NCBI RefSeq assembly: GCF_039535475.1
Contig: NZ_BAAAXG010000027.1
Coordinates: forward strand, 1 to 64,000
Length of the DNA: 64,000 nt
Source of the DNA: Streptomyces showdoensis
GTDB lineage: Bacteria; Actinomycetota; Actinomycetes; Streptomycetales; Streptomycetaceae
Reading direction: 5' to 3'
The translations under genes were made by a program, and so were the position numbers. The notes under the pieces were generated by a model that saw only the letters and a program-made list of their open reading frames with translations, was not told the origin of the DNA and searched no databases. Below, piece after piece: positions 1 through 64,000 of this stretch (its first letter is position 1; the number at the start of each line of letters is the position of its first letter).

Positions 1-700
1 CCTCTTGCCGGCCTGCCGCGTTCCCTCGATGTCGTTCAGTGCCTCGTCGTCGTTGTCGTACTCGTTGTCCTTGAGGTACTGCAACGTGTCAGTGGCGTAG
101 GCCGTGTCGATCGACGAGCCCACGGCTTCCATGACCAGGGGAACCGCGGTGACAGCGACAAGGCCTGCGGCCGGCCCGAGCACCACGGCAGATCCGACGC
201 CCACAACGGCCGCCACACCCGAGCTGACCCCCGTCTTGCGCCACTCGGCCTGCTGCTCCAGTTCGAGATTGCGCTGGTCCTCGTCGTCCTTGAAGTCCTG
301 AGCGATCTGGTTGATGCGCGATTCGTCGAGGATCCCGTGCATCTTGGTGGCATTGTGCGCGAACTCGAGCCCTTCGGCTCGGTCTCCGCTCATCGCCTTG
401 AGCCCACTCGCTTCGAAGACCTGCTGCGCTGCGGACATGCTCCTGTAGGCGCCCTCGTCCCCGGCCACGGCCGTCATGAATCGCAGACTCTCGACCTGGC
501 CGAAATCCGTGTGATCCTTTCCGTCACTGCTCAGCCGGAACAACTTGTCGCGATCCGTGTTCTCACCGCTGCCGCCGATCCGTAGGTGGAGTAGTTGAGG
601 TCGTCGATATAGGCCGCGCCCATGTTGCCGAGGCTGTCGATCATCGATTCGTGACGCTTCCTCAGCTCCGAGTCCGTCCCGTAGGCTCGAGCACCGAAAC
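1..700 (-). pseudogene. Truncated, frameshifted hypothetical protein (left edge)
   Basis: Read on the reverse strand, a coherent protein runs off the left edge: it contains RKRHESMIDSLGNMGAAY, a frame change near 575-580, then DKLFRLSSDGKDHTDFGQ, an acidic stretch QDFKDDEDQRNLELEQQ, a hydrophobic glycine/alanine/valine segment of about 35 residues (one or two membrane helices) and an acidic tail. The two halves rejoin if one C is restored at about 578. The 5' part cannot be found: the frame runs into the hisG upstream region without a convincing start or ribosome site. It looks like a conserved Streptomyces membrane-associated protein of unknown function. I do not recognise a named family. 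It is either a remnant left by rearrangement or a real gene joined to hisG by an assembly error. Confidence 0.5.
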
Positions 701-735
701 ACTCCCTTACACCTGAGGCAAAGGAAGCCCGTCCC

Positions 736-1583
736 ATGCTGCGCATCGCCGTCCCCAACAAGGGTTCTCTCTCCGGACCTGCGATGGCAATGCTCCATGA
801 GGCGGGCTACCGGCAGCGCAAGGAGTCCAAGGAACTCGTCGTCGTCGACCCGGACAACGAGGTGGAGTTCTTCTACCTCCGCCCGAAGGACATCGCGATC
901 TACGTGGCGTCCGGCCGGCTCGACATCGGCATCACCGGCCGCGACCTGCTCCTGGACTCCGGCGCCAACGCCGAGAGATCCTGCCGCTGAACTTCGGCCG
1001 GTCCACCTTCCGTTACGCCACCCGCCCGGGCACCGCGAACGGCCCCGAGGACTTCCAGGGGATGACGATCGCCACCTCCTACGAGGGCATCGTCGCCAAG
1101 CACCTCGCCGAGCAGGGCGTCGACGCCTCCGTCGTGCACCTCGACGGCGCCGTCGAGACCGCGATCCAGCTGGGCGTCGCCCAGATCATCGCGGACGTCG
1201 TCGAGACCGGCACCAGCCTGCGCAACGCGGGCCTGGAGGTCATCGGCGAGCCGATCCTCACCTCCGAGGCCACCGTCATCCGCCGCACCGGCGCACCGAC
1301 CGACGACCCGAAGGTCCAGCAGTTCCTGCGCCGCCTCCAGGGCGTCCTGGTCGCCCGCTCGTACGTGATGATGGACTACGACTGCCGCGCCGAGCACCTG
1401 GAGCAGGCCGTCGCCCTCACCCCCGGCCTGGAGTCGCCCACCGTCTCGCCGCTGCACAACGAGGGCTGGGTCGCGGTCCGCGCCATGGTCCCCGCCAAGG
1501 AGGCGCAGAAGGTCATGGACGACCTGTACGAGCTGGGCGCCCGTGCCATCCTCACCACGGCCATCCACGCCTGCCGCCTCTGA
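736..1583 (+). pseudogene. hisG: ATP phosphoribosyltransferase HisG (frameshifted)
   Basis: First enzyme of histidine biosynthesis: condenses ATP and PRPP to phosphoribosyl-ATP in the cytoplasm, usually inhibited by histidine. The N-terminal part ([17 protein letters not shown]... [17 protein letters not shown]) ends early at a TGA at 988-990. The rest, beginning [18 protein letters not shown] and including the PRPP-binding stretch ADVVETGTSLRNAGLEVIG, continues in another frame to 1583. Restoring one G near 974-977 (codons GAG GAG ATC) gives a 282-residue long-form HisG with the C-terminal regulatory domain. Start ATG at 736 follows AAGGAAG. Every other residue looks intact, so a sequencing error is more likely than gene death. 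The usual partner hisE is not upstream. Confidence 0.93.
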
Positions 1584-1642
1584 CCCCGACCGCCGGCGGG
1601 CGTCCGACAGGGGTGCCCGCAGGAACCGCGCAAGGAACCCGC

Positions 1643-2095
1643 ATGTCCGAGTCCACCGCATCCGCCCTCCCGGTCACCTTCCGGCCCGCCCGCACCCGGA
1701 TCGTGCTGCTGACCGTCGGGGTGGCGATGTTCGTCGTCATCACCACCGTCGGGATGATGCTGGAGAAGCTCGGACCGGGGGAGCGGGCCAGCTTCGTCTT
1801 CACCGCCGCGCTCTTCCTGGGCGTCCTGGTGCTGCTGAGCCGCCCCAAGGTCGTCGCCGACGCGCAGGGCGTCACGGTCGTCAACATCACCCGGACGCGC
1901 CGACTCGCGTGGGCCGAGATCCTCAAGGTCAACCTGCGCCCCGGCGACCCCTGGGTCTTCCTCGACCTGAGCGACGGCACCAGCATGCCCGCCCTCGGCA
2001 TCCAGCCCGGGATCGCCAAGGAGTCGGCGATCCGCGACGCCCGCGCGCTGCGCGCCCTCGCCGACAGCCACGGGAGCGGCAGCGAGACGTCCTGA
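1643..2095 (+). CDS. PH-domain membrane protein
   Basis: 150 residues. Two hydrophobic segments (about 20-42 and 53-68) precede a bacterial PH-like domain of the kind found in small actinobacterial membrane proteins (VVADAQGVTVVNITRTRRLAWAEI reads as the typical strand-turn-strand). The C-terminus is cytoplasmic and polar. The gene follows hisG by 59 nt on the same strand, with AAGGAA upstream of the ATG, so it is probably co-transcribed with the histidine gene. Function is unknown; a link to histidine synthesis should not be assumed from position alone. Confidence 0.75.
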   Translation: MSESTASALPVTFRPARTRIVLLTVGVAMFVVITTVGMMLEKLGPGERASFVFTAALFLGVLVLLSRPKVVADAQGVTVVNITRTRRLAWAEILKVNLRPGDPWVFLDLSDGTSMPALGIQPGIAKESAIRDARALRALADSHGSGSETS

Positions 2096-2161
2096 CACCC
2101 GGTCGCGTCCCCCATACGGGGCCGACCCCCTGCCCCCGGCGGCACGGGCGTGACTACTCTT

Positions 2162-2193
2162 GAGGCGGCGGTGCCGAGCGGCACCGCCGCCTC
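2162..2193 (+). terminator. Hairpin terminator after hisG/PH gene
   Basis: Perfect 14-bp inverted repeat (GAGGCGGCGGTGCC / GGCACCGCCGCCTC) with a 4-nt loop, 66 bp after the PH-gene stop. No T run follows, as is common in Streptomyces. Confidence 0.65.
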
Positions 2194-2316
2194 GCACGTG
2201 CAGGGCCGCCCGCCGGCGGCCCGCGGGGCAGCCCTTCGACCCGAGGAGTGACTCCCTCCGGCAATGGACGGATCGTCCGGTAGTACCTGCGCCGCCCCCT
2301 CACCCGAGGCGGCGGC

Positions 2317-3657
2317 ATGATCGTCTCGCTCCTGCTGCTCGCCGCAGCCTTCCTGCTGATCCTCGCCAACGGCTTCTTCGTGGCGGCCGAGTTCGGCCTC
2401 GTCACCGTGGAACGTCCCGAGGCCGAACGGGCCGCGGCCGAAGGCGACCGGCGGGCCCGCACCGTCGTCAAGGCGCTGCGCGAGCTGTCCTTCCAGCTCT
2501 CCGGCACCCAGCTCGGCATCACCATCACCTCGCTCGTCACCGGCATGCTCGCCGAGCCCGCGCTCGCCCGGCTGCTCGACGGGCCGCTCAGCGCGACCGG
2601 GCTCCCCGCGGGGGCCGTCTCCGGCATCGCGGTGGTCGTCGGCATGCTGCTGGCCTCCGCCGTCCAGATGGTGGTCGGCGAGCTCGTCCCCAAGAACTGG
2701 GCGGTCTCCCGGCCGCTCCAGGTGGCCCGCTTCGTCGCCGGACCGCAGCACGTCTTCTCCTCGCTGTTCCGGCCGGTGATCGCCCTGCTCAACCGGGTCG
2801 CCAACCGGCTGGTCCGGCTGTTCGGCGTGGAACCCACCGACGAGCTCGACTCGGTCCGCACCCCCGGGGAGCTGGTCTCCCTCGCCCGGCACTCGGCCCT
2901 GGCCGGCGCCCTCGAACAGGACACCGCCGACCTCTTCGTGCGGACCCTGTCGCTCGGCGGGCTCACCGCCGAACAGGTGATGACCCCGCGGGTGAAGATG
3001 AGCGCCCTGCAGTCGGACGCCACCGCGGCCGACGTCCTCAACCTCACCCGGGCCACCGGCCTGTCCCGCTTCCCCGTCTACCGCGAGCGGATCGACGAGA
3101 TCGTCGGCATGGTCCACCTCAAGGACGCCCTCGCCGTCGTCCCGCACGAGCGGCACCGGGTCCCCGTGGGCCGGATCGCCGTCCCGCCGCTGCTCGTCCC
3201 CGAGTCGCTGCCCGCCCAGGCGCTCCTGGAGCGGCTGCGCCGCGAGCAGCCGATCGCGGTCGTCGTCGACGAGTACGGCGGCACCGCCGGGGTGGTCACC
3301 CTGGAGGACATCGTCGAGGAGCTCGTCGGCGAGGTGCGCGACGAGCACGACACCGCCGCCGACGAACGGCCCGAACTGGCCGCCGTCCCCTCGGAGGACG
3401 GCCAGCCGGCCTGGGAGGCCGACGGCTCCTGCCGGGTGCACACCCTGCACCGGATAGGACTCGACGTGCCCGACGGGCCGTACGAGACGGTCGCCGGGCT
3501 CGTCGCCGATCTCCTCGGGCGGATCCCCGCCCCGGGCGACCGGGCCGAACTCCCCGGCTGGCGGCTCTCGGTGCGCCAGGTGGACCGCTACCGCGCCGAA
3601 CGGGTGCGCATCACGCGCACCGCCCCGGTGCCCGTCGGCGCGGAGGCGTCCCGATGA
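2317..3657 (+). CDS. CNNM/CorC-HlyC family membrane protein with CBS pair
   Basis: 446 residues. An N-terminal CNNM (DUF21) membrane domain of about 200 residues shows the family signature LANGFFVAAEFGLVTVER and VGELVPKNWAVSRP. A tandem CBS pair follows (about 215-345, including VMTPRVKMSALQ and VVVDEYGGTAGVVTLEDIVEEL), then a CorC_HlyC domain to the end. Relatives such as CorC, YtfL and CNNM are implicated in Mg2+/Co2+ transport or regulation; the old 'hemolysin' label is misleading. It overlaps the next gene by 4 nt (ATGA), so the two are translationally coupled. The start ATG at 2317 follows GAGGCGGCGGC. Confidence 0.88.
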   Translation: MIVSLLLLAAAFLLILANGFFVAAEFGLVTVERPEAERAAAEGDRRARTVVKALRELSFQLSGTQLGITITSLVTGMLAEPALARLLDGPLSATGLPAGAVSGIAVVVGMLLASAVQMVVGELVPKNWAVSRPLQVARFVAGPQHVFSSLFRPVIALLNRVANRLVRLFGVEPTDELDSVRTPGELVSLARHSALAGALEQDTADLFVRTLSLGGLTAEQVMTPRVKMSALQSDATAADVLNLTRATGLSRFPVYRERIDEIVGMVHLKDALAVVPHERHRVPVGRIAVPPLLVPESLPAQALLERLRREQPIAVVVDEYGGTAGVVTLEDIVEELVGEVRDEHDTAADERPELAAVPSEDGQPAWEADGSCRVHTLHRIGLDVPDGPYETVAGLVADLLGRIPAPGDRAELPGWRLSVRQVDRYRAERVRITRTAPVPVGAEASR

Positions 3658-4748
3658 GCCTGCTCCCGCTGCTGTTCGCCGTGCTCCTCGTCCTGGCCAA
3701 CGGCTTCTTCGTCGGTGCCGAGTTCGCCCTCGTCTCCGTGCGCCGCAGCCAGATCGAGCCGCTCGGCGGCTCCCGAGCCCGCCAGGTCCTGTACGGCCTG
3801 GAGAACCTGCCGCAGATGATGGCCGCCGCCCAGTTCGGCATCACCGTCTGCTCGCTCACCCTGGGCGCGGTCGCCGAGCCGACCGTGGCCCGGCTGCTCG
3901 AACCGGTCTTCCACGCGGTGGGCGTGCCGGAGGGCCTGATCCACCCCCTCGGGTACGTGTTCGCGCTCGCCGCGGTGGTCTTCCTCCACCTCGTCATCGG
4001 CGAGATGGTCCCGAAGAACCTGGCGATGGCCGATCCCGAGCGGACCGCGCTGTGGCTGGGCCCCGGGCTGGTCGGCTTCGCCCGGCTCTGCCGCCCGGTG
4101 ACCAGCGCCCTCGGCGCCTGCGCCCGGCTCGTCCTCAAGGCCTTCCACGTGGAGCCGAAGGACGAGGTGGAGGCGGTCTTCACCCGGGCGCAGCTCGGCC
4201 GGCTGGTCGAGGACGCCGGCCAGGCCGGGCTGCTCGACCCGGCCGAGCAGGAGCGCCTGGAGGACGCCCTGGAGCTGGGCACCCGCCCCGTCACCGACGT
4301 CCTGATCCCCTCGGCCTCGCTGGTGACGGTCTCCCCGTCGGTGACCCCGCGCGAGATCGAGGAGCTGACCGTCCGCACCGGCTACTCCCGCTTCCCGGTG
4401 TCCGGGGGCCGGGGCACCTTCATGGGCTTCGTGCACGTGAAGGACGTCCTGGACCTGGAGGACCGGGAACGCGCGGTGCCGCAGCAGGTCTGGCGGCCGA
4501 TGGCCACGCTGCGGGCCGAGCTCCCGCTGGACGACGCGCTCACCGTGATGCGCCGGGCCGCCACGCACCTGGCGCAGGTGGCGGACGCCTCCGGCCGGGT
4601 GCTGGGGCTCGTCGCGCTGGAGGACGTCCTGGAGATGCTGGTGGGCGAGGTCCGGGACCCGGCCCACCGGGTGGCCCCGGCGCCCCGGCCGGAGCGCCGG
4701 CCCGAGGCGCTCGTGGGGGCGGTGCCCGGACGGACCGCCCGGGCCTGA
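3654..4748 (+). CDS. CNNM/CBS membrane protein lacking the CorC_HlyC domain
   Basis: 364 residues, paralogous to the preceding gene. It has a CNNM membrane domain (VLANGFFVGAEFALVSVRRSQIE, IGEMVPKNLAMADPE) and a CBS pair ending LGLVALEDVLEMLVGEV. It stops about 30 residues later in a proline/arginine-rich tail, so the C-terminal CorC_HlyC domain of its neighbour is missing. The pair probably forms a hetero-oligomeric membrane unit for divalent-cation handling; this is inferred from the 4-nt overlap and paralogy. Confidence 0.87.
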   Translation: MSLLPLLFAVLLVLANGFFVGAEFALVSVRRSQIEPLGGSRARQVLYGLENLPQMMAAAQFGITVCSLTLGAVAEPTVARLLEPVFHAVGVPEGLIHPLGYVFALAAVVFLHLVIGEMVPKNLAMADPERTALWLGPGLVGFARLCRPVTSALGACARLVLKAFHVEPKDEVEAVFTRAQLGRLVEDAGQAGLLDPAEQERLEDALELGTRPVTDVLIPSASLVTVSPSVTPREIEELTVRTGYSRFPVSGGRGTFMGFVHVKDVLDLEDRERAVPQQVWRPMATLRAELPLDDALTVMRRAATHLAQVADASGRVLGLVALEDVLEMLVGEVRDPAHRVAPAPRPERRPEALVGAVPGRTARA

Positions 4749-4800
4749 TCCGGAGGGCCGGGCCTGATCCCGGAGGGCCGGGCCTAGATCCCCGGAGGCT
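4741..4800. repeat. Three tandem copies of a ~20-bp repeat across two stop codons
   Basis: Units 4741-4759, 4760-4779 and 4780-4800 all follow the pattern GGGCCTGATCCGGAGGGCC with small changes. The first holds the stop of the forward CNNM gene, the third the stop of the reverse AAA+ gene. Confidence 0.7.
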
Positions 4801-6691
4801 CCTGCGGGCCGCGGTCGACCGGACCGCGGCCCGACAGGACCTCGCCGTAGGCCTGCATCAGGTCCGGGAGGCGCAGGGTGGCCAGGTCCTCGCGGGTCGG
4901 CGTGGCCGGATAGCCGGAGAGCCGCAGGTCCCGGTAGGCGCAGGACTTCTCGTACAGGGTGCGCAGGAAGCGTCCGTTGCCGAGCTCGTCGATCCAGCCC
5001 TGGTCGACGACGTGCGCGCTGATCGAGCGGAGCTCGTCCAGGGCCTCGTCGTCCCAGCCGTCCCCGTTGGCGGCGGCCAGGACCTCGCCGATGGCGGTGA
5101 GCTCCAGCGGGCGGTACGAGGGGAAGTCCACCCGGGTGGTGAACCGCGAGGACAGCCCGGGGTTGGCGGCGAGCAGCCGGTCCATGCCCTCGGGGTAGCC
5201 GGCGAGGATCACCACGAGGTGGTCGCGGTTGTCCTCGGCGCGCTTGAGGAGCACCTGGAGGGCCTCGTCGCCGTAGGCGTCGCCCTTGCTGTAGCCGGAG
5301 TTGGAGAGCGAGTAGGCCTCGTCCACGAAGAGCACCCCGCCGACCGCCGAGTCGATCAGCTCGTTGGCCTTGACCGCGGTCTGCCCCAGGAACTCGCCGA
5401 CCAGGTCGGCCCGTTGGGCCTCCACGAGGTGGTCGCCGCCGAGCAGCCCGAGTGCGTAGAAGACCCGGCCGAGGATGCGGGCGACGGTGGTCTTCCCGGT
5501 GCCGGAGGGGCCGGAGAAGACGAAGTGACGTTTCGGGGGCTGGACCGGCAGGCCCTGGCCGGCCCGCAGCCGGGCCATCTCCAGCTGTGCCGAGAGGGCC
5601 TTCACCTGGCGCTTGACGGGTTCCATCCCGACCATGCGCTCCAGCTCGGACAGGGCCTCGGCGAGCAGCGCCGGGTCGGTGGGGCTGGCCGGGAAGCGGG
5701 GCGGCACGGGCTGCGGCGGGACGGCCGCCTTCTGTCGGACGAAGTCCGGCGGCTCCGGGGGCGCGGGCGGCGCGGGCGGCGGCACGGCACCCGGTTTGAG
5801 CAGCAGACCGTCCCCGCCCAGGGTCTCCGGATCCGCCTGTACGGAGTCCACGGCGTCCATCGCGTCCTGGCCGAGTCCGCCCAGCGCGACCGGGGCGAGC
5901 CCGGCCGGGTCGTCCGGCCCGTCGAAGCCGTCGTACTCGGCGATGGCCGTGAGACGCGCGGCCGTGTCCATGAAGGCGGGGTCGATCCGGTGCACCGCGC
6001 GGTACAGCGGCAGCGCGGCGGCGGTCCGGCCGGTGCCCTCGTGGGCCCGGGCCAGCCAGTAGCGCAGCTCCTTGCGCTGCGGCTGCTCGCTGCGGCAGCG
6101 CATGAGGGCCGCCGACAGCAGCGGTTCGGCCTGCCCGTACATCTCCATCCGCACCCGGGCCATGCCTCCGAACAGCCCCGCCTCGATGCCGAGCAGCGGG
6201 TCGTCGACCAGCGGCTCGGTGTGCCGCACCAGCTGCTCCCAGTCCTTGACCAGGTACGAGCGGCAGGCGTGCAGGAAGCGGACCTGCGGGTCGGTGTCGA
6301 CCGGCGGCAGCCCGGCGAGCGCCCGGTCGAGCTCGGGCACGTGCCGGCCGTCGAGCCAGTGCGAGGCGTGCGCGAGCAGCAGGTCCCGCGGGCTCTCCAG
6401 CACCGGCTGCACCCACCAGCCCAGCCAGTACCAGGAGTTGAGGGTCCTGCGGTGCCGCGTCCGCTGCTCGCCGAACCGCTCGCGGTTGCGGTACATCCGC
6501 AGCAGGGCGGTGGTGGTGTCGACCCGCAGCGCGTGCAGGCCGAGCCAGCCGTCGGCCATGCCGGGATCGATGCGCACCGCCGTACGGAACTCCTCCTCGG
6601 CCTGCGGATAGGCGCCCATCGTGTAGGCGTCGACGCCGCGCAGCCAGGCGAGCTCGGCGGGGGCGTGCGCGCCCTGTGTGCCGAAGTCCAT
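4784..6691 (-). CDS. TPR plus AAA+ ATPase of the CbxX/CfqX (EccA-like) family
   Basis: 635 residues. A helical TPR-type half (about 1-255, e.g. GAYPQAEEEFRTAVRIDPGM) and a proline-rich linker (about 300-340) lead to one AAA+ module with Walker A GPSGTGKT (394-401), Walker B VLFVDEA (453-459) and a sensor/arginine region (NPGLSSRFTTRVDF). This is the layout of CbxX/CfqX proteins and of EccA ATPases of type VII secretion. No ESX genes are nearby, so a general remodelling or chaperone role is all that can be claimed. The start at 6691 is chosen because GGGGGA lies just upstream; an ATG at 6712 lacks a ribosome site. Confidence 0.85.
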   Translation of the reverse strand: MDFGTQGAHAPAELAWLRGVDAYTMGAYPQAEEEFRTAVRIDPGMADGWLGLHALRVDTTTALLRMYRNRERFGEQRTRHRRTLNSWYWLGWWVQPVLESPRDLLLAHASHWLDGRHVPELDRALAGLPPVDTDPQVRFLHACRSYLVKDWEQLVRHTEPLVDDPLLGIEAGLFGGMARVRMEMYGQAEPLLSAALMRCRSEQPQRKELRYWLARAHEGTGRTAAALPLYRAVHRIDPAFMDTAARLTAIAEYDGFDGPDDPAGLAPVALGGLGQDAMDAVDSVQADPETLGGDGLLLKPGAVPPPAPPAPPEPPDFVRQKAAVPPQPVPPRFPASPTDPALLAEALSELERMVGMEPVKRQVKALSAQLEMARLRAGQGLPVQPPKRHFVFSGPSGTGKTTVARILGRVFYALGLLGGDHLVEAQRADLVGEFLGQTAVKANELIDSAVGGVLFVDEAYSLSNSGYSKGDAYGDEALQVLLKRAEDNRDHLVVILAGYPEGMDRLLAANPGLSSRFTTRVDFPSYRPLELTAIGEVLAAANGDGWDDEALDELRSISAHVVDQGWIDELGNGRFLRTLYEKSCAYRDLRLSGYPATPTREDLATLRLPDLMQAYGEVLSGRGPVDRGPQEPPGI

Positions 6692-6858
6692 CGGGTCCCC
6701 CACAACCGTCATCACGTGGACGGGAATTGACCGCACCGAGGGGCATCGTACCTGCGCAGGGGGTGCGTGATGGGGGAGAAGGAGCCGATCCACCGGGATC
6801 CGACGCGATCCGTCGGCAGCTCAGCGGTGGTGACCCAGGGTAAGGGGAAGGGCAGAAC

Positions 6859-6894
6859 GAAGCCCCCGATCACGGGGGAACAACCGGGGGCTTC
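6859..6894 (-). terminator. Hairpin terminator downstream of the kinase-like gene
   Basis: Inverted repeat GAAGCCCCCG / CGGGGGCTTC (10 bp) with a 16-nt loop in the 307-bp gap 6692-6998, about 105 bp after the end of the reverse-strand kinase gene. A second hairpin, GCGGAAG/CTTCCGC with loop TGGA, lies at 6977-6994. A TACGAT (6745-6750, reverse) is a possible -10 for the AAA+ gene; its -35 is poor. Nothing else is apparent in this gap; no tRNA was found. Confidence 0.55.
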
Positions 6895-6998
6895 GCGTCT
6901 GCGGCGACTTCGGAAAGCCGCACATTCAGAACGTAAGACCTGTACGCCCCTTGGGTCAAGCGGAGTTGGGGCACTTGCGGAAGTGGACTTCCGCCCAC

Positions 6999-7628
6999 TC
7001 AGTTCGCAGCCAAGGGGTCATCACGGTGGGTGATGATCTGGTTCGGACTCGCTGTCACAGAGGGCCCTGCGAGCCACTCGTAACCCTCCTCGCGCTCCCG
7101 CACCAGGGTGTCGGCGAAGGGCCGGGAGGGGTCCTCGGCGAAGTGGCGAGTCTCCGCCACGGTCCAGCCGTCCCAGAAGGCGGAGAGCCCCGGACCGTCG
7201 CGGTGCCGGCCGCGCACCCAGGAGTCCTCGGGGCCGCGCTCCATCCACAGCAGCCGCGCCAGGAACGGCCGCAGCGCCCGCCGCCCGGCCCCCACGCCCT
7301 CCACGAGCACCACCGGCTCCGGCGCCAGGGCGCGGGCCGGACCGAAGGCGCGCAGATGCCAGTCGTACGGGCGGTAGCGCGCCTCCTCTCCGCGGGCGAG
7401 CGGCTCGACCACCTCGGCGAGCATCCGGCCGGTCCACTCGAAGAGCTCCTCGTGGGTGGCGAGGTCGTCGAGGTGGAGCACGGGCGCGGAGCCCAGCGCC
7501 GCCGAGAGGCGGGCGGCCAGCGTGGACTTGCCGGAGCCGGCGTGCCCGTCCACCGCGACGAGCCGCACCGGTCCGCACGAGGGCGGCAGCCGGCGCAGCG
7601 CGGCGGCCGCGTGGTCGAGGTCGGTCAT
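6999..7628 (-). CDS. Uridine kinase-like P-loop nucleoside kinase
   Basis: 209 residues. Walker A GHAGSGKST follows VRLVAVD near the N-terminus; HLDDLATHEELFEW and PYDWHLRAF match the substrate-side pattern of uridine kinase/phosphoribulokinase-like enzymes, and PEPVVLVEGVGAGRRAL is the Walker B-like strand. It probably phosphorylates a nucleoside or small metabolite; the substrate cannot be read from sequence. The ATG at 7628 has CTGGGG upstream and is the only start that keeps the N-terminus compact; the frame stays open further upstream but encodes low-complexity residues. It is divergent from the C39-like gene. Confidence 0.75.
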   Translation of the reverse strand: MTDLDHAAAALRRLPPSCGPVRLVAVDGHAGSGKSTLAARLSAALGSAPVLHLDDLATHEELFEWTGRMLAEVVEPLARGEEARYRPYDWHLRAFGPARALAPEPVVLVEGVGAGRRALRPFLARLLWMERGPEDSWVRGRHRDGPGLSAFWDGWTVAETRHFAEDPSRPFADTLVREREEGYEWLAGPSVTASPNQIITHRDDPLAAN

Positions 7629-7674
7629 GGCCCCAGGGTAGGCGAGCCCGCAGGTCAGCGCGGCGAGGGGCGCC

Positions 7675-7690
7675 AGTGGTAGAGACCAAT
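7675..7690. promoter_or_regulatory. DasR-box-like site
   Basis: AGTGGTAGAGACCAAT matches 13 of 16 positions of the Streptomyces dre consensus AGTGGTCTAGACCACT. It lies in the divergent gap, 108 bp upstream of the secreted C39-like gene and 46 bp from the kinase start. DasR is a GntR-family repressor responsive to aminosugar phosphates. A chance match is possible. Confidence 0.4.
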
Positions 7691-7798
7691 ATTGCTCGGG
7701 CGGCACGCGTCGAATCGCTGGCCGAAGACGGACGCGAGCCGGGATAGTGGGCCCGCAGCCCCGTTCGTCCGCCTCGTTCTCGACTGGGGGACCCGCCC

Positions 7799-9265
7799 AT
7801 GCCGTCCGTGCCACCGACTCCGTCCGTGCCGCCCCTGCCGCCCGTGCCCTCCGGATCCGCATCCGCCCCCACCCCGCGCAGGGCGGTCCTCGCCGCGGCC
7901 CTCGCGGCCGCCGCCGGCACGGCCGCGGCCGGTGCCGCGCCCGCCTCCGCGGCTCCCGCCACCGCCGCCCGGGCCGCCGGGCCCGCGTCGGGCGCCGACG
8001 ACCGCGCCGACGCCCGGGGGCACGCCCCCGCGCCCGGACTCGTCGACAACCGCTTCTGGAACACGTACACCGACTGGCGCTGCGGCACCCTGGACGGCAC
8101 CCGGGCCGTGTCCGGGCGCCGCCCCGGCCTGGTCATCGGTACCCCGGTGGGCCGCACCGACTACACCGACCCGCACACCGGCCGGACGAGCACCTGGGAA
8201 CACGCGAGCTGGACCTCGCCCACCCACACCTCCACCGTGCCCGCCACCGAGGTCATCGCCTCCTGGAACGCCGACACCCCGGCCGGCACCTGGCTCCAGG
8301 TCGAGCTGCGCGGCACGTACGGCGACGGCACGGAGACGCCGTGGTTCGTGATGGGCCGCTGGGCGTCCGGGGACGCCGACGTCCGGCGCACCTCCGTCGA
8401 CGGCCAGACCGACGGCAAGGCCTCCGTCTGGACCGACACCTTCTCCGTGGACGACCCGGCGAGCGGCCTCCGGCTCGTCTCGTACCGCCTGCGCCTCACC
8501 CTCTACCGGGCGCCCGGGACGAGCCTGACGCCCACGGTCCGGCGGCTCGGCGCGATGGCCTCGGACATCCCCGACCGCTTCACCGTGCCCGCCTCGGTGC
8601 CCGGCCTCGACCACGAGCTGACCGTCCCGCGCTACTCGCAGAACGTCCACGTCGGCCAGTACCCCGAGTACGACAACGGCGGCGAGGCCTGGTGCAGCCC
8701 CACCTCCTCGCAGATGATCGTCGAGTACTGGGGGCGCGGGCCCGCCCCCGAGGACCTCGCCTGGGTGAACCCGGACTACGCCGACCCCCAGGTCTGCCAC
8801 GCCGCCCGCTTCACCTACGACTACCAGTACGAGGGCTGCGGCAACTGGCCCTTCAACGCCGCCTACGCCGCCGGCTACCGCGACATGAACGCGGTGGTGA
8901 CCCGGCTGCGCTCGCTCACCGACCTGGAGACCCTGATCCGCGCGGGCATCCCGGCCATCACGTCCCAGTCCTTCCGCAAGGAGGAGCTCACCGGCGCCGG
9001 CTACGGCACCTCGGGCCACCTGATGACCGTGATCGGCTTCACCGCCGACGGCGACGTGATCGCCAACGACCCCGCGTCCCCGGACAACGAGGCCGTCCGG
9101 CGGGTCTACCCGCGGCGCGAGTGGGAGAACATCTGGCTGCGGACCAAGCGGTACGACGCGAACGGGAAGGTCAGAAGCGGTACCGGCGGGGTCTGCTACC
9201 TGTACTGGCCGGACCGGACGACGACGGCCCAGCGGCGCGCGCTGCGGGAGCTGGGACTGGTCTGA
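7799..9265 (+). CDS. Secreted C39-family peptidase-like protein
   Basis: 488 residues. The N-terminus has PTPRRAVLAAALAAAAGTA, a signal sequence with a twin arginine (Tat is plausible), and an alanine-rich cleavage zone around 45-55. A beta-rich region (about 80-265) precedes a papain-like C39-type domain: Cys299 in GGEAWCSPTSSQMIVEYWG, His407 in SGHLMTVIGF and Asp424 in VIANDP form the expected Cys-His-Asp set. It likely acts outside the cell as a cysteine peptidase or amidase; the substrate is unknown. GGGGGA precedes the ATG at 7799. The gene is adjacent to the RHS toxin gene on the same strand, but a functional link is only a guess. Confidence 0.8.
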   Translation: MPSVPPTPSVPPLPPVPSGSASAPTPRRAVLAAALAAAAGTAAAGAAPASAAPATAARAAGPASGADDRADARGHAPAPGLVDNRFWNTYTDWRCGTLDGTRAVSGRRPGLVIGTPVGRTDYTDPHTGRTSTWEHASWTSPTHTSTVPATEVIASWNADTPAGTWLQVELRGTYGDGTETPWFVMGRWASGDADVRRTSVDGQTDGKASVWTDTFSVDDPASGLRLVSYRLRLTLYRAPGTSLTPTVRRLGAMASDIPDRFTVPASVPGLDHELTVPRYSQNVHVGQYPEYDNGGEAWCSPTSSQMIVEYWGRGPAPEDLAWVNPDYADPQVCHAARFTYDYQYEGCGNWPFNAAYAAGYRDMNAVVTRLRSLTDLETLIRAGIPAITSQSFRKEELTGAGYGTSGHLMTVIGFTADGDVIANDPASPDNEAVRRVYPRREWENIWLRTKRYDANGKVRSGTGGVCYLYWPDRTTTAQRRALRELGLV

Positions 9266-9408
9266 GAGGGCGAGGGGCCGCGGTCGTGCCGAGGCCCCGA
9301 CGGCCCCGCTCCCGGCCCCTCCGCGCCCGCCGGAGGCCCGTTTCCGGATCGTGACCTCGCGGCCCGCTCTTGTCCAGAAAGCCTGTACGAACGAACCGGC
9401 TTGCGACT

Positions 9409-9420
9409 TACCGTTCGGTA
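9409..9420. promoter_or_regulatory. Small dyad upstream of the RHS gene
   Basis: TACCG-TT-CGGTA, a 5-bp dyad of the ACCG..CGGT kind often bound by TetR-type repressors, 66 bp upstream of the RHS start. The rest of the 9266-9486 gap shows no other clear signal. Confidence 0.3.
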
Positions 9421-9486
9421 GGAAGGGGGCGGGGGCCGTCGTACGACCCGTGCTCCGGGGACGTCCGGCGGTTCGGGGGGCTTTCG

Positions 9487-12400
9487 ATGACTGTCCAGCG
9501 CGTGGTCCGCAGAAGGGCGGGGGTGACCGTCCTCCTGGCCGTGGTGCTCACCATGACCGGGCTGAGCTCGCCCGGACAACTGCGCGGCGCCGCGGCGTCG
9601 GTGCCGGACGCCGGGTCGGCGGTCACCGGGCCCGAGGGGCCTGAGGGCACATCGTTCAACCCGAACCAGATCAAGGACATCAAGGCGGCCGACCCCGGCT
9701 CCGGGGTGAACCTCATCGAGGCGCCGTCGGCCGCCCACAACGGCGACGCGCGGCTGTCGTACCCGCTGGAGGTGCCGAAGGGCCGCGCCGGCCTGGAGCC
9801 CAGTCTGGCCGTGACCTACAACTCCTCGGGGTCCGACGGGTGGCTCGGCGTCGGCTGGGACCTCGCCACCCCGGTGGTCTCCGTCGACACGCGGTGGGGC
9901 GTGCCGCGCTACGACGAGGGGCTGGAAACCGAGACCTACCTGCTCGACGGAGAGCAGCTGAACCCGGTGGCCCACCGGGGCGAGTTGAAGGCGCGCACGG
10001 CGGAGAAGGTGTTCCGCTCCCGGGTGGAGGGACGGTTCGAGCGGATCGTGCGCCACGGAGACAGCCCGTCGAACTACTGGTGGGAGGTCACCGACAAGCA
10101 GGGTGTCCGCACCGTCTTCGGCGGCACCGCCGACAGCACACTGGCCGACGGCAAGGGCCGCGTCGCCATCTGGGCGGCGCGGGAGAAACGCGACGGTCAT
10201 GACAACGTCATGCGCTACCGCTACGCCAAGGTGGCCGACGGCGGCACCACGGGCGCCACGGTGGCCGGCAGTGAGCTGTACCCGCAGAAGATCACCTACA
10301 CCGGCCGCGGCGACACCGACGGCAGGTACTCGGTGACGTTCGTCCGGGACCGCGAGCGCGGCGAGCCACGCAGGCCGGACGTGCGGATCGACGCCAAGTA
10401 CGGGTTCAAGAAGGTCACCGCCGACCTGCTGCGGCGCGTCGAGGTCAAGCTGGACGAGCAGCTGATCCGCGCCTACGAGCTGAACTACCGGACCGGGGCG
10501 TTCGCCAAGACGCTGCTCCAGTCGGTGTCGCAGTTCGGCGAGGACAACCGGCTGTTCAACACGCACACGTTCGACTACTTCGACGACGTGCGCGACGCGT
10601 CGGGAAATTACAACGCCTTCGCCACCGCCGCGGGTTGGTCGGTGCCGGACGACGACCTCGGGGTGAACATCCGCGAGGGCGAGGCCAGCGCGATCTCGGC
10701 GAACACCTCGGCCGGTTTCGGCGCCCACCTGTTCGCCGGCTACAACATCCAGGGGCTCACGACCAAGGAGGGCTCCGTCGGGCTGAAGGTCGGGTTCAAC
10801 GCCGGCCAGTCCGACGGCCTGTCGGCGCTGGCCGACGTGAACGGCGACAACCTGCCGGACAAGGTGTTCCGGAAGAACAACGAGGTCTTCTACCGGCCCA
10901 ACCTCGCCAAGCCGGGCGGTGAGCCGAAGTTCGGCGACACGCCCGTCAAGCTCACCGGCCTGCCTGGGATCTCGACCGAGCGCACGCTGTCCGGCACCAT
11001 CGGCGTCGAGTCGTACGTCCTCACCACCTCGGCCCAGCTGGACTTCGTGGGCACGACGACCACCTCGGACCGGTTCTTCAGCGACGTCAACGGCGACGGC
11101 ATCACCGACCTGGTGAACAACGGCGGCGTGCTGTTCGGTTACCTGGACGAGAAGGGGCAGCCCGCCTACAGCGCGGACTCCACCCGCACCCCGGTCCCGG
11201 TCGGGGGTGGCGCGGTGACCGGTCAGATCGTGGGCGACCAGACCGCGCAGTTCAACCAGCAGGTGGACAACTCGCCGCTCCTCGACACCGTGCGCCGCTG
11301 GGTCGCGCCGTACGACGGCAACGTCCGCGTGGACGGCCGCGTACAGCTGACCCAGGACCCCTCGCCCGCGCGGGCGGCCTACACCAAGGCCGACGGCGTG
11401 CGGGTCACCGTCCAGCACAAGGACACCGAACTCTGGGCCCAGCGGATCGGCCCCGACGACCACACCGAGTTCACCCCGGGCAACGTGGCCTCGGTCCCGG
11501 TGAAGAAGGGTGACGCGCTCTACTTCCGCACCCAGTCCATCCTGGACGGCAAGTACGACACCGTGGCCTGGGACCCGCAGGTCACCTACACCGACCTGCC
11601 GGCCGGCACGGACGCGAACGGGCTGGCGAGCACCGTCTTCCGCGCGTCCGCCGACTTCACCTACGGCGGCAGGCCCTCCCTGGTGACCGTACCGGTGACC
11701 GGCACGCTGCGGCTTACCGGTGACGTGGTCAAGTCCAAGGCAACCTCGGACGACGTGACCGTCGTGATCGAGAAGGGCAACGGCGTCCACACCCCCACGG
11801 AGGTGTACCGCAAGGTCCTGCCCGCCGCGTCGACCGGCACCACGGCGATAGACCTCAGCATCCCGGTCAGCACGTTCGAGAAGATGTCGTGGAAGCTGAA
11901 GACCGACTCCCCGATCGACACCTCCGCGGTGAGCTGGGCCCCTAAGGCGCACTACACGGCCGCGCAGGGGGTCGAGTCGGTCGTCGACGCCGCCGGTCGG
12001 CCCACGCTGGTGATCGAGCCGCCGTATGACCTGAGCATGTTCCCCGCGGACACCCTCACCGCGCCGCAGCAGTCCTACAAGGCCACCAAGACGGGCCAGT
12101 TGAAGGTGCGGCCGAAGATCTCCCTCAACTTCGGGCTCAACGGTGACGCCAAGATCGCGTTCACCGTGAAGAAGCGCGGCGGGCAGCTGCTCGGCAAGCG
12201 GATTTTCCAGGCCAAGGACACCTACTTCGGCAGCACGAACCTCGACCTGACGGTACCGGTCACCGCCGGGGACGAGCTCTACATCGACTACTCCACGACG
12301 GACACCGGACTGCTCGGCACGCTCGTCGACCAGTCCGCTTCGGTCACCTACGACGTGACCTCGGGCTGGCCGACGTTCACCCCGGCGCCCAGCGCCATGC

Positions 12401-15400
12401 ACGGCTCCGTCGGGCAGGGCGCCTTCGCCCAGCCCTACCGCGGCTGGGGCGTGATCGGCTACCAGGGCAACCGGGAGCGTGCCACCCAGCCGCTCAAGCA
12501 GGCCGAACTCACGCTGGACCAGAGCTTCAAGGACGCACTGCCCAAGGAGCCCAAGGAAGCGGACGTCGCCCCCTTCGCCGCGAACCCCCGGCTCACCATG
12601 CCGCGGCTCGCGGTGTTCGCCCCCGTTCCCGCCAAGGGCGGCTGGGCCGCCCAGGACCAGTCCTCCTGGATCACCGCCGCGATGGCGACCAGCTCCCGCC
12701 TCGGCGCGGACACCATCGACATCGTCACCGACGCCGACGTGGCAGGCGACCGCACGGTGATGCGCCGCGGAGTCACCGGCCAGGTGTCGGCCACCCTCGC
12801 GGCGGGCCCGTTCGGCGGCACCGTGGTCGGCGGCATCACGGCCGGCTCGGTCGACTACCTCGACCTCAACGGCGACGGCTACCCCGACGTCGTGGGCGCC
12901 AAGGAGATCCAGTACTCCGACATGAACGGCGCGCTCGGCGCCACGCGCGGCACCCTCGGCGGCAACGTCCGCGAGGCGGACAACGTCTCCGGCAACGTGT
13001 CGCTCTCCGCGGGCAGCGAGACCGCCACCGTCGCCAGCGCCCTCGGCATGGCCGCGCCCGACGCGGGCACCAGCGCCAACACCGCCACCACCGGCTCGGT
13101 CCAGCCGTCGCTCGGGATCGGCGGCAGCCTCGGCGGCGGCGAGTCCGACGTCCGCGTCGAGCTGATGGACATCAACGGGGACGGGCTGCCGGACAAGGTG
13201 TTCGCCAACGGCGACGTCCAGCTGAACCTCGGCTACTCCTTCGCCGCCCGCGAACCCTGGCCGGCCGGACCGATCAACGACGCGTCCACCCGCAACGCCG
13301 GCGTCAACCTCGGCTTCAACGTCGACCGCTACGGCTTCGCGGGCGGCGTCTCCGCCGAACTGGGAACCTCGTACACCAACGCGAGCATGATGGACGTCAA
13401 CGGCGACGGCCTCACCGACCGCGTGTTCACCGACGGGGCCAACCCGATCAAGGTCGCGATCAACACCGGCACCGGCTTCACGGCGCCCACCCCGTTCCGC
13501 GGCGGCTTCCCCGAGATCGCCGTCGACAAGAACGCCAGTCTCAGCGGCGGGGTCTACTTCACCGTCGGCCTGCCCACCCCCGTCGGCGTCTTCGTCTTCA
13601 ACCCCGGCGCCAACGTGTCCACCGGCATCAGCCGGGCCGAGACCGGGCTGCGCGACGTCAACGGCGACGGCCTCGCCGACCACGTCAGGTCGACCCGCGA
13701 CGACGAGCTCCTCGTCGCCGCCAACAAGACCGGGCGCACCAACCTCCTCCGCACGGTGTCCCGCCCGATGGGTGCGCGGATCGACCTGGACTACACCCGC
13801 ACAGGCAACACAGCCGAGATGCAGGAGAGCCGGTGGGTCCTGTCCCGCACCGCGGTGTTCGACGGGCTCGCGGGTGACGGCGCCGACACGCGCCTGACCA
13901 CCTTCCGCTACGAGCAGGGCCGTTACGACCGGCTGGAGCGCGAGTTCCTCGGCTTCGGCCGCGTGGTGACCGAGGACCGCGACCCCGGGGCGGGCGACGC
14001 CGTCCGCCGCACGGTGACCGAGGAGTACCGCACCGACGGATACGCGGGCCGCGGCCTGCTCACCCGCTCGCTGACCGAGGACGGCGCCGGCCACCCGTAC
14101 CGCGAGACCCTGAACACGTACCGGCTGCTCGACACCGACACGGACGGGGAGGCCGACCCGAAGAGCCGGACCGCCACCGTCTTCCCGCAGCTCGTCCGTA
14201 TCGAGGAGAGACACTTCGAAGGTGGGGCCGGCGGGGGGAAGTCCACCTTCACCGAGCTCTCCTACGACGCCTACGGCAACGTCGTCCGCACCTTCGACGC
14301 GGGCGACGAGGGCACTGCGGACGACGTGGAGACCGTCTACGCCTACACCGGCTCGGACCCGCGGTGCCGTGACCGGCACCTCGTCGGCATCGCCGACGCG
14401 ATCCGGCAGAAGGCCGCGGCCGGCGGCGCGCTGCTGCGCCACCGCGAGTCCACCGTGGACTGCGCGACCGGTGCCGTGCGCCAGTCGCGCGAGTACCTCG
14501 ACGACGACACGGCGGCCGTCTCCGACCTCGCGTACCACCCGGACGGGAACCTGAAGTCGGTGACCGGCCCGGCCAACGCCCGCGGGCAGCGCTACACGCT
14601 GGAGTACGGCTACGACACGACCGTCGGCGTCCACATCGAGTCCGTCGAGGACAGCTTCGGCTACCGCTCTACCACGGCGTACAACCTCAAGTACGGCCTG
14701 CCGGAGCGGAACACCGACCAGAACGGGCAGCCGCTCCGGATGGCCTACGACAGCGTGGGTCGGCTCGAGCGGGTGACAGGGCCCTACGAGAAGGACGGCG
14801 ACCGGGCCACGATTACCTTCGGCTACCACCCCGAGGCGACCGTCCCGTACGCCACGACCCAGCACCTCGACCGCGCCGCCTCGGGAGTGCGCGACGACAC
14901 CATCGACACCGTCACCTTCAGCGACGGCCTCAAGCGCGTCCTGCAGACCAAGAAGGACGCCTCGGTGTCCGCCTCGCCGGGGGCCGCCCCCGCGCAGGTC
15001 ATGACGGTCTCGGGCCGGCTCAGGTTCGACCACCTGGGCCGTGCCGTGGAGAAGTACTACCCGGTGACCGAGCCGAAGGGGGCAGCGAACACCGCGTTCA
15101 ACGCCTCCTTCGATTCCGTGGCGCCCACCAAGGACACCTTCGACGTCCTGGACCGGTCGGTCAGGACCGTGCAACCGGACGGCGTCGCCACCAGCACCCG
15201 CTACGGCTTCGGCGGGGATCGGGCGGGCACGCCCCGCTTCGAGCGCACGGTGACCGACGGCAACGGCAAGGAGCGCCGCACCTACACCGACGTCCGGGGT
15301 GCGGTCACCGCGGTGAAGGAATTCAGCGGCTCCTCGGAGATCTGGACCAGCTACGCGTACGACCCCACGGGCCAGGTCACGACGATCACCGACGACAAGA

Positions 15401-18279
15401 ACAACGTCACCCGCGCCGGCTACGACGGGCTGGGGCGCCGCGTCTCCTTCGAGAGCCCGGACGCCGGGCGCTCCGAGACCCGCTACGACCTCGCCGGGAA
15501 CGTCACGTCGAAGACCACCGCGAACCTGCGGGCCGTGGGCGGGGCCGTCGAGTACGACTACGAGTACTCGCGGCTCAAGGCCGTCCGCTACCCGACGTTC
15601 CCGGCGAACGACGTCTCCTACGTGTACGGGGCCCCCGGCGCTCCGCACAACGCTGCCTCGCGCATCACCGAGGTCCACGACGCGGCGGGAACGGTGAAGC
15701 GCGCCTACGGGGCGCTGGGCGAGGTGGTCGAGGAGACCCGCACGATCACCGCGGTCCGCGACGCCCCCCGCACCTACACCACGGCGTGGCGCTACGACGC
15801 CTTCAACCGCGTGCTGGAGATGACCTATCCCGACGGCGAGGTCCTCACCTACGACTACGACTCGGGCGGCCAGGTCGCCCGGGCCACCGGGTCCAAGAAC
15901 GGCACCGGCTATACCTACCTGGACCGGCTCGACTACGACAAGTTCGGCCAGAAGATCCTCCAGCAGACCGGCAACGGGGTGCGCACCACCTACACCTACG
16001 ACGCGGAGGACCGCCGGCTCGCGGCGCTGAGGTCCGTGGCGCCGGGCGGGACCGCTTTCCAGAACCTGGGCTACACGTACGACAGGATCGGCAACGTCAC
16101 CTCGCTGGTGAACGACGCGCCGCGGGGCGGGGACATCGGCGGCCCGAGCACCCAGACCTACGGGTACGACGACCAGTACCGGCTCACCTCCGCGTCCGGC
16201 CGGTACACGGACAAGAACGACGCGGTCAACACGTACACCCTGAGCCTGGCCTACGACTCGCTCCACAACACCACGAGCAAGACGCAGACCCACGAGGTCA
16301 CCGGCGGCACCCCGGCCTTCCCGGCCGGAGGCGGTGGGGCCGGGCCGATCGAACCCGTCGAGGACCCGTCCAACACGGGCGACGTCCAGGACCGGACCAC
16401 CTACGCCTACGCGTACACCTACGACGGCGCCCGACCGCATGCCCCGAGCAAGGTCGGTCCGGTCACCCATGCCTACGACGCCAACGGCAACCTGACCGGC
16501 ACGGTCAACACGGCCGGCGCCGGCAAGCGTCGGCAGTACGTGTGGGACGAGGAGAACCGCCTGGTCTGCACCCAGGACACGGCGACCGGCACCCTCGCGC
16601 AGGACCCGAGCGGCTGCGCCGGCGCCACCGTCTCCTACGTCTACGACGACAAGGGCGACCGCCTCGTCAAGCGGAGCGAGGAGGGGCTCTCCCTCTACCC
16701 GAACCGCTACTACAGCGAGCGCGACACCACCGGCTACAAGCACGTCTTCGTCGGCGACGGACGCGTAGCCACCAAGGCCGTCGAGACCACCGGCCCCGAG
16801 GAGGCCCAGCAGTTCTTCCACGCCGACCACATCGGCTCCTCCGGCTACGTAACCGACCAGCGGGGCGTGGTCACCGAGCACCTGGAGTACTTCCCGTACG
16901 GGGAGACCTGGGTGGAGGAGCGGACCGGACAGGCGGACACGCCCTACCAGTTCACCGGCAAGGAGCTCGACGCCGAGACCGGGCTGTACTACTACGGAGC
17001 CCGCTACTACAACCCGCGGACCCAGCTGTGGGCGAGCACCGACCCGGCGCTGCCCGACTACCTCGACGGCGACATGGCGGGCGGCATCGCCGAGCCGCGC
17101 AACCTCGCCGCCTACACGTACGCCCACGGCAACCCGGTCAAGCTGGCCGACCCGACCGGCAAGTGGCCGAAGATGCCGTCCTGGAAGACGATCGGCCACA
17201 CGACGCTCGACGTCGTCGGCATGGTGCCGGTCGTCGGCGAGGCGGCGGACCTGGCGAACGCCGGCTGGTACGCCGTCGAGGGCGACTACGTCAACGCGGG
17301 CCTCTCGGCGGCCTCAGCGATCCCCGGCGCGGGATACGCGGCGAACGCGGCCAAGTACAGCAACAAGGCGATCGACATGGCCCAGGCGGCCAAGACCGCC
17401 AACAACGCGGCCGACGCGTCGAAGACGGCCAAGGCGGCCGACACCCCGCCCGTGCCGAAGGCGGCGGACAGCCCTCCCGCCCCGAAACCGGCCGACAGCG
17501 GGGCGGGGGGCTGCGGCACCGGCAACAGCTTCACCCCGGACACCGAGGTCGTGATGGCCGACGGCACCCGGAAACCGATAGCCCAGGTGCGCGTCGGCGA
17601 CGAGGTCACCGCGACCGACCCGGTGACCGGGGAGAGCGGACCGCGCACGGTCACGGCGCTCATTACCGGTGAGGGCGAGAAGCACCTGGTGGAGATCACC
17701 GTCACCCACCCCGACGGCGCCCCGGGCAAGGTCGTCGCGACGGCCGGCCACCCCTTCTGGGCGCCCGAACTGGGCAAGTGGGTCTACGCCAAGGAGATCC
17801 TCCCCGGGACCCTGCTGCGGACCGGCAACGGCTCCTCCACCCAGGTGACCGCCGTCCGCGCGTGGACCCAGCAGAAGCGGGTCCACAACCTCACGGTGGA
17901 GGATCTGCATACGTACTATGTGCGGGCGGGCGAGGCTTCGGTACTCGTTCACAATGCAACGCCTGGTCAGAAGTGCGATCTGACGCTCGGGGCCGGTCCG
18001 CACGCCCGAGAGGGTGTAGCCCTGGAGAACGGTGACATCGAGGCGCCTGGCGTGCGAGAAATGATCAACGAATCAGGGAACGCGCACGGCTGCCACACGT
18101 GCGGCACCAAAGTGCCTGGTACCAAGGCTGGTGATTGGATTCCCGATCACCAGCCACCGACCAGTCTCATCGATCTCGGAACTCCTCAGACGGCTTATCC
18201 GCACTGCCTGGAATGTGCCAGGATTCAGGGCGGGGTCGTTTCGCAACTGTCACAAGGAAAGAGCAACAAGGGATGGTAG
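9487..18279 (+). CDS. Secreted SpvB/FG-GAP/RHS polymorphic toxin with Hint domain
   Basis: 2,930 residues. The ATG at 9487 follows GGGGGG, and residues 1-38 form a signal peptide ending GAAAS. Next come an SpvB-like domain (about 75-160), six calcium-loop FG-GAP motifs of the form DVNGDGLTD (near residues 450, 535, 1123, 1228, 1303 and 1393), RHS/YD repeats (about 1500-2400) and an RHS core (HADHIGSSGYV near 2445, DPTG near 2554). A Hint/autoprocessing domain runs from about Cys2676 to Asn2823 (NSFTPDTEVVMADGTRKPI, then DLHTYYVRAGEASVLVHN). The last 107 residues are a separate tip with CHTCG, DWIPDHQPP and YPHCLEC, a likely zinc-bound nuclease-like toxin. The plan resembles TcB/TcC cocoon proteins: the shell encloses the tip and Hint would release it. 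The tip and the next gene have visibly lower GC than the shell. Confidence 0.9.
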   Translation: MTVQRVVRRRAGVTVLLAVVLTMTGLSSPGQLRGAAASVPDAGSAVTGPEGPEGTSFNPNQIKDIKAADPGSGVNLIEAPSAAHNGDARLSYPLEVPKGRAGLEPSLAVTYNSSGSDGWLGVGWDLATPVVSVDTRWGVPRYDEGLETETYLLDGEQLNPVAHRGELKARTAEKVFRSRVEGRFERIVRHGDSPSNYWWEVTDKQGVRTVFGGTADSTLADGKGRVAIWAAREKRDGHDNVMRYRYAKVADGGTTGATVAGSELYPQKITYTGRGDTDGRYSVTFVRDRERGEPRRPDVRIDAKYGFKKVTADLLRRVEVKLDEQLIRAYELNYRTGAFAKTLLQSVSQFGEDNRLFNTHTFDYFDDVRDASGNYNAFATAAGWSVPDDDLGVNIREGEASAISANTSAGFGAHLFAGYNIQGLTTKEGSVGLKVGFNAGQSDGLSALADVNGDNLPDKVFRKNNEVFYRPNLAKPGGEPKFGDTPVKLTGLPGISTERTLSGTIGVESYVLTTSAQLDFVGTTTTSDRFFSDVNGDGITDLVNNGGVLFGYLDEKGQPAYSADSTRTPVPVGGGAVTGQIVGDQTAQFNQQVDNSPLLDTVRRWVAPYDGNVRVDGRVQLTQDPSPARAAYTKADGVRVTVQHKDTELWAQRIGPDDHTEFTPGNVASVPVKKGDALYFRTQSILDGKYDTVAWDPQVTYTDLPAGTDANGLASTVFRASADFTYGGRPSLVTVPVTGTLRLTGDVVKSKATSDDVTVVIEKGNGVHTPTEVYRKVLPAASTGTTAIDLSIPVSTFEKMSWKLKTDSPIDTSAVSWAPKAHYTAAQGVESVVDAAGRPTLVIEPPYDLSMFPADTLTAPQQSYKATKTGQLKVRPKISLNFGLNGDAKIAFTVKKRGGQLLGKRIFQAKDTYFGSTNLDLTVPVTAGDELYIDYSTTDTGLLGTLVDQSASVTYDVTSGWPTFTPAPSAMHGSVGQGAFAQPYRGWGVIGYQGNRERATQPLKQAELTLDQSFKDALPKEPKEADVAPFAANPRLTMPRLAVFAPVPAKGGWAAQDQSSWITAAMATSSRLGADTIDIVTDADVAGDRTVMRRGVTGQVSATLAAGPFGGTVVGGITAGSVDYLDLNGDGYPDVVGAKEIQYSDMNGALGATRGTLGGNVREADNVSGNVSLSAGSETATVASALGMAAPDAGTSANTATTGSVQPSLGIGGSLGGGESDVRVELMDINGDGLPDKVFANGDVQLNLGYSFAAREPWPAGPINDASTRNAGVNLGFNVDRYGFAGGVSAELGTSYTNASMMDVNGDGLTDRVFTDGANPIKVAINTGTGFTAPTPFRGGFPEIAVDKNASLSGGVYFTVGLPTPVGVFVFNPGANVSTGISRAETGLRDVNGDGLADHVRSTRDDELLVAANKTGRTNLLRTVSRPMGARIDLDYTRTGNTAEMQESRWVLSRTAVFDGLAGDGADTRLTTFRYEQGRYDRLEREFLGFGRVVTEDRDPGAGDAVRRTVTEEYRTDGYAGRGLLTRSLTEDGAGHPYRETLNTYRLLDTDTDGEADPKSRTATVFPQLVRIEERHFEGGAGGGKSTFTELSYDAYGNVVRTFDAGDEGTADDVETVYAYTGSDPRCRDRHLVGIADAIRQKAAAGGALLRHRESTVDCATGAVRQSREYLDDDTAAVSDLAYHPDGNLKSVTGPANARGQRYTLEYGYDTTVGVHIESVEDSFGYRSTTAYNLKYGLPERNTDQNGQPLRMAYDSVGRLERVTGPYEKDGDRATITFGYHPEATVPYATTQHLDRAASGVRDDTIDTVTFSDGLKRVLQTKKDASVSASPGAAPAQVMTVSGRLRFDHLGRAVEKYYPVTEPKGAANTAFNASFDSVAPTKDTFDVLDRSVRTVQPDGVATSTRYGFGGDRAGTPRFERTVTDGNGKERRTYTDVRGAVTAVKEFSGSSEIWTSYAYDPTGQVTTITDDKNNVTRAGYDGLGRRVSFESPDAGRSETRYDLAGNVTSKTTANLRAVGGAVEYDYEYSRLKAVRYPTFPANDVSYVYGAPGAPHNAASRITEVHDAAGTVKRAYGALGEVVEETRTITAVRDAPRTYTTAWRYDAFNRVLEMTYPDGEVLTYDYDSGGQVARATGSKNGTGYTYLDRLDYDKFGQKILQQTGNGVRTTYTYDAEDRRLAALRSVAPGGTAFQNLGYTYDRIGNVTSLVNDAPRGGDIGGPSTQTYGYDDQYRLTSASGRYTDKNDAVNTYTLSLAYDSLHNTTSKTQTHEVTGGTPAFPAGGGGAGPIEPVEDPSNTGDVQDRTTYAYAYTYDGARPHAPSKVGPVTHAYDANGNLTGTVNTAGAGKRRQYVWDEENRLVCTQDTATGTLAQDPSGCAGATVSYVYDDKGDRLVKRSEEGLSLYPNRYYSERDTTGYKHVFVGDGRVATKAVETTGPEEAQQFFHADHIGSSGYVTDQRGVVTEHLEYFPYGETWVEERTGQADTPYQFTGKELDAETGLYYYGARYYNPRTQLWASTDPALPDYLDGDMAGGIAEPRNLAAYTYAHGNPVKLADPTGKWPKMPSWKTIGHTTLDVVGMVPVVGEAADLANAGWYAVEGDYVNAGLSAASAIPGAGYAANAAKYSNKAIDMAQAAKTANNAADASKTAKAADTPPVPKAADSPPAPKPADSGAGGCGTGNSFTPDTEVVMADGTRKPIAQVRVGDEVTATDPVTGESGPRTVTALITGEGEKHLVEITVTHPDGAPGKVVATAGHPFWAPELGKWVYAKEILPGTLLRTGNGSSTQVTAVRAWTQQKRVHNLTVEDLHTYYVRAGEASVLVHNATPGQKCDLTLGAGPHAREGVALENGDIEAPGVREMINESGNAHGCHTCGTKVPGTKAGDWIPDHQPPTSLIDLGTPQTAYPHCLECARIQGGVVSQLSQGKSNKGW

Positions 18280-18668
18280 CCGATAACCCCGTCGTCTCAT
18301 TCCTGGCGAAGATCGAGCACGGATGCCTGATCTTGCGGGATGCGGGAAGTGACGACGACGTCAGCGACTGGGATCCGACGTCGAGCCACTGGTACAGCGC
18401 AGGCAGTTCGCTCATCTTCGGGGTGCAAGCCGCTGTCGACGGTCCTGTCGCGTGCGAGGTGTGGAAGTCGACTCCGCCTGTCTCGCTGCCTGTGAATCTC
18501 TTCGAGACCTCGCTCCTGTGCCCGTCGGGGTGGCTCGTCCTGCAAGACCCGAACGACCATGCTCGCCTGCGGTTCACGGGATTCCGTGGCTCTGTGGTCT
18601 GTTCGGTTGTCGTGGACGATCCGCAATTTCCTTCGAGGGTCCAGATCTTGCTGAGGAAAGAAGAGTAG
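18273..18668 (+). CDS. Candidate immunity protein for the RHS toxin tip
   Basis: 131 residues, ATG at 18273 inside the last codons of the toxin gene (7-nt overlap), with AAGGAA about 17 nt upstream. It is acidic and compact, without a signal peptide or membrane segment. Recognisable stretches are EHGCLILRDAGSDDDVSDW and a beta-rich C-terminal half (GWLVLQDPNDHARLRFTGF). No family is recognised. Position, overlap and small acidic nature are the usual marks of a cytoplasmic immunity protein that binds the adjacent toxin; this is inference. The following 285 bp (18669-18953) show no gene or clear signal. Confidence 0.7.
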   Translation: MVADNPVVSFLAKIEHGCLILRDAGSDDDVSDWDPTSSHWYSAGSSLIFGVQAAVDGPVACEVWKSTPPVSLPVNLFETSLLCPSGWLVLQDPNDHARLRFTGFRGSVVCSVVVDDPQFPSRVQILLRKEE

Positions 18669-18953
18669 TCGCCTGATTTCCGGCGAGTCGATGGGGCGGG
18701 CGCGGGCAGGTGCACCCGCCCTCGGCGGCTGCTGTCGTCGGCCGCGCACCCGCCGGACCCCTGCCGTCCCGCGACCGGCGACGTGGTCTCCGGCACATGC
18801 GCGGCCCGCCGGGCCGCCTAGCCGAACGCCCGGATGCCGTGCCCCGCAAGGCCCTCGGCGTCCTCGGCGGCGGGCGCTCCGGACCGGGTGGCCGCCGGGC
18901 ACGGTGACGTACGTCTCTACCCCCGGCCGCCGCCCGCTGGCAAGGTGGTCCGC

Positions 18954-19100
18954 ATGAGCGCGACCTCCCACGCCGCCGCCCGCCTCCGCGCGCGCACCGG
19001 CGGACCCAAGGAAGACGGCCCCGAGATCCTGGAGCACCTGCTCGGCTGGACCCTGGTGGTCGTCCTCGCCCTGTTCGTCACCCAGGCCGGCCTGATGTGA
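18954..19100 (+). CDS. Small single-pass membrane protein
   Basis: 48 residues. AAGGTGG lies 5 nt before the ATG at 18954. A polar N-terminal half is followed by one hydrophobic segment LLGWTLVVVLALFVTQAGLM. The 3' end overlaps the 3' end of the reverse gene by 23 nt. Function unknown. Confidence 0.6.
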   Translation: MSATSHAAARLRARTGGPKEDGPEILEHLLGWTLVVVLALFVTQAGLM

Positions 19101-19407
19101 ACCGGCCCAGGCCGATCGCGACCGCCAGGGCCCCCAGGACCACGCCCGCCGGATAGCCGCCCAGCCAGGTCGCCGCGACCGACAGCGCCGCCAGTACGGC
19201 GGTGTGCCGGGCCGTCCTGGCCGGGGTGGGCGGCCACCGCCACAGCAGCACCCCGGCCGCGAGCAGTGTGAGGCCGGCGCCCGCGCCCGTGAGCCCGGTG
19301 AGGCCCAGGGCCGCCAGGGCGGCCGGCGGCCCGGGCTGGACGAGCAGCAGGACGCCGCCGCAGACGACGAGCGGCAGCACGAGCCGGAGCGGTGCGGTGG
19401 TGCGCAT
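19078..19407 (-). CDS. Small multi-pass membrane protein
   Basis: 109 residues with three or four hydrophobic segments (LRLVLPLVVCGGVLLLVQP, AGAGLTLLAAGVLLW, YPAGVVLGALAVAIGLG). A strong GGGAGGG site precedes the ATG at 19407. It overlaps the 3' end of the small forward gene. No domain is recognised. It is divergent from the acyl-CoA dehydrogenase gene. Confidence 0.6.
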   Translation of the reverse strand: MRTTAPLRLVLPLVVCGGVLLLVQPGPPAALAALGLTGLTGAGAGLTLLAAGVLLWRWPPTPARTARHTAVLAALSVAATWLGGYPAGVVLGALAVAIGLGRFTSGRPG

Positions 19408-19603
19408 CGCCGCCCTCCCTCCCGTACGCGGGTGAGCTGCGGAGCGTAGGCAGGGACGGTACGGGAGTCAACGCCCGCGACCGCGTGAACCGGGCCCGCT
19501 CCGCGGGCATACTCCTCCCGCCGCGCCCGCTCCCCGCGCGCCCCGCCCCGCGCGGGGGCAGCATCGGCAGTGACGAACGCCCGAGAGGGAGGAGCGCGCC
19601 GCC

Positions 19604-20776
<1,173 letters not shown>

Positions 20777-21231
20777 CGCGCACCGTGCGGTCCGCCCAGA
20801 CCGGTCCCGCGGCGAGCCGGGTCCACTCCTGGTCGCGGTGGCCCGGGAGGGTCCGGCCGTGGCTGGCCCAGAGGTCGAGCACCGCCTGGTAGATGGGCGG
20901 GTCCGCGGGGTGCGGCGGAGGCACCGGGTGCGGCACGGGCACGGGCGCGGTCGACGGTGCCGGAGCCGGGTGTGGAACCGGGTGCGGAACCGCGTGCTGA
21001 ACCGATTCTTCAAAGTGCGGCTCGGACTGGCGGTGCCGGCCGTATCCGCTGGGTGTCGTATACAGCGTGGTCATGCCGGGACCAACGCCCCGGCCGTGCC
21101 GGCGGTCACCGCCGGGTCGTGGCGAGCGGGAGTTCGAAAGGTCCCCGGGCGTCTCGGCGGTGCACGGCTCTGGTCCCCGGCGCGGTTTCTGACGTACCGT
21201 CAATTCCCGCTCGCCGCCCAGGAGGTAACAC

Positions 21232-22353
21232 GTGTCAGACGACCGGCCCGTCGCGCTCGACGAGTACCCCGTGCACCAGGCGCCGCTCTCCATGAAGCAC
21301 CACGTCAGCGGTGACCGGAACGTCTACGACCGGTGCATCTTCCACGTCTTCGACCACGAGGGCCGCGCCCTGCTCATCGCCGGCCTCGGCGTCTACCCCA
21401 ACACCGGGGTCGTCGACGCCTACGCGACCCTGCGCACCGGCGACCGGCTGCACGCGGTCCGCGCCTCCGACGCCCTCGGCGACGACCGGATGGACCTCTC
21501 CGTCGGCCCGCTCCGGATCACCGTCGACGCACCGCTGCGCCGGCTGACCCTGCACTGCGCGCCCGACCCGGACGACCCCGAGGGGCTCTCCTTCGACCTC
21601 ACCTGGACCGGGGACTTCCCCGCCGTCTGGGAGCCCCACCACACCCAGCGCCGCGGCGACCGGCTCACCCTGGAGGGCCGCCGCTTCGTGCAGGCGGGCC
21701 ACGCCACCGGCACCATCCGCGCGGGCGGCGAGGAGTTCGCCGTCACCGCGGGGGAGTGGACCGGCACCCGGGACCGCAGCTGGGGCGTGCGTCCGCTGCC
21801 CGGCGAGGAGCCCGGCCGCGCCGACGAGTTCCGCCCCGAAGGGTTCCACTGGCTCTGGATACCCATGCGCTTCGAGGACCGCTTCCTCATGGTCATCGCC
21901 CAGGAGGACGCCGACGGCTACCGCACCCTGAACGAGGCCCTGCTGGTGCGGAACGGGCGGCGTGACACCCAGCTCGGCTGGCCGCGCACCGAGATCACCT
22001 ACCGCCCCGGCACCCGCGACCCCGAGCGGGCCGTCGTCCACCTCGCCGACCCGGCCGGCAAGCCGCTGGAGATCGGCGTCGAGATCCTCGCCTCCTCCCC
22101 GCTCGCCGTCGGCGCCGGGTACCCGCCCGCCACCGACTGGCAGCACGGCAGCTGGCAGGGCCGGAACTGGACGGACCGGCGCGTCTACGACCTCTCCGAC
22201 CCGACGGCCCACCCCATGGCCGCGTACGGGGTCACCGACCACGCCGCCCGCTTCACCCTCGACGGGCACACCGGGTACGGCATCTTCGAGCACGGCTCCT
22301 TCGGCCGCCACGACCCGAGCGGCTTCGCCGACTTCACCGCCACCGCCCGCTGA
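21232..22353 (+). CDS. AttH/CrtC-like beta-barrel protein (DUF7064-type)
   Basis: 373 residues; GTG start with an excellent GGAGG site. Beta-rich throughout; the segment GEWTGTRDRSWGVRPLPGEE resembles the conserved centre of AttH/hydroxyneurosporene-synthase-like lipocalin folds, and HWLWIPMRFEDRFLMVIAQE continues it. Such proteins bind or modify hydrophobic molecules; no reaction can be assigned here. It is 15 nt upstream of the APH-like gene, and pairs of this kind recur in actinobacteria, so the two probably act on the same compound. Confidence 0.6.
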   Translation: MSDDRPVALDEYPVHQAPLSMKHHVSGDRNVYDRCIFHVFDHEGRALLIAGLGVYPNTGVVDAYATLRTGDRLHAVRASDALGDDRMDLSVGPLRITVDAPLRRLTLHCAPDPDDPEGLSFDLTWTGDFPAVWEPHHTQRRGDRLTLEGRRFVQAGHATGTIRAGGEEFAVTAGEWTGTRDRSWGVRPLPGEEPGRADEFRPEGFHWLWIPMRFEDRFLMVIAQEDADGYRTLNEALLVRNGRRDTQLGWPRTEITYRPGTRDPERAVVHLADPAGKPLEIGVEILASSPLAVGAGYPPATDWQHGSWQGRNWTDRRVYDLSDPTAHPMAAYGVTDHAARFTLDGHTGYGIFEHGSFGRHDPSGFADFTATAR

Positions 22354-22368
22354 GCCCCGAGGAGTGCC

Positions 22369-23478
22369 ATGGCCACCGCGCCCCGCCCCCGCACCACCAC
22401 CCGGGACCCCGAGGAGCTGGGCCGGCGGCTGACCGCCTGGCTCGACGGGCGGCTCCCCGGCGCCCGCGTCCACGAGCTGGCCGTGCCCGGCTCCAACGGC
22501 ATGTCCAGCGAGACCCTGCTCTTCGACCTCGACCACCCCGACGCCCCGGTCCGCCGCTGCGCCCTCCGGCTCGCCGCCGACCCGGCCGCGTACACCGTCT
22601 TCCCCGTCTACGACATGGCCCGCCAGCACCGGGTGATGAGCCTCGTCGGCGAGCACACCGACGTCCCCGTGCCGAAGGTGCTCTGGCTGGAGGAGGACCC
22701 CGGCCCGCTGGGCGCGCCCTTCTTCGTCATGGCCCGCGCCGAGGGCCGCGTCCCGCCGGACGTCATGCCCTACACGTACGAGGGGAACTGGCTGCACGCG
22801 GCCGACGACGCCGAACGGGAGCTCCTGGAGGCGGAGTCGGTCGCCGTCATCGCCCGGCTGCACGAGCAGTTCCCCGCCGAGGAGGCCGCGTTCCTGCTCC
22901 CGGACGGCGCCGGCAGCCCGCTGCGCCGCCATGTCGACGCCCAGCGGGCCTACTACGCCTGGGTGGTGGAGGGGCTCGCCCCCTCGCCGCTGATCGAGTC
23001 GGCCTTCGACTGGCTGGAGGCGCACTGGCCCGCCGACGAGGGCCCGGCCGTCCTCAACTGGGGCGACGCCCGCATCGGCAACATCGTCTACGACGGCTTC
23101 AGGCCCGCCGCCGTGCTCGACTGGGAGATGGCGGCGTGCGCCCCGCGCGAGGTCGACCTGGGCTGGACGGTCTACCTGCACCGCTTCTTCCAGGACCTGA
23201 CGGTGAGCTTCGGCCAGCCGGGACTCCCCGGCTTCCTGCGCCGCGAGGACATCGAACGGCGCTATGCGCGGCTCACCGGGCACACCCCGCGCGACATGGA
23301 GTTCCACACCCTCTACGCGGCGCTGCGGCACGCGATCGTCATGCTCAGGATCGCGTACCGGCAGGCGCACTTCGGCGAGGTGGAGCTGCCCGCGGACGCC
23401 AAGGGCGCGCGGAACGCGGACAGCCTGATCCTGCACCACGCCACGCTCGCGGCGATGGTGCAGGGACGCTACTGGTGA
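22369..23478 (+). CDS. APH-family phosphotransferase (ACAD10-like)
   Basis: 369 residues with the aminoglycoside phosphotransferase/choline kinase fold. The catalytic loop reads LNWGDARIGNIVYDG (the Brenner motif HGD is WGD here, with Asp and Asn kept), followed by AAVLDWEMAACAPREVDLGW, the metal-binding DxE region. It resembles the kinase half of ACAD10-type proteins, so a hydroxy-acyl-CoA or small lipid substrate is more likely than an antibiotic. It is co-transcribed with the AttH-like gene, and an acyl-CoA dehydrogenase lies 1.6 kb upstream. Confidence 0.75.
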   Translation: MATAPRPRTTTRDPEELGRRLTAWLDGRLPGARVHELAVPGSNGMSSETLLFDLDHPDAPVRRCALRLAADPAAYTVFPVYDMARQHRVMSLVGEHTDVPVPKVLWLEEDPGPLGAPFFVMARAEGRVPPDVMPYTYEGNWLHAADDAERELLEAESVAVIARLHEQFPAEEAAFLLPDGAGSPLRRHVDAQRAYYAWVVEGLAPSPLIESAFDWLEAHWPADEGPAVLNWGDARIGNIVYDGFRPAAVLDWEMAACAPREVDLGWTVYLHRFFQDLTVSFGQPGLPGFLRREDIERRYARLTGHTPRDMEFHTLYAALRHAIVMLRIAYRQAHFGEVELPADAKGARNADSLILHHATLAAMVQGRYW

Positions 23479-23481
23479 GGC

Positions 23482-23862
23482 TCAGGCGGCGCGGCGCAGC
23501 TGCGAGGGCTTGATCGGACGCGAGCCCGGTCCGCCGACGTGCGAGAAGGGCTGCGTCCGCCAGTCGAGACCCTGGGGGAGCGTCAGGAGCAGGGCGGTGT
23601 CCTGCTCCTGCACCTCCAGCGTCTCGTCCGCGGGACGGGCGTCGGCGGCGGGCAGGCCCGTGCCGGAGCAGACCGTGAGCACGAAGGGGTTCCACGGCGT
23701 CGGGCACAGCGCGTGCTCCGGCAGGACGTCCTCGTCGGCGAGCAGCGCGATGGGCTGGACGCAGTCCGGGCAGATCACCCGGTACATCTCAAAGGTGTCG
23801 TACGTGTCGAGCTCGTCGGACGTGTCGACGGACGTGTCGACGGAATCAACAGGCTCCTGCAT
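23482..23862 (-). CDS. Acidic zinc-ribbon-like hypothetical protein
   Basis: 126 residues from the ATG at 23862, which has GGGGGAGA upstream. The acidic N-terminus repeats Asp-Thr/Ser units (VDTSVDTSDELDTYDT, also repeated in DNA). Cysteines follow in MYRVICPDCVQPIALL and EHALCPTPWNPF, a possible one-site zinc ribbon, then a polar C-terminus. Function unknown. It faces the Lrp gene across 223 bp and ends 3 bp from the APH-like gene. Confidence 0.6.
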   Translation of the reverse strand: MQEPVDSVDTSVDTSDELDTYDTFEMYRVICPDCVQPIALLADEDVLPEHALCPTPWNPFVLTVCSGTGLPAADARPADETLEVQEQDTALLLTLPQGLDWRTQPFSHVGGPGSRPIKPSQLRRAA

Positions 23863-24085
23863 GGAGATCTCCCCCTCGGACGGGTCGGCCGGATCTGAGT
23901 GGCCTCGACCACAGCAACCAATTCCCATACGGTCCGCCGCATAACCGTGAGGTCACGCCCGAGCCCCGCCAAAACCTGTGGCGTTCGTCACATGCCCGTC
24001 GCAGGTGCCCCGTGGATGCCCATAGTCAGGCATAAGGGCAGGCCCCCGCTGTGCCCCGGCCCCTTCGGGGCAATAGGGTCACCGC

Positions 24086-24526
24086 ATGGAGGAGCTGGAT
24101 CGTCAGATCGTCGAGTTGCTCGTCAAGGACGGGCGCATGAGCTACACCGACCTGGGCAAGGCCACGGGCCTGTCCACCTCGGCCGTACATCAGCGCGTCC
24201 GCCGCCTCGAGCAGCGCGGAGTCATCCGGGGCTATGCCGCGGTCGTCGACCCGGAGGCCGTCGGCCTGCCGCTGACCGCCTTCATCTCGGTGAAACCCTT
24301 CGACCCCAGCGCCCCCGACGACACCCCCGACCGGCTCGCCGACATCCCCGAGATCGAGGCCTGCCACAGCGTCGCGGGGGAGGAGAACTACATCCTCAAG
24401 GTCCGCGTCGCCACCCCGCTGGAGCTGGAGCACCTGCTCGGCCGGATCCGCTCCCAGGCGCACGTCTCCAGCCGCACCACCGTCGTCCTCTCCACCCCGT
24501 ACGAGTCCCGCCCGCCGCGCGTCTGA
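24086..24526 (+). CDS. Lrp/AsnC-family transcription regulator
   Basis: 146 residues. The winged HTH (about 1-60: LDRQIVELLVKDGRMSYTDL, TSAVHQRVRRLEQRGVIRGY) is followed by a RAM effector domain with the usual GEENYILKVRV strand. Lrp proteins bind amino acids and form octamers. The target is probably local: the gene is divergent from the zinc-ribbon-like gene and precedes an amidohydrolase. The ATG at 24086 is close to an AATAGGGT -10-like element, so the message may have a very short leader. Confidence 0.88.
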   Translation: MEELDRQIVELLVKDGRMSYTDLGKATGLSTSAVHQRVRRLEQRGVIRGYAAVVDPEAVGLPLTAFISVKPFDPSAPDDTPDRLADIPEIEACHSVAGEENYILKVRVATPLELEHLLGRIRSQAHVSSRTTVVLSTPYESRPPRV

Positions 24527-24640
24527 GCCCGGCCGCCGGGCGTCCCCGGCGCGGTCCGGCGGGCGGCGGCCGGATTCCGGCCCCCGCCGGACCCGAACCC
24601 GCTGGTAACGACGGCGTCCGCGACGGCCTAGCCTGGTCGC

Positions 24641-26251
24641 ATGAGTGCGTACGAACACCGCACCGTGCTGCTGCGCGGTGGAGAAGTCCACAGCCCCGCC
24701 GACCCCTTCGCCACCGCCATGGTGGTGGAGCGCGGGCACATCGCCTGGGTGGGCTCGGAAGGCGCCGCCGACGCCTTCGCCTCCGGCGTGGACGAGGTGA
24801 TCGACCTCGAAGGCGCGCTGGTCACCCCGGCGTTCGTCGACGCGCACGTGCACACCACGGCCACCGGTCTCGCCCTCACCGGCCTCGACCTGTCCGCCGC
24901 CGCCTCGCTCGCCGAGGCGGCGGAGCGGATCCGCGCCTACGCCGAGGCCCGGCCCGGCGACCGCATCCTCATCGGCCACGGCTGGGACGCCGCCCGCTGG
25001 CCGGAGCGCCGCCCGCTCACCCGCGACGAGCTGGACGCGCTCACCGGCGGCCGCCCGCTGTACCTGACCCGGATCGACGTGCACTCGGCGGTCGTCACCA
25101 CCGCCCTGCTCGACCTGGTGCCCGGCATCCGCGGGCTGACCGGCTTCCACGACGGGCAGCCGCTCACCGGCGACGCCCACCACGCCGTCCGCGCCGCCGC
25201 CTACGCCGCCCTCTCCCCGCTGCAGCGGACCGAGGCCCAGCGCGCCGCCCGCCGGCACGCGGCCTCGCTCGGCATCGGCACCCTGCACGAGTGCGGCGGC
25301 CCCGAGATCTCCTCCGAGGACGACTTCACCGGCCTGATGGACCTCGCCCGCAGCGAGCCCGGCCCCCGGATCGTCGGCTACTGGGCCGACCTCGACATCG
25401 AGCGGGCCCGCGCCCTCGGCGCCCTCGGCGCGGCCGGCGACCTCTTCGCCGACGGCTCCCTCGGCTCGCACACCGCCTGCCTCCACCAGCCCTACGCCGA
25501 CCGGTCCGGCGCCGGGGTCGCGCACCTGGACGCGGACACCGTCGCCGCCCACGTGGTGGCCTGCACCGAGGCCGGGCTCCAGGCCGGGTTCCACGCCATC
25601 GGCGACGCCGCCGTCGACGCGGTCGTCGAGGGCGTCCGGGCCGCCTCCGAGAAGCTCGGCCTCGCCCGGATCCGCTCCGCCCGGCACCGCGTCGAGCACG
25701 CCGAGATGCTCACCCCCGAGTCCGTCGCGGCCTTCGCCGAGCTGGGCCTGACCGCCTCCGTGCAGCCGGCCTTCGACGCGTACTGGGGCGGCGACGAGGG
25801 CATGTACGCCGACCGCCTCGGCGTGGAGCGGGCCCGCACCCTCAACCCGTACGCCGCCCTGCTGCGCGCGGGCGTGCCGCTGGCCTTCGGCTCGGACAGC
25901 CCGGTCACCCCGCTCGACCCGTGGGGGACCGTCCGCGCGGCCGCCTTCCACCGGACCCCCGAGCACCGGATCTCGGTCCGGGCCGCCTTCACGGCGCACA
26001 CCCGGGGCGGCTGGCGCGCGGTCGGCCGGGACGACGCCGGCACGCTGGTGCCCGGCGCGCCCGCCGACTACGCGATCTGGCGGACCGGCGAGCTGGTGGT
26101 GCAGGCGCCGGACGACCGGGTGGCCCGCTGGTCGACCGATCCGCGCTCCGGGACGCCCGGTCTGCCCGACCTGTCCCCCGGCCGCGAGCTTCCCGTCTGC
26201 CTGCGGACCGTCGTGTTCGGACAAACGGTGTTCGTACGACCGAACGAGTGA
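24641..26251 (+). CDS. Amidohydrolase, YtcJ-like
   Basis: 536 residues, metal-dependent TIM-barrel hydrolase of the amidohydrolase_3 group. Visible are the N-terminal beta-sandwich (VLLRGGEVHSPADPFATAMV), the metal site DAHVHTT, GFHAIGDAAVDAV, RHRVEHAEML and the terminal Asp in AFGSDSPVTPLDPW. This subgroup hydrolyses N-acyl or formamide-type bonds; the substrate is unknown. TAGCCT lies 7 nt before the ATG, so a leaderless transcript is possible. Confidence 0.82.
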   Translation: MSAYEHRTVLLRGGEVHSPADPFATAMVVERGHIAWVGSEGAADAFASGVDEVIDLEGALVTPAFVDAHVHTTATGLALTGLDLSAAASLAEAAERIRAYAEARPGDRILIGHGWDAARWPERRPLTRDELDALTGGRPLYLTRIDVHSAVVTTALLDLVPGIRGLTGFHDGQPLTGDAHHAVRAAAYAALSPLQRTEAQRAARRHAASLGIGTLHECGGPEISSEDDFTGLMDLARSEPGPRIVGYWADLDIERARALGALGAAGDLFADGSLGSHTACLHQPYADRSGAGVAHLDADTVAAHVVACTEAGLQAGFHAIGDAAVDAVVEGVRAASEKLGLARIRSARHRVEHAEMLTPESVAAFAELGLTASVQPAFDAYWGGDEGMYADRLGVERARTLNPYAALLRAGVPLAFGSDSPVTPLDPWGTVRAAAFHRTPEHRISVRAAFTAHTRGGWRAVGRDDAGTLVPGAPADYAIWRTGELVVQAPDDRVARWSTDPRSGTPGLPDLSPGRELPVCLRTVVFGQTVFVRPNE

Positions 26252-26261
26252 CGTAGGGACA

Positions 26262-26281
26262 TTTCGAGCCGTCGCTCGAAA
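26262..26281 (+). terminator. Short hairpin after amidohydrolase gene
   Basis: TTTCGAGC / GCTCGAAA, an 8-bp perfect stem with loop CGTC, starting 11 bp after the amidohydrolase stop. Confidence 0.5.
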
Positions 26282-26321
26282 GCGGCCGGCTTCGCCCTCG
26301 ACCTGCGGATCTTCGCGGCCC

Positions 26322-26350
26322 ACCTGCGTGAACGGTTCATCGCCGCAGGT
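26322..26350. promoter_or_regulatory. Nested palindrome just upstream of a promoter
   Basis: TGAACGGTTCA (26329-26339) is a perfect 11-bp palindrome lying between outer arms ACCTGCG (26322-26328) and CGCAGGT (26344-26350). It ends 10 bp before the TTGACA of the ppm1-side promoter, a typical place for a regulator site. No regulator can be named. Confidence 0.4.
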
Positions 26351-26360
26351 CAAACGGGTG

Positions 26361-26391
26361 TTGACAGCCGACGGTCACGGGCCGGTAGGTT
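26361..26391 (+). promoter_or_regulatory. HrdB-type promoter for the ppm1 region
   Basis: TTGACA at 26361 and TAGGTT at 26386 (19-nt spacer; 18 if GTAGGT is used). It would give a leader of about 255 nt before ppm1 containing the hairpin GACCCGC/GCGGGTC (26541-26559). A second -10-like TATGGT (26616-26621) could give a short transcript. These signals and the two hairpins are all I see in the 402-bp gap 26252-26653. Confidence 0.45.
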
Positions 26392-26653
26392 CGGCACGTC
26401 CACCAAGGACGTCCGACCGGTTTCAAACCTCCACGCAGGCACCGAACGCCGCCCGCGCCTCGGGGGCGAGGGAAGGTTTTTCCGGCGGAGGGTGCGACCC
26501 GGGTGGGGCCCCGGCGTTCAGTAGACAACGGCCTCGGTCGACCCGCAGCCAGCGGGTCCCGGGTCGGCCCGAAGGACGCCGGGCCCCGATCCCGTCCCCG
26601 GTGCGCGGGGCTCGCTATGGTGGTGTCTCGCGTATGTATCCGAAGGGGCAGTA

Positions 26654-27433
26654 GTGAACGACGGTGGCCAGAGGCGTTACGGCCCGCTCGGCAAGGCCTT
26701 GGTGATCATTCCGACCTACAACGAGGCGGAGAACATCAAGCCGATCGTCGCGCGGGTGCGGGAGTCCGTACCCGAGGCGCACGTCCTCGTCGCCGACGAC
26801 AACAGCCCCGACGGCACGGGCAAGTTCGCCGACGAGATCGCCTCCGAGGACGATCACGTCCACGTCCTGCACCGCAAGGGCAAGGAGGGGCTCGGCGCGG
26901 CCTACCTCGCGGGCTTCCGCTGGGGCATCGAGCACGGCTACGACGTCCTCGTCGAGATGGACGCCGACGGCTCCCACCAGCCCGAGGAGCTGCCCCGGCT
27001 GCTCACCGCCCTCAAGGGCGCGGACCTGGTGCTCGGCTCCCGCTGGGTGCCCGGCGGCCGGATCGTGAACTGGCCGAAGTCCCGCGAGTTCATCTCCCGC
27101 GGCGGCAGCCTCTACTCGCGCGTCATGCTCGACGTGCCGATCCGCGACGTCACCGGCGGCTACCGGGCCTTCCGCAAGGAGACCCTGGAGGGCCTCGGCC
27201 TCGACGACGTCGCCTCGGCCGGCTACTGCTTCCAGGTCGACCTGGCCCGCCGCGCGGTCGCCGCCGGCTTCCACGTCGTGGAGGTCCCCATCACCTTCGT
27301 CGAGCGCGAGGTCGGCGACTCCAAGATGAGCCGGAACATCGTCGTCGAGGCGCTGTGGCGGGTCACCGGCTGGGGTCTGAGCGCCCGCGCGCAGAAGGTC
27401 GGCAAGCTGCTCGGCCGCGGCTCCGCGAGCTGA
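26654..27433 (+). CDS. ppm1: Polyprenol-phosphate mannosyltransferase (Ppm1/Dpm1)
   Basis: 259 residues, GT2-family transferase that moves mannose from GDP-mannose to polyprenyl phosphate at the inner membrane face. The lipid-linked mannose feeds protein O-mannosylation and lipid glycosylation in actinobacteria. Motifs are ALVIIPTYNEAENI, ADDNSPDGTG, the metal/nucleotide site DAD at 103-105 (EMDADGSHQPEE), and RDVTGGYRAFRKE. There is no C-terminal membrane domain, as in Streptomyces Ppm (S. coelicolor SCO1423), whose phage-resistance and O-mannosylation roles are published. GTG start at 26654 with AGGGG upstream. fxsA follows. Confidence 0.92.
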   Translation: MNDGGQRRYGPLGKALVIIPTYNEAENIKPIVARVRESVPEAHVLVADDNSPDGTGKFADEIASEDDHVHVLHRKGKEGLGAAYLAGFRWGIEHGYDVLVEMDADGSHQPEELPRLLTALKGADLVLGSRWVPGGRIVNWPKSREFISRGGSLYSRVMLDVPIRDVTGGYRAFRKETLEGLGLDDVASAGYCFQVDLARRAVAAGFHVVEVPITFVEREVGDSKMSRNIVVEALWRVTGWGLSARAQKVGKLLGRGSAS

Positions 27434-27480
27434 TCTCTCCTTTACGACGTTCCTGCGGGCCGCCAGGCACACTGGGGAGC

Positions 27481-28074
27481 ATGACGACCGGCGCAACGCC
27501 TCCCCTCGCCCCCAAGCGCTCCCGAGCGCGTACGTTCCTCCCCCTGGCCGTCGCCGCCTGGCTGGTCCTGGAGATCTGGCTGCTGACGCTGGTCGCGAAC
27601 GCGGCCGGCGGCCTCACCGTCCTCCTCCTGCTCGTCGGCGGCGCCGTGCTCGGCGCCACCGTGATCAAGCGCGCCGGCCGGCGCGCCTTCGCCAACCTCA
27701 CCGGCACCTTCCAGAAGGCCCAGGAAGCGGCCCGCACGGGTGCGGTGCCCACGGAGGCCGACCGGATCGGCGCCGAGGACCGCAACGGCTTCCTGATGCT
27801 CGGCGGCCTGCTCCTGATGATCCCCGGGCTGCTCTCCGACGCCGTCGGACTGCTGCTGCTGATCCCGCCGGTGCGCTCGGCGCTGGGGCGGTACGCGGAG
27901 AAGGCCGTGGAGCGCCGGATGAGCGCCGCTCCGCAGGGAAGCCTCCAGGACGCCTTCCAGCAGGCCCGCATCCACCGGCCAGACGGAAAGGTCGTCCAGG
28001 GTCAGGTCATCCGCGAGGACGCGCCCCAGGGGCCGCGCGAGCCCCAGGCGCCCCGTCCGCCGCTGATGCCGTGA
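27481..28074 (+). CDS. fxsA: FxsA family membrane protein
   Basis: 197 residues; ATG at 27481 follows CTGGGGAGC. Four hydrophobic segments in the FxsA layout (LAVAAWLVLEIWLLTLVA, LTVLLLLVGGAVLGATVI, FLMLGGLLLMIPGLLSDAVG), with the family pattern GLLLMIPGLLSDAVGLLLLIPPVR, then a cytoplasmic proline-rich tail. E. coli FxsA counters F-plasmid exclusion of phage T7; the general function is unknown. It lies 47 nt after ppm1 and is probably co-transcribed. Confidence 0.85.
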   Translation: MTTGATPPLAPKRSRARTFLPLAVAAWLVLEIWLLTLVANAAGGLTVLLLLVGGAVLGATVIKRAGRRAFANLTGTFQKAQEAARTGAVPTEADRIGAEDRNGFLMLGGLLLMIPGLLSDAVGLLLLIPPVRSALGRYAEKAVERRMSAAPQGSLQDAFQQARIHRPDGKVVQGQVIREDAPQGPREPQAPRPPLMP

Positions 28075-28100
28075 CGCGAGCGGCGAGACGCCGCTGACGC

Positions 28101-28150
28101 GAACAAGCCGTGAGGCCGGTCCCGTACGGGACCGGCCTCACGGCTTGTTC
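28101..28150 (+). terminator. 50-bp perfect palindrome, fxsA terminator
   Basis: A mirror-perfect palindrome: left half begins GAACAAGCCGTGAGGCC, the centre is CCCGTACGGG, and every base pairs. It forms a hairpin of at least 23 bp with a GTAC tip. It sits 26 bp after the fxsA stop. Confidence 0.8.
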
Positions 28151-28187
28151 GCTGCTGGTGCGGGACCGCCGGGCTCGGGTAGGGGAA

Positions 28188-28232
28188 CGCCGAGGGGCCC
28201 GGTACACGATGCGTGTACCGGGCCCCTCGGCG
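28188..28232 (-). terminator. 20-bp-stem hairpin, rbpA terminator
   Basis: Arms 28188-28207 and 28213-28232 pair perfectly (CGCCGAGGGGCCCGGTACAC) around a 5-nt loop. It lies 42 bp past the rbpA stop on the reverse strand. Confidence 0.75.
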
Positions 28233-28274
28233 TATCTCTCGGGCCGTGCGGCCCTCAGGCCGTGCGGCCGTCCG

Positions 28275-28649
28275 TCAGGCGGACTTGCGGCTGTCGCGCG
28301 GATGCACGGCGATGTTCATGGCGCCGGACCGAAGAACCGCCAGCCGCTCGGCCAGCACCTCCTCGAGCTCCTCGCGGGTGCGCCGCTCCATGAGCATGTC
28401 CCAGTGCGTACGCGCCGGCTTGCCCTTCTTTTCCTCGGGGCCGTCCCCGTCAACCAGGAGTGCCTGGATCCCGCAGACCTTGCACTCCCACTCCGGCGGA
28501 ATCTCCGCCTCGACCGAGAAGGGCATCTCGAAACGATGCCCCTTCTCGCATGCGTACTCCACCGCCTGGCGCGGGGCCAGATCGATGCCGCGGTCGGTCT
28601 CGTAGCTGGTCACCACGAGGCGCGTGCCGCGAAGAGCTCGCTCACTCAT
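28275..28649 (-). CDS. rbpA: RNA polymerase-binding protein RbpA
   Basis: 124 residues. RbpA binds RNA polymerase and principal-type sigma factors, stabilises open complexes and supports growth and rifampicin tolerance in actinobacteria. The zinc set Cys34, His38, Cys56, Cys59 is intact (YACEKGHRFEMPF, EWECKVCG). The basic linker KGKPARTHWDMLMERR and the sigma-interaction helices RTREELEEVLAERLAVLR follow. Length and start (MSERALRGTRLVV) match the S. coelicolor protein SCO1421. A SigR-type promoter lies 62 bp upstream, in line with published SigR control of rbpA. Confidence 0.96.
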   Translation of the reverse strand: MSERALRGTRLVVTSYETDRGIDLAPRQAVEYACEKGHRFEMPFSVEAEIPPEWECKVCGIQALLVDGDGPEEKKGKPARTHWDMLMERRTREELEEVLAERLAVLRSGAMNIAVHPRDSRKSA

Positions 28650-28710
28650 GAATCGTGCCTCCCGGGCTTGTCGCCCACAGGACAGGTGTCGCTGTCGTCG
28701 TCATCCGGTC

Positions 28711-28736
28711 AACGTCCGGTCGGCGGTAAAGATTCC
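28711..28736 (-). promoter_or_regulatory. SigR (disulfide-stress) promoter of rbpA
   Basis: On the reverse strand, GGAAT (28732-28736) and GTT (28711-28713) are separated by exactly 18 nt, the SigR consensus GGAAT-N18-GTT. Confidence 0.8.
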
Positions 28737-28904
28737 CGTTCCGGGTCATGCGTCGCCCGTCGTGCCGCCCCTTGTTCTACCCACCAGTGCCCGTTTTGTC
28801 ACATCTGGCAGGAGATGTCACTCAACGTCTTCACCAAGTCAGCACGCAGTAACGGTCCGCCTGGCAGGCCAAAGGCGTACACTACCGGCCTTTCACTTCC
28901 GCGT

Positions 28905-30329
28905 CTAAATCCGGTCCGGAACGGGGTTGCCCGCGGCGGCCACGGCCTGCCGAACCGGGACCCTCGCGAGGAGCACGAAGCCGACGGCGAAGAAGATCAC
29001 CAGGGAGATGATGGCATCCCGGTAGCTTCCGGTCACCTGATACGCGAGACCGAACACCAATGGCCCCAGCCAGCTCAGTCCGCGGTCGCTCATCTCGTAC
29101 GCCGAGAAGTACTCCGCCTCCTTGCCGCGCGGCACCAGATGGGAGAAGAGCGAGCGGGAGAGCGCCTGGCTGCCGCCCAGGACCAGGCCGATCGCCGCCG
29201 CCAGACAGTAGAAGAACACCGGCGCGTCGGCCGGCAGGAAGTACCCCGCCGCCAGGATGCCGGTCCACACGGCCAGCGACGCGAGGATCGTCCGCTTCGC
29301 CCCGTACGAACGGGCCATCCGGCCCATCCCGAGCGCCCCCGCGACGGCCAGCACCTGCACCAGCAGCACCGCCGTGATCAGCGTCGTCTGGTCGAGGCCC
29401 AGCTCCTCCGAGCCGTACACCGAGGCCTGCGAGATCACGGTCTGCACGCCGTCGTTGTAGATCAGGTACGCGAGCAGGAAGGAGAGCGTCAGCGGATGGC
29501 GGCGCATGTCCCGCAGGGTGGCCCGCAACTGCTTCCAGCCGCTGCCGACGGCGCCCTCCGCCCCGTGGCCGGCCGGGGCGGCCAGGTCGGTACGGCGGTC
29601 GCGCAGGCGCCGCAGCGGCACCAGCGTGAAGGCGCCCCACCACAGCCCCGCCGAGGCGAGGCAGATCCGCACCGCGTCGCCCTCGGAGAGGCCGAAGGAG
29701 TCGTGGCCGGTGTAGACGACCAGGTTCAGCACGAGGACCAGCGCCCCCGAGGTGTAGCCGAAGGCCCAGCCGCGCGAGGAGACCGTGTCCCGCTCCTCGG
29801 GCTCGGCGATCTGCGGCAGATACGCGTTGTAGAGCACCATCGACACCGACAGCGAGGCGTTCGCCACGATCAGCAGGAACGCGCCCAGCAGGTAGCGCTC
29901 GCCCTCCAGGAAGAACATCCCGGTGGTGGCCGTGGCCCCCACGTACGCCGCCGCCGCGAGCAGCGGCTTCTTCCGGCCCGTGCGGTCCGCCATCGCGCCC
30001 ACCAGGGGCATCGCGAGCACCGCGACGACGATCGAGGCGGACACGGCGTACGCGAAGAGGGAGCCGGCCCGCACGGGTATGCCCAGCGGGTGCACGAACC
30101 CCTCCGGGTCCGCCGCCGCCTTGGCCACCGAGGTCAGGTACGGCCCCAGGAACACCGTCAGCACGCTGGTCGAGTAGACCGAGCAGGCGAAGTCGTAGAA
30201 GTACCAGCCGCGCTGCTCGCGCCTGCGCTCGGCAGGGCTCGCCGGACCCTCCGGGCCGGCCGGGCTGTCCGGACCGGCCGGATCGGCGCCGTGGCCGTCC
30301 GGGCGGCCGGTGTTGTCGACGTCGGTCAA
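28905..30329 (-). CDS. MFS transporter, UMF1/Atg22-like
   Basis: 474 residues, about 12 membrane helices. The opening WYFYDFACSVYSTSVLTVFLG is the UMF1/Atg22-type signature, and GAMADRTGRKKPLL is the MFS loop 2-3 motif. Homologues are linked to amino-acid efflux from compartments or unknown solutes; the substrate here is unknown. The N-terminus is a 40-residue Gly/Pro-rich tail. The start is a TTG at 30329 with GAGGGGGCG upstream, unusual but the best available. Confidence 0.78.
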   Translation of the reverse strand: MTDVDNTGRPDGHGADPAGPDSPAGPEGPASPAERRREQRGWYFYDFACSVYSTSVLTVFLGPYLTSVAKAAADPEGFVHPLGIPVRAGSLFAYAVSASIVVAVLAMPLVGAMADRTGRKKPLLAAAAYVGATATTGMFFLEGERYLLGAFLLIVANASLSVSMVLYNAYLPQIAEPEERDTVSSRGWAFGYTSGALVLVLNLVVYTGHDSFGLSEGDAVRICLASAGLWWGAFTLVPLRRLRDRRTDLAAPAGHGAEGAVGSGWKQLRATLRDMRRHPLTLSFLLAYLIYNDGVQTVISQASVYGSEELGLDQTTLITAVLLVQVLAVAGALGMGRMARSYGAKRTILASLAVWTGILAAGYFLPADAPVFFYCLAAAIGLVLGGSQALSRSLFSHLVPRGKEAEYFSAYEMSDRGLSWLGPLVFGLAYQVTGSYRDAIISLVIFFAVGFVLLARVPVRQAVAAAGNPVPDRI

Positions 30330-30378
30330 GGCCGCGCCCCCTCGTTCGTCCCCGAGTTCCCCGTGGTGGTACGCGCGC

Positions 30379-31143
30379 TCAGACCCACAGTCCGCGGTCG
30401 GTCAGGACACCGCGCAGCGTCTCCAGATGATCGGTCATGATGCCATCCACGCCAAGGTCCAGGAGGGCGTGCATCCGCTCGGGTTCGTTGATCGTCCACA
30501 CGTGCACCTGGATCCCCCGGGCGTGCGCCTCGCGCACGAAGCGCCGGTCCACCACCGGGACGCCCGCCTGCCGCTCCGGCACCTGGGCCGCGACGGCGCC
30601 CGCGCGCAGCGCCGCCGGGATGCCCAGGGAGCGCAGCCGGAGGCCGAGGATCCCCTTCACCCCGTACGAGGTGGCCAGCCGCGGACCGGCGAGCCGCTGG
30701 GCCCGGGCGACCCGGCCCTCGGTGAACGAGCCCACGCAGATCCGGTCCCAGGCGCCGGTCCTGGAGATCAGGTCCACCAGCGGCCCCAGGGCGGACTCGG
30801 ACTTCAGGTCCACGTTCCAGCGCGCTTCGGGGAACTCCTCCAGGAGCTCCTCGAAGAGCGGCAGCGGCTCCTTGCCGGCGACCCGGGCCTCCCGGACCGC
30901 CGCCCAGGGCAGGTCCCGGATCCGGCCGCCGGTGTTCGTCACCCGGTCCAGGGTCGGGTCGTGGAAGGCGACCAGGACGCCGTCCGCCGTCGTGTGCACA
31001 TCGGTCTCGAAGTAGCGGTATCCGGCCGCGGTCGCGCGCCGGAACGCCTCCGCGGTGTTCTCCAGGCCGTCCGCCGTGCCGCCGCGGTGGGCGAAGGGGA
31101 GGGGGGCCGGGTGGTCGAGGTAGGGGTGGCGTACGCGAGTCAC
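30379..31143 (-). CDS. Glycerophosphodiester phosphodiesterase
   Basis: 254 residues, cytoplasmic GDPD TIM barrel that splits glycerophosphodiesters into glycerol-3-phosphate and an alcohol. His19 (FAHRGG), Glu28 (GLENTAEAF), the metal site FETDVHTTADGVLVAFHD and the C-terminal barrel strand VHVWTINEPERMHALLDLG are all present. GTG start at 31143. No signal peptide, so it acts inside the cell. It is followed after 49 bp by the MFS gene on the same strand. Confidence 0.88.
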   Translation of the reverse strand: MTRVRHPYLDHPAPLPFAHRGGTADGLENTAEAFRRATAAGYRYFETDVHTTADGVLVAFHDPTLDRVTNTGGRIRDLPWAAVREARVAGKEPLPLFEELLEEFPEARWNVDLKSESALGPLVDLISRTGAWDRICVGSFTEGRVARAQRLAGPRLATSYGVKGILGLRLRSLGIPAALRAGAVAAQVPERQAGVPVVDRRFVREAHARGIQVHVWTINEPERMHALLDLGVDGIMTDHLETLRGVLTDRGLWV

Positions 31144-31160
31144 CGCCGCAGTATGGCGGG

Positions 31161-31853
31161 TCAGGGTGTCGGGGCGGCGACGGACGTGGGTGCGACATCC
31201 GGCACACCGGGGCCGGCGTCCGCCTCGGGGGTCGCCTCCGGGGTCGCCTCGGGGATCGCGAACAGCGGCAGGAAGAACTGCGCCAGCGGGCCGATGCACA
31301 GGGCGTAGAGGACCGTGCCGACGCCCACCGAACCGCCGAGGACGAAGCCGGTGGCGACCACGGCTATCTCGATCGCCGTGCGGACCAGCCGGATCGACCG
31401 TCCGGTCAGCCGGTGCAGGCCGGTCATCAGGCCGTCGCGCGGACCGGGGCCGAGCCGCGCCGCGATGTAGAGGCCGGTCGCCGCGCCGTTGAGCACGATG
31501 CCGAGCACCATGAGGGCGATCCCGGCGGGCAGGCCGTCCACGTCGGGCACGAGGGCGAGCGTGCCGTCCATGGCGAGGCCGACGACGAAGACGTTGGAGA
31601 CGGTGCCGAGGCCCGGCTTCTGCCGGATCGGGATCCACAGCAGCAGGACGACCGCCCCGACCGCGATGGACACGACCCCGATGGTCAGACCCGTCCTCTC
31701 GGCGAGACCCTGGTGGAGGACGCCCCAGGGCTCCAGGCCGAGCCCGCCCCGCACCAGCAGCGCCGAGCTGATCCCGTAGAGCGCGAGACCGGCGTAGAGC
31801 TGCGCGAGGCGGCGGGTCAGATGCCGGCCGCGGAGGCCGGAGGCGATGGACAC
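31161..31853 (-). CDS. YczE/YitT-like membrane protein
   Basis: 230 residues, five or six membrane segments, with LYGISSALLVRGGLGLEPWGVLHQGL and ARLGPGPRDGLMTGLHRLTG, the conserved loops of the YczE family. GTG start at 31853 preceded by GGGGGCAG. The C-terminus carries short Glu-Ala-Thr-Pro repeats. YczE-type genes are often divergent from MocR regulators, exactly as here, so this is the probable target of the neighbouring regulator; the transported or sensed compound is unknown. Confidence 0.78.
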   Translation of the reverse strand: MSIASGLRGRHLTRRLAQLYAGLALYGISSALLVRGGLGLEPWGVLHQGLAERTGLTIGVVSIAVGAVVLLLWIPIRQKPGLGTVSNVFVVGLAMDGTLALVPDVDGLPAGIALMVLGIVLNGAATGLYIAARLGPGPRDGLMTGLHRLTGRSIRLVRTAIEIAVVATGFVLGGSVGVGTVLYALCIGPLAQFFLPLFAIPEATPEATPEADAGPGVPDVAPTSVAAPTP

Positions 31854-31967
31854 AGGACTGCCCCCTGAGTGGTGACCTGGGTGGTCATGGTGGACTGGCT
31901 CATGACACTCTGTGGCGGGGGAAGACGTGCCAACCATGGCCAATTCGCGGAAGGTGGACTGATTTCC

Positions 31968-33469
31968 ATGGCCCAGTGGACTTCAGCGGTGGGGCCTGCC
32001 CAGCTGGCCCGGCAGCTCCAGGCCCAGCAGGCCCGGCCCGCCGTGCCCGGCGCCCGCAAGCCGCCCGCCTACCGCGCCCTCGCCGACGGCATCCGGCTCC
32101 TGGTCCTGGAGGGCCGCGTCCCCGGTCGCCGCCCGGCTGCCCGCCGAGCGGGAGCTGGCCCTCGCCCTGACCGTCAGCCGCACCACCGTCGCCGCCGCCT
32201 ACGAGGCGCTGCGCACCGAGGGCTTCCTGGAGTCGCGGCGCGGCGCCGGCAGCTGGACCGCGGTCCCGGCCGGCAACCCGCTGCCGGCCCGCGGGCTCGA
32301 ACCGCTGCCCCCGGAGTCGCTCGGTTCCATGATCGACCTGGGCTGCGCGGCACTGCCCGCGCCCGAGCCCTGGCTCACCCGGGGCATCCAGGGCGCCCTG
32401 GAGGAGCTGCCGCCGTACGCGCACACCCACGGCGACTACCCGGCCGGACTGCCCGCCCTGCGCCAGATGCTCGCCGACCGGTACACCGAGCGGGGCATCC
32501 CGACCATGCCCGAACAGATCATGGTCACCACCGGTGCCATGGGCGCCATCGACGCCATCTGCCACCTCTTCGCGGGCCGCGGCGAGCGGATCGCGGTGGA
32601 GTCCCCCCTCCTACGCCAACATCCTCCAGCTGATGCGGGAGGCCGGCGCCCGGCTGGTCCCCGTCGCCATGGCCGAGGGGCTCGCCGGCTGGGACCTGGG
32701 CCGCTGGCGCCAGGTGCTGCGGGACGCGGCGCCCCGGCTCGCGTACGTCGTCGCCGACTTCCACAACCCCACCGGAGCCCTCGCCGACGAGGACCAGCGC
32801 CGCCAGCTCGTGGAGGCGGCCCGCTCGGCCGGCACGGTGCTCGTGGTCGACGAGACCATGACCGAGCTCTTCCTGGACGACGACGTGGCGATGCCGCGGC
32901 GGGTCTGCGCCTTCGACCCGGCCGGGGCCACGGTGCTGACCGTCGGCTCGGCGAGCAAGGCGTTCTGGGCGGGCATGCGGATCGGCTGGGTGCGCGCCGC
33001 GCCGGACGTGATCCGCTCCCTGGTCGCCGCCCGCGCCTACGCGGACCTCGGCACCCCGGTCCTGGAGCAGCTCGGCGTCAACTGGCTGATGCGCACCGGC
33101 GGCTGGGAGGAGGCCGTCGGCCTGCGCAGGGCCCAGGCCAGGGAGAACCGCGACGCCCTGGTGACGGCCGTGCGCAGGGAGCTGCCGGACTGGGAGTTCG
33201 AGGTGCCCCGCGGCGGCCTGACGCTGTGGGTGCGCACCGGCGGTCTGTCGGGCTCGCGCCTCGCGGAGGTCGGCGAGCGGGTGGGCGTCCGGGTGCCGTC
33301 CGGGCCGCGCTTCGGGGTGGACGGCGCCTTCGAGGGGTACGTACGGCTCCCGTTCACGGTCGGCGGCCCGGTCGCCGACGAGGCCGCCGCCCGCCTGGCC
33401 GCCGCCGCCCGCCTGGTGGAGTCCGGCGCCGGGGCCGGCGTCGAGGCGCCGAGGTCCTTCGTGGCCTGA
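31968..33469 (+). pseudogene. MocR-family PLP-dependent regulator (two frameshifts)
   Basis: An N-terminal GntR-type HTH (AYRALADGIRLLVLEGRVP..., LALTVSRTTVAAAYEALRTEGF) is fused to an aminotransferase-like PLP domain (ADFHNPTGAL, VVDETMTELF, Lys in VGSASKAFWAGMRIGW). Two one-base insertions break it: an extra G at 32124-32125 and an extra C in the C run 32603-32608. With both removed, one uninterrupted protein of about 500 residues results. Both sites are homopolymeric, so sequencing error is likely. MocR proteins sense PLP or amino compounds. GGAAGGTGG precedes the ATG. Confidence 0.85.
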
Positions 33470-33486
33470 GCCGGGCCCGTACGCGG

Positions 33487-33522
33487 GAGGGCGGCCGCAC
33501 CTTCACCGGTGCGGCCGCCCTC
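33487..33522. terminator. Bidirectional terminator hairpin
   Basis: 14-bp stem (GAGGGCGGCCGCAC / GTGCGGCCGCCCTC) with an 8-nt loop followed by TTT, between the convergent MocR and P-loop genes. Confidence 0.75.
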
Positions 33523-33544
33523 TTTCGCGTACGGGATGCGGGGC

Positions 33545-35182
33545 TCAGCCCTCCGCGGGCACCGGGGCGGACAGCGCCGCGGTGCCGGGCTCCTTGCGGA
33601 GGGTCGGCGCCGTGTCGGCGTCGACGTCGGGGTCGGGCGCGGAACCGGGGGCCGGGGCGATCGTCGCCATGGTGGCCGTCTGCCGCTCGGGCAGCAGCTC
33701 CAGGACCGCCTGGCGGTGCGCCTCGCTCGTGGCGTCGTCGAAGGGGTCCGGCGTGGCCGGCACCTGGAGGCGCAGCACCGGCGCGGTGCCGAGACGGGCG
33801 TAGCCGCGGCCGGGCGGGACGTCGGGGACCGGCGTGGTGTGCGGCGGGCCGCCCAGGACCGAGGCGATCTGCTCCGGGGAGGCCGGGCCGAGCACGACCC
33901 GGGCCCGGGTGTGGCCGCGTACCGTCTCGCCGAGGACGTCCAGGCTGTCGAACTGCTCGGCCACCACGACGGTGACCTGCGCCGCGCGGCCGTGCCGCAG
34001 CGGAACCTGGAGCAGGTCCTGCGGGTCGGGGCGGCCGTCGGCGGCGGCCAGGTGGCCCAGCACGCTCGGCCGGTCGAGCAGGATCCACAGCGGGCGACGG
34101 GTGTCCTCGGGCGCCGGGTGGCCCGCCTGGCGGGCCCGGTTCGCGGCGATCAGCCGCCGCTCGGTCTCGTGCGCCGCCCACTCCAGGCTCGCCAGGGCGC
34201 CGGAGAGCCCGCACTCGACGGCGAGCACCCCGGCCCGGCCTACGAGACAGGCGAACTCGCCGGTGCCGCCGCCCTCGACGATCAGCACGTCGCCGTGGGG
34301 GAGGGCCTGGAGCGCGATCGAGCGCAGCAGCGAGGTGGTGCCGCTGCCGGGCTGTCCGACGGCCAGCAGGTGCGGCTCGGTGGAGCGGGGGCCGGTGCGC
34401 CAGACGACGGCCGGGGCGTCCTCGGTGCCGTCGGCGGCCCGCACCGGCACGGTCCGCTGCACGGCGTCGGCGTCGGTGAAGCCGAGCACCGTCTCGCCGG
34501 GCACGGTGACGAAGTGCTGGGCGGCGATGGTGGTGGGGAGCGCGTCGAGCACGTGCATCGTCAGCCGGTTGCCCTCCTCGTCCCAGTCGAAGAGGTACTC
34601 GCGGCCGCGTCCCGACTTGGCGTGCAGCAGCTGCTCGATGCGGGCGCGGGCGGCGGGCTCGCCGTCGGTGAAGTACGGGGGGTAGGCGATGCGCAGCCGG
34701 GTGGGCCGGCCGTCCTCGTCGAAGGCGTAGTCCGAGAAGGCGCCGCTCCAGTCCCCGCCGTGGGCGAAGAGGGGTTCGGGGTCGTCCGGGAGCGAGAGGT
34801 AGGGCACCAGGGCCTCGTAGAGGCCCTTGAGCCGGGCGACCTCGGCGTCGTCGGGCCCGGTCTTGACGACCGGGCGCTCCCGCCCCTGCCAGGCGGCCGC
34901 GCCCATCACCCCGACGAGGGCGAACAGCGGGCCGTACGGCATGAAGGCGACGACCAGGACGCAGGCCGCGACCAGGAACAGCGTAGGACCGCGCCGCTCC
35001 TTGGGGGTCGCGGCCCACTTGGCGCGCGCGGTCGCGGCCAGCTTCCGCAGACCACGCGAGATGGTGATCAGCGGATGGAGCACGTCGGTGGCGCTGTCGG
35101 CGGCCGTGCGCGCGATCTCTCGGCTGCGAGCGATCTGGGCGCTGCCGCTGCTCAGAATGCGGGGGAGTGGTCGCCGGGCCAC
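33545..35182 (-). CDS. Membrane-anchored FtsK/TraB-like P-loop ATPase
   Basis: 545 residues. Two membrane helices at about 68-98 (TLFLVAACVLVVAFMPYGPLF) precede a soluble part with Walker A GQPGSGTTS (276-284) and a Walker B-like strand LWILLDRPS. Spacing and the small membrane partner resemble the FtsK/SpoIIIE/TraB group that moves DNA, but the Walker A Lys is replaced by Thr (GSGTTS), so ATP hydrolysis may be weak or absent. The next upstream gene in the operon encodes a 64-residue membrane protein 37 nt away. Function unknown. Confidence 0.65.
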   Translation of the reverse strand: MARRPLPRILSSGSAQIARSREIARTAADSATDVLHPLITISRGLRKLAATARAKWAATPKERRGPTLFLVAACVLVVAFMPYGPLFALVGVMGAAAWQGRERPVVKTGPDDAEVARLKGLYEALVPYLSLPDDPEPLFAHGGDWSGAFSDYAFDEDGRPTRLRIAYPPYFTDGEPAARARIEQLLHAKSGRGREYLFDWDEEGNRLTMHVLDALPTTIAAQHFVTVPGETVLGFTDADAVQRTVPVRAADGTEDAPAVVWRTGPRSTEPHLLAVGQPGSGTTSLLRSIALQALPHGDVLIVEGGGTGEFACLVGRAGVLAVECGLSGALASLEWAAHETERRLIAANRARQAGHPAPEDTRRPLWILLDRPSVLGHLAAADGRPDPQDLLQVPLRHGRAAQVTVVVAEQFDSLDVLGETVRGHTRARVVLGPASPEQIASVLGGPPHTTPVPDVPPGRGYARLGTAPVLRLQVPATPDPFDDATSEAHRQAVLELLPERQTATMATIAPAPGSAPDPDVDADTAPTLRKEPGTAALSAPVPAEG

Positions 35183-35219
35183 GTCGTACTCCTGGAGTGG
35201 TGGAAGGGGCGGAGGGGCG

Positions 35220-35414
35220 TCAGAACTTGATCCCGCCCAGAAGGCTGGCGAGGCTCTGTCCGCCCGCGGTGATGCTCGGGGCGATGGCGGTGCCCGCGAG
35301 GTAGAACCCGAAGAGGGCGCTGACGAGGGCGTGCGACGCCTTCATGCCGTCCTTCTTGAAGAACAGGAAGCAGATGATGCCGAGCAGGACGACGCCCGAA
35401 ATGGACAGGATCAT
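35220..35414 (-). CDS. 64-residue membrane protein
   Basis: Starts MILSISGVVLLGIICFLFF, then a basic turn KKDGMKAS and a second hydrophobic segment ALFGFYLAGTAIAPSITAGG; two membrane helices with a short cytoplasmic loop. A good ribosome site (AGGAGAA) precedes the ATG at 35414. First gene of the P-loop ATPase operon. Its size and topology recall the pilin-like or Spd-type small proteins encoded beside conjugative ATPases, but there is no plasmid module here. Confidence 0.75.
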   Translation of the reverse strand: MILSISGVVLLGIICFLFFKKDGMKASHALVSALFGFYLAGTAIAPSITAGGQSLASLLGGIKF

Positions 35415-35474
35415 GAGGTGTTCTCCTGGTTGAGGGGACAGTCACCATCAGTCCTTCCAGGTTCACAGCAAGTA

Positions 35475-35504
35475 TCTATATGACTAAAGGTGCATATGGG
35501 TGAA
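35475..35504 (-). promoter_or_regulatory. Promoter of the P-loop ATPase operon
   Basis: Reverse strand: TTCACC (35499-35504), 18-nt spacer, TATAGA (35475-35480). The 35440-35540 stretch is AT-rich compared with everything around it. Confidence 0.5.
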
Positions 35505-35708
35505 TTGCTGACGTTTTCACTTGACCGGCGTAGAACCGGCCCTTCTTCGGGTGGCGAAAAGTCCGGAGCGCGCTAAAAGGGAGCGCGTTGCGAGTGATCT
35601 TTGCCTCGGTGGGGCGCGGTCATGTCCCCGACCGGGCAGTACCCTGTCGATTCACTCGTACGGCCTCACGCGCCGTGCGCAGGCCGAGCACGAGAGGTAG
35701 GCGTCACC

Positions 35709-36107
35709 ATGAGCGAGAGCCAGGCCCCGGACCCCGAGGTCGTCGAGCTGGCTTCCAAGGTCTTCGACCTGGCCCGCACCGGCGACGCGGCGGCCCTCGC
35801 CGCCTACGTCGACGCGGGGGTCCCGGCGAACCTCACCAACGAGAAGGGCGACTCGCTCGTCATGCTCGCCGCCTACCACGGGCACGCCGACGCGGTCGCC
35901 GTCCTCCTGGAGCGCGGTGCCGACGCCGACCGCGCCAACGACCGCGGCCAGACCCCGCTCGCCGGTGCCGTCTTCAAGGGCGAGGACGGCGTCGTGCGCG
36001 CCCTGCTGGCCGGCGGGGCGAATCCGCAGGCCGGGACTCCGTCCGCCGTGGACACCGCGCGCATGTTCGGCAAGGCCGAACTCCTGGAGCTGTTCGGAGC
36101 CGGGTGA
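35709..36107 (+). CDS. Ankyrin-repeat protein
   Basis: 132 residues, nearly all ankyrin repeats (VFDLARTGDAAALAAYVDAG, GDSLVMLAAYHGHADAVAVL, GQTPLAGAVFKGEDGVVRAL, then a capping helix). Cytoplasmic binding scaffold; the partner is unknown. The ATG at 35709 has GAGAGGTAG upstream; an in-frame earlier ATG lacks one. It precedes a HEAT-repeat gene by 242 bp, and that gap holds no clear signal beyond GAGG before the next start. Confidence 0.78.
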   Translation: MSESQAPDPEVVELASKVFDLARTGDAAALAAYVDAGVPANLTNEKGDSLVMLAAYHGHADAVAVLLERGADADRANDRGQTPLAGAVFKGEDGVVRALLAGGANPQAGTPSAVDTARMFGKAELLELFGAG

Positions 36108-36349
36108 ACATCGGCTGAACCCCAGGTGAGAGCAGCGTCGTAAATGTGGTCGCGGTGGCGAAATGGGTGGGTCATCATGACGTCGGGCCCGCAGGGGGCC
36201 ACCGACGAGAGGCAGAGGAAGATGGTCACTGGCAAGCGCAGGACGACGGGCGGCCCGACATGTTGCCGCACGGCCTAGGCGATCAGCCTGACCCGGTTCA
36301 TCCCGGATTCCCCCCGGTCGTGTCGACAGCTTGATGTGAGGCGTCTTCC

Positions 36350-37771
36350 ATGTTCGATCCAGTCATAGCGCCGAGCGGCACCCTGCTCGGCCTGTTGCAG
36401 AGGGGCCGCGGCGACGGCACCCTGCACGCGCTCGCAGCGCCACGTGCCGAGGCCCTCGCGGCCCTCAACGGCTGTGTTCTCGACGACCCCCGCCACGACT
36501 GGCAGGTCGAGAACCGCTCCCTCTACTACGCACGTCTCTACCTGGACCTCCACGGAGGTCTGGAGGAGATCGAGGCGCACCTCTTCGGTGCCGAGGACCA
36601 CCTCGACACCGAGGAGGGCAGGACCGGGCTCGCGCTCGCCGTCCTCGGGCACCTCGCCTCCTACGGACGCCGGGACGCCCTGGTGCTCCTGCGGCGCTAC
36701 GCCGCCACGGGCACCAACTGGGCCTGGGCCCTGGACGAGCTCGCGCTGCGCGACGACGACGCCGGGCTGCGCTCCCTCGCCGTGCCCGTGCTCGCCCGCT
36801 TCCCGGCCGACGCCGAGGGCGAGGCCGAGCTCGCGGCGGCCGTCCGCGACGCCTTCGAACCGCGGCCCTGGCGGCTGTGGGCCGAGGACCCGCGCGCCTC
36901 CGTCGGCGCCCGGATCAAGGCCGCCGGCGAACAGGGCTCCTTCGACCGCTGGCAGCGCCAGCTCCGCCCCACCGGGCCCCGGCCCGGCTGGAGCGTCCAG
37001 GCCGTCCTCGACTGGGCCCAGGAGGGCCTGGAGCGCGGCGCCGAGCTGCACGGGCCGGCCGCCCGCTGCCTGGTCGCCGTCGCCGCCCCCGAGGACCGCG
37101 AGCTGATCCTCGCCACCGCCCGCAGCGGCCCCGACGGCGCCCGCTGCGCCGCGCTGCACTACCTCGCCGAGTCGCAGGACCCCGCCGTCCTCGACCTCGT
37201 CGAGCGCGCCGCCGGCGAGGCCTCCCGCACCGTCGCCGACGCGGCCGTCGCCGCCTTCGAGCGGATGTGCGACGAAGCAGCCGTGGACCGGGCCCGCGGC
37301 TGGATCCACCGCCCCGACGCGCTCGGCACGGCCGCGGCCGGCATGCTCGCCTTCCGCGGCGGCACCCAGGACTCCCCCCTCGTCCTCGGCGCCCTCCGCG
37401 AGACCGTCCGTGCCCAGGGCCCCGACGCGGCCGCCCTCTATCCGCTCGTCGACGGCGCCGGCCGCCTCGGCATCGGCTGCGCCGCCCCCGTGCTGCGCCA
37501 CATCTACCGCGAGACGGCCTCCTCCCAACTGCGCGGCCGCACCGCCCGCGCCCTGGCCGCCACCGATCCCACCTTCGCCAACGGCTTCGCCGTCGAATGC
37601 CTGTGGGACTGCGAGGAGACCACCCGCGAGCTCGCCGCGCTGCACGCCGAGACGGGCGACGTACGCGTCGCCGAGCGGCTGCGCCGGCTCGCCGCCGATC
37701 CCGCGGAGGAGGCCGAGGTCCAGACGGCCGTCCGCAACCGGATAGGGCCGGATCTCGACCTCCAGGTCTGA
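36350..37771 (+). CDS. HEAT-repeat protein
   Basis: 473 residues built of alpha-helical HEAT-like repeats from about 100 on (e.g. GARCAALHYLAESQDPAVLDL, ASRTVADAAVAAFERMCDEA, LRGRTARALAATDPTFAN). No catalytic motif, signal peptide or membrane segment. Likely a protein-binding solenoid. Lying next to an ankyrin-repeat gene on the same strand, the two may form one scaffold pair; this is inference. Confidence 0.75.
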   Translation: MFDPVIAPSGTLLGLLQRGRGDGTLHALAAPRAEALAALNGCVLDDPRHDWQVENRSLYYARLYLDLHGGLEEIEAHLFGAEDHLDTEEGRTGLALAVLGHLASYGRRDALVLLRRYAATGTNWAWALDELALRDDDAGLRSLAVPVLARFPADAEGEAELAAAVRDAFEPRPWRLWAEDPRASVGARIKAAGEQGSFDRWQRQLRPTGPRPGWSVQAVLDWAQEGLERGAELHGPAARCLVAVAAPEDRELILATARSGPDGARCAALHYLAESQDPAVLDLVERAAGEASRTVADAAVAAFERMCDEAAVDRARGWIHRPDALGTAAAGMLAFRGGTQDSPLVLGALRETVRAQGPDAAALYPLVDGAGRLGIGCAAPVLRHIYRETASSQLRGRTARALAATDPTFANGFAVECLWDCEETTRELAALHAETGDVRVAERLRRLAADPAEEAEVQTAVRNRIGPDLDLQV

Positions 37772-37782
37772 GCTCCGCACCC

Positions 37783-37810
37783 CGGGGGTGGCCGCATCCG
37801 GCCACCCCCG
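37783..37810 (+). terminator. Terminator after HEAT-repeat gene
   Basis: 12-bp perfect stem CGGGGGTGGCCG / CGGCCACCCCCG with loop CATC, 12 bp past the stop. Confidence 0.7.
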
Positions 37811-37908
37811 TCCCCGTGAGGCCCCCCGGGGCAAACGCTCATGGGACGTTCCCCGCCCGTCCAGATCCACTTTGACGGGGACACGCCGAGCGCGACGACA
37901 ACACCCGT

Positions 37909-39042
37909 ATGCGTGTCGTCATCGTCACCGAGTCCTTCCCGCCCGACGTCAACGGGGTGGCGCACTGCGCCCAGCAGACCGCCCTCCACCTGGCCCGCCG
38001 CGGCCACGCCCCCCTCGTCGTCGCCCCCGCCCTCCCCGGCGCCCTCGCGGCCACGGGCCCGGACGACGGCGCGCCCTGCCCCGTGGTCCGCGTCCCCTCC
38101 CTGCCGCTGCCCGGCTACCCCCAGGTACGGGTCGCCCTGCCCAGCCGCCGGGTCGCCGCCGCCCTCGCCGCGCACCGGGCCGAGATCGTGCACCTGGCCG
38201 GCCCCTTCGTCCTCGGCGCGCGCGGCATGACGGCCGCCGCCCGGCTCGGGCTCCCCGCGGTCGCCGTCTACCAGACCGACCTCGCCGGATATGCCCGTAC
38301 GTACGTGGGCGCGGGCGAGTCCGCCGCCTGGCGCAGGCTCCGCGCGGTGCACGGCGCCGCCGACCGCACCCTCGCGCCCTCCACCGCCGCCGTACGGGAC
38401 CTGGAGGCGCACGGCATCGGCCGGATCCGGCTGTGGCGGCGCGGGGTCGACACGGAGCGGTTCCGGCCCGGGCTGCGCGACGAGGCGCTGCGCCGCGCGC
38501 TCGCGCCCGGCGGCGAGACCCTCGTCGGGTACGTGGGGCGCCTCGCCCCCGAGAAGCGCGTCGACCTCCTCGCCGGGGTCTGCGCGCTGCCCGGCGTCCG
38601 GCTCGTGGTCGTCGGCGACGGGCCCAGCGAGCCGGCGCTGCGGGCCGCGCTGCCCGGAGCCGTCTTCCTCGGCCGCCGCACCGGCGACGACCTGGCCCGG
38701 ATCTTCGCCTCGCTCGACGTGTTCGCGCACACCGGCCCGTACGAGACCTTCTGCCAGACCGTCCAGGAGGCCATGGCCTCGGGCGTCCCGGTCGTCGCCC
38801 CCGCCGTGGGCGGCCCCCTCGACCTGGTGGACCACCGCCGCACCGGCTTCCTCGTCCCGCCCGACGACCCCGACGCGGTGCGCGAGGCCGTCGCCGCGCT
38901 CGCCGCCGCACCCGCCCTGCGCAGCGTCTACGGCAGAGCCGGGCGGGCCGCCGTCGAACGGCGCACCTGGGAGGCGGTCGGCGACGAACTGATCGGCCAC
39001 TACCGGGAGGTGCTGCGCGAGCGGACGGCGGTGGCCGCGTGA
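37909..39042 (+). CDS. GT4-family glycosyltransferase (PimB-like)
   Basis: 377 residues, GT-B fold. The N-terminal part begins MRVVIVTESFPPDVNGVAHC, as in actinobacterial mannosyltransferases. The C-terminal nucleotide-sugar half has LVGYVGRLAPEKRVDLLAG and the EX7E segment PYETFCQTVQEAMASGVPVV. It probably transfers mannose or glucose to a lipid acceptor at the inner membrane face. First of four genes joined by 4-nt overlaps. Confidence 0.85.
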   Translation: MRVVIVTESFPPDVNGVAHCAQQTALHLARRGHAPLVVAPALPGALAATGPDDGAPCPVVRVPSLPLPGYPQVRVALPSRRVAAALAAHRAEIVHLAGPFVLGARGMTAAARLGLPAVAVYQTDLAGYARTYVGAGESAAWRRLRAVHGAADRTLAPSTAAVRDLEAHGIGRIRLWRRGVDTERFRPGLRDEALRRALAPGGETLVGYVGRLAPEKRVDLLAGVCALPGVRLVVVGDGPSEPALRAALPGAVFLGRRTGDDLARIFASLDVFAHTGPYETFCQTVQEAMASGVPVVAPAVGGPLDLVDHRRTGFLVPPDDPDAVREAVAALAAAPALRSVYGRAGRAAVERRTWEAVGDELIGHYREVLRERTAVAA

Positions 39043-40433
39043 GCGGGACGGCGCGCGGCGCCCGCGCGGCGGCGGACGGCGGGACCGGGGGTGGAACGCG
39101 GGTGGTGGCCGACGGCGGGAGCGGGCCCGGAGCGCGGGGGGTGGCCGACGGCGGGAGCGGGGGTGGAGCGCGGGTGGTGGCCGACGGCGGGAGCGGGGGC
39201 GGAGCGCGGGTGGTGGCCGACGGCGGGGCCGCGACGGGTGTCGGCGCCGTGGACGGCGCGGGCTGCTCCGCCGTGCGGGGCGACCCGGGACGGGCGCTGC
39301 GGATCGTCCGGCTCGCCAACTTCGTCACCCCGGCCTCCGGCGGCCTGCGGACCGCACTCGACCGGCTCGGCCGCGGCTACGCCGCCGCCGGGCACGAACC
39401 CGTCCTCGTGGTCCCCGGCGAGGCGGCGAGCGACCGGGAGACCGCCCAGGGCCGGGTCATCACCCTGCCCGGGCCCGTGGTCCCGGGCACCGGCGGCTAC
39501 CGGGTGCTCGCCGACCGGCCCCGGCTGCGCCGGCTCCTCGACGGGCTCGCCCCCGACCGCCTGGAGGTCTCCGACCGGACCACCCTGCGCTGGACGGGGG
39601 AGTGGGCGCGCCGGGCCAGGGTGCCGTCCGTCATGGTCTCCCACGAGACCGCCGACGGGGTGCTGCGCACCTGGGGCGTCCCCGAGGCGGCCGCCGTCCG
39701 CGCGGCCGACCGGCTCAACCGCCGCACCGCCTGGGCCTACTCCCGGATCGTGTGCACCACCGAGTGGGCCGAGCGGGAGTTCGTCCGGATCGGGGCCCGC
39801 AACGTCGTCCGCGCCCCGCTCGGCGTCGACCTGGACCGCTGCCGGCCCGGCCGCCGCAGCGCCGTCCTGCGGGCCCGGTACGCGGGCGGCGAGCGGGTGC
39901 TGCTGGTGATGTGCTCCCGGCTCTCCGTCGAGAAGCGGCCCGGCACGGCCCTGGACGCCCTCGCCGCACTGCGTGCCCTGGGCGTGCCCGCCGTCCTCGT
40001 CGTCGCGGGGGACGGGCCCCTGCGGGCCGCCCTGGAGCGCCGCGCCCGGGAACGGCGCCTCCCGGCGCGGTTCCTCGGCCACGTCGCCGACCGCGAGGCC
40101 CTCGCCGACCTCCAGGCGGCGGCGGACGTGTGCCTGGCCCCCGGCCCGGCCGAGACCTTCGGGCTCTCGGCCCTGGAGGCCCTCGCCTGCGGCACCCCCG
40201 TCGTCTGCAGCGCCTCCTCCGCCCTGCCCGAGGTCGTCGCCGACGCGGGTGCCTGCGCCGCCGACGAGCCCGCCGCCTTCGCCCGCGCGGTGCGCACGGT
40301 CCTGGCCCTCCCCGAGGGGACGCGGCGGGCGACGGCCCGCGCCCGCGCGGAGCTCTTCTCCTGGGACCGCGCGACCGCCGCCTTCCTGGCCGCCCACGAC
40401 GCCGCCGCCGTCCGCCGGGAGACGCCGAGATGA
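39039..40433 (+). CDS. Second GT4-family glycosyltransferase with repeat tail
   Basis: 464 residues; GTG start overlapping the previous stop (GTGA). Residues 1-75 are a low-complexity tail of five 12-residue repeats (VADGGSGGGARV type). A standard GT-B enzyme follows: LRIVRLANFVTPASGGLRT, VMCSRLSVEKRPGTALDAL and PAETFGLSALEALACGTPVV. It likely acts in sequence with the preceding enzyme on a glycolipid. The tail has no counterpart in the first enzyme. Confidence 0.83.
   Translation: MSGTARGARAAADGGTGGGTRVVADGGSGPGARGVADGGSGGGARVVADGGSGGGARVVADGGAATGVGAVDGAGCSAVRGDPGRALRIVRLANFVTPASGGLRTALDRLGRGYAAAGHEPVLVVPGEAASDRETAQGRVITLPGPVVPGTGGYRVLADRPRLRRLLDGLAPDRLEVSDRTTLRWTGEWARRARVPSVMVSHETADGVLRTWGVPEAAAVRAADRLNRRTAWAYSRIVCTTEWAEREFVRIGARNVVRAPLGVDLDRCRPGRRSAVLRARYAGGERVLLVMCSRLSVEKRPGTALDALAALRALGVPAVLVVAGDGPLRAALERRARERRLPARFLGHVADREALADLQAAADVCLAPGPAETFGLSALEALACGTPVVCSASSALPEVVADAGACAADEPAAFARAVRTVLALPEGTRRATARARAELFSWDRATAAFLAAHDAAAVRRETPR
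39069..39248 (+). repeat. 36-bp in-frame tandem repeat
   Basis: Five copies of a 36-bp unit encoding VADGGSGGGARV, the third and fourth nearly identical, the first and last diverged. Confidence 0.8.
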
Positions 40434-41550
40434 CCACGCTCGCGGGCCCGGACGCCGGAGCGGCCCAGGACCCCGGAGGCGGGCCCCGGGTGGGCGGGGC
40501 TGACGGGACGGTTCCCCGCGCGGGCGCGGCCGACCGGACCGTTCCCCGGGTGGGTGGGGCCGACGGAACGGCCCCCCGCGCGGGCGGGGTCCAGGTGTCC
40601 GGCGCCGGGCGGGGGCCGGTCCGGTTCGTCGTCCTCGGGGACTCGCTCAGCGAGGGCGTCGGCGACCGGGTCGGCGGGCGCTGGCGGGGCTGGGCCGCGC
40701 TGCTCGCCGAGGGACTGCGGGCCGACACCGGGACGGCCGCCTTCACGAACCTGGCGGAGAGCGGGGCGCAGAGCCGCGAGGTCGCCGAACGGCAGCTGCC
40801 CGCGGCGCTCGCCCTGGAGCCGCAGCTCGCCTCCGTCGTCGTCGGCGTCAACGACACCCTGCGCCGCACCTTCGACATCGAGCGCCTCGCCCGCCGCCTC
40901 GACCGGGTCTGCGCCGACCTGACCGCCGCCGGCGCCGTCCTGCTCACCGCCTGCCTCCCGGACCCCGGGCGCATGCTCGGCCTGCCCGCGCCGCTCGCCC
41001 GCCCGCTGGCCCGGCGGCAGCGGTCCGTGAACGCCGTCGTCCACGCGCTCTCCGCCCGCTACGGCGCCGTCCACCTGCACCTGGACGCACCCGCCTGGAC
41101 CACGGACCGCTCCCTGTGGAGCGCCGACCGGCTGCACCCGGGGGAGCGCGGTCACCGCGCCATCGCCGCCGCCTTCCACCGGCTGCTGCGCGACCGGGGC
41201 CTCGCCGACGGGACGCCGCCGTCGCCCGAGCCGGAGCAGCCGCCGCCCGGCCGCGCGGACGCGGCGCTCTGGTTCGCCACCGCCGGGACCGCCTGGGTCC
41301 TGCGCCGCTGCCACGACCTGCTGCCCCAGCTGCTCCTGCTCGCCGCCGCCGAACTGGGACACGCGGCCACCGGGACCCGCGCCCGGCTCGACGCCCGCGC
41401 GGCGCTCGCCCTCTCCGCGGCCCTGTCCGCGGCTCCGCCGGGCGAGGACCGGCACGAGGCCGCGTCCGAGGCCCTGTCCGCGGCTCCGTCCGAGGCCCCC
41501 GCCACCGCGTCGGGCGCCCCCGGGGGCACTCACCCGGCCACAATGGGGCC

Positions 41551-41554
<4 letters not shown>
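40430..41554 (+). CDS. SGNH/GDSL hydrolase
   Basis: 374 residues; ATG overlaps the previous stop (ATGA). After a 53-residue tail with three 10-residue repeats comes an SGNH hydrolase: block I FVVLGDSLSEGVGDRVGG (Ser nucleophile), block III VVVGVNDTLRR, and block V SADRLHPGERGHRAIAAAF supplying Asp and His. It is an esterase or acyl-hydrolase; the alanine-rich C-terminal 100 residues are of unknown role. Position suggests removal of an acyl group in the same glycoconjugate route as the two transferases. No signal peptide. Confidence 0.85.
40490..40579 (+). repeat. 30-bp in-frame tandem repeat
   Basis: Three copies of a 30-bp unit encoding VGGADGTVPR, AGAADRTVPR and VGGADGTAPR. Confidence 0.75.
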
Positions 41555-45144
<3,590 letters not shown>

Positions 45145-45163
45145 ACACGGTTTTCAGCGGTTC

Positions 45164-46027
45164 TCATCGATACGGCACGAAACGCACCACCATGCCCGGC
45201 ACGGCCTGCGCCGCCGACGCCAGATCCGCCTCCCGGACCACGGCCACCACCGGATAGCCCCCCGTCGTCGGATGGTCGGCCAGGAACACCACCGGGCGCC
45301 CGTCCGGCGGCACCTGCACCGCGCCCAGCACCATGCCCTCGCTGGGCAGCTCCCGCACGACCGCCCGCTCCAGGGAGGGGCCCTCCGTCCGCAGCCCGAT
45401 CCGGTTGCTCGCCGAGGACACCCGCCACACCCCCGTGGCGAGCGTCCGCAGCGCGTCCGGAGTGAACCAGTCGTCGCGCGGACCCGGCCGGACCCGCAGG
45501 ACCAGTTCGTCCGGCGGGCCCGGCCAGGGGGGAGCGTCGACCGACCCCCGTACGGCCGCGGCCGCTCCCAGCGGCAGCACCTCCCCGTCCGTCAGCGGCG
45601 CCGGGCCCAGCCCGGACAGCAGATCGGTGGAGCGGCTGCCGAGCACCGGGTCGACGGCGACACCGCCGCCGAACCCCACGTACGAGCGCAGCCCGCGCAC
45701 GGCCGCGCCCACCTCCAGGAGGCTCCCGGGTCCGACCCGTACGGCACTGCCCCAGGCGGCGGGACGGCCGTCGACGGTCACCGGGCACGGCGCCCCGCCC
45801 ACGACGACCGTCACCGCGCACCGCGGCCGCACCGCGCACCCGGTGAGCGTGGTCTCCAGGACGGCCGCGCCCTCCTCGTTGCCGAGCAGCCGGTTGACGA
45901 GCCGGACCGCCCCCGGGTCGAGCGCCCCCGAACGGGGCACGCCCAGGTGCGCGTACCCCGTCCGGCCCAGGTCCTGCACGGTGGTCAGCGCCCCGGCCCG
46001 TACGACGGCCACGGCACGATCGCTCAT
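45164..46027 (-). CDS. pxpC: 5-oxoprolinase subunit C (KipA-like)
   Basis: 287 residues, biotin-dependent carboxyltransferase-like fold shared with allophanate hydrolase C. Signature parts: VVRAGALTTVQDLGRTGYAHLGVPRSGALD, NRLLGNEEGAAVLE, ASNRIGLRTEGPSL. Partner of PxpB; with PxpA the complex hydrolyses 5-oxoproline using ATP. Start overlaps the pxpB stop (ATGA). Confidence 0.9.
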   Translation of the reverse strand: MSDRAVAVVRAGALTTVQDLGRTGYAHLGVPRSGALDPGAVRLVNRLLGNEEGAAVLETTLTGCAVRPRCAVTVVVGGAPCPVTVDGRPAAWGSAVRVGPGSLLEVGAAVRGLRSYVGFGGGVAVDPVLGSRSTDLLSGLGPAPLTDGEVLPLGAAAAVRGSVDAPPWPGPPDELVLRVRPGPRDDWFTPDALRTLATGVWRVSSASNRIGLRTEGPSLERAVVRELPSEGMVLGAVQVPPDGRPVVFLADHPTTGGYPVVAVVREADLASAAQAVPGMVVRFVPYR

Positions 46028-46650
46028 CGGCCCGCCACCGTGAAACGCACCCGGGCACCGGGGGAGAGCAGCGCCGCCGGCTCGCGGGCCGTGTCCCACA
46101 GCACCGCGTCGGTCGTGCCGATCAGCTGCCAGCCGCCCGGCGAGGAACGCGGGTACACCCCCGTGTACGGCCCCGCCAGCGCCACCGACCCGGCCGGGAC
46201 GGCGGTCCGCGGAGTGGCCCGGCGCGGCACCTCGTACCGCGGCCCCAGCCCCGTCAGATAGCCGAAGCCCGGCGCGAACCCGCAGAAGGCGACCCGGAAC
46301 ACGGTCTCCGCGTGGATCCGCACCGCCGCCTCCACCGACACCCCCCACAGGGCGGCCACCTCCGGCAGGTCCGGCCCGTCGTAACGGACCGGCACCGTCA
46401 CCGCCGCCCCGTCGGGCGCGCACCGCGCGGGCACGTCCCAGCCGCGCAGCTCGGCCGCGAGCCGGTCCGGCGCCGTCACCCCTTCGAGGAGCACGGTCCG
46501 CGCCGCCGGCACGATCTCCCGCACGGAGGGCAGCGCGCCCTCCGCCCGCCGCCGCAGCAGTTCGGCGTGGAAGGCCTCGGTCGCCTCCCCGCTCACCAGC
46601 TCGACGAGCAGGCCCCGGTCGCCGACCCGGTACACCTTGCGCGCCCTCAT
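46024..46650 (-). CDS. pxpB: 5-oxoprolinase subunit B (KipI-like)
   Basis: 208 residues, allophanate hydrolase subunit 1 fold. Conserved parts are VYRVGDRGLLVELVSGE, the active-site-like loop VAFCGFAPGFGYLTGLGP, and PRSSPGGWQLIGTTDAVLWD. Overlaps both neighbours by 4 nt, so PxpA, PxpB and PxpC are made in a coupled series. In Bacillus the relative KipI inhibits a sporulation kinase, but the gene order here favours the enzyme role. Confidence 0.9.
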   Translation of the reverse strand: MRARKVYRVGDRGLLVELVSGEATEAFHAELLRRRAEGALPSVREIVPAARTVLLEGVTAPDRLAAELRGWDVPARCAPDGAAVTVPVRYDGPDLPEVAALWGVSVEAAVRIHAETVFRVAFCGFAPGFGYLTGLGPRYEVPRRATPRTAVPAGSVALAGPYTGVYPRSSPGGWQLIGTTDAVLWDTAREPAALLSPGARVRFTVAGR

Positions 46651-47411
46651 GCGAAGGCCTCCACCCGGACGCCCGAGGCCTCCAGGCCGTCCCGCACCCG
46701 CCGGGCGAGCCCCACCGCGCCGGGCGTGTCGCCGTGCAGGCACAGGGAGCGCGCCCGGACCGGGACCGACTCCCCGCAGTGCGCGGTGACCATCCCGAAC
46801 CGGGCCATGGACACCGCCCGTTCGACGACCTCGCCCGGGTCGGTCACCACGGCACCCTCCTGCCCCCGTGGCAGCAGGGTGCCGTCGGCCCGGTAGGCGC
46901 GGTCGCCGAAGGCCTCGCCGACGACGGGCAGCCCGGCCTTCCGCGCGGCCTCGTGCAGCCGCGAGCCGGGCAGCCCGAGCACCGGCAGCTCAGCCGAGGC
47001 CAGCAGAACCCCCTCGACGACCGCCGCGGCCTGCTCCTCGTCCCGGACGACCCGGTTGTAGAGCGCGCCGTGCGGCTTGACGTACGCCACGCGGGAGCCG
47101 GCCGCCCGCGCGAACACCTCCAGGGCGCCGATCTGGTAGGCGACCTCGGCCGCCAGCTCCGCCGGCGGCACGTCCATGGAGCGGCGGCCGAAGCCGGCGA
47201 GGTCCCGGTAGGAGACCTGGGCCCCGATCCGTACGCCTCTCGCCGCCGCCAGCTCGCAGACGCGCCGCATGGTCGCCGCGTCCCCGGCGTGGAAGCCGCA
47301 GGCGACGTTGGCGCTGGTGACCACCGAGAGCAACTGCTCGTCGTCGGTCAGCGTCCAGCGGCCGAAGCCCTCGCCGAGGTCGGCGTTGAGGTCGATCGAG
47401 ACCCTGGTCAT
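46647..47411 (-). CDS. pxpA: 5-oxoprolinase subunit A (LamB/YcsF family)
   Basis: 254 residues. Starts SIDLNADLGEGFGRWTLTDD and contains VACGFHAGDAATMRRV and VKPHGALYNRVVRDEEQAAA, the metal-type sites of the LamB/YcsF family. AAGGAAGG precedes the ATG at 47411. Catalytic core of the PxpABC oxoprolinase. 56 bp separate it from the upstream DUF1445 gene. Confidence 0.92.
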   Translation of the reverse strand: MTRVSIDLNADLGEGFGRWTLTDDEQLLSVVTSANVACGFHAGDAATMRRVCELAAARGVRIGAQVSYRDLAGFGRRSMDVPPAELAAEVAYQIGALEVFARAAGSRVAYVKPHGALYNRVVRDEEQAAAVVEGVLLASAELPVLGLPGSRLHEAARKAGLPVVGEAFGDRAYRADGTLLPRGQEGAVVTDPGEVVERAVSMARFGMVTAHCGESVPVRARSLCLHGDTPGAVGLARRVRDGLEASGVRVEAFA

Positions 47412-47467
47412 GGTGGGTTTCCTTCCTTTCGTGCGCAGAAGAGCTCGGGAACGCGCGCGTTCCCCGT

Positions 47468-48373
47468 TCAGTCCCCGACGCGGTACTCCGAGTCCCGTAC
47501 GTCGGTCACGAGCATCCGGCCCGGCGCGTGGGTGATCGCGAACGGCGGCCGCGAGGCCATCACCGCCGCCTGCGGGGTGACCCCGCAGGCCCAGAAGACC
47601 GGCACGTCCCCCGGCTCGGCGACCACCGGGTCCCCGAAGTCGGGCCGGGACAGGTCCCGGATGCCGAGCCCGGCCGGGTCGCCCTCGTGCACCGGGGCGC
47701 CGTGCACGGCGGGCAGCAGTCCGCTGATCCGCCGCGCGGTGGACACCAGGGCCGCCGGGACCGGGCGCATCGACACGACCATCGGCCCGTGCAGCCGGCC
47801 GGCGGGCCGGCAGGCGCGGCGGGTGACGTACATCGACACGTTCCGGCCCTGCTCGACATGGCGCAGCGGCACCCCCGCCTCCGCCAGCGCGCCCTCGAAG
47901 GTGAAGCTGCACCCGATGAGGAACGACACCAGGTCGCCGCGCCAGTAGGGGGTGACGTCCGTGGGCTCGTCCACCAGCCGCCCGTGTTCCCACACCCGGT
48001 AGCGCGGGATGTCGGTGCGCAGGTCGGCGTCCGGGGCGAGCGCGGTGCGCCAGGAACCGGGGTCGGTGACGTCCAGGACCGGGCAGGGCCGCGGATTGCG
48101 GGTGCAGAAGAGCAGCACGTCGTAGGCCCAGTCCGCGGGCACCGAGACGAGGTTGGCCTGGGTGTGGCCCGGCGCCCAGCCGGCCGTGGGGCCGGTGGCC
48201 CCGGCCCGGGCCCGCGCGCGGGCGGCACGCGGGTCCAGGGGTTCGCCGGGCCCGCCGGGCCCGCCGGGCCCGCCGGGCCCGTGGGGTCCGCCGGGCCCGT
48301 GGGGTCCGAGGGGCTCCTGGGGGCCGAGGGGCTCGCGGGGCCCACCGGCTTCGGTGACGGCGTCGCCGGTCAT
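47468..48373 (-). CDS. DUF1445 putative hydro-lyase (D-glutamate cyclase-like)
   Basis: 301 residues. The domain runs from about 70 ([20 protein letters not shown]) to the end (DYDS-like end [12 protein letters not shown]), with [20 protein letters not shown] and [20 protein letters not shown] as family marks. Relatives include D-glutamate cyclase, which makes 5-oxo-D-proline, a product this operon could use. The first 60 residues are a collagen-like tail of Gly-Pro-X units, absent from usual family members of about 265 residues. Overlaps the MFS stop (ATGA). Confidence 0.82.
48246..48350 (-). repeat. GC-rich collagen-like coding repeat
   Basis: Nine-base CCGGGCCCG-type units repeated about four times, then diverged GGGGTCCG/GGGGCTC units, encoding Gly-Pro-X runs in the hydro-lyase tail. 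Replication slippage is likely. Confidence 0.7.
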
Positions 48374-49650
48374 ACGAGCTCCCTCCCCCGGGTCTCCGGC
48401 AGGCCGAGCAGGGCCAGCACCGCGAGGCCGTAGCCCACCGCGCCGAAGACCAGCGCCCCGCCCACGCCCCAGCCCTCGGCGAGGAAGCCGACGAGCGCGG
48501 GGAACACCGCGCCGACCGCGCGCCCGGTGTTGTACGTGAAGCCCTGCCCCGTGCCGCGCACGGCGGTCGGGTAGAGCTCGGCGAGGAAGGAGCCGAAGCC
48601 GCTGAAGATGGCCGACATGCAGAAGCCGAGCGGGAAACCGAGCACCAGGAGGAGCGTGTTCGCCCCGTCGGGGATGCGCGTGTAGGCGAGGACGGCCAGC
48701 GCGGACAGCACCGCGAAGAGCGCGATGTTCTTCTTCCGGCCGAGCCGGTCGGTGAGGTACCCGCCGGTGAGGTACCCGGTGAAGGCCCCGGAGATGAGGA
48801 AGGCCAGATAGCCGCCGGTGCCGACGACGGTGAGCCCGCGCTCGGTCTTCAGGAAGGTCGGCACCCAGGTGGCGAGCGTGTAGTAGCCGCCCTGGACGCC
48901 CGTCGAGAGGAGCACCGCGAAGAGCGTGGTGCCGAGCAGCGGGCGCTTGAAGACGGCGGTGAAGGAGCCGCGGTCGGCGCTCGCGCGGCGGGCCTCGGCC
49001 GCTTGCGGCGCGTCCTCGACGTGGCGCCGTACGTAGACGACGAGGAGGGCGGGCAGGGCGCCGGTCCAGAACATGACCCGCCAGGCGGTGTCGGCGTCGA
49101 CGAACCGGAAGACCAGCGTGTAGACGACGACGGCGAGCGCCCAGCCGGCCGCCCACGCGCTCTGGACGCCGCCAAGGGTACGGCCGCGGTGCCGCGAGGA
49201 GGCGTACTCGGCGACCAGGATGGCGCCCACCGCCCACTCGCCGCCGAAGCCGAGGCCCTGGAGGGCGCGGAAGACCATCAGGGTCTCGTAGTTGGGCGCG
49301 AAGCCGCACAGGACGGTGAAGAGCGCGTAGGTGATCACCGTGACGAGGAGCGCGCGCACCCGGCCGATCCGGTCGGCGAGGACGCCGGCCAGGGCGCCGC
49401 CGACGGCGGAGACCACCAGCGTGACCGTGGTGAGGAGACCGGTCTGCCCCTTGTCCAGGCCGAAGTAGGCGGCGATGGCCACCATCGACAGGGGCAGTGT
49501 GAAGAAATCGTACGAATCGAGGGCGTATCCGCCGAAGGCGCCGCCGAACGCGCGCCTGCCGCGCGGTCCGAGGGCGCGCAGCCAGGCGAACGCGCCCGTG
49601 TCGTCGGGCCGTTCGCCCCGGGAGGGCTGCCGGGTCTGGGTCGTGCTCAT
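48370..49650 (-). CDS. MFS transporter of the oxoproline operon
   Basis: 426 residues from the ATG at 49650, which has GAGG just upstream; a GTG two codons earlier is less well placed. Twelve helices of the sugar/metabolite-proton type: [12 protein letters not shown] after helix 2, [16 protein letters not shown] in helix 5 and [14 protein letters not shown] after helix 8, the pattern of aromatic-acid/dicarboxylate symporters. First gene of the operon that continues with DUF1445 and PxpABC, so uptake of oxoproline or a related ring compound is likely. Confidence 0.85.
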
Positions 49651-49737
49651 CTGCACCTCGCAGAAAGGATGAGGAGAGTGCGGGAGAGACGTGCTGACGA
49701 ACCGTGCTGACGTGCCGTGCGGTGTTGTTCAATGTAG

Positions 49738-49754
49738 GGATCGTTCAACGATCC
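49738..49754. promoter_or_regulatory. Palindromic operator between MFS operon and GntR gene
   Basis: GGATCGTT-C-AACGATCC, perfect 8-bp arms around a central C; the related half-site TTGTTCAAT lies just left (49725-49733). Located in the divergent gap, as expected for a FadR-type operator. Confidence 0.55.
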
Positions 49755-49857
49755 GACAAGAGTCGTGTCGTCACGTCCTCCTGTCCTCGCCGTTCTTGTT
49801 TCCGGTGCCCGACGTGCGGTTGACTCGGCGCCGAACGACGGAGGGAACGGAACGCGC

Positions 49858-50562
49858 ATGGAACCGAAGGACCCGATCGGCGAGCTGGCGGACGACCGCG
49901 CCCTCCTGGGGCGCACGAGCACGGCGGAGCGGGTCGCCGACATCCTGCGCACCCGGATCGCCGAAGGCTTCTTCCCGCCCGGCACCCGCCTCTCCGAGGA
50001 CAGCATCGGCGGCGCCCTCGGCGTGTCCCGCAACACACTGCGCGAGGCCTTCCGGCTGCTCACCCACGAGCGGCTGCTCGTCCACCGGCTCAACCGGGGC
50101 GTCTTCGTCCGGGTCCTCGCCGTCGACGACGTCGCCGACATCTACCGCACCCGGCGGCTCGTCGAGTGCGCCGTCGTCCACGCCCTGGGGGAGCCGCCGT
50201 TCGCCGTCGACGGCCTCGCCGCCGCCGTCGCCGAGGGGGAGGGGGCCGCCCGTGCGGGGGACTGGAAGGGCGTCTCCACGGCCAACATCCACTTCCACCG
50301 CGAACTCGTCGCGCTCGCCGGCAGCGCCCGCACCGACGAGCTGATGCGCGGCGTCCTCGCCGAACTCCGGCTCGCCTTCCACTTCGTGGACGACCCGCGC
50401 GGACTCCACGAGCCCTATCTCGTGCGAAACCGGGAGATTCTGGACGCCCTGCGGTCCGGCGACCGGGACCGGGCCGAGCAGCTCCTCGCCCGCTACCTCG
50501 ACGACTCCCGCACCCGGATCACCGACGTGTACGCGAAGGCGGTCGACGACCCGGAGCCCTGA
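49858..50562 (+). CDS. GntR/FadR-family regulator
   Basis: 234 residues. GntR winged HTH (about 20-85: AERVADILRTRIAEGFFPPGTRLSE, LGVSRNTLREAFRLLTHERLL) plus an FCD all-helical effector domain (TRRLVECAVVHAL, FHRELVALAGS, EPYLVRNREILDALRSGD) that usually binds an organic acid through a metal. GGAGGGAACGG precedes the ATG at 49858. Divergent from the MFS-DUF1445-PxpABC operon, which it probably represses until the substrate is present. Confidence 0.88.
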   Translation: MEPKDPIGELADDRALLGRTSTAERVADILRTRIAEGFFPPGTRLSEDSIGGALGVSRNTLREAFRLLTHERLLVHRLNRGVFVRVLAVDDVADIYRTRRLVECAVVHALGEPPFAVDGLAAAVAEGEGAARAGDWKGVSTANIHFHRELVALAGSARTDELMRGVLAELRLAFHFVDDPRGLHEPYLVRNREILDALRSGDRDRAEQLLARYLDDSRTRITDVYAKAVDDPEP

Positions 50563-50676
50563 GCGGCCGGGCCGGGCGGGGCCGGGACGGGCGAGAGGCG
50601 CGGCCGGGACGGGTGGCGGGCAGGTGCCGGGCGGCGGCGGCCGGCGGCGGTCGGCGGCGGTCGTATAAGCGCCGTT

Positions 50677-50706
50677 TCGACCGTTGTCAGTTCGAGGACC
50701 TACTCT
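50677..50706 (+). promoter_or_regulatory. Possible leaderless promoter of the SMC-like cassette
   Basis: TCGACC (50677-50682), 18-nt spacer, TACTCT (50701-50706), with the GTG start 7 nt later. The gap before it (50563-50660) is extremely G-rich with repeated GGCGG units. Confidence 0.3.
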
Positions 50707-50713
50707 GTGCACC

Positions 50714-52241
50714 GTGACTTCGCCTGCCTCGACGGACCTCGCTCCGCCCCAGCTCAGCGCGGGGCCGCGCCCCGCGCAGGGCCCGGCCGCCGACGAAGGG
50801 CTCGCGCGGCGGCTCCGCGCGCTCGCGTGCACCGCCCCGCTGCACGACCTGGACGTGCGCAAGGCGAACCTGGCCGGCGAGTACTCGGTCTACGCGATGG
50901 CCGAGGTCGCCCTCGCCGCGATCGACCTGGTCACGCTCAACATGGACTTCGACACCGGCGCCGACCACGAGCAGGTGGTCGCCCGGCTGCTGCCCCGCGT
51001 CGCCGCCCAGGCCGCCGAGCGCCCCGCCGCCGAGCACGAGCGGGTGGCCCGCTGGGTCCTCGAGAACCTGATCAACGTCGGCAGCGTCGACCGCGGCTTC
51101 CGCGCCGTCTACGGCACCTTCGGCGCCGACGGCGTCTACACCCGCCGCGACTACGACTTCAAGCTCATCGAAGAGGTCCCCGGCTACGGCGGCGGAGTCT
51201 GCCTGCGCACCACCGACGAGGCCGTCAACGTGCTCGTCGGCGCCCTCGACACCGACGTCACCAGCGCCCAGATCGCCGCCGAGGTGAAGCTGGAGGTCCT
51301 CATCAGCCGGGGCCGCCTCGCCGACGCCCAGCTCGCCGCCGAACAGGCCCGCTACCGCACCGTGCAGTACGCGGAGACCCTCCGCAGGACCCTGGAGGCC
51401 ACCCGGCGCAACGTCCGCGCGGTCGACTGGCTCAACGCCGTGCCCGACATGATCGCCGAAGCGCTCGACCACGTGGCCGACCGCTACCGCCACGAGAACG
51501 CGATCCTCACCAACATCCGCAAGGCCCGCGACGAGGCCGAGGACCAGGAGCACAAGCGCCGCGCCGCCGAGCTCGTCGACATCGTCAAGGACTGCATCCG
51601 GCGCCACACCCAGCTCCAGTCCCGGCTCCTGGAGGCCGGCCCGCTCTTCCGCGCCGAGCAGGACCGCCAGGCCTTCGCCGCCCCCACCGCCTACACCGGC
51701 CTCGACCTGTACGGGCAGCTGGTCGCCCCGCTCCTCCCGCTCCCCGTCGAGCAGGCCACCCGGGTCACCGACGCCTTCTTCGCGCACGGCACCGGACTGC
51801 GCACCCCCGCCTCCGTCCGCGTCGCCGACCTCGTCGAGCTGCTCCTCACCCCGCCCGTGGAGCGCCAGCACCTGGGCGCGGAGATGCCCGAGCCGGACCT
51901 CATCGCCACCCCCGACGACAGCCGCTTCAGCGAGGAGCAGCTGGCCGCCGCCATGGAGCTCCTCGACCTGGAGCACGACGCCCCGCGCCGCCTCTCCGGC
52001 CTGCTCGCCGACGCCCGGCGCCAGGACGCCGACCTTCCCTACCTGGTCGCCCTCCTCGCCGTCCACGCCGCGAGCCCCCCGGTCGGCACCGCCTACCGCC
52101 AGGGCGAGGAGCGCCTGCTGTTCGCCGTCGACGACGGCACCCCCCCTCGACGACCCCGAGTTCGGCGGCGCCGACCTCATCGTCGGCACGGCCCTCCTCG
52201 ACGCCGTCGGCATGGCCGCGGACCGCACGGAGGCCACGTGA
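50714..52241 (+). CDS. Kleisin/MukF-JetA-like subunit (one-base frameshift near 3' end)
   Basis: About 508 residues when corrected. Layout: an N-terminal helical/winged region (YSVYAMAEVALAAIDLVTLN, VARWVLENLINVGSVDRGF), a long helical middle (residues about 190-310, e.g. KARDEAEDQEHKRRAAELVD), and a C-terminal winged-helix-like part (LDLEHDAPRRLSGLLADARR). That order fits kleisins such as MukF, MksF and JetA. A run of seven C at 52140-52146 should hold six; as written the frame runs on into the next gene. Corrected, it ends ADRTEAT at 52241 and overlaps the next GTG by 4 nt. No enzyme motif. Assignment is by architecture and neighbours. Confidence 0.65.
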
Positions 52242-52783
52242 CCGCGCCCCAGCCGCCCGAGGACCCGGGGACCACCGGGGCCCCGGGCACCGAAGGCTCC
52301 GGCCAGGCCACCCCGGCCCCCGCCGCGGGCACCACCGCTCCGGCCCCCGTCACCGGTGCCGCCGAAGGCGCCGCCCCGGCCCCCGCCGCCGACCGCGCCC
52401 CCGGCCCCCGCGTGGCCGCCGTGCCGCTCGCCCGGCCCGGCGCCGACCGGCCCCTCGGCGACGTCCCCACGGACGGCCCCCGGGTGCGCCCCGTGCCCGC
52501 CCGGACGGCCCCCGAGCCCGTCCGCCGCCCCTTCGTGCGCGCCGTACCCCTGCCGCGCAAGCGCCGGCCGGACGACGCGCCCGCGGGCGGAGCCGCCCCC
52601 GGGACGCCGGCCGCCCCCGCGCCCGTCGCCGTCACGCCCGTACGCCTGCCCCTGCCCGAACCCGCCCCGGCGGCGGAGCCGGAGCGGACCCCGCAGGCCC
52701 CGGCGGCCCCGGCCGTCGCCCCCGTCCCGCCCGGGCACCCCGCCCCTTCGCACCCCCGCCGTACCGAGGAGCCCCAGCCGTGA
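52238..52783 (+). CDS. Proline/alanine-rich disordered protein
   Basis: 181 residues; GTG start overlaps the previous stop and its own stop overlaps the next start (GTGA at both ends), so it is made in fixed ratio with both. Nearly all Pro, Ala, Gly and Arg, with repeated short basic motifs (GPRVRPVPARTAPEPVRRP, FVRAVPLPRKRRP). No fold or membrane segment. It may act as a flexible linker or DNA-binding tether within the complex; no such subunit is known to me in MukBEF or Wadjet sets. Confidence 0.6.
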   Translation: MTAPQPPEDPGTTGAPGTEGSGQATPAPAAGTTAPAPVTGAAEGAAPAPAADRAPGPRVAAVPLARPGADRPLGDVPTDGPRVRPVPARTAPEPVRRPFVRAVPLPRKRRPDDAPAGGAAPGTPAAPAPVAVTPVRLPLPEPAPAAEPERTPQAPAAPAVAPVPPGHPAPSHPRRTEEPQP

Positions 52784-53676
52784 GCGAACACCACGTCGAG
52801 CACACCGACGCGTGGAGCGAGCCGGAGGCCCCGCAGACCGCCGCCGCGCCCTCGGCCGTCACCCCGGCGGACGCCGCCGACGCGGCCCGGCTCGTCTCCT
52901 TCGGGCTCCAGCCCAAGCTGCTGCCCGCGCGCGACGCCGAGTACGCCGAGCTGCTGCGCCGCTACCGCGAGGACCCCGCCTTCGCGCGGCTCGCCGACGC
53001 CGTCGCCACCGGCCTCGGCCTCGTCGTCCTGGAGGTCTCCCCGCGCGCCGGCATGGCCGTCACCGCGGGCGAGGACTCCGTCTTCGCCGTCCGCATGGGC
53101 GACTACGCCCGCCGCGCCTCCACCGACTCCGCCGACCGCTTCCTGCACGGCCTCGCGCACCTCGCCGTCGCCACGATGGCCTTCCCCCGCCCCGAGGACC
53201 TCGCCGACGACGGCTACATCGGCCGCCTCACCGTCAACGGCGTCGACGCCTTCGTGCGCCAGGCCTGCCGCCGCCTCGAGGAGCGCGCCGAGGAGCAGGG
53301 CGAGAACACCGACCCCGCCTCCGACGCCCCCGGCCTGGAGGCCGCCTGGCGGATCTACGCCCGGCGCAGCGCCACCGGCGCCACCAAGGACGCCCGCCGC
53401 CTCGCCGGCTCCACCACCGGCATCGTCGGCAAGGCCGTCGCCTTCCTCACCGACTCCGGCTTCCTCCAGCGGACCGGCGACGAGTCCGGCGGCTCCTACC
53501 GCACCACCGCCCGCTACCAGCTCCAGGTCCGCGACATGGCCGGAAGCGCCGCCATGGCCGAACTCCTCGACCTCGGCGTCGTCCCCGTCAGCGACGGCTC
53601 CGCGACCCTCCTGCCGCCGCCCGAGGGCGACGACCTGGAGCTCGCCGCCGACGCCGGCCTGCCCTTCCACGGCTGA
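52780..53676 (+). CDS. KITE/MukE-JetB-like winged-helix subunit
   Basis: 298 residues. After an acidic tail of about 45 residues comes a globular part with winged-helix features: GLGLVVLEVSPRAGMAVTAGED, FLHGLAHLAVATMAFPRPED, GYIGRLTVNGVDAFVRQACR, then a second unit GIVGKAVAFLTDSGFLQRTGDESGGSYRT (recognition helix plus wing). Tandem winged helices are the mark of KITE proteins (MukE, ScpB, JetB) that bind the kleisin. Position before the SMC-like gene agrees. It is 56 bp before that gene. Confidence 0.7.
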   Translation: MSEHHVEHTDAWSEPEAPQTAAAPSAVTPADAADAARLVSFGLQPKLLPARDAEYAELLRRYREDPAFARLADAVATGLGLVVLEVSPRAGMAVTAGEDSVFAVRMGDYARRASTDSADRFLHGLAHLAVATMAFPRPEDLADDGYIGRLTVNGVDAFVRQACRRLEERAEEQGENTDPASDAPGLEAAWRIYARRSATGATKDARRLAGSTTGIVGKAVAFLTDSGFLQRTGDESGGSYRTTARYQLQVRDMAGSAAMAELLDLGVVPVSDGSATLLPPPEGDDLELAADAGLPFHG

Positions 53677-53732
53677 CCGCCGCCCGCACGTCACCGCCCA
53701 TCCCGCGTACGAGAAGCACGAGAGTCCGCCGC

Positions 53733-56700
53733 ATGTACGAGCTGTCCCGGGTCCGCCTCTACTCCATCGGACCGGCCGGTGCCCGCTACGCCGACACCGT
53801 CCTGGACCTGCGCGGAGTCGGTGCGCCGGTGCCCCACCCCGCCCCCACCCAGGCGGAGTTCTTCGAGGAGGAGCCGGTCGGCCCGCCGCGCCGCCCCGCC
53901 CCCGCGGGCGTGCTCTTCCTGGAGAACGGCGGCGGCAAGTCCGTCCTCCTCAAGCTGATCTTCTCGGTCATGCTCCCCGGCCACCGCAACACCCTCGGCG
54001 GCGCGAGCTCCGGCGTGCTGCGCAAGTTCCTCCTCGCGGACGACTGCGGGCACGTCGCCCTGGAGTGGCAGCACACCCTCACCGGCGAGCTGGTCGTCGT
54101 CGGCAAGGCCAGCGAGTGGCGCGGCCGCCAGGTCTCCAACGACCCGCGCAAGTTCGCCGAGGCCTGGTACTCCTTCCGGCCCGGCCCCGGGCTCAGCCTC
54201 GACAACCTCCCCGTCGCCGAGGCCACCTCCGTGCGCCCGCCCGTCGAGGGTGCCTCCGGCGCCTCCGGCCGCCGCCGCACCATGAAGGGCTTCCGCGACG
54301 CGATCACCGAGGCGGGCAAGGCCTACCCGCACCTGGAGGTCTACTGGGAGGAGATCCACGACCGCTGGAACGAGCACCTCGGCGACCTCGGACTCGACCC
54401 CGAACTCTTCCGCTACCAGCGGGAGATGAACGCCGACGAGGGCGAGGCCGCCGGCCTCTTCGCGGTCAAGAAGGACTCCGACTTCACCGACCTGCTGCTC
54501 CGGGCCGTCACCGACACCCGCGACACCGACGGTCTCGCCGACCTCGTCGGCGGCTTCGGCAACAAGCTCGGCCGCCGCGCCGAACTCACCGCCGAGCGCG
54601 ACTTCACCGCCGGCTCCGTCGACCTGCTCACCCGCATCGTCGAGGCCGCCGACACCCGCGCCCGCGCGCGCGACGTGCACGCCGGGGCCGAGCGCCGCAC
54701 CCGCACCCTGGCCCGCCGGCTCTCCGCCCGCGCCGCCCTGGAGCGCGGCCGGGTCGCCGAGCTCGCCCAGCAGGTCACCTCCGCCGCCCACGCCGTCTCC
54801 GAGGCCGAGGAGGCCCGCGGCCGCAGCGCCCTCATCGCCGCCGAACTCGCCTACCGGCACGCCTCGCTGGCCCTGACCGCCGCCGAGAAGGGCGCCGCCG
54901 CCCAGCGCCGCGAGCTCACCGACGCCCGCACCCTGCACTCCGCCTGGCAGGCCGCCGAGTCCGTGCTCCGGCACCGCGCCGCGAGCGACCGCTCCACCCG
55001 GGTCGCCGCCGCCATCCGCGAGGCCGAGCGCGACGCCGCCCCGGCGCTCGCCGCCCGCGCCAAGGCCGCCGCCGATCTCGTCCGCGCCCTCGCCTCGGCC
55101 GCCGAGGAGGGCGAGCGGCAGGCCGCCGAGGAGGAGGAGCGCTCGGCCGCCCTCCAGGAGGCCGGCGAGACCGCCCACCGCGACGCCACCGCCGCCGCCA
55201 CCGAGGCCCAGCGCGCCCGCAGCGAGGCCGGACACCTGCGCCAGCGCCTCGCCGAGGTCGAGCAGGAGACCGCCGAGGCGGTCCGGGCCGGCTGGCTCGA
55301 CGACTCCGCCCCCGACGCCGACCCGGCCCGCGCCGCCCTCGCGGCGAGCGACGCCGAGAAGACCACGGTCGCCGCCTGGGACGTGGCCCGGGACGCCGCC
55401 CGCGCCGCCGCAGAGCGGGCCCGCGAGACCGCCGCCGCCGAGTCCCGCGCCGAACTCGCCGCCGCCCGCGCCTCCGACGCGGCCGAGGCCGCCGAGAACG
55501 CCTACGACGCGGAGCGCCGCGCCGCCGAGTCCCTCGCCGCCGACCCCCGCCTCGCCGAACTGCTCTCCCTGCCGAGCACGGGCCAGGGCTCCGGGCAGGG
55601 CACCGGCTCCCCGCTGCCCGGCCAGCGCGCGGGCGACGGCCCCGGCCCCGACGCGAGCGCCCCCGGCGCCGCCTTCGGCCTCGGCGCGGCGCCCGACGGC
55701 GACGGGCTCACCGTCACCGACTTCGACCGGTACGCCGACGAACTGCGCGCCCTGCTCGACCGGTCCATCGCCTCGGCCGAGCGCCAGCTCTTCGACCTGC
55801 GCACGGCCGCCGCCGACGACAACCGCATCCTCGGCGCCCTCGGCGACGGCGGACTGCTGCCGCCCGGCCCCGACGTCCTCGCCACCGTCGAGTACCTCGG
55901 CGAGCACGGCATCCCCGCCCTGCCCGGCTGGCGCTACCTCGCCCAGGCCGTCGACCCGGCCGACCACGCCGCCGTCCTCGCCGCCCGCCCCGAGCTGGTC
56001 GACGGCGTCGTGATCACCGACCCCGTCTCGTACGGCCGCGCCCGCGAGGTGCTGAGCGGCGCCGCCCTGCTGCCCCGCTCCACGGTCGCGGTCGGCACCG
56101 CCGCCGCCCTGCTCGCGCCCGTGCCGGCGCCCGCGTCCGGCCAGGACGCCGACGTCTTCCTCGTACCGCCGAACCCGGCCATGCACGACGAGCACGCCGC
56201 CGACGAGGAGCGCCAGGCGCTGCGCGGCCGCGCCACCGCCCGCGACGAGGAGATCCGCTCGCTGGCCGCCCGGCTCACCGGCGACCGCTCCCTGGCCGCC
56301 CGGATCGGCTCCTGGCGCGCCGACTGCCCGCCCGGCATGCTCGCCGAGCTGGCCGCCGTCGCCGCCTCCGCCGGCACCGCCGCCGAGACCGCGGCCGCCG
56401 CCCTGGCCGAGGCCCGTGCGGTACGGGCGGAGGCCGACGAGGCCGCCGCCGACGCCGCCCGGGTCCGCGACGAGCGCCAGGAGGCCGCCCAGCGCGCCCG
56501 CCGTGCCGCCGACGCGCTCGCCGGCCTCGCCTACCGGCTGCGCGAGCGCTCCGCCTGGCAGGCCAAGCTGCGCGAACTCGCGGACGACGCGGCCGAGTCC
56601 GAGGCCCGCGCCCAGACCTGTCTGGAGCGCGCCCGCGCCGCCGACGAGGACCGCCGCGCCGCCCAGCGCACCGCCGACGACGCCCACCGCACCGCCCGCG

Positions 56701-58493
56701 CCCTGCGGGCCGAGCGCGCCGAGATCGCCGGCGCCCCCGAGACCCTGCCGGAGGAGGACACCGCCGCGCCGCGCGCCGCGCTCCCCACCCTCCGCGAGGC
56801 GTACCGGGCCGCCTCCCAGGTGTACGAGAAGGTCGGCGTCGGCGCCGACCTGCGCGCCGAACAGGCCCGCGCCGAGAGCGACGAGTCCGCCGCCCTCGCC
56901 GAGCTCGACCGCCTCACCAACAAGGTCCGCACCCGCGCCGAGCAGCTGCTGGAGTCGACCGACGGCGCCGACGGACCGTCCCGCCAGGCCGCCGCCGCCC
57001 GCGCCGAGGCACTGGTGCAGAAGCTGGAGTCGCGCGCCTCCGAGGCCAGCGAGAAGCTGGGCCGGCTCCGCGGCGAGTCCGAGCGCCTCGCCCCCGAGGA
57101 CGGCGAGGCGCACACCGAGCTGCCCGAGGAGCTGATCCCGGCCGACGCGGAGCGGGCACAGGGCCTGCTGCGCACCGCCACCACCGAACTCGCGGCCCGC
57201 ACCGACGCCCTGGAGGCGGCCCGCGCCGCCCACACCGGTCTGCTCCAGGCCCACCGGTCGGCCGAGGACGCCACCGGCGGCTTCGACGAGACCGCGGCGC
57301 TCCTGCGCGACCTGCTGCGCGACCACGCGGAGGAGGAGCAGGAGGAGCCCGAGCCGTACCCGGGCCCGCTGGCCGAGGCCCGCGAGTCGGCGGCGGAGGC
57401 CCGCCGTTCGCTGCGCGGCTGCGCCGCCGACCTGTCGGCCGCCGACGCGGCCGTCCGCGAGGCCGGCGACATCCTCGTCCGGCACGCCAACGCGACCCGT
57501 TACGAGCAGGTCCGCACCCCGGCCCGGCAGCAGATCCGCGAACTGCCCGCCGCCGCGCTGCCGGAGCACGCCGCGAAGTGGGCCGAGGCGTTCGCGCCCC
57601 GGCTGCGGGTGCTGACCGACGAGCTGGAGCAGCTGGAGCGCAACCGCGACTCGATCGTGGACCGGCTGCGCGGTCTCGTCGAGTCCTCGCTGGCCACCCT
57701 GCGTTCGGCCCAGCGGCTGTCCCGGCTGCCCGAGGGGCTGGGCGAGTGGTCCGGGCAGGAGTTCCTGCGGATCCGCTTCGAGGAGCCGGACCAGGCGACG
57801 CTCACCGAGCGCCTCGGCGAGGTCGTCGACGAGGCGACCCGGGCCGCCGTGCGGAAGAACTCGGACCTGCGCAGGGACGGCATGTCCCTGCTGCTGCGCG
57901 GAGTCCAGGCCGCCCTGGAGCCCAAGGGCATCGCCGTGGAGATCCTCAAGCCGGACGCGGTGCTGCGCGCCGAGCGCGTCCCGGTCGGCCAGATGGGAGA
58001 CGTCTTCTCCGGCGGCCAGCTGCTCACCGCCGCCATCGCGCTCTACTGCACGATGGCCGCGCTCCGCTCCAACGACCGGGGCCGCGACAAGCACCGCCAC
58101 GCGGGCACGCTCTTCCTGGACAACCCGATCGGCCGCGCGAACGCCACGTACCTGCTGGAGCTCCAGCGGGCCGTGTCGGACGCGCTGGGCGTGCAGCTGC
58201 TGTACACCACGGGCCTCTTCGACACGACCGCGCTCGCCGAGTTCCCGCTGGTCATCCGGCTGCGCAACGACGCGGACCTGCGCGCGGGCCTGAAATACAT
58301 CAGCGTGGAGGAGCACCTGCGGCCCGGCCTGCCGCAGCCGAGCGCGGAGGGCGAGACCATCCACGGCGAGATCACCGCGACCCGGATGTTCCGCCGCTCG
58401 CCGGAGGCCCGTACGTCGGACGCCCGCTCGCCGGAGGCCCGTACCTCGGAGGCCCGCTCGTCGGAGGCTTCCGCGGCCACCGCGGCGGAGTAG
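53733..58493 (+). CDS. SMC/MukB/JetC-like coiled-coil ATPase
   Basis: 1,586 residues. Walker A ENGGGKSV (64-71, Lys69) is near the N-terminus. Two very long Ala/Glu/Arg-rich coiled coils (about 230-560 and 820-1250) flank a hinge-like globular region (about 640-800). A C-terminal head half has the ABC signature FSGGQ (1425-1429) and Walker B LFLDN (Asp1463, then Asn1464). Closing of the head halves would make a composite ATPase as in MukB, MksB and Wadjet JetC. The C-terminus has 10-residue repeats (RSPEARTSDA type). The Asn in place of the usual catalytic Glu is notable. Final gene of the cassette; no JetD nuclease follows. Confidence 0.85.
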   Translation: MYELSRVRLYSIGPAGARYADTVLDLRGVGAPVPHPAPTQAEFFEEEPVGPPRRPAPAGVLFLENGGGKSVLLKLIFSVMLPGHRNTLGGASSGVLRKFLLADDCGHVALEWQHTLTGELVVVGKASEWRGRQVSNDPRKFAEAWYSFRPGPGLSLDNLPVAEATSVRPPVEGASGASGRRRTMKGFRDAITEAGKAYPHLEVYWEEIHDRWNEHLGDLGLDPELFRYQREMNADEGEAAGLFAVKKDSDFTDLLLRAVTDTRDTDGLADLVGGFGNKLGRRAELTAERDFTAGSVDLLTRIVEAADTRARARDVHAGAERRTRTLARRLSARAALERGRVAELAQQVTSAAHAVSEAEEARGRSALIAAELAYRHASLALTAAEKGAAAQRRELTDARTLHSAWQAAESVLRHRAASDRSTRVAAAIREAERDAAPALAARAKAAADLVRALASAAEEGERQAAEEEERSAALQEAGETAHRDATAAATEAQRARSEAGHLRQRLAEVEQETAEAVRAGWLDDSAPDADPARAALAASDAEKTTVAAWDVARDAARAAAERARETAAAESRAELAAARASDAAEAAENAYDAERRAAESLAADPRLAELLSLPSTGQGSGQGTGSPLPGQRAGDGPGPDASAPGAAFGLGAAPDGDGLTVTDFDRYADELRALLDRSIASAERQLFDLRTAAADDNRILGALGDGGLLPPGPDVLATVEYLGEHGIPALPGWRYLAQAVDPADHAAVLAARPELVDGVVITDPVSYGRAREVLSGAALLPRSTVAVGTAAALLAPVPAPASGQDADVFLVPPNPAMHDEHAADEERQALRGRATARDEEIRSLAARLTGDRSLAARIGSWRADCPPGMLAELAAVAASAGTAAETAAAALAEARAVRAEADEAAADAARVRDERQEAAQRARRAADALAGLAYRLRERSAWQAKLRELADDAAESEARAQTCLERARAADEDRRAAQRTADDAHRTARALRAERAEIAGAPETLPEEDTAAPRAALPTLREAYRAASQVYEKVGVGADLRAEQARAESDESAALAELDRLTNKVRTRAEQLLESTDGADGPSRQAAAARAEALVQKLESRASEASEKLGRLRGESERLAPEDGEAHTELPEELIPADAERAQGLLRTATTELAARTDALEAARAAHTGLLQAHRSAEDATGGFDETAALLRDLLRDHAEEEQEEPEPYPGPLAEARESAAEARRSLRGCAADLSAADAAVREAGDILVRHANATRYEQVRTPARQQIRELPAAALPEHAAKWAEAFAPRLRVLTDELEQLERNRDSIVDRLRGLVESSLATLRSAQRLSRLPEGLGEWSGQEFLRIRFEEPDQATLTERLGEVVDEATRAAVRKNSDLRRDGMSLLLRGVQAALEPKGIAVEILKPDAVLRAERVPVGQMGDVFSGGQLLTAAIALYCTMAALRSNDRGRDKHRHAGTLFLDNPIGRANATYLLELQRAVSDALGVQLLYTTGLFDTTALAEFPLVIRLRNDADLRAGLKYISVEEHLRPGLPQPSAEGETIHGEITATRMFRRSPEARTSDARSPEARTSEARSSEASAATAAE

Positions 58494-58510
58494 CCCGACG
58501 CGGGAAGCGG

Positions 58511-58544
58511 AGTGGCCCGGGCCCCCGAAGGGGACCGGGCCACT
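58511..58544. terminator. Terminator after the SMC-like cassette
   Basis: AGTGGCCCGG / CCGGGCCACT (10 bp), with inner GCCCC/GGGG pairing and a CGAA tip, between convergent genes. Confidence 0.7.
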
Positions 58545-58561
58545 CGCCGTTCACGTGCGCC

Positions 58562-58912
58562 TCAGGCCGCCTCGGACAGCCGCTCGGCCGGCTGCTCGCC
58601 GCGCCGCGGCCGTGCCGTGCTGCTCGGCTCCGACACGACGCCGTTGCGCTGCCGCCACACCTGGCGCGTGATCCACACGTCGAGCACGCTCCAGGTCGCC
58701 GCGACCGTGCTGATCACCGTGGTCACCGTCATCGGGAAGGCCAGCCAGGATCCGGTGACCGAGCAGAAGAAGGCGACCATCGCCTGGATCAGCGTCACCG
58801 AGGTGAGCATCACCGCGCGGACGGCGGCCGTCCGCACCGGGTCGGGCATCCGGCCTCGGCCCTTCTTGTCCTCCACCCACAACTGCCGAACCGGCCGCGC
58901 CTCGTGTTCCAT
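58562..58912 (-). CDS. Two-helix membrane protein
   Basis: 116 residues from the ATG at 58912, which has GGGGAG upstream. A polar basic N-terminus is followed by two membrane helices (AVMLTSVTLIQAMVAFFC and WLAFPMTVTTVISTVAATWSVL), then a basic arginine-rich tail. No family recognised. Convergent with the SMC-like cassette. Confidence 0.6.
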   Translation of the reverse strand: MEHEARPVRQLWVEDKKGRGRMPDPVRTAAVRAVMLTSVTLIQAMVAFFCSVTGSWLAFPMTVTTVISTVAATWSVLDVWITRQVWRQRNGVVSEPSSTARPRRGEQPAERLSEAA

Positions 58913-59344
58913 CGCGCTGTCACTCCCCACCACCGACGTCTTCAGGGTGGCTGCCCGTCTTGAGCCGCTTTACGCGGACACAACCCCCCCGGTACAGAAT
59001 GACGCACGAGGGAGGGAAAAGGTTTCGCCGGGGTCCCCCTCAGGCCGGCGACCCCAGGACCGGAACGAGTAATTCCAGCCATCTGTTCGAGCAGGGGGAG
59101 TGGCGTTCCGTCAGGTGTCCTGCGCCACACTGCCGGAACCCAACTCCCCGAATACCAGGACATCTCATGATCAACACTCACTCGACAGGCTGAAAATCGC
59201 CCGGACGCGTCTTCGAGATGGCTGTGATGCAGTAGTAGGCTCGCGCCGCCATTTGTTGAAACTGAAGGTTGACGCCGCGTGTTGACGCCGGGCGTGACGA
59301 CATGAGTGACCTCCGTGGCCGCGGAGGCCGAGGTGGGGGAGGCC
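58913..59344. other. Intergenic region upstream of the conservon
   Basis: 432 bp without a convincing gene. The part from 59160 to 59280 is relatively AT-rich and holds TAGTAG (-10-like, about 59231) and TTGAAACTGAAGGTTGACGC, so the conservon promoter is probably here. The region 58980-59150 shows nothing clear. Confidence 0.4.
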
Positions 59345-62038
59345 ATGCGCTTTCGCGGGAAGTCCATCCGCAGGAAGATCGTGGCGTTGCTCCTGGTGCC
59401 GCTCGTCTCCCTCACCGGACTGTGGGGTTTCGCCACCGTCCTCACGGGCCGTGAGGCCCGCCAGCTCCTCGACGTCGGCTACATCGTCGACAAGGTCGGC
59501 TACCCCCTGGAGGACACCGTCCGTGTCATCCAGAAGGAACGCCGCCAGTCCCTCGTCTACCTCGCCGACCCCCGCGCCTCGGACGGGCTGACCAAGCTCC
59601 GCGAGCAACGCGAGGCCACCGACCGGCAGATCGACCTCATCCGCCGCAACGCCGCCGACTCCGGCGTCCGCGCCGAGATGAACCCGGTCACCGCCCAGCG
59701 CCTCACCTCCCTGCTCGACGCCCTCGACGGCCTCTCCTCGCTGCGCCGTTCCGTCGAGAACCGCGACATCGGGCGCCTCCAGGCGCTCGACTTCTACAAC
59801 CGGCTCGTCGACCCCTGCTACAGCTTCCTCCTCACCCTCCACGCCCTGGAGAACGTGGAGATGGACAAGCAGGGCCGCGCCCTCGTCGGTGTCGTCCGTG
59901 CGCGCGAGGCGCTCTCCCGCGAGGACGCCCTGGTCGTCTCCGCGCTCATCGCCGAACGCGTCACCAGCCAGGAGGTCCGCGCGGTCTCCGACCTCGTCGC
60001 CGCCCGCACGCTCTTCTACGAGGCCAACCTCGAGCTGCTGCCCGGCGCCGAGCGCGAGCGCTTCGAGAAGTACTGGCACAGCCCCGACACGGCCCCGCTG
60101 CGCAAGGCGGAGGAGGCGGTCATCACCGCCGGCGCCACCGACGCCCCGCGCGCCGTCAGCGCCGAGGCCTGGCAGGAGCTGGCCACCCCGGTCCTCGACG
60201 AACTGGCCCGCGCGAACACCGCGGCGGGCGACCGCTACCAGGACCGCGTCCAGCCCGCCGCCTACAGCGTGCTCCTCAAGGCGGGCGTCGCCGGCGTCCT
60301 CGGCTTCGTCGCCCTGCTCGTCTCCGTCGTCGTCTCCGTCCGCGTCGGCCGTGAACTCGTCCGCGACCTGCGCCGGCTGCGCAAGGAGGCCCAGGAGGTC
60401 TCCGGCGTCCGCCTGCCCAGCGTCATGCGCCGCCTCGCCGCCGGCGAACACGTCGACGTCGAGACCGAGGTGCCCCACCTGCGGTACGACGACGACGAGG
60501 TCGGCCAGGTCGGCCAGGCCCTCAACACCCTCCAGCGCGCCGCCGTCGAGGCCGCCGTCAAGCAGGCCGACATGCGCCGCGGCGTCTCCGAGGTGTTCGT
60601 CAACCTCGCCCGCCGCAACCAGGTCCTGCTGCACCGTCAGCTGACCCTCCTCGACACCATGGAGCGCCGCACCGAGGACACCGAGGAGCTCGCCGACCTC
60701 TTCCGGCTCGACCACATGACCACGCGCATGCGCCGCCACGCCGAGGGCCTGGTGATCCTCTCCGGCGCCGCCCCCTCCCGCCAGTGGCGCAAGCCCGTCC
60801 AGCTCATGGACGTCGTCCGCGCCGCCGTCGCCGAGGTCGAGGACTACGAGCGCATCGAGGTCCGACGGCTGCCCCGGCTCGGCGTGGGCGGCCCCGCCGT
60901 CGCCGACCTCACCCACCTCATCGCCGAACTCCTGGAGAACGCCACGGTGTTCTCGCCCCCGCACACCGCGGTGCAGGTACTCGGCGAGCGGGTCGCCAAC
61001 GGCTTCACCCTGGAGATCCACGACCGCGGCCTCGGGATGAACCCCGACGCCCTCCTCGACGCCAACCTGCGCCTCGCCGAGACCCCCGACTTCGAGCTCT
61101 CCGACACCGACCGGCTCGGCCTCTTCGTGGTGAGCCGGCTCGCCCAGCGCCAGAACGTGCGCGTCTCGCTCCAGCCCTCCCCGTACGGCGGGACCACCGC
61201 GGTCGTCTTCATCCCGGCCGCGCTGCTCACCGACGCCCCCGAGACCCAGGGCGCGGGCTTCCGCCTCGACCGCAAGTCCACCGAGCGCGCCGAGACCGGC
61301 GAGGGGCTGCCCGTCCGGCGCCCGGTCCTCACCAAGGTGCCCGACCCGGCCCTCGAACCCGCCGCCCCGCTCCTCGACGGCCCCGTCGAACTGGAGGCCC
61401 CGCTCGGCGCCGACGGCTTCGACGACCTGCTCGGCGGCGCGGCCGACCTCCTCGACACCGAGAGCGAGCGCGGCGGCCTGTTCCGGGCCCGCGAGCACCG
61501 CCGCCGCGGCGAGCAGCACCAGCAGACCCCGGACCAGACCGGCGGCCGGGCCGGCGGCTCCCGCGCGGACGACGACCCGCCCGCCGACCCCGTCCGGCTG
61601 CCCCGTCGCCGTCAGCCGACGCTGGTCGTCGACCGCGGCCGGCGGCTGGACGAGCCGGGCCGCGCCCACCCCGCCCCGAGCGCCCCCGCGGACGGCGACA
61701 CGATGGAGCTGGCCCGCGTCCCGCACCCCGCGCCCGTACCGCCGCAGGGCACCGGGCCCACCCTCGTCCCCGTACCGCAGGAAGGGCCCGCTCCGTTCGG
61801 CGGGCTGCCGCGCCGGGTCCGCCAGGCCAGCCTCGCGCCGCAGCTGCGCGAGGACGGCGGGCGCGCCGAGGACCAGCCGGCCGCGACGGCCTCCGCCGCC
61901 GAGACCGACTCCTTCGAGCGCGATGCCGAGGAGGTGCGCAGCCGCATGGCCTCCATGCAGCGCGGCTGGCAGCGCGGGCGACGGCACAACGCCGAAACGA
62001 CAGCACCAGGAACGACACCCGAGGGGGACGGTCGATGA
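59345..62038 (+). CDS. cvnA: Conservon sensor-kinase-like protein CvnA
   Basis: 897 residues. The start MRFRGKSIRRKIVALLLVPLV is the usual CvnA opening, with GTGGGGGAGG upstream; an earlier in-frame GTG at 59306 lacks a site. An N-terminal membrane helix, an extracytoplasmic nitrate/nitrite-sensing-like helical domain (about 40-320), a second helix (VAGVLGFVALLVSVVVSV), then HAMP, a dimerisation region (FRLDHMTTRMRRHAEGLVIL) and a HATPase (LIAELLENATVFSPPHTAV, EIHDRGLGMN). The C-terminal 250 residues are disordered and proline/arginine-rich. It signals to the Cvn GTPase module, probably without a response regulator. Overlaps cvnB (ATGA). Confidence 0.9.
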   Translation: MRFRGKSIRRKIVALLLVPLVSLTGLWGFATVLTGREARQLLDVGYIVDKVGYPLEDTVRVIQKERRQSLVYLADPRASDGLTKLREQREATDRQIDLIRRNAADSGVRAEMNPVTAQRLTSLLDALDGLSSLRRSVENRDIGRLQALDFYNRLVDPCYSFLLTLHALENVEMDKQGRALVGVVRAREALSREDALVVSALIAERVTSQEVRAVSDLVAARTLFYEANLELLPGAERERFEKYWHSPDTAPLRKAEEAVITAGATDAPRAVSAEAWQELATPVLDELARANTAAGDRYQDRVQPAAYSVLLKAGVAGVLGFVALLVSVVVSVRVGRELVRDLRRLRKEAQEVSGVRLPSVMRRLAAGEHVDVETEVPHLRYDDDEVGQVGQALNTLQRAAVEAAVKQADMRRGVSEVFVNLARRNQVLLHRQLTLLDTMERRTEDTEELADLFRLDHMTTRMRRHAEGLVILSGAAPSRQWRKPVQLMDVVRAAVAEVEDYERIEVRRLPRLGVGGPAVADLTHLIAELLENATVFSPPHTAVQVLGERVANGFTLEIHDRGLGMNPDALLDANLRLAETPDFELSDTDRLGLFVVSRLAQRQNVRVSLQPSPYGGTTAVVFIPAALLTDAPETQGAGFRLDRKSTERAETGEGLPVRRPVLTKVPDPALEPAAPLLDGPVELEAPLGADGFDDLLGGAADLLDTESERGGLFRAREHRRRGEQHQQTPDQTGGRAGGSRADDDPPADPVRLPRRRQPTLVVDRGRRLDEPGRAHPAPSAPADGDTMELARVPHPAPVPPQGTGPTLVPVPQEGPAPFGGLPRRVRQASLAPQLREDGGRAEDQPAATASAAETDSFERDAEEVRSRMASMQRGWQRGRRHNAETTAPGTTPEGDGR

Positions 62039-62475
62039 CCGCACCGAACGCCGCAGCACAGCACAGCTCCGCCCACGGCAACGGGGAGCTGAACTGGCTC
62101 CTCGACGAACTGGTCCAGCGCGTCGGCTCCATCCGCAAGGCCCTGGTGCTCTCCAGCGACGGCCTGCCCACCGGCGCCTCGCAGGACCTCTCCCGCGAGG
62201 ACGGCGAGCACCTCGCCGCCGTCGCCTCCGGCTTCCACAGCCTCGCCAAGGGCGTCGGCCGCCACTTCGAGGCGGGCAGGGTCCGGCAGACCGTCGTGGA
62301 GCTGGAGGACGCCTTCCTCTTCGTCACCGCCGCCGGTGACGGCAGCTGCCTCGCCGTGCTCGCCGACGCCGACTCGGACGTCGGCCAGGTCGCGTACGAG
62401 ATGACCCTCATGGTCAAGCGCGTCGGCGCGCACCTCGCCACGGCGCCCCGTTCCGGGCTGCCCAACGGAGGATGA
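62035..62475 (+). CDS. cvnB: Roadblock/LC7 protein CvnB
   Basis: 146 residues, single Roadblock/LC7 fold (LNWLLDELVQRVGSIRKALVLSSDGLPTGA..., VVELEDAFLFVTAAGDGSCLAVLAD). In conservons it acts with CvnD, as GTPase-activating or scaffold partner. Confidence 0.93.
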   Translation: MTAPNAAAQHSSAHGNGELNWLLDELVQRVGSIRKALVLSSDGLPTGASQDLSREDGEHLAAVASGFHSLAKGVGRHFEAGRVRQTVVELEDAFLFVTAAGDGSCLAVLADADSDVGQVAYEMTLMVKRVGAHLATAPRSGLPNGG

Positions 62476-62491
62476 GGTGGAGGGGGACGGC

Positions 62492-62899
62492 ATGAGTGAC
62501 GCAGAGCAGTCCCACGAGGACGCGCCCGGCCACTGGTTCGACGCCGAGGCGGGCCCCGTGGTCCGCCCGTACGCGATGACCCGGGGCCGGACGAGCGCCG
62601 CCACCCGCCACCGCCTCGACCTGATCGCGGTGGTGGTGCCCGAACCGGCCGCCGACGACCCCGGCCGCGACCAGACGCTGTCCCCCGAACACGTGGAGAT
62701 CGTCGAACGCTGCTCCGAGCAGCCGCAGTCGATCGCCGAGCTCGCCGCGGGACTCGACCTCCCCGTCGGGGTGGTACGGGTCCTCGTCGGCGACCTCGTC
62801 GACGACGAGCTCGTCCATGTGACCCGCCCCGTTCCGCCGGCCGAACTGCCGGACGTGAGCATCCTTCGCGAGGTGATCAATGGCCTTCGGGCGCTCTAG
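62492..62899 (+). CDS. cvnC: DUF742 protein CvnC
   Basis: 135 residues. DUF742 with WFDAEAGPVVRPYAMTRGRT and the winged-helix-like part IVERCSEQPQSIAELAAGLD, LPVGVVRVLVGDLVDDELV. ATG at 62492 chosen for the GGAGGGGG just upstream; a GTG at 62477 is possible. It overlaps cvnD by 20 nt. Confidence 0.9.
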   Translation: MSDAEQSHEDAPGHWFDAEAGPVVRPYAMTRGRTSAATRHRLDLIAVVVPEPAADDPGRDQTLSPEHVEIVERCSEQPQSIAELAAGLDLPVGVVRVLVGDLVDDELVHVTRPVPPAELPDVSILREVINGLRAL

Positions 62900-63485
62900 C
62901 CGCAAGCAGCCGCCGGTCGAACCGGTGACGCTGAAGATTCTCGTCGCGGGCGGCTTCGGGGTCGGCAAGACCACGCTGGTCGGCGCGGTCAGCGAGATCC
63001 GGCCGCTGCGGACCGAGGAGATCCTCAGCGAGGCCGGCCGGCCCGTCGACGACCTGCACGGCGTCGAGACCAAGTCGACCACCACGGTCGCCATGGACTT
63101 CGGCCGGATCACGCTGCGCGAGGACCTCGTCCTCTACCTCTTCGGCACGCCCGGCCAGGACCGCTTCTGGTTCCTGTGGGACGAGCTGGCGCAGGGCGCC
63201 CTCGGCGCGGTCGTCCTCGCCGACACCCGGCGCCTGGAGGACAGCTTCGCCGCGATCGACTACTTCGAGCGGCGCGGCATCCCGTTCACGGTCGCCGTCA
63301 ACTGCTTCGAGGGCTCCCGCCGCTTCCCGGCCGAGAGCGTCCGCGGCGCGCTCGACCTCGACCCCGAGGTCGAGCTGCTGATGTGCGACGCCCGCGACCG
63401 GGAGTCCGTGAAGAACGTCCTGGTCGCCGTCGTCGAGCACGCCCTGGTCCTCGCCGACCGGGGCCCGGCGGCCGTCACCGGCTAG
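62880..63485 (+). CDS. cvnD: Ras-like small GTPase CvnD
   Basis: 201 residues, MglA/Ras-like. G1 GGFGVGKTT (24-32), G3 GTPGQDRFW, switch I around ETKSTTTVAMDFG. The NKxD guanine motif reads VNCFEG, as commonly seen in CvnD. The output of the conservon. Downstream effector genes (for example a P450) are not adjacent here. Confidence 0.93.
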   Translation: MAFGRSSRKQPPVEPVTLKILVAGGFGVGKTTLVGAVSEIRPLRTEEILSEAGRPVDDLHGVETKSTTTVAMDFGRITLREDLVLYLFGTPGQDRFWFLWDELAQGALGAVVLADTRRLEDSFAAIDYFERRGIPFTVAVNCFEGSRRFPAESVRGALDLDPEVELLMCDARDRESVKNVLVAVVEHALVLADRGPAAVTG

Positions 63486-63517
63486 CCGGCCGGCCCGACG
63501 CACCCGCCGGGCGGCGC

Positions 63518-64000
63518 TCAGCGGACCGCGACCACCGCCGAACCATGGCCGAAGAGGCCCTGGTTGGCGGTGATCCCGGTCCGCGCCCCCGGCACCTGCC
63601 GGTCGCCCGCCGTGCCCCGCAACTGCCAGGTCAGCTCGCAGACCTGTGCGAGGGCCTGGGCCGGCACCGCCTCCCCGAAGGAGGCGAGGCCGCCGCTGGT
63701 GTTGACCGGGACGCGCCCGCCGAGCGAGGTGACCCCGTCGCGCAGCAGCTTGGCCCCCTCGCCCGCCGCGCACAGGCCGATGTCCTCGTACCACTCCAGC
63801 TCCAGCGCCGTGGACAGGTCGTAGACCTCCGCCAGCGACAGGTCCTCGGGGCCGATCCCCGCCTCCTCGTAGGCCGCCCTGGCGATCGACGCCCGGAAGG
63901 AGTGCGGCGCGGGGGAGACCACGGCGGCCGAGTCGGTCGCGATGTCGGGCAGGTCGAGGACCGCCTTCGGATACGTCGGGGTGACCGTGGAGACCGCGCG
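63518..64000 (-). CDS. Thiolase-fold lipid-transfer protein (C-terminal part)
   Basis: Runs off the right edge; 160 residues visible. The sequence SLAEVYDLSTALELEWYEDIGL, VNTSGGLASFGEAVPAQALAQ and GITANQGLFGHGSAVVAVR is the C-terminal half of an SCP-x/lipid-transfer thiolase-like enzyme. The loop that usually reads GHPxGATG is FGEAVPAQ, so the catalytic His is missing; these actinobacterial forms are probably not true thiolases. Convergent with the conservon. Confidence 0.8.
   Translation of the reverse strand, partial: RAVSTVTPTYPKAVLDLPDIATDSAAVVSPAPHSFRASIARAAYEEAGIGPEDLSLAEVYDLSTALELEWYEDIGLCAAGEGAKLLRDGVTSLGGRVPVNTSGGLASFGEAVPAQALAQVCELTWQLRGTAGDRQVPGARTGITANQGLFGHGSAVVAVR

Follow-up and report, generated by a model that had tools for sequence, protein, structure and literature searches.

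A JetD-less JetABC set of Wadjet type III ancestry with a DNA-damage-type promoter in Streptomyces

What might a condensin-like gene set, related to the Wadjet defence systems and devoid of their nuclease, be doing in a Streptomyces genome? We have analyzed a 64,000-nucleotide stretch of the Streptomyces showdoensis genome (the window), where a co-directional set at 50714-58493 (+ strand) comprises a kleisin-like ORF, a Pro-rich ORF, a 298-aa protein and a 1,586-aa SMC ATPase (Table 1). Our preferred reading, to which we give a probability of roughly 55%, is that these genes are a JetABC set derived from Wadjet type III, in which JetD was lost or never present, and that they now act as a fixed chromosomal Streptomyces condensin within a RecA-independent DNA-damage regulon.

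Table 1. Features of the cassette, in window positions
Feature	Position	Strand	Basis
RecA-NDp/PafBC-type promoter, TTGTCAGT-N9-TANNNT	50684..50706	+	motif match
jetA-like kleisin	50714..52241	+	JetA3 PDLC00567, 581 bits, E 6.5e-175 (PADLOC); broken by frame change
Pro-rich spacer ORF, 181 codons, GTG start	52238..52783	+	4-nt overlaps with kleisin stop and KITE start
jetB-like KITE subunit, 298 aa	52780..53676	+	identity to JetB of JetD-bearing loci
jetC-like SMC ATPase, 1,586 aa	53733..58493	+	JetC3 PDLC00588, 1,407 bits (PADLOC); aligned ATPase motifs
Walker A ENGGGKS, jetC residues 64-70	53922..53942	+	motif alignment
Low-complexity insert, jetC ca. residues 610-660	55560..55712	+	length comparison of that stretch
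ABC signature VFSGGQ, jetC residues 1424-1429	58002..58019	+	motif alignment
Walker B TLFLDNPIG, jetC residues 1459-1467	58107..58133	+	motif alignment

Gene content and ancestry of the cassette

The original prediction had recognized the order kleisin, KITE, SMC and an affinity to the Wadjet/Mks group; both hold, and the PADLOC scores of JetA3 and JetC3 point specifically to type III. From these matches we take it that the cassette is a real JetABC set (kleisin, KITE, SMC), descended from type III and lacking JetD. It shares with the JetABCD sets of accessory Streptomyces loci (L057, L058, L060, L095 and others) the JetA3 and JetC3 matches, the A-B-C order and the coupling of the genes, and differs from them in the missing nuclease; with Mks/MukBEF it has in common a kleisin-KITE-SMC operon without MksG. 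Winged-helix folds would be expected of the KITE and kleisin of an Mks/MukBEF-like condensin, and a tandem one had been predicted for the 298-aa protein; a sequence search of solved structures gave no relative, KITE and kleisin included. The window JetB had no family match below E 0.8 and none in PADLOC; its identity to JetB of JetD-bearing loci is 44-53% for the six nearer ones and 33-44% for the eight farther ones (49-50% for L057 and L060). When two JetBs from JetD-bearing loci were scanned, one reached JetB3 at E 7.6e-4 and the other had no match.

Four genes had been predicted and the co-directional set stands, but the first is not an intact ORF in the window. Its frame changes at a run of seven C (52140-52146), ca. 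32 codons ahead of the stop, in such a way that the first ca. 476 codons continue in frame with the Pro-rich ORF as a single 689-aa ORF (50714-52783), whereas another frame, up to the TGA at 52239-52241, encodes the conserved kleisin tail (ca. 32 codons), as seen when the frames were translated separately. Neither this frame change nor the DNA-damage-type promoter formed part of the original prediction. The break might be taken as the mark of a decaying Wadjet relic, which we consider very improbable: every one of the 55 orthologous loci has a full-length jetA of 500-515 aa, and purifying selection acts on JetA, JetB and JetC, with Kn/Ks of 0.05-0.20 over six pairs among seven near kin (0.05-0.14 for jetB, 0.12-0.20 for jetC). 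Moreover, the out-of-frame tail in the window still resembles the tail of its relatives, so that the change must be recent or a sequence error.

The predicted 1,586-residue ATPase is indeed there as one ORF carrying Walker A, signature and Walker B motifs. SMC ATPases usually have a catalytic Glu at the Walker B position where this jetC has Asn. A special loss of ATPase function in the JetD-less JetC was considered and rejected, as the Asn is common to all 27 aligned JetC rows, those from JetD-bearing relatives included. The protein is longer in the core loci (1,526-2,038 aa in 54 rows) than in the accessory ones (1,481-1,500 aa in 12 rows). The stretch holding the low-complexity insert is nearly constant in the 12 JetD-bearing rows (70-80 residues), spans 74-472 residues in 15 core rows (more than 100 in 13 of them) and 76-113 in five full-length rows of the f18 group. 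The idea that the insert strictly marks JetD loss had to be rejected, since it is missing from two core rows of the 15 (74 and 80 residues) and from L091 of group f46 (JetC 1,480 aa, JetB 263 aa). The SMC of L038, L121, L092 and L105, whose frame was not recovered, was left out, as were the short L088 and L090 from some analyses.

The Pro-rich protein had been thought a conserved-looking extra subunit, and here the prediction failed. Of 55 core loci, 50 have an ORF between JetA and JetB that is overlap-coupled at both ends and varies in length and sequence, whereas JetA directly overlaps JetB in 13 of 14 accessory Wadjet III loci. Among 36 loci (L021-L056, selected by hand out of the 150-genome draw, chiefly because of their long contigs and not for kinship; L107-L126, close kin by choice, were excluded from these statistics) the spacer measures 12-265 codons, with a median of 39, in 34, and JetA and JetB overlap directly in the other two; it reaches at least 100 codons in only five of the 34, one of which (L048) contains unknown letters. 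Its Kn/Ks of 0.56-0.65, in the six pairs among seven near kin, indicates weak constraint, and it had no family match in protein-family profile searches, PADLOC included. With this range of lengths and this Kn/Ks a conserved subunit is rejected, and the gene is, as far as its sequence tells, better described as a translationally coupled spacer ORF. The motifs VRA(V/I) and VTPV(R/P)LP are repeated across the seven aligned spacer ORFs of the close kin of the window and could matter there. The spacer ORFs share the end EEPQP, and a GAGGAG ribosome-binding-like sequence 5' of the KITE start falls on this same stretch.

Absence of JetD and distribution in the genus

Searches by tblastn and an HMM built for this analysis found no JetD next to the cassette in any of the 56 core loci or the nine f18/f46 loci. 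JetD adjoins the set in 14 of 15 accessory loci, six of them chosen for a nearby JetD profile match and eight not; the fifteenth (L094), with its JetD state hidden by a contig cut, was removed from the label counts, and L115, at a contig end, from the locus counts. The f18/f46 result covers the locus only, and a further set, L093, which bears JetD, is present in one f18 genome (G465). The predicted lack of JetD extends from the cassette to the S. showdoensis genome, in which the profiles PF09983, PDLC00594 and PF09664 gave no match at E <= 0.001. A second profile was used since some type III JetDs (L057) escape PF09983; PF09664 stands mainly for type II JetD. In 150 genomes of the genus they matched 18, 21 and 61, respectively, with a union of 70 by hand count, and 80 genomes, S. 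showdoensis among them, had no match to any of the three. The original prediction had named a JetD consistently present elsewhere in the genome as an outcome that would speak against it; the outcome was negative, and with a union of 70 of 150 genomes the idea of a JetD encoded elsewhere is rejected. Loss of a JetD interface was rejected too: the columns conserved in the six near JetD-bearing rows and different in both JetD-less clades (6 of 162, 6 of 78 and 8 of 291) form no clear patch.

The kleisin was present in all 132 same-genus genomes of one draw (the order draw), at 84-96% identity in the 131 others, and JetC3 was matched in 147 of 150 genomes, with at most three candidates scored per genome and accessory sets possibly included. 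Across 36 loci the set is 83-92% identical, and a histidine-kinase homologue is retained downstream in 28. The core locus lies at a median of 16% from a contig end (10-20% in 20 of 30 loci, nearer in three and farther in seven). In keeping with the original prediction the set is chromosomal and kept throughout the genus, and the S. showdoensis genome encodes ScpB as well. In the trees, built with 15 of the 56 core loci (L059, a long branch, was left out of the second tree), the core and f18 JetD-less clades each have 100/100 support and are placed among JetD-bearing lineages. A single clade of core, f18 and L091 was rejected (AU p 0.00014) and one of core and f18 was not (AU p 0.196), the groups having been defined once the first tree was known.

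With JetD-bearing Wadjet III sets as nearest relatives, the cassette might be a nuclease-free anti-plasmid or anti-phage device, in which JetABC would still measure or compact circular DNA that enters the cell and silence it, or would serve another effector encoded elsewhere. We regard this as unlikely. A presence in 132 of 132 genomes, the high identity and the mostly stable chromosomal place contrast with the patchiness of the accessory sets (a JetD3-type JetD above 150 bits occurs in 11 of 150 genomes). Besides, the plasmid collection gave four matching records, all <60% and none core-like, the phage collection held no core-like copy, and no coupled extra gene was found 3' of the cassette.

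The promoter upstream of jetA

The strict motif in front of jetA has no other match on either strand of the window. Its -10-like TACTCT ends 7 nt upstream of the GTG start, a leaderless arrangement. TGTCRG-N10-TANNNT occurs in strict form in 51 of the 56 core loci and as TGTC-N12-TANNNT in all 56; in 53 of these an in-frame GTG follows at exactly 7 nt. The background is two matches in 2.77 Mb of strand once the jetA promoter site is set aside. This is the RecA-NDp/PafBC motif of mycobacteria as printed in PMC8151990. In the S. showdoensis genome TTGTCRGT-N9-TANNNT has 22 occurrences, versus none for the reversed pattern. The next ORF was scanned at 20 of the 21 other sites, and 10 are the following: RecA, RuvC, UDG, DNA polymerase III alpha, gamma/tau and beta-like, MGMT, UvrD-like, AlkZ-like and RecD2-type. 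For the other 10 a link to repair is not plain (hydrolase, sigma factor, MFS, TerD, macro domain, WGR, DUFs, and two without a family). The genes recA, ruvC and ung are all motif-preceded in this genome. An initial search with the M. smegmatis PafBC motif suggested non-conservation in S. venezuelae (PMC9380542); the matches in S. showdoensis would speak otherwise, and Streptomyces do encode PafBC homologues (PMC9380542). The cassette promoter fits this DNA-damage motif, and PafBC control, a feature of the mycobacterial regulon, and induction by damage may be predicted for it.

The same motif precedes six of the 15 accessory loci (five with JetD shown) and none of the nine f18/f46 loci. Its presence at accessory loci is a point for the defence device, so that the motif alone cannot separate maintenance from defence; single-stranded DNA activates PafBC (PMC11804915), and invading DNA could likewise supply it and induce the set. 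The original prediction had named both a chromosomal condensin and a nuclease-free sensor; of these possible readings, the promoter favours genome maintenance. Another alternative is a second housekeeping condensin, like MksBEF of Pseudomonas aeruginosa, serving growth or sporulation, with the damage promoter as one input among others. Genus-wide conservation, purifying selection and ScpB in the same genome agree with it, and the smc deletion of S. coelicolor is listed as viable (a table row in PMC4255302 gives 7%, which we read as anucleate cells), leaving room for a partner condensin. However, the damage-type element is the only conserved promoter element that the promoter alignment revealed 5' of jetA, and we think this alternative improbable as well.

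A possible role in genome maintenance

A DNA-damage-type promoter together with a missing cutting enzyme suggests a defence machine turned into a genome-maintenance one. Under our preferred reading of a damage-regulated chromosomal condensin, DNA damage would generate single-stranded DNA, a PafBC-type activator would let RNA polymerase start at the TGTCAG/TANNNT promoter, and JetA would be translated from the 5' GTG of a leaderless transcript, with ribosomes traversing the coupled spacer ORF to reach JetB, JetC being next. JetA would bridge the heads of a JetC dimer, JetB would bind the kleisin, and the ATP-driven complex would load on DNA and extrude or hold loops. As JetD is absent the complex could not cut, and would instead serve repair or segregation as a condensin, compacting or tethering the chromosome when it is damaged or replicating. 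A bolder version, to which we give somewhat less than even odds, is that a Wadjet III machine became, throughout the genus, an inducible nuclease-free repair condensin under a RecA-independent damage programme, playing in bacteria the part of Smc5/6 or damage-loaded cohesin, and that JetD was lost more than once in actinomycetes.

Complexes of this kind have precedents. Several members of the Wadjet/Mks group lack MksG/JetD (PMC7617805; the word Streptomyces is not in its main text, and its supplement lists operons), and P. aeruginosa MksBEF, which likely arose by JetD loss, contributes to chromosome organisation and segregation (PMC10586767). Like the cassette, this MksBEF and E. coli MukBEF are SMC-kleisin-KITE sets without MksG/JetD; the cassette differs in its type III ancestry, genus-wide Streptomyces presence and damage-type promoter. 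Corynebacterium glutamicum MksBEFG is likewise an actinobacterial Mks-group complex alongside SMC-ScpAB (PMC7083940), although it includes MksG as its nuclease and its action is on plasmids, with chromosome organisation unaffected (PMC10123090, PMC7083940). The motif that in S. showdoensis stands upstream of recA, ruvC and further repair genes is common to the cassette and the mycobacterial RecA-NDp/PafBC regulon; the main text of PMC8151990 mentions neither SMC nor MksB nor condensin. We found no description of the Streptomyces JetD-less set in open-licence papers, supplements excluded. JetD-less members of the Wadjet group as such are known in print.

The JetA3 and JetC3 defence profiles match this conserved nuclease-free set and may mislabel it as a partial Wadjet. 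The cassette bears on whether JetD-less complexes have defence systems as ancestors and on the role that they would then take, as it is found throughout the genus and branches from among relatives with JetD. Streptomyces are studied for their chromosome biology, and the promoter offers for the cassette a concrete function that can be tested.

Gene content of the cassette and the missing nuclease

The genome carrying the window (8.5 Mb in 29 contigs) encodes a co-directional set of four ORFs, whose coordinates are collected in the table below. Its kleisin and SMC ATPase match the PADLOC Wadjet type III families JetA3 (PDLC00567, 581 bits) and JetC3 (PDLC00588, 1,407 bits), and no Pfam, NCBIfam or PADLOC family was found at E < 0.01 for the Pro-rich ORF or the 298-aa protein. 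The latter is, by sequence, the JetB counterpart, with 49-50% identity to the second gene in two JetD-bearing accessory sets (L057 and L060). The kleisin, KITE, SMC order of the original prediction thus holds, with the JetB-like gene following the spacer. The Walker B motif of JetC reads LDNPIG, with Asn in all 27 aligned rows, JetD-bearing ones included, at the position that the catalytic Glu usually occupies in SMC ATPases.

Features of the window discussed in the text
Feature	Positions	Description
Co-directional set	50714-58493	Kleisin, Pro-rich ORF, 298-aa protein and 1,586-aa SMC ATPase
Seven-C run in jetA	52140-52146	Frame shift, ca. 32 codons 5' of the stop
jetA stop	52239-52241	TGA
JetC Walker B	58107-58133	LDNPIG
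2,974-aa ORF	9355-18279	Polymorphic RHS/Tc-type protein with SpvB, RHS repeat, TcdB_toxin_midN and pretoxin HINT domains

The comparison took in 36 core loci, chosen by hand out of 150 drawn genomes and largely for the length of their contigs, 20 loci from close kin (one, truncated, was dropped) and 24 f18, f46 (families outside Streptomyces) and accessory loci. Using tblastn and a profile built from JetDs, the nuclease was found in none of 56 core loci, the window's included, versus 14 of 15 accessory loci, where it adjoins JetC; the fifteenth is interrupted by a contig end, and six of the 14 had been chosen for a nearby JetD profile match, the remaining eight not. Neither was it present in nine f18/f46 loci, searched at the locus only; one of these genomes (G465) has a second, JetD-bearing set. 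The noted absence of JetD from the cassette is thereby borne out, and no JetD was found in the rest of the genome either: PF09983, PDLC00594 and PF09664 match 18, 21 and 61 of 150 same-genus genomes (70 in union, by hand count) and none of the three matches the window's genome. The core set is therefore, as judged from these profiles, independent of any JetD elsewhere.

The kleisin was detected in all 132 same-genus genomes of an order-level draw of 147 (84-96% identity in the 131 others than the window's), and two of the 15 remaining genomes gave distant matches only. In a class-level draw of 394 genomes, 60 matched, namely 40 of the same genus, 19 f18 (62-64%) and one f46 (61%). Family f18 is probably Pseudonocardiaceae, judging by the 61-65% identity of proteins from Amycolatopsis and Prauserella. 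Plasmid records gave four distant kleisin matches, all below 60% identity, and phage records none. Measured on long contigs, 30 core loci lay at a median distance of 16% from the nearer contig end, with 20 loci at 10-20%, three closer and seven more distant. A histidine-kinase homologue lies downstream in 28 of 36 loci, at 47-80% identity versus 83-92% for JetA.

Spacer ORF, selection and descent

The Pro-rich gene did not prove to be the conserved element that had been proposed. A separate ORF stands between jetA and jetB in 50 of 55 core loci; for 13 of 14 accessory loci, and for most of the f18/f46 ones, jetB is the frame that opens at the jetA stop. Within the 36-locus set it was found in 34, with 12-265 codons (median 39; at least 100 in five), and its Kn/Ks is 0.56-0.65 in six pairs of the window's close kin. 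At any length its 5' end overlaps the jetA stop (NTGA or TGATG) and its 3' end overlaps the jetB start by 4 nt. We read it as a translational coupler whose sequence appears weakly constrained, although a clade-specific role may exist in the window's close kin, where two short motifs recur. In the same six pairs, Kn/Ks was 0.06-0.17 for jetA, 0.05-0.14 for jetB and 0.12-0.20 for jetC, and selection on these genes is purifying.

In the window strain the 5' part of jetA (ca. 476 codons) shares, past the seven-C run, the reading frame of the Pro-rich ORF, so that the two form a single 689-aa ORF, and the tail LDDPEFGGADLIVGTALLDAVGMAADRTEAT, which matches that of its relatives, lies in another frame. 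All 55 orthologous core loci compared have a full-length jetA of 500-515 aa, and the break is either a recent mutation or a sequence error.

A kleisin-KITE tree (38 rows, midpoint root) grouped the 15 core rows into one clade and the eight f18 rows into a second, both with 100/100 support and among JetD-bearing lineages. JetD presence requires three changes on this tree, at least two of them forced by well-supported branches. Core and f18 as a single group were not rejected (AU p 0.196); the same group with L091, an f46 locus without JetD, was rejected (AU p 0.00014). We infer JetD loss rather than gain, although the tree is rooted only at its midpoint. One JetC stretch has 70-80 residues in 12 of 12 JetD-bearing rows and more than 100 in 13 of 15 core rows (range 74-472), and JetB measures 259-282 aa in JetD-bearing accessory rows versus a median of 298 aa in the core; L091 has neither change. 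Around JetC residues 610-660 most JetD-less core proteins carry low-complexity inserts of variable length, JetC reaching 2,038 aa, in a region whose length hardly varies among the JetD-bearing proteins. In two f18 orthologues (L088 and L090) the SMC match covers only ca. 1,150-1,210 codons, so that their coiled coil may be much shorter.

A putative DNA-damage-type promoter

Upstream conservation across the 56 loci is limited to ca. 45 nt before jetA, containing TTGTCAG...TANNNT. This fits the motif of the RecA-independent DNA-damage promoter (RecA-NDp) activated by PafBC, printed as TGTCGG or TGTCAG-10xN-TA-3xN-T (PMC8151990). The strict form occurs in 51 of 56 core loci, and all 56 have it with at most one hexamer mismatch; outside the site it occurs twice in 2.77 Mb of strand from the same loci, and in the 64-kb window only upstream of jetA. 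In 53 of 56 loci exactly 7 nt separate the end of the -10-like hexamer from an in-frame GTG, and the transcript should therefore be leaderless.

Genome-wide, TTGTCRGT-N9-TANNNT occurs 22 times (L134-L155) and the reversed control pattern never. For the other 21 sites the likely next ORF was taken and 20 were scanned. Ten encode RecA (recA), RuvC (ruvC), uracil-DNA glycosylase (ung), DNA polymerase III alpha (dnaE), gamma/tau (dnaX) and beta-like (DnaN-like) proteins, O6-methylguanine methyltransferase (MGMT), a UvrD-type helicase, an AlkZ-like glycosylase and a RecD2-type helicase; the remaining ten include no plain repair gene. To judge from these neighbors, the motif keeps the company of a DNA-damage regulon, putatively of PafBC type in Streptomyces. 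A remark in PMC9380542 is at odds with this and counts against it: there, an initial search pointed to no conservation of the mycobacterial motif in S. venezuelae, although PafBC homologues exist.

The distribution of the motif beyond the core also counts against the reading: it was found in none of the nine f18/f46 loci and upstream of jetA in six of 15 accessory loci (L058, L059, L094, L099, L100 and L105), so the promoter link may be older than JetD loss. Since JetD was shown in five of these six, some real Wadjets may be induced by DNA damage or ssDNA.

Proposed role

In related systems JetABC is described as a dimer of SMC dimers, and in the total-extrusion model circular DNA is reeled in until the motors meet and JetD can cut, while MksBEF of P. 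aeruginosa, without JetD, is described there as contributing to chromosome organisation (PMC10586767). We suggest that damage-induced JetABC would load onto the chromosome and then compact or tether DNA during repair or segregation. One alternative is that the cassette acts as a nuclease-free silencer of invading DNA; another would make it a constitutive second condensin.

Members of the Wadjet group that lack JetD are already known (PMC7617805), and so the kind is not new, while a genus-wide type III case with a damage-type promoter was not found in the open-access literature that was searched. As PDLC00567 and PDLC00588 match the nuclease-free core set, profile-based surveys may record this set as a partial Wadjet III system. 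The repair reading raises a testable question: does a complex derived from Wadjet work in genome repair?
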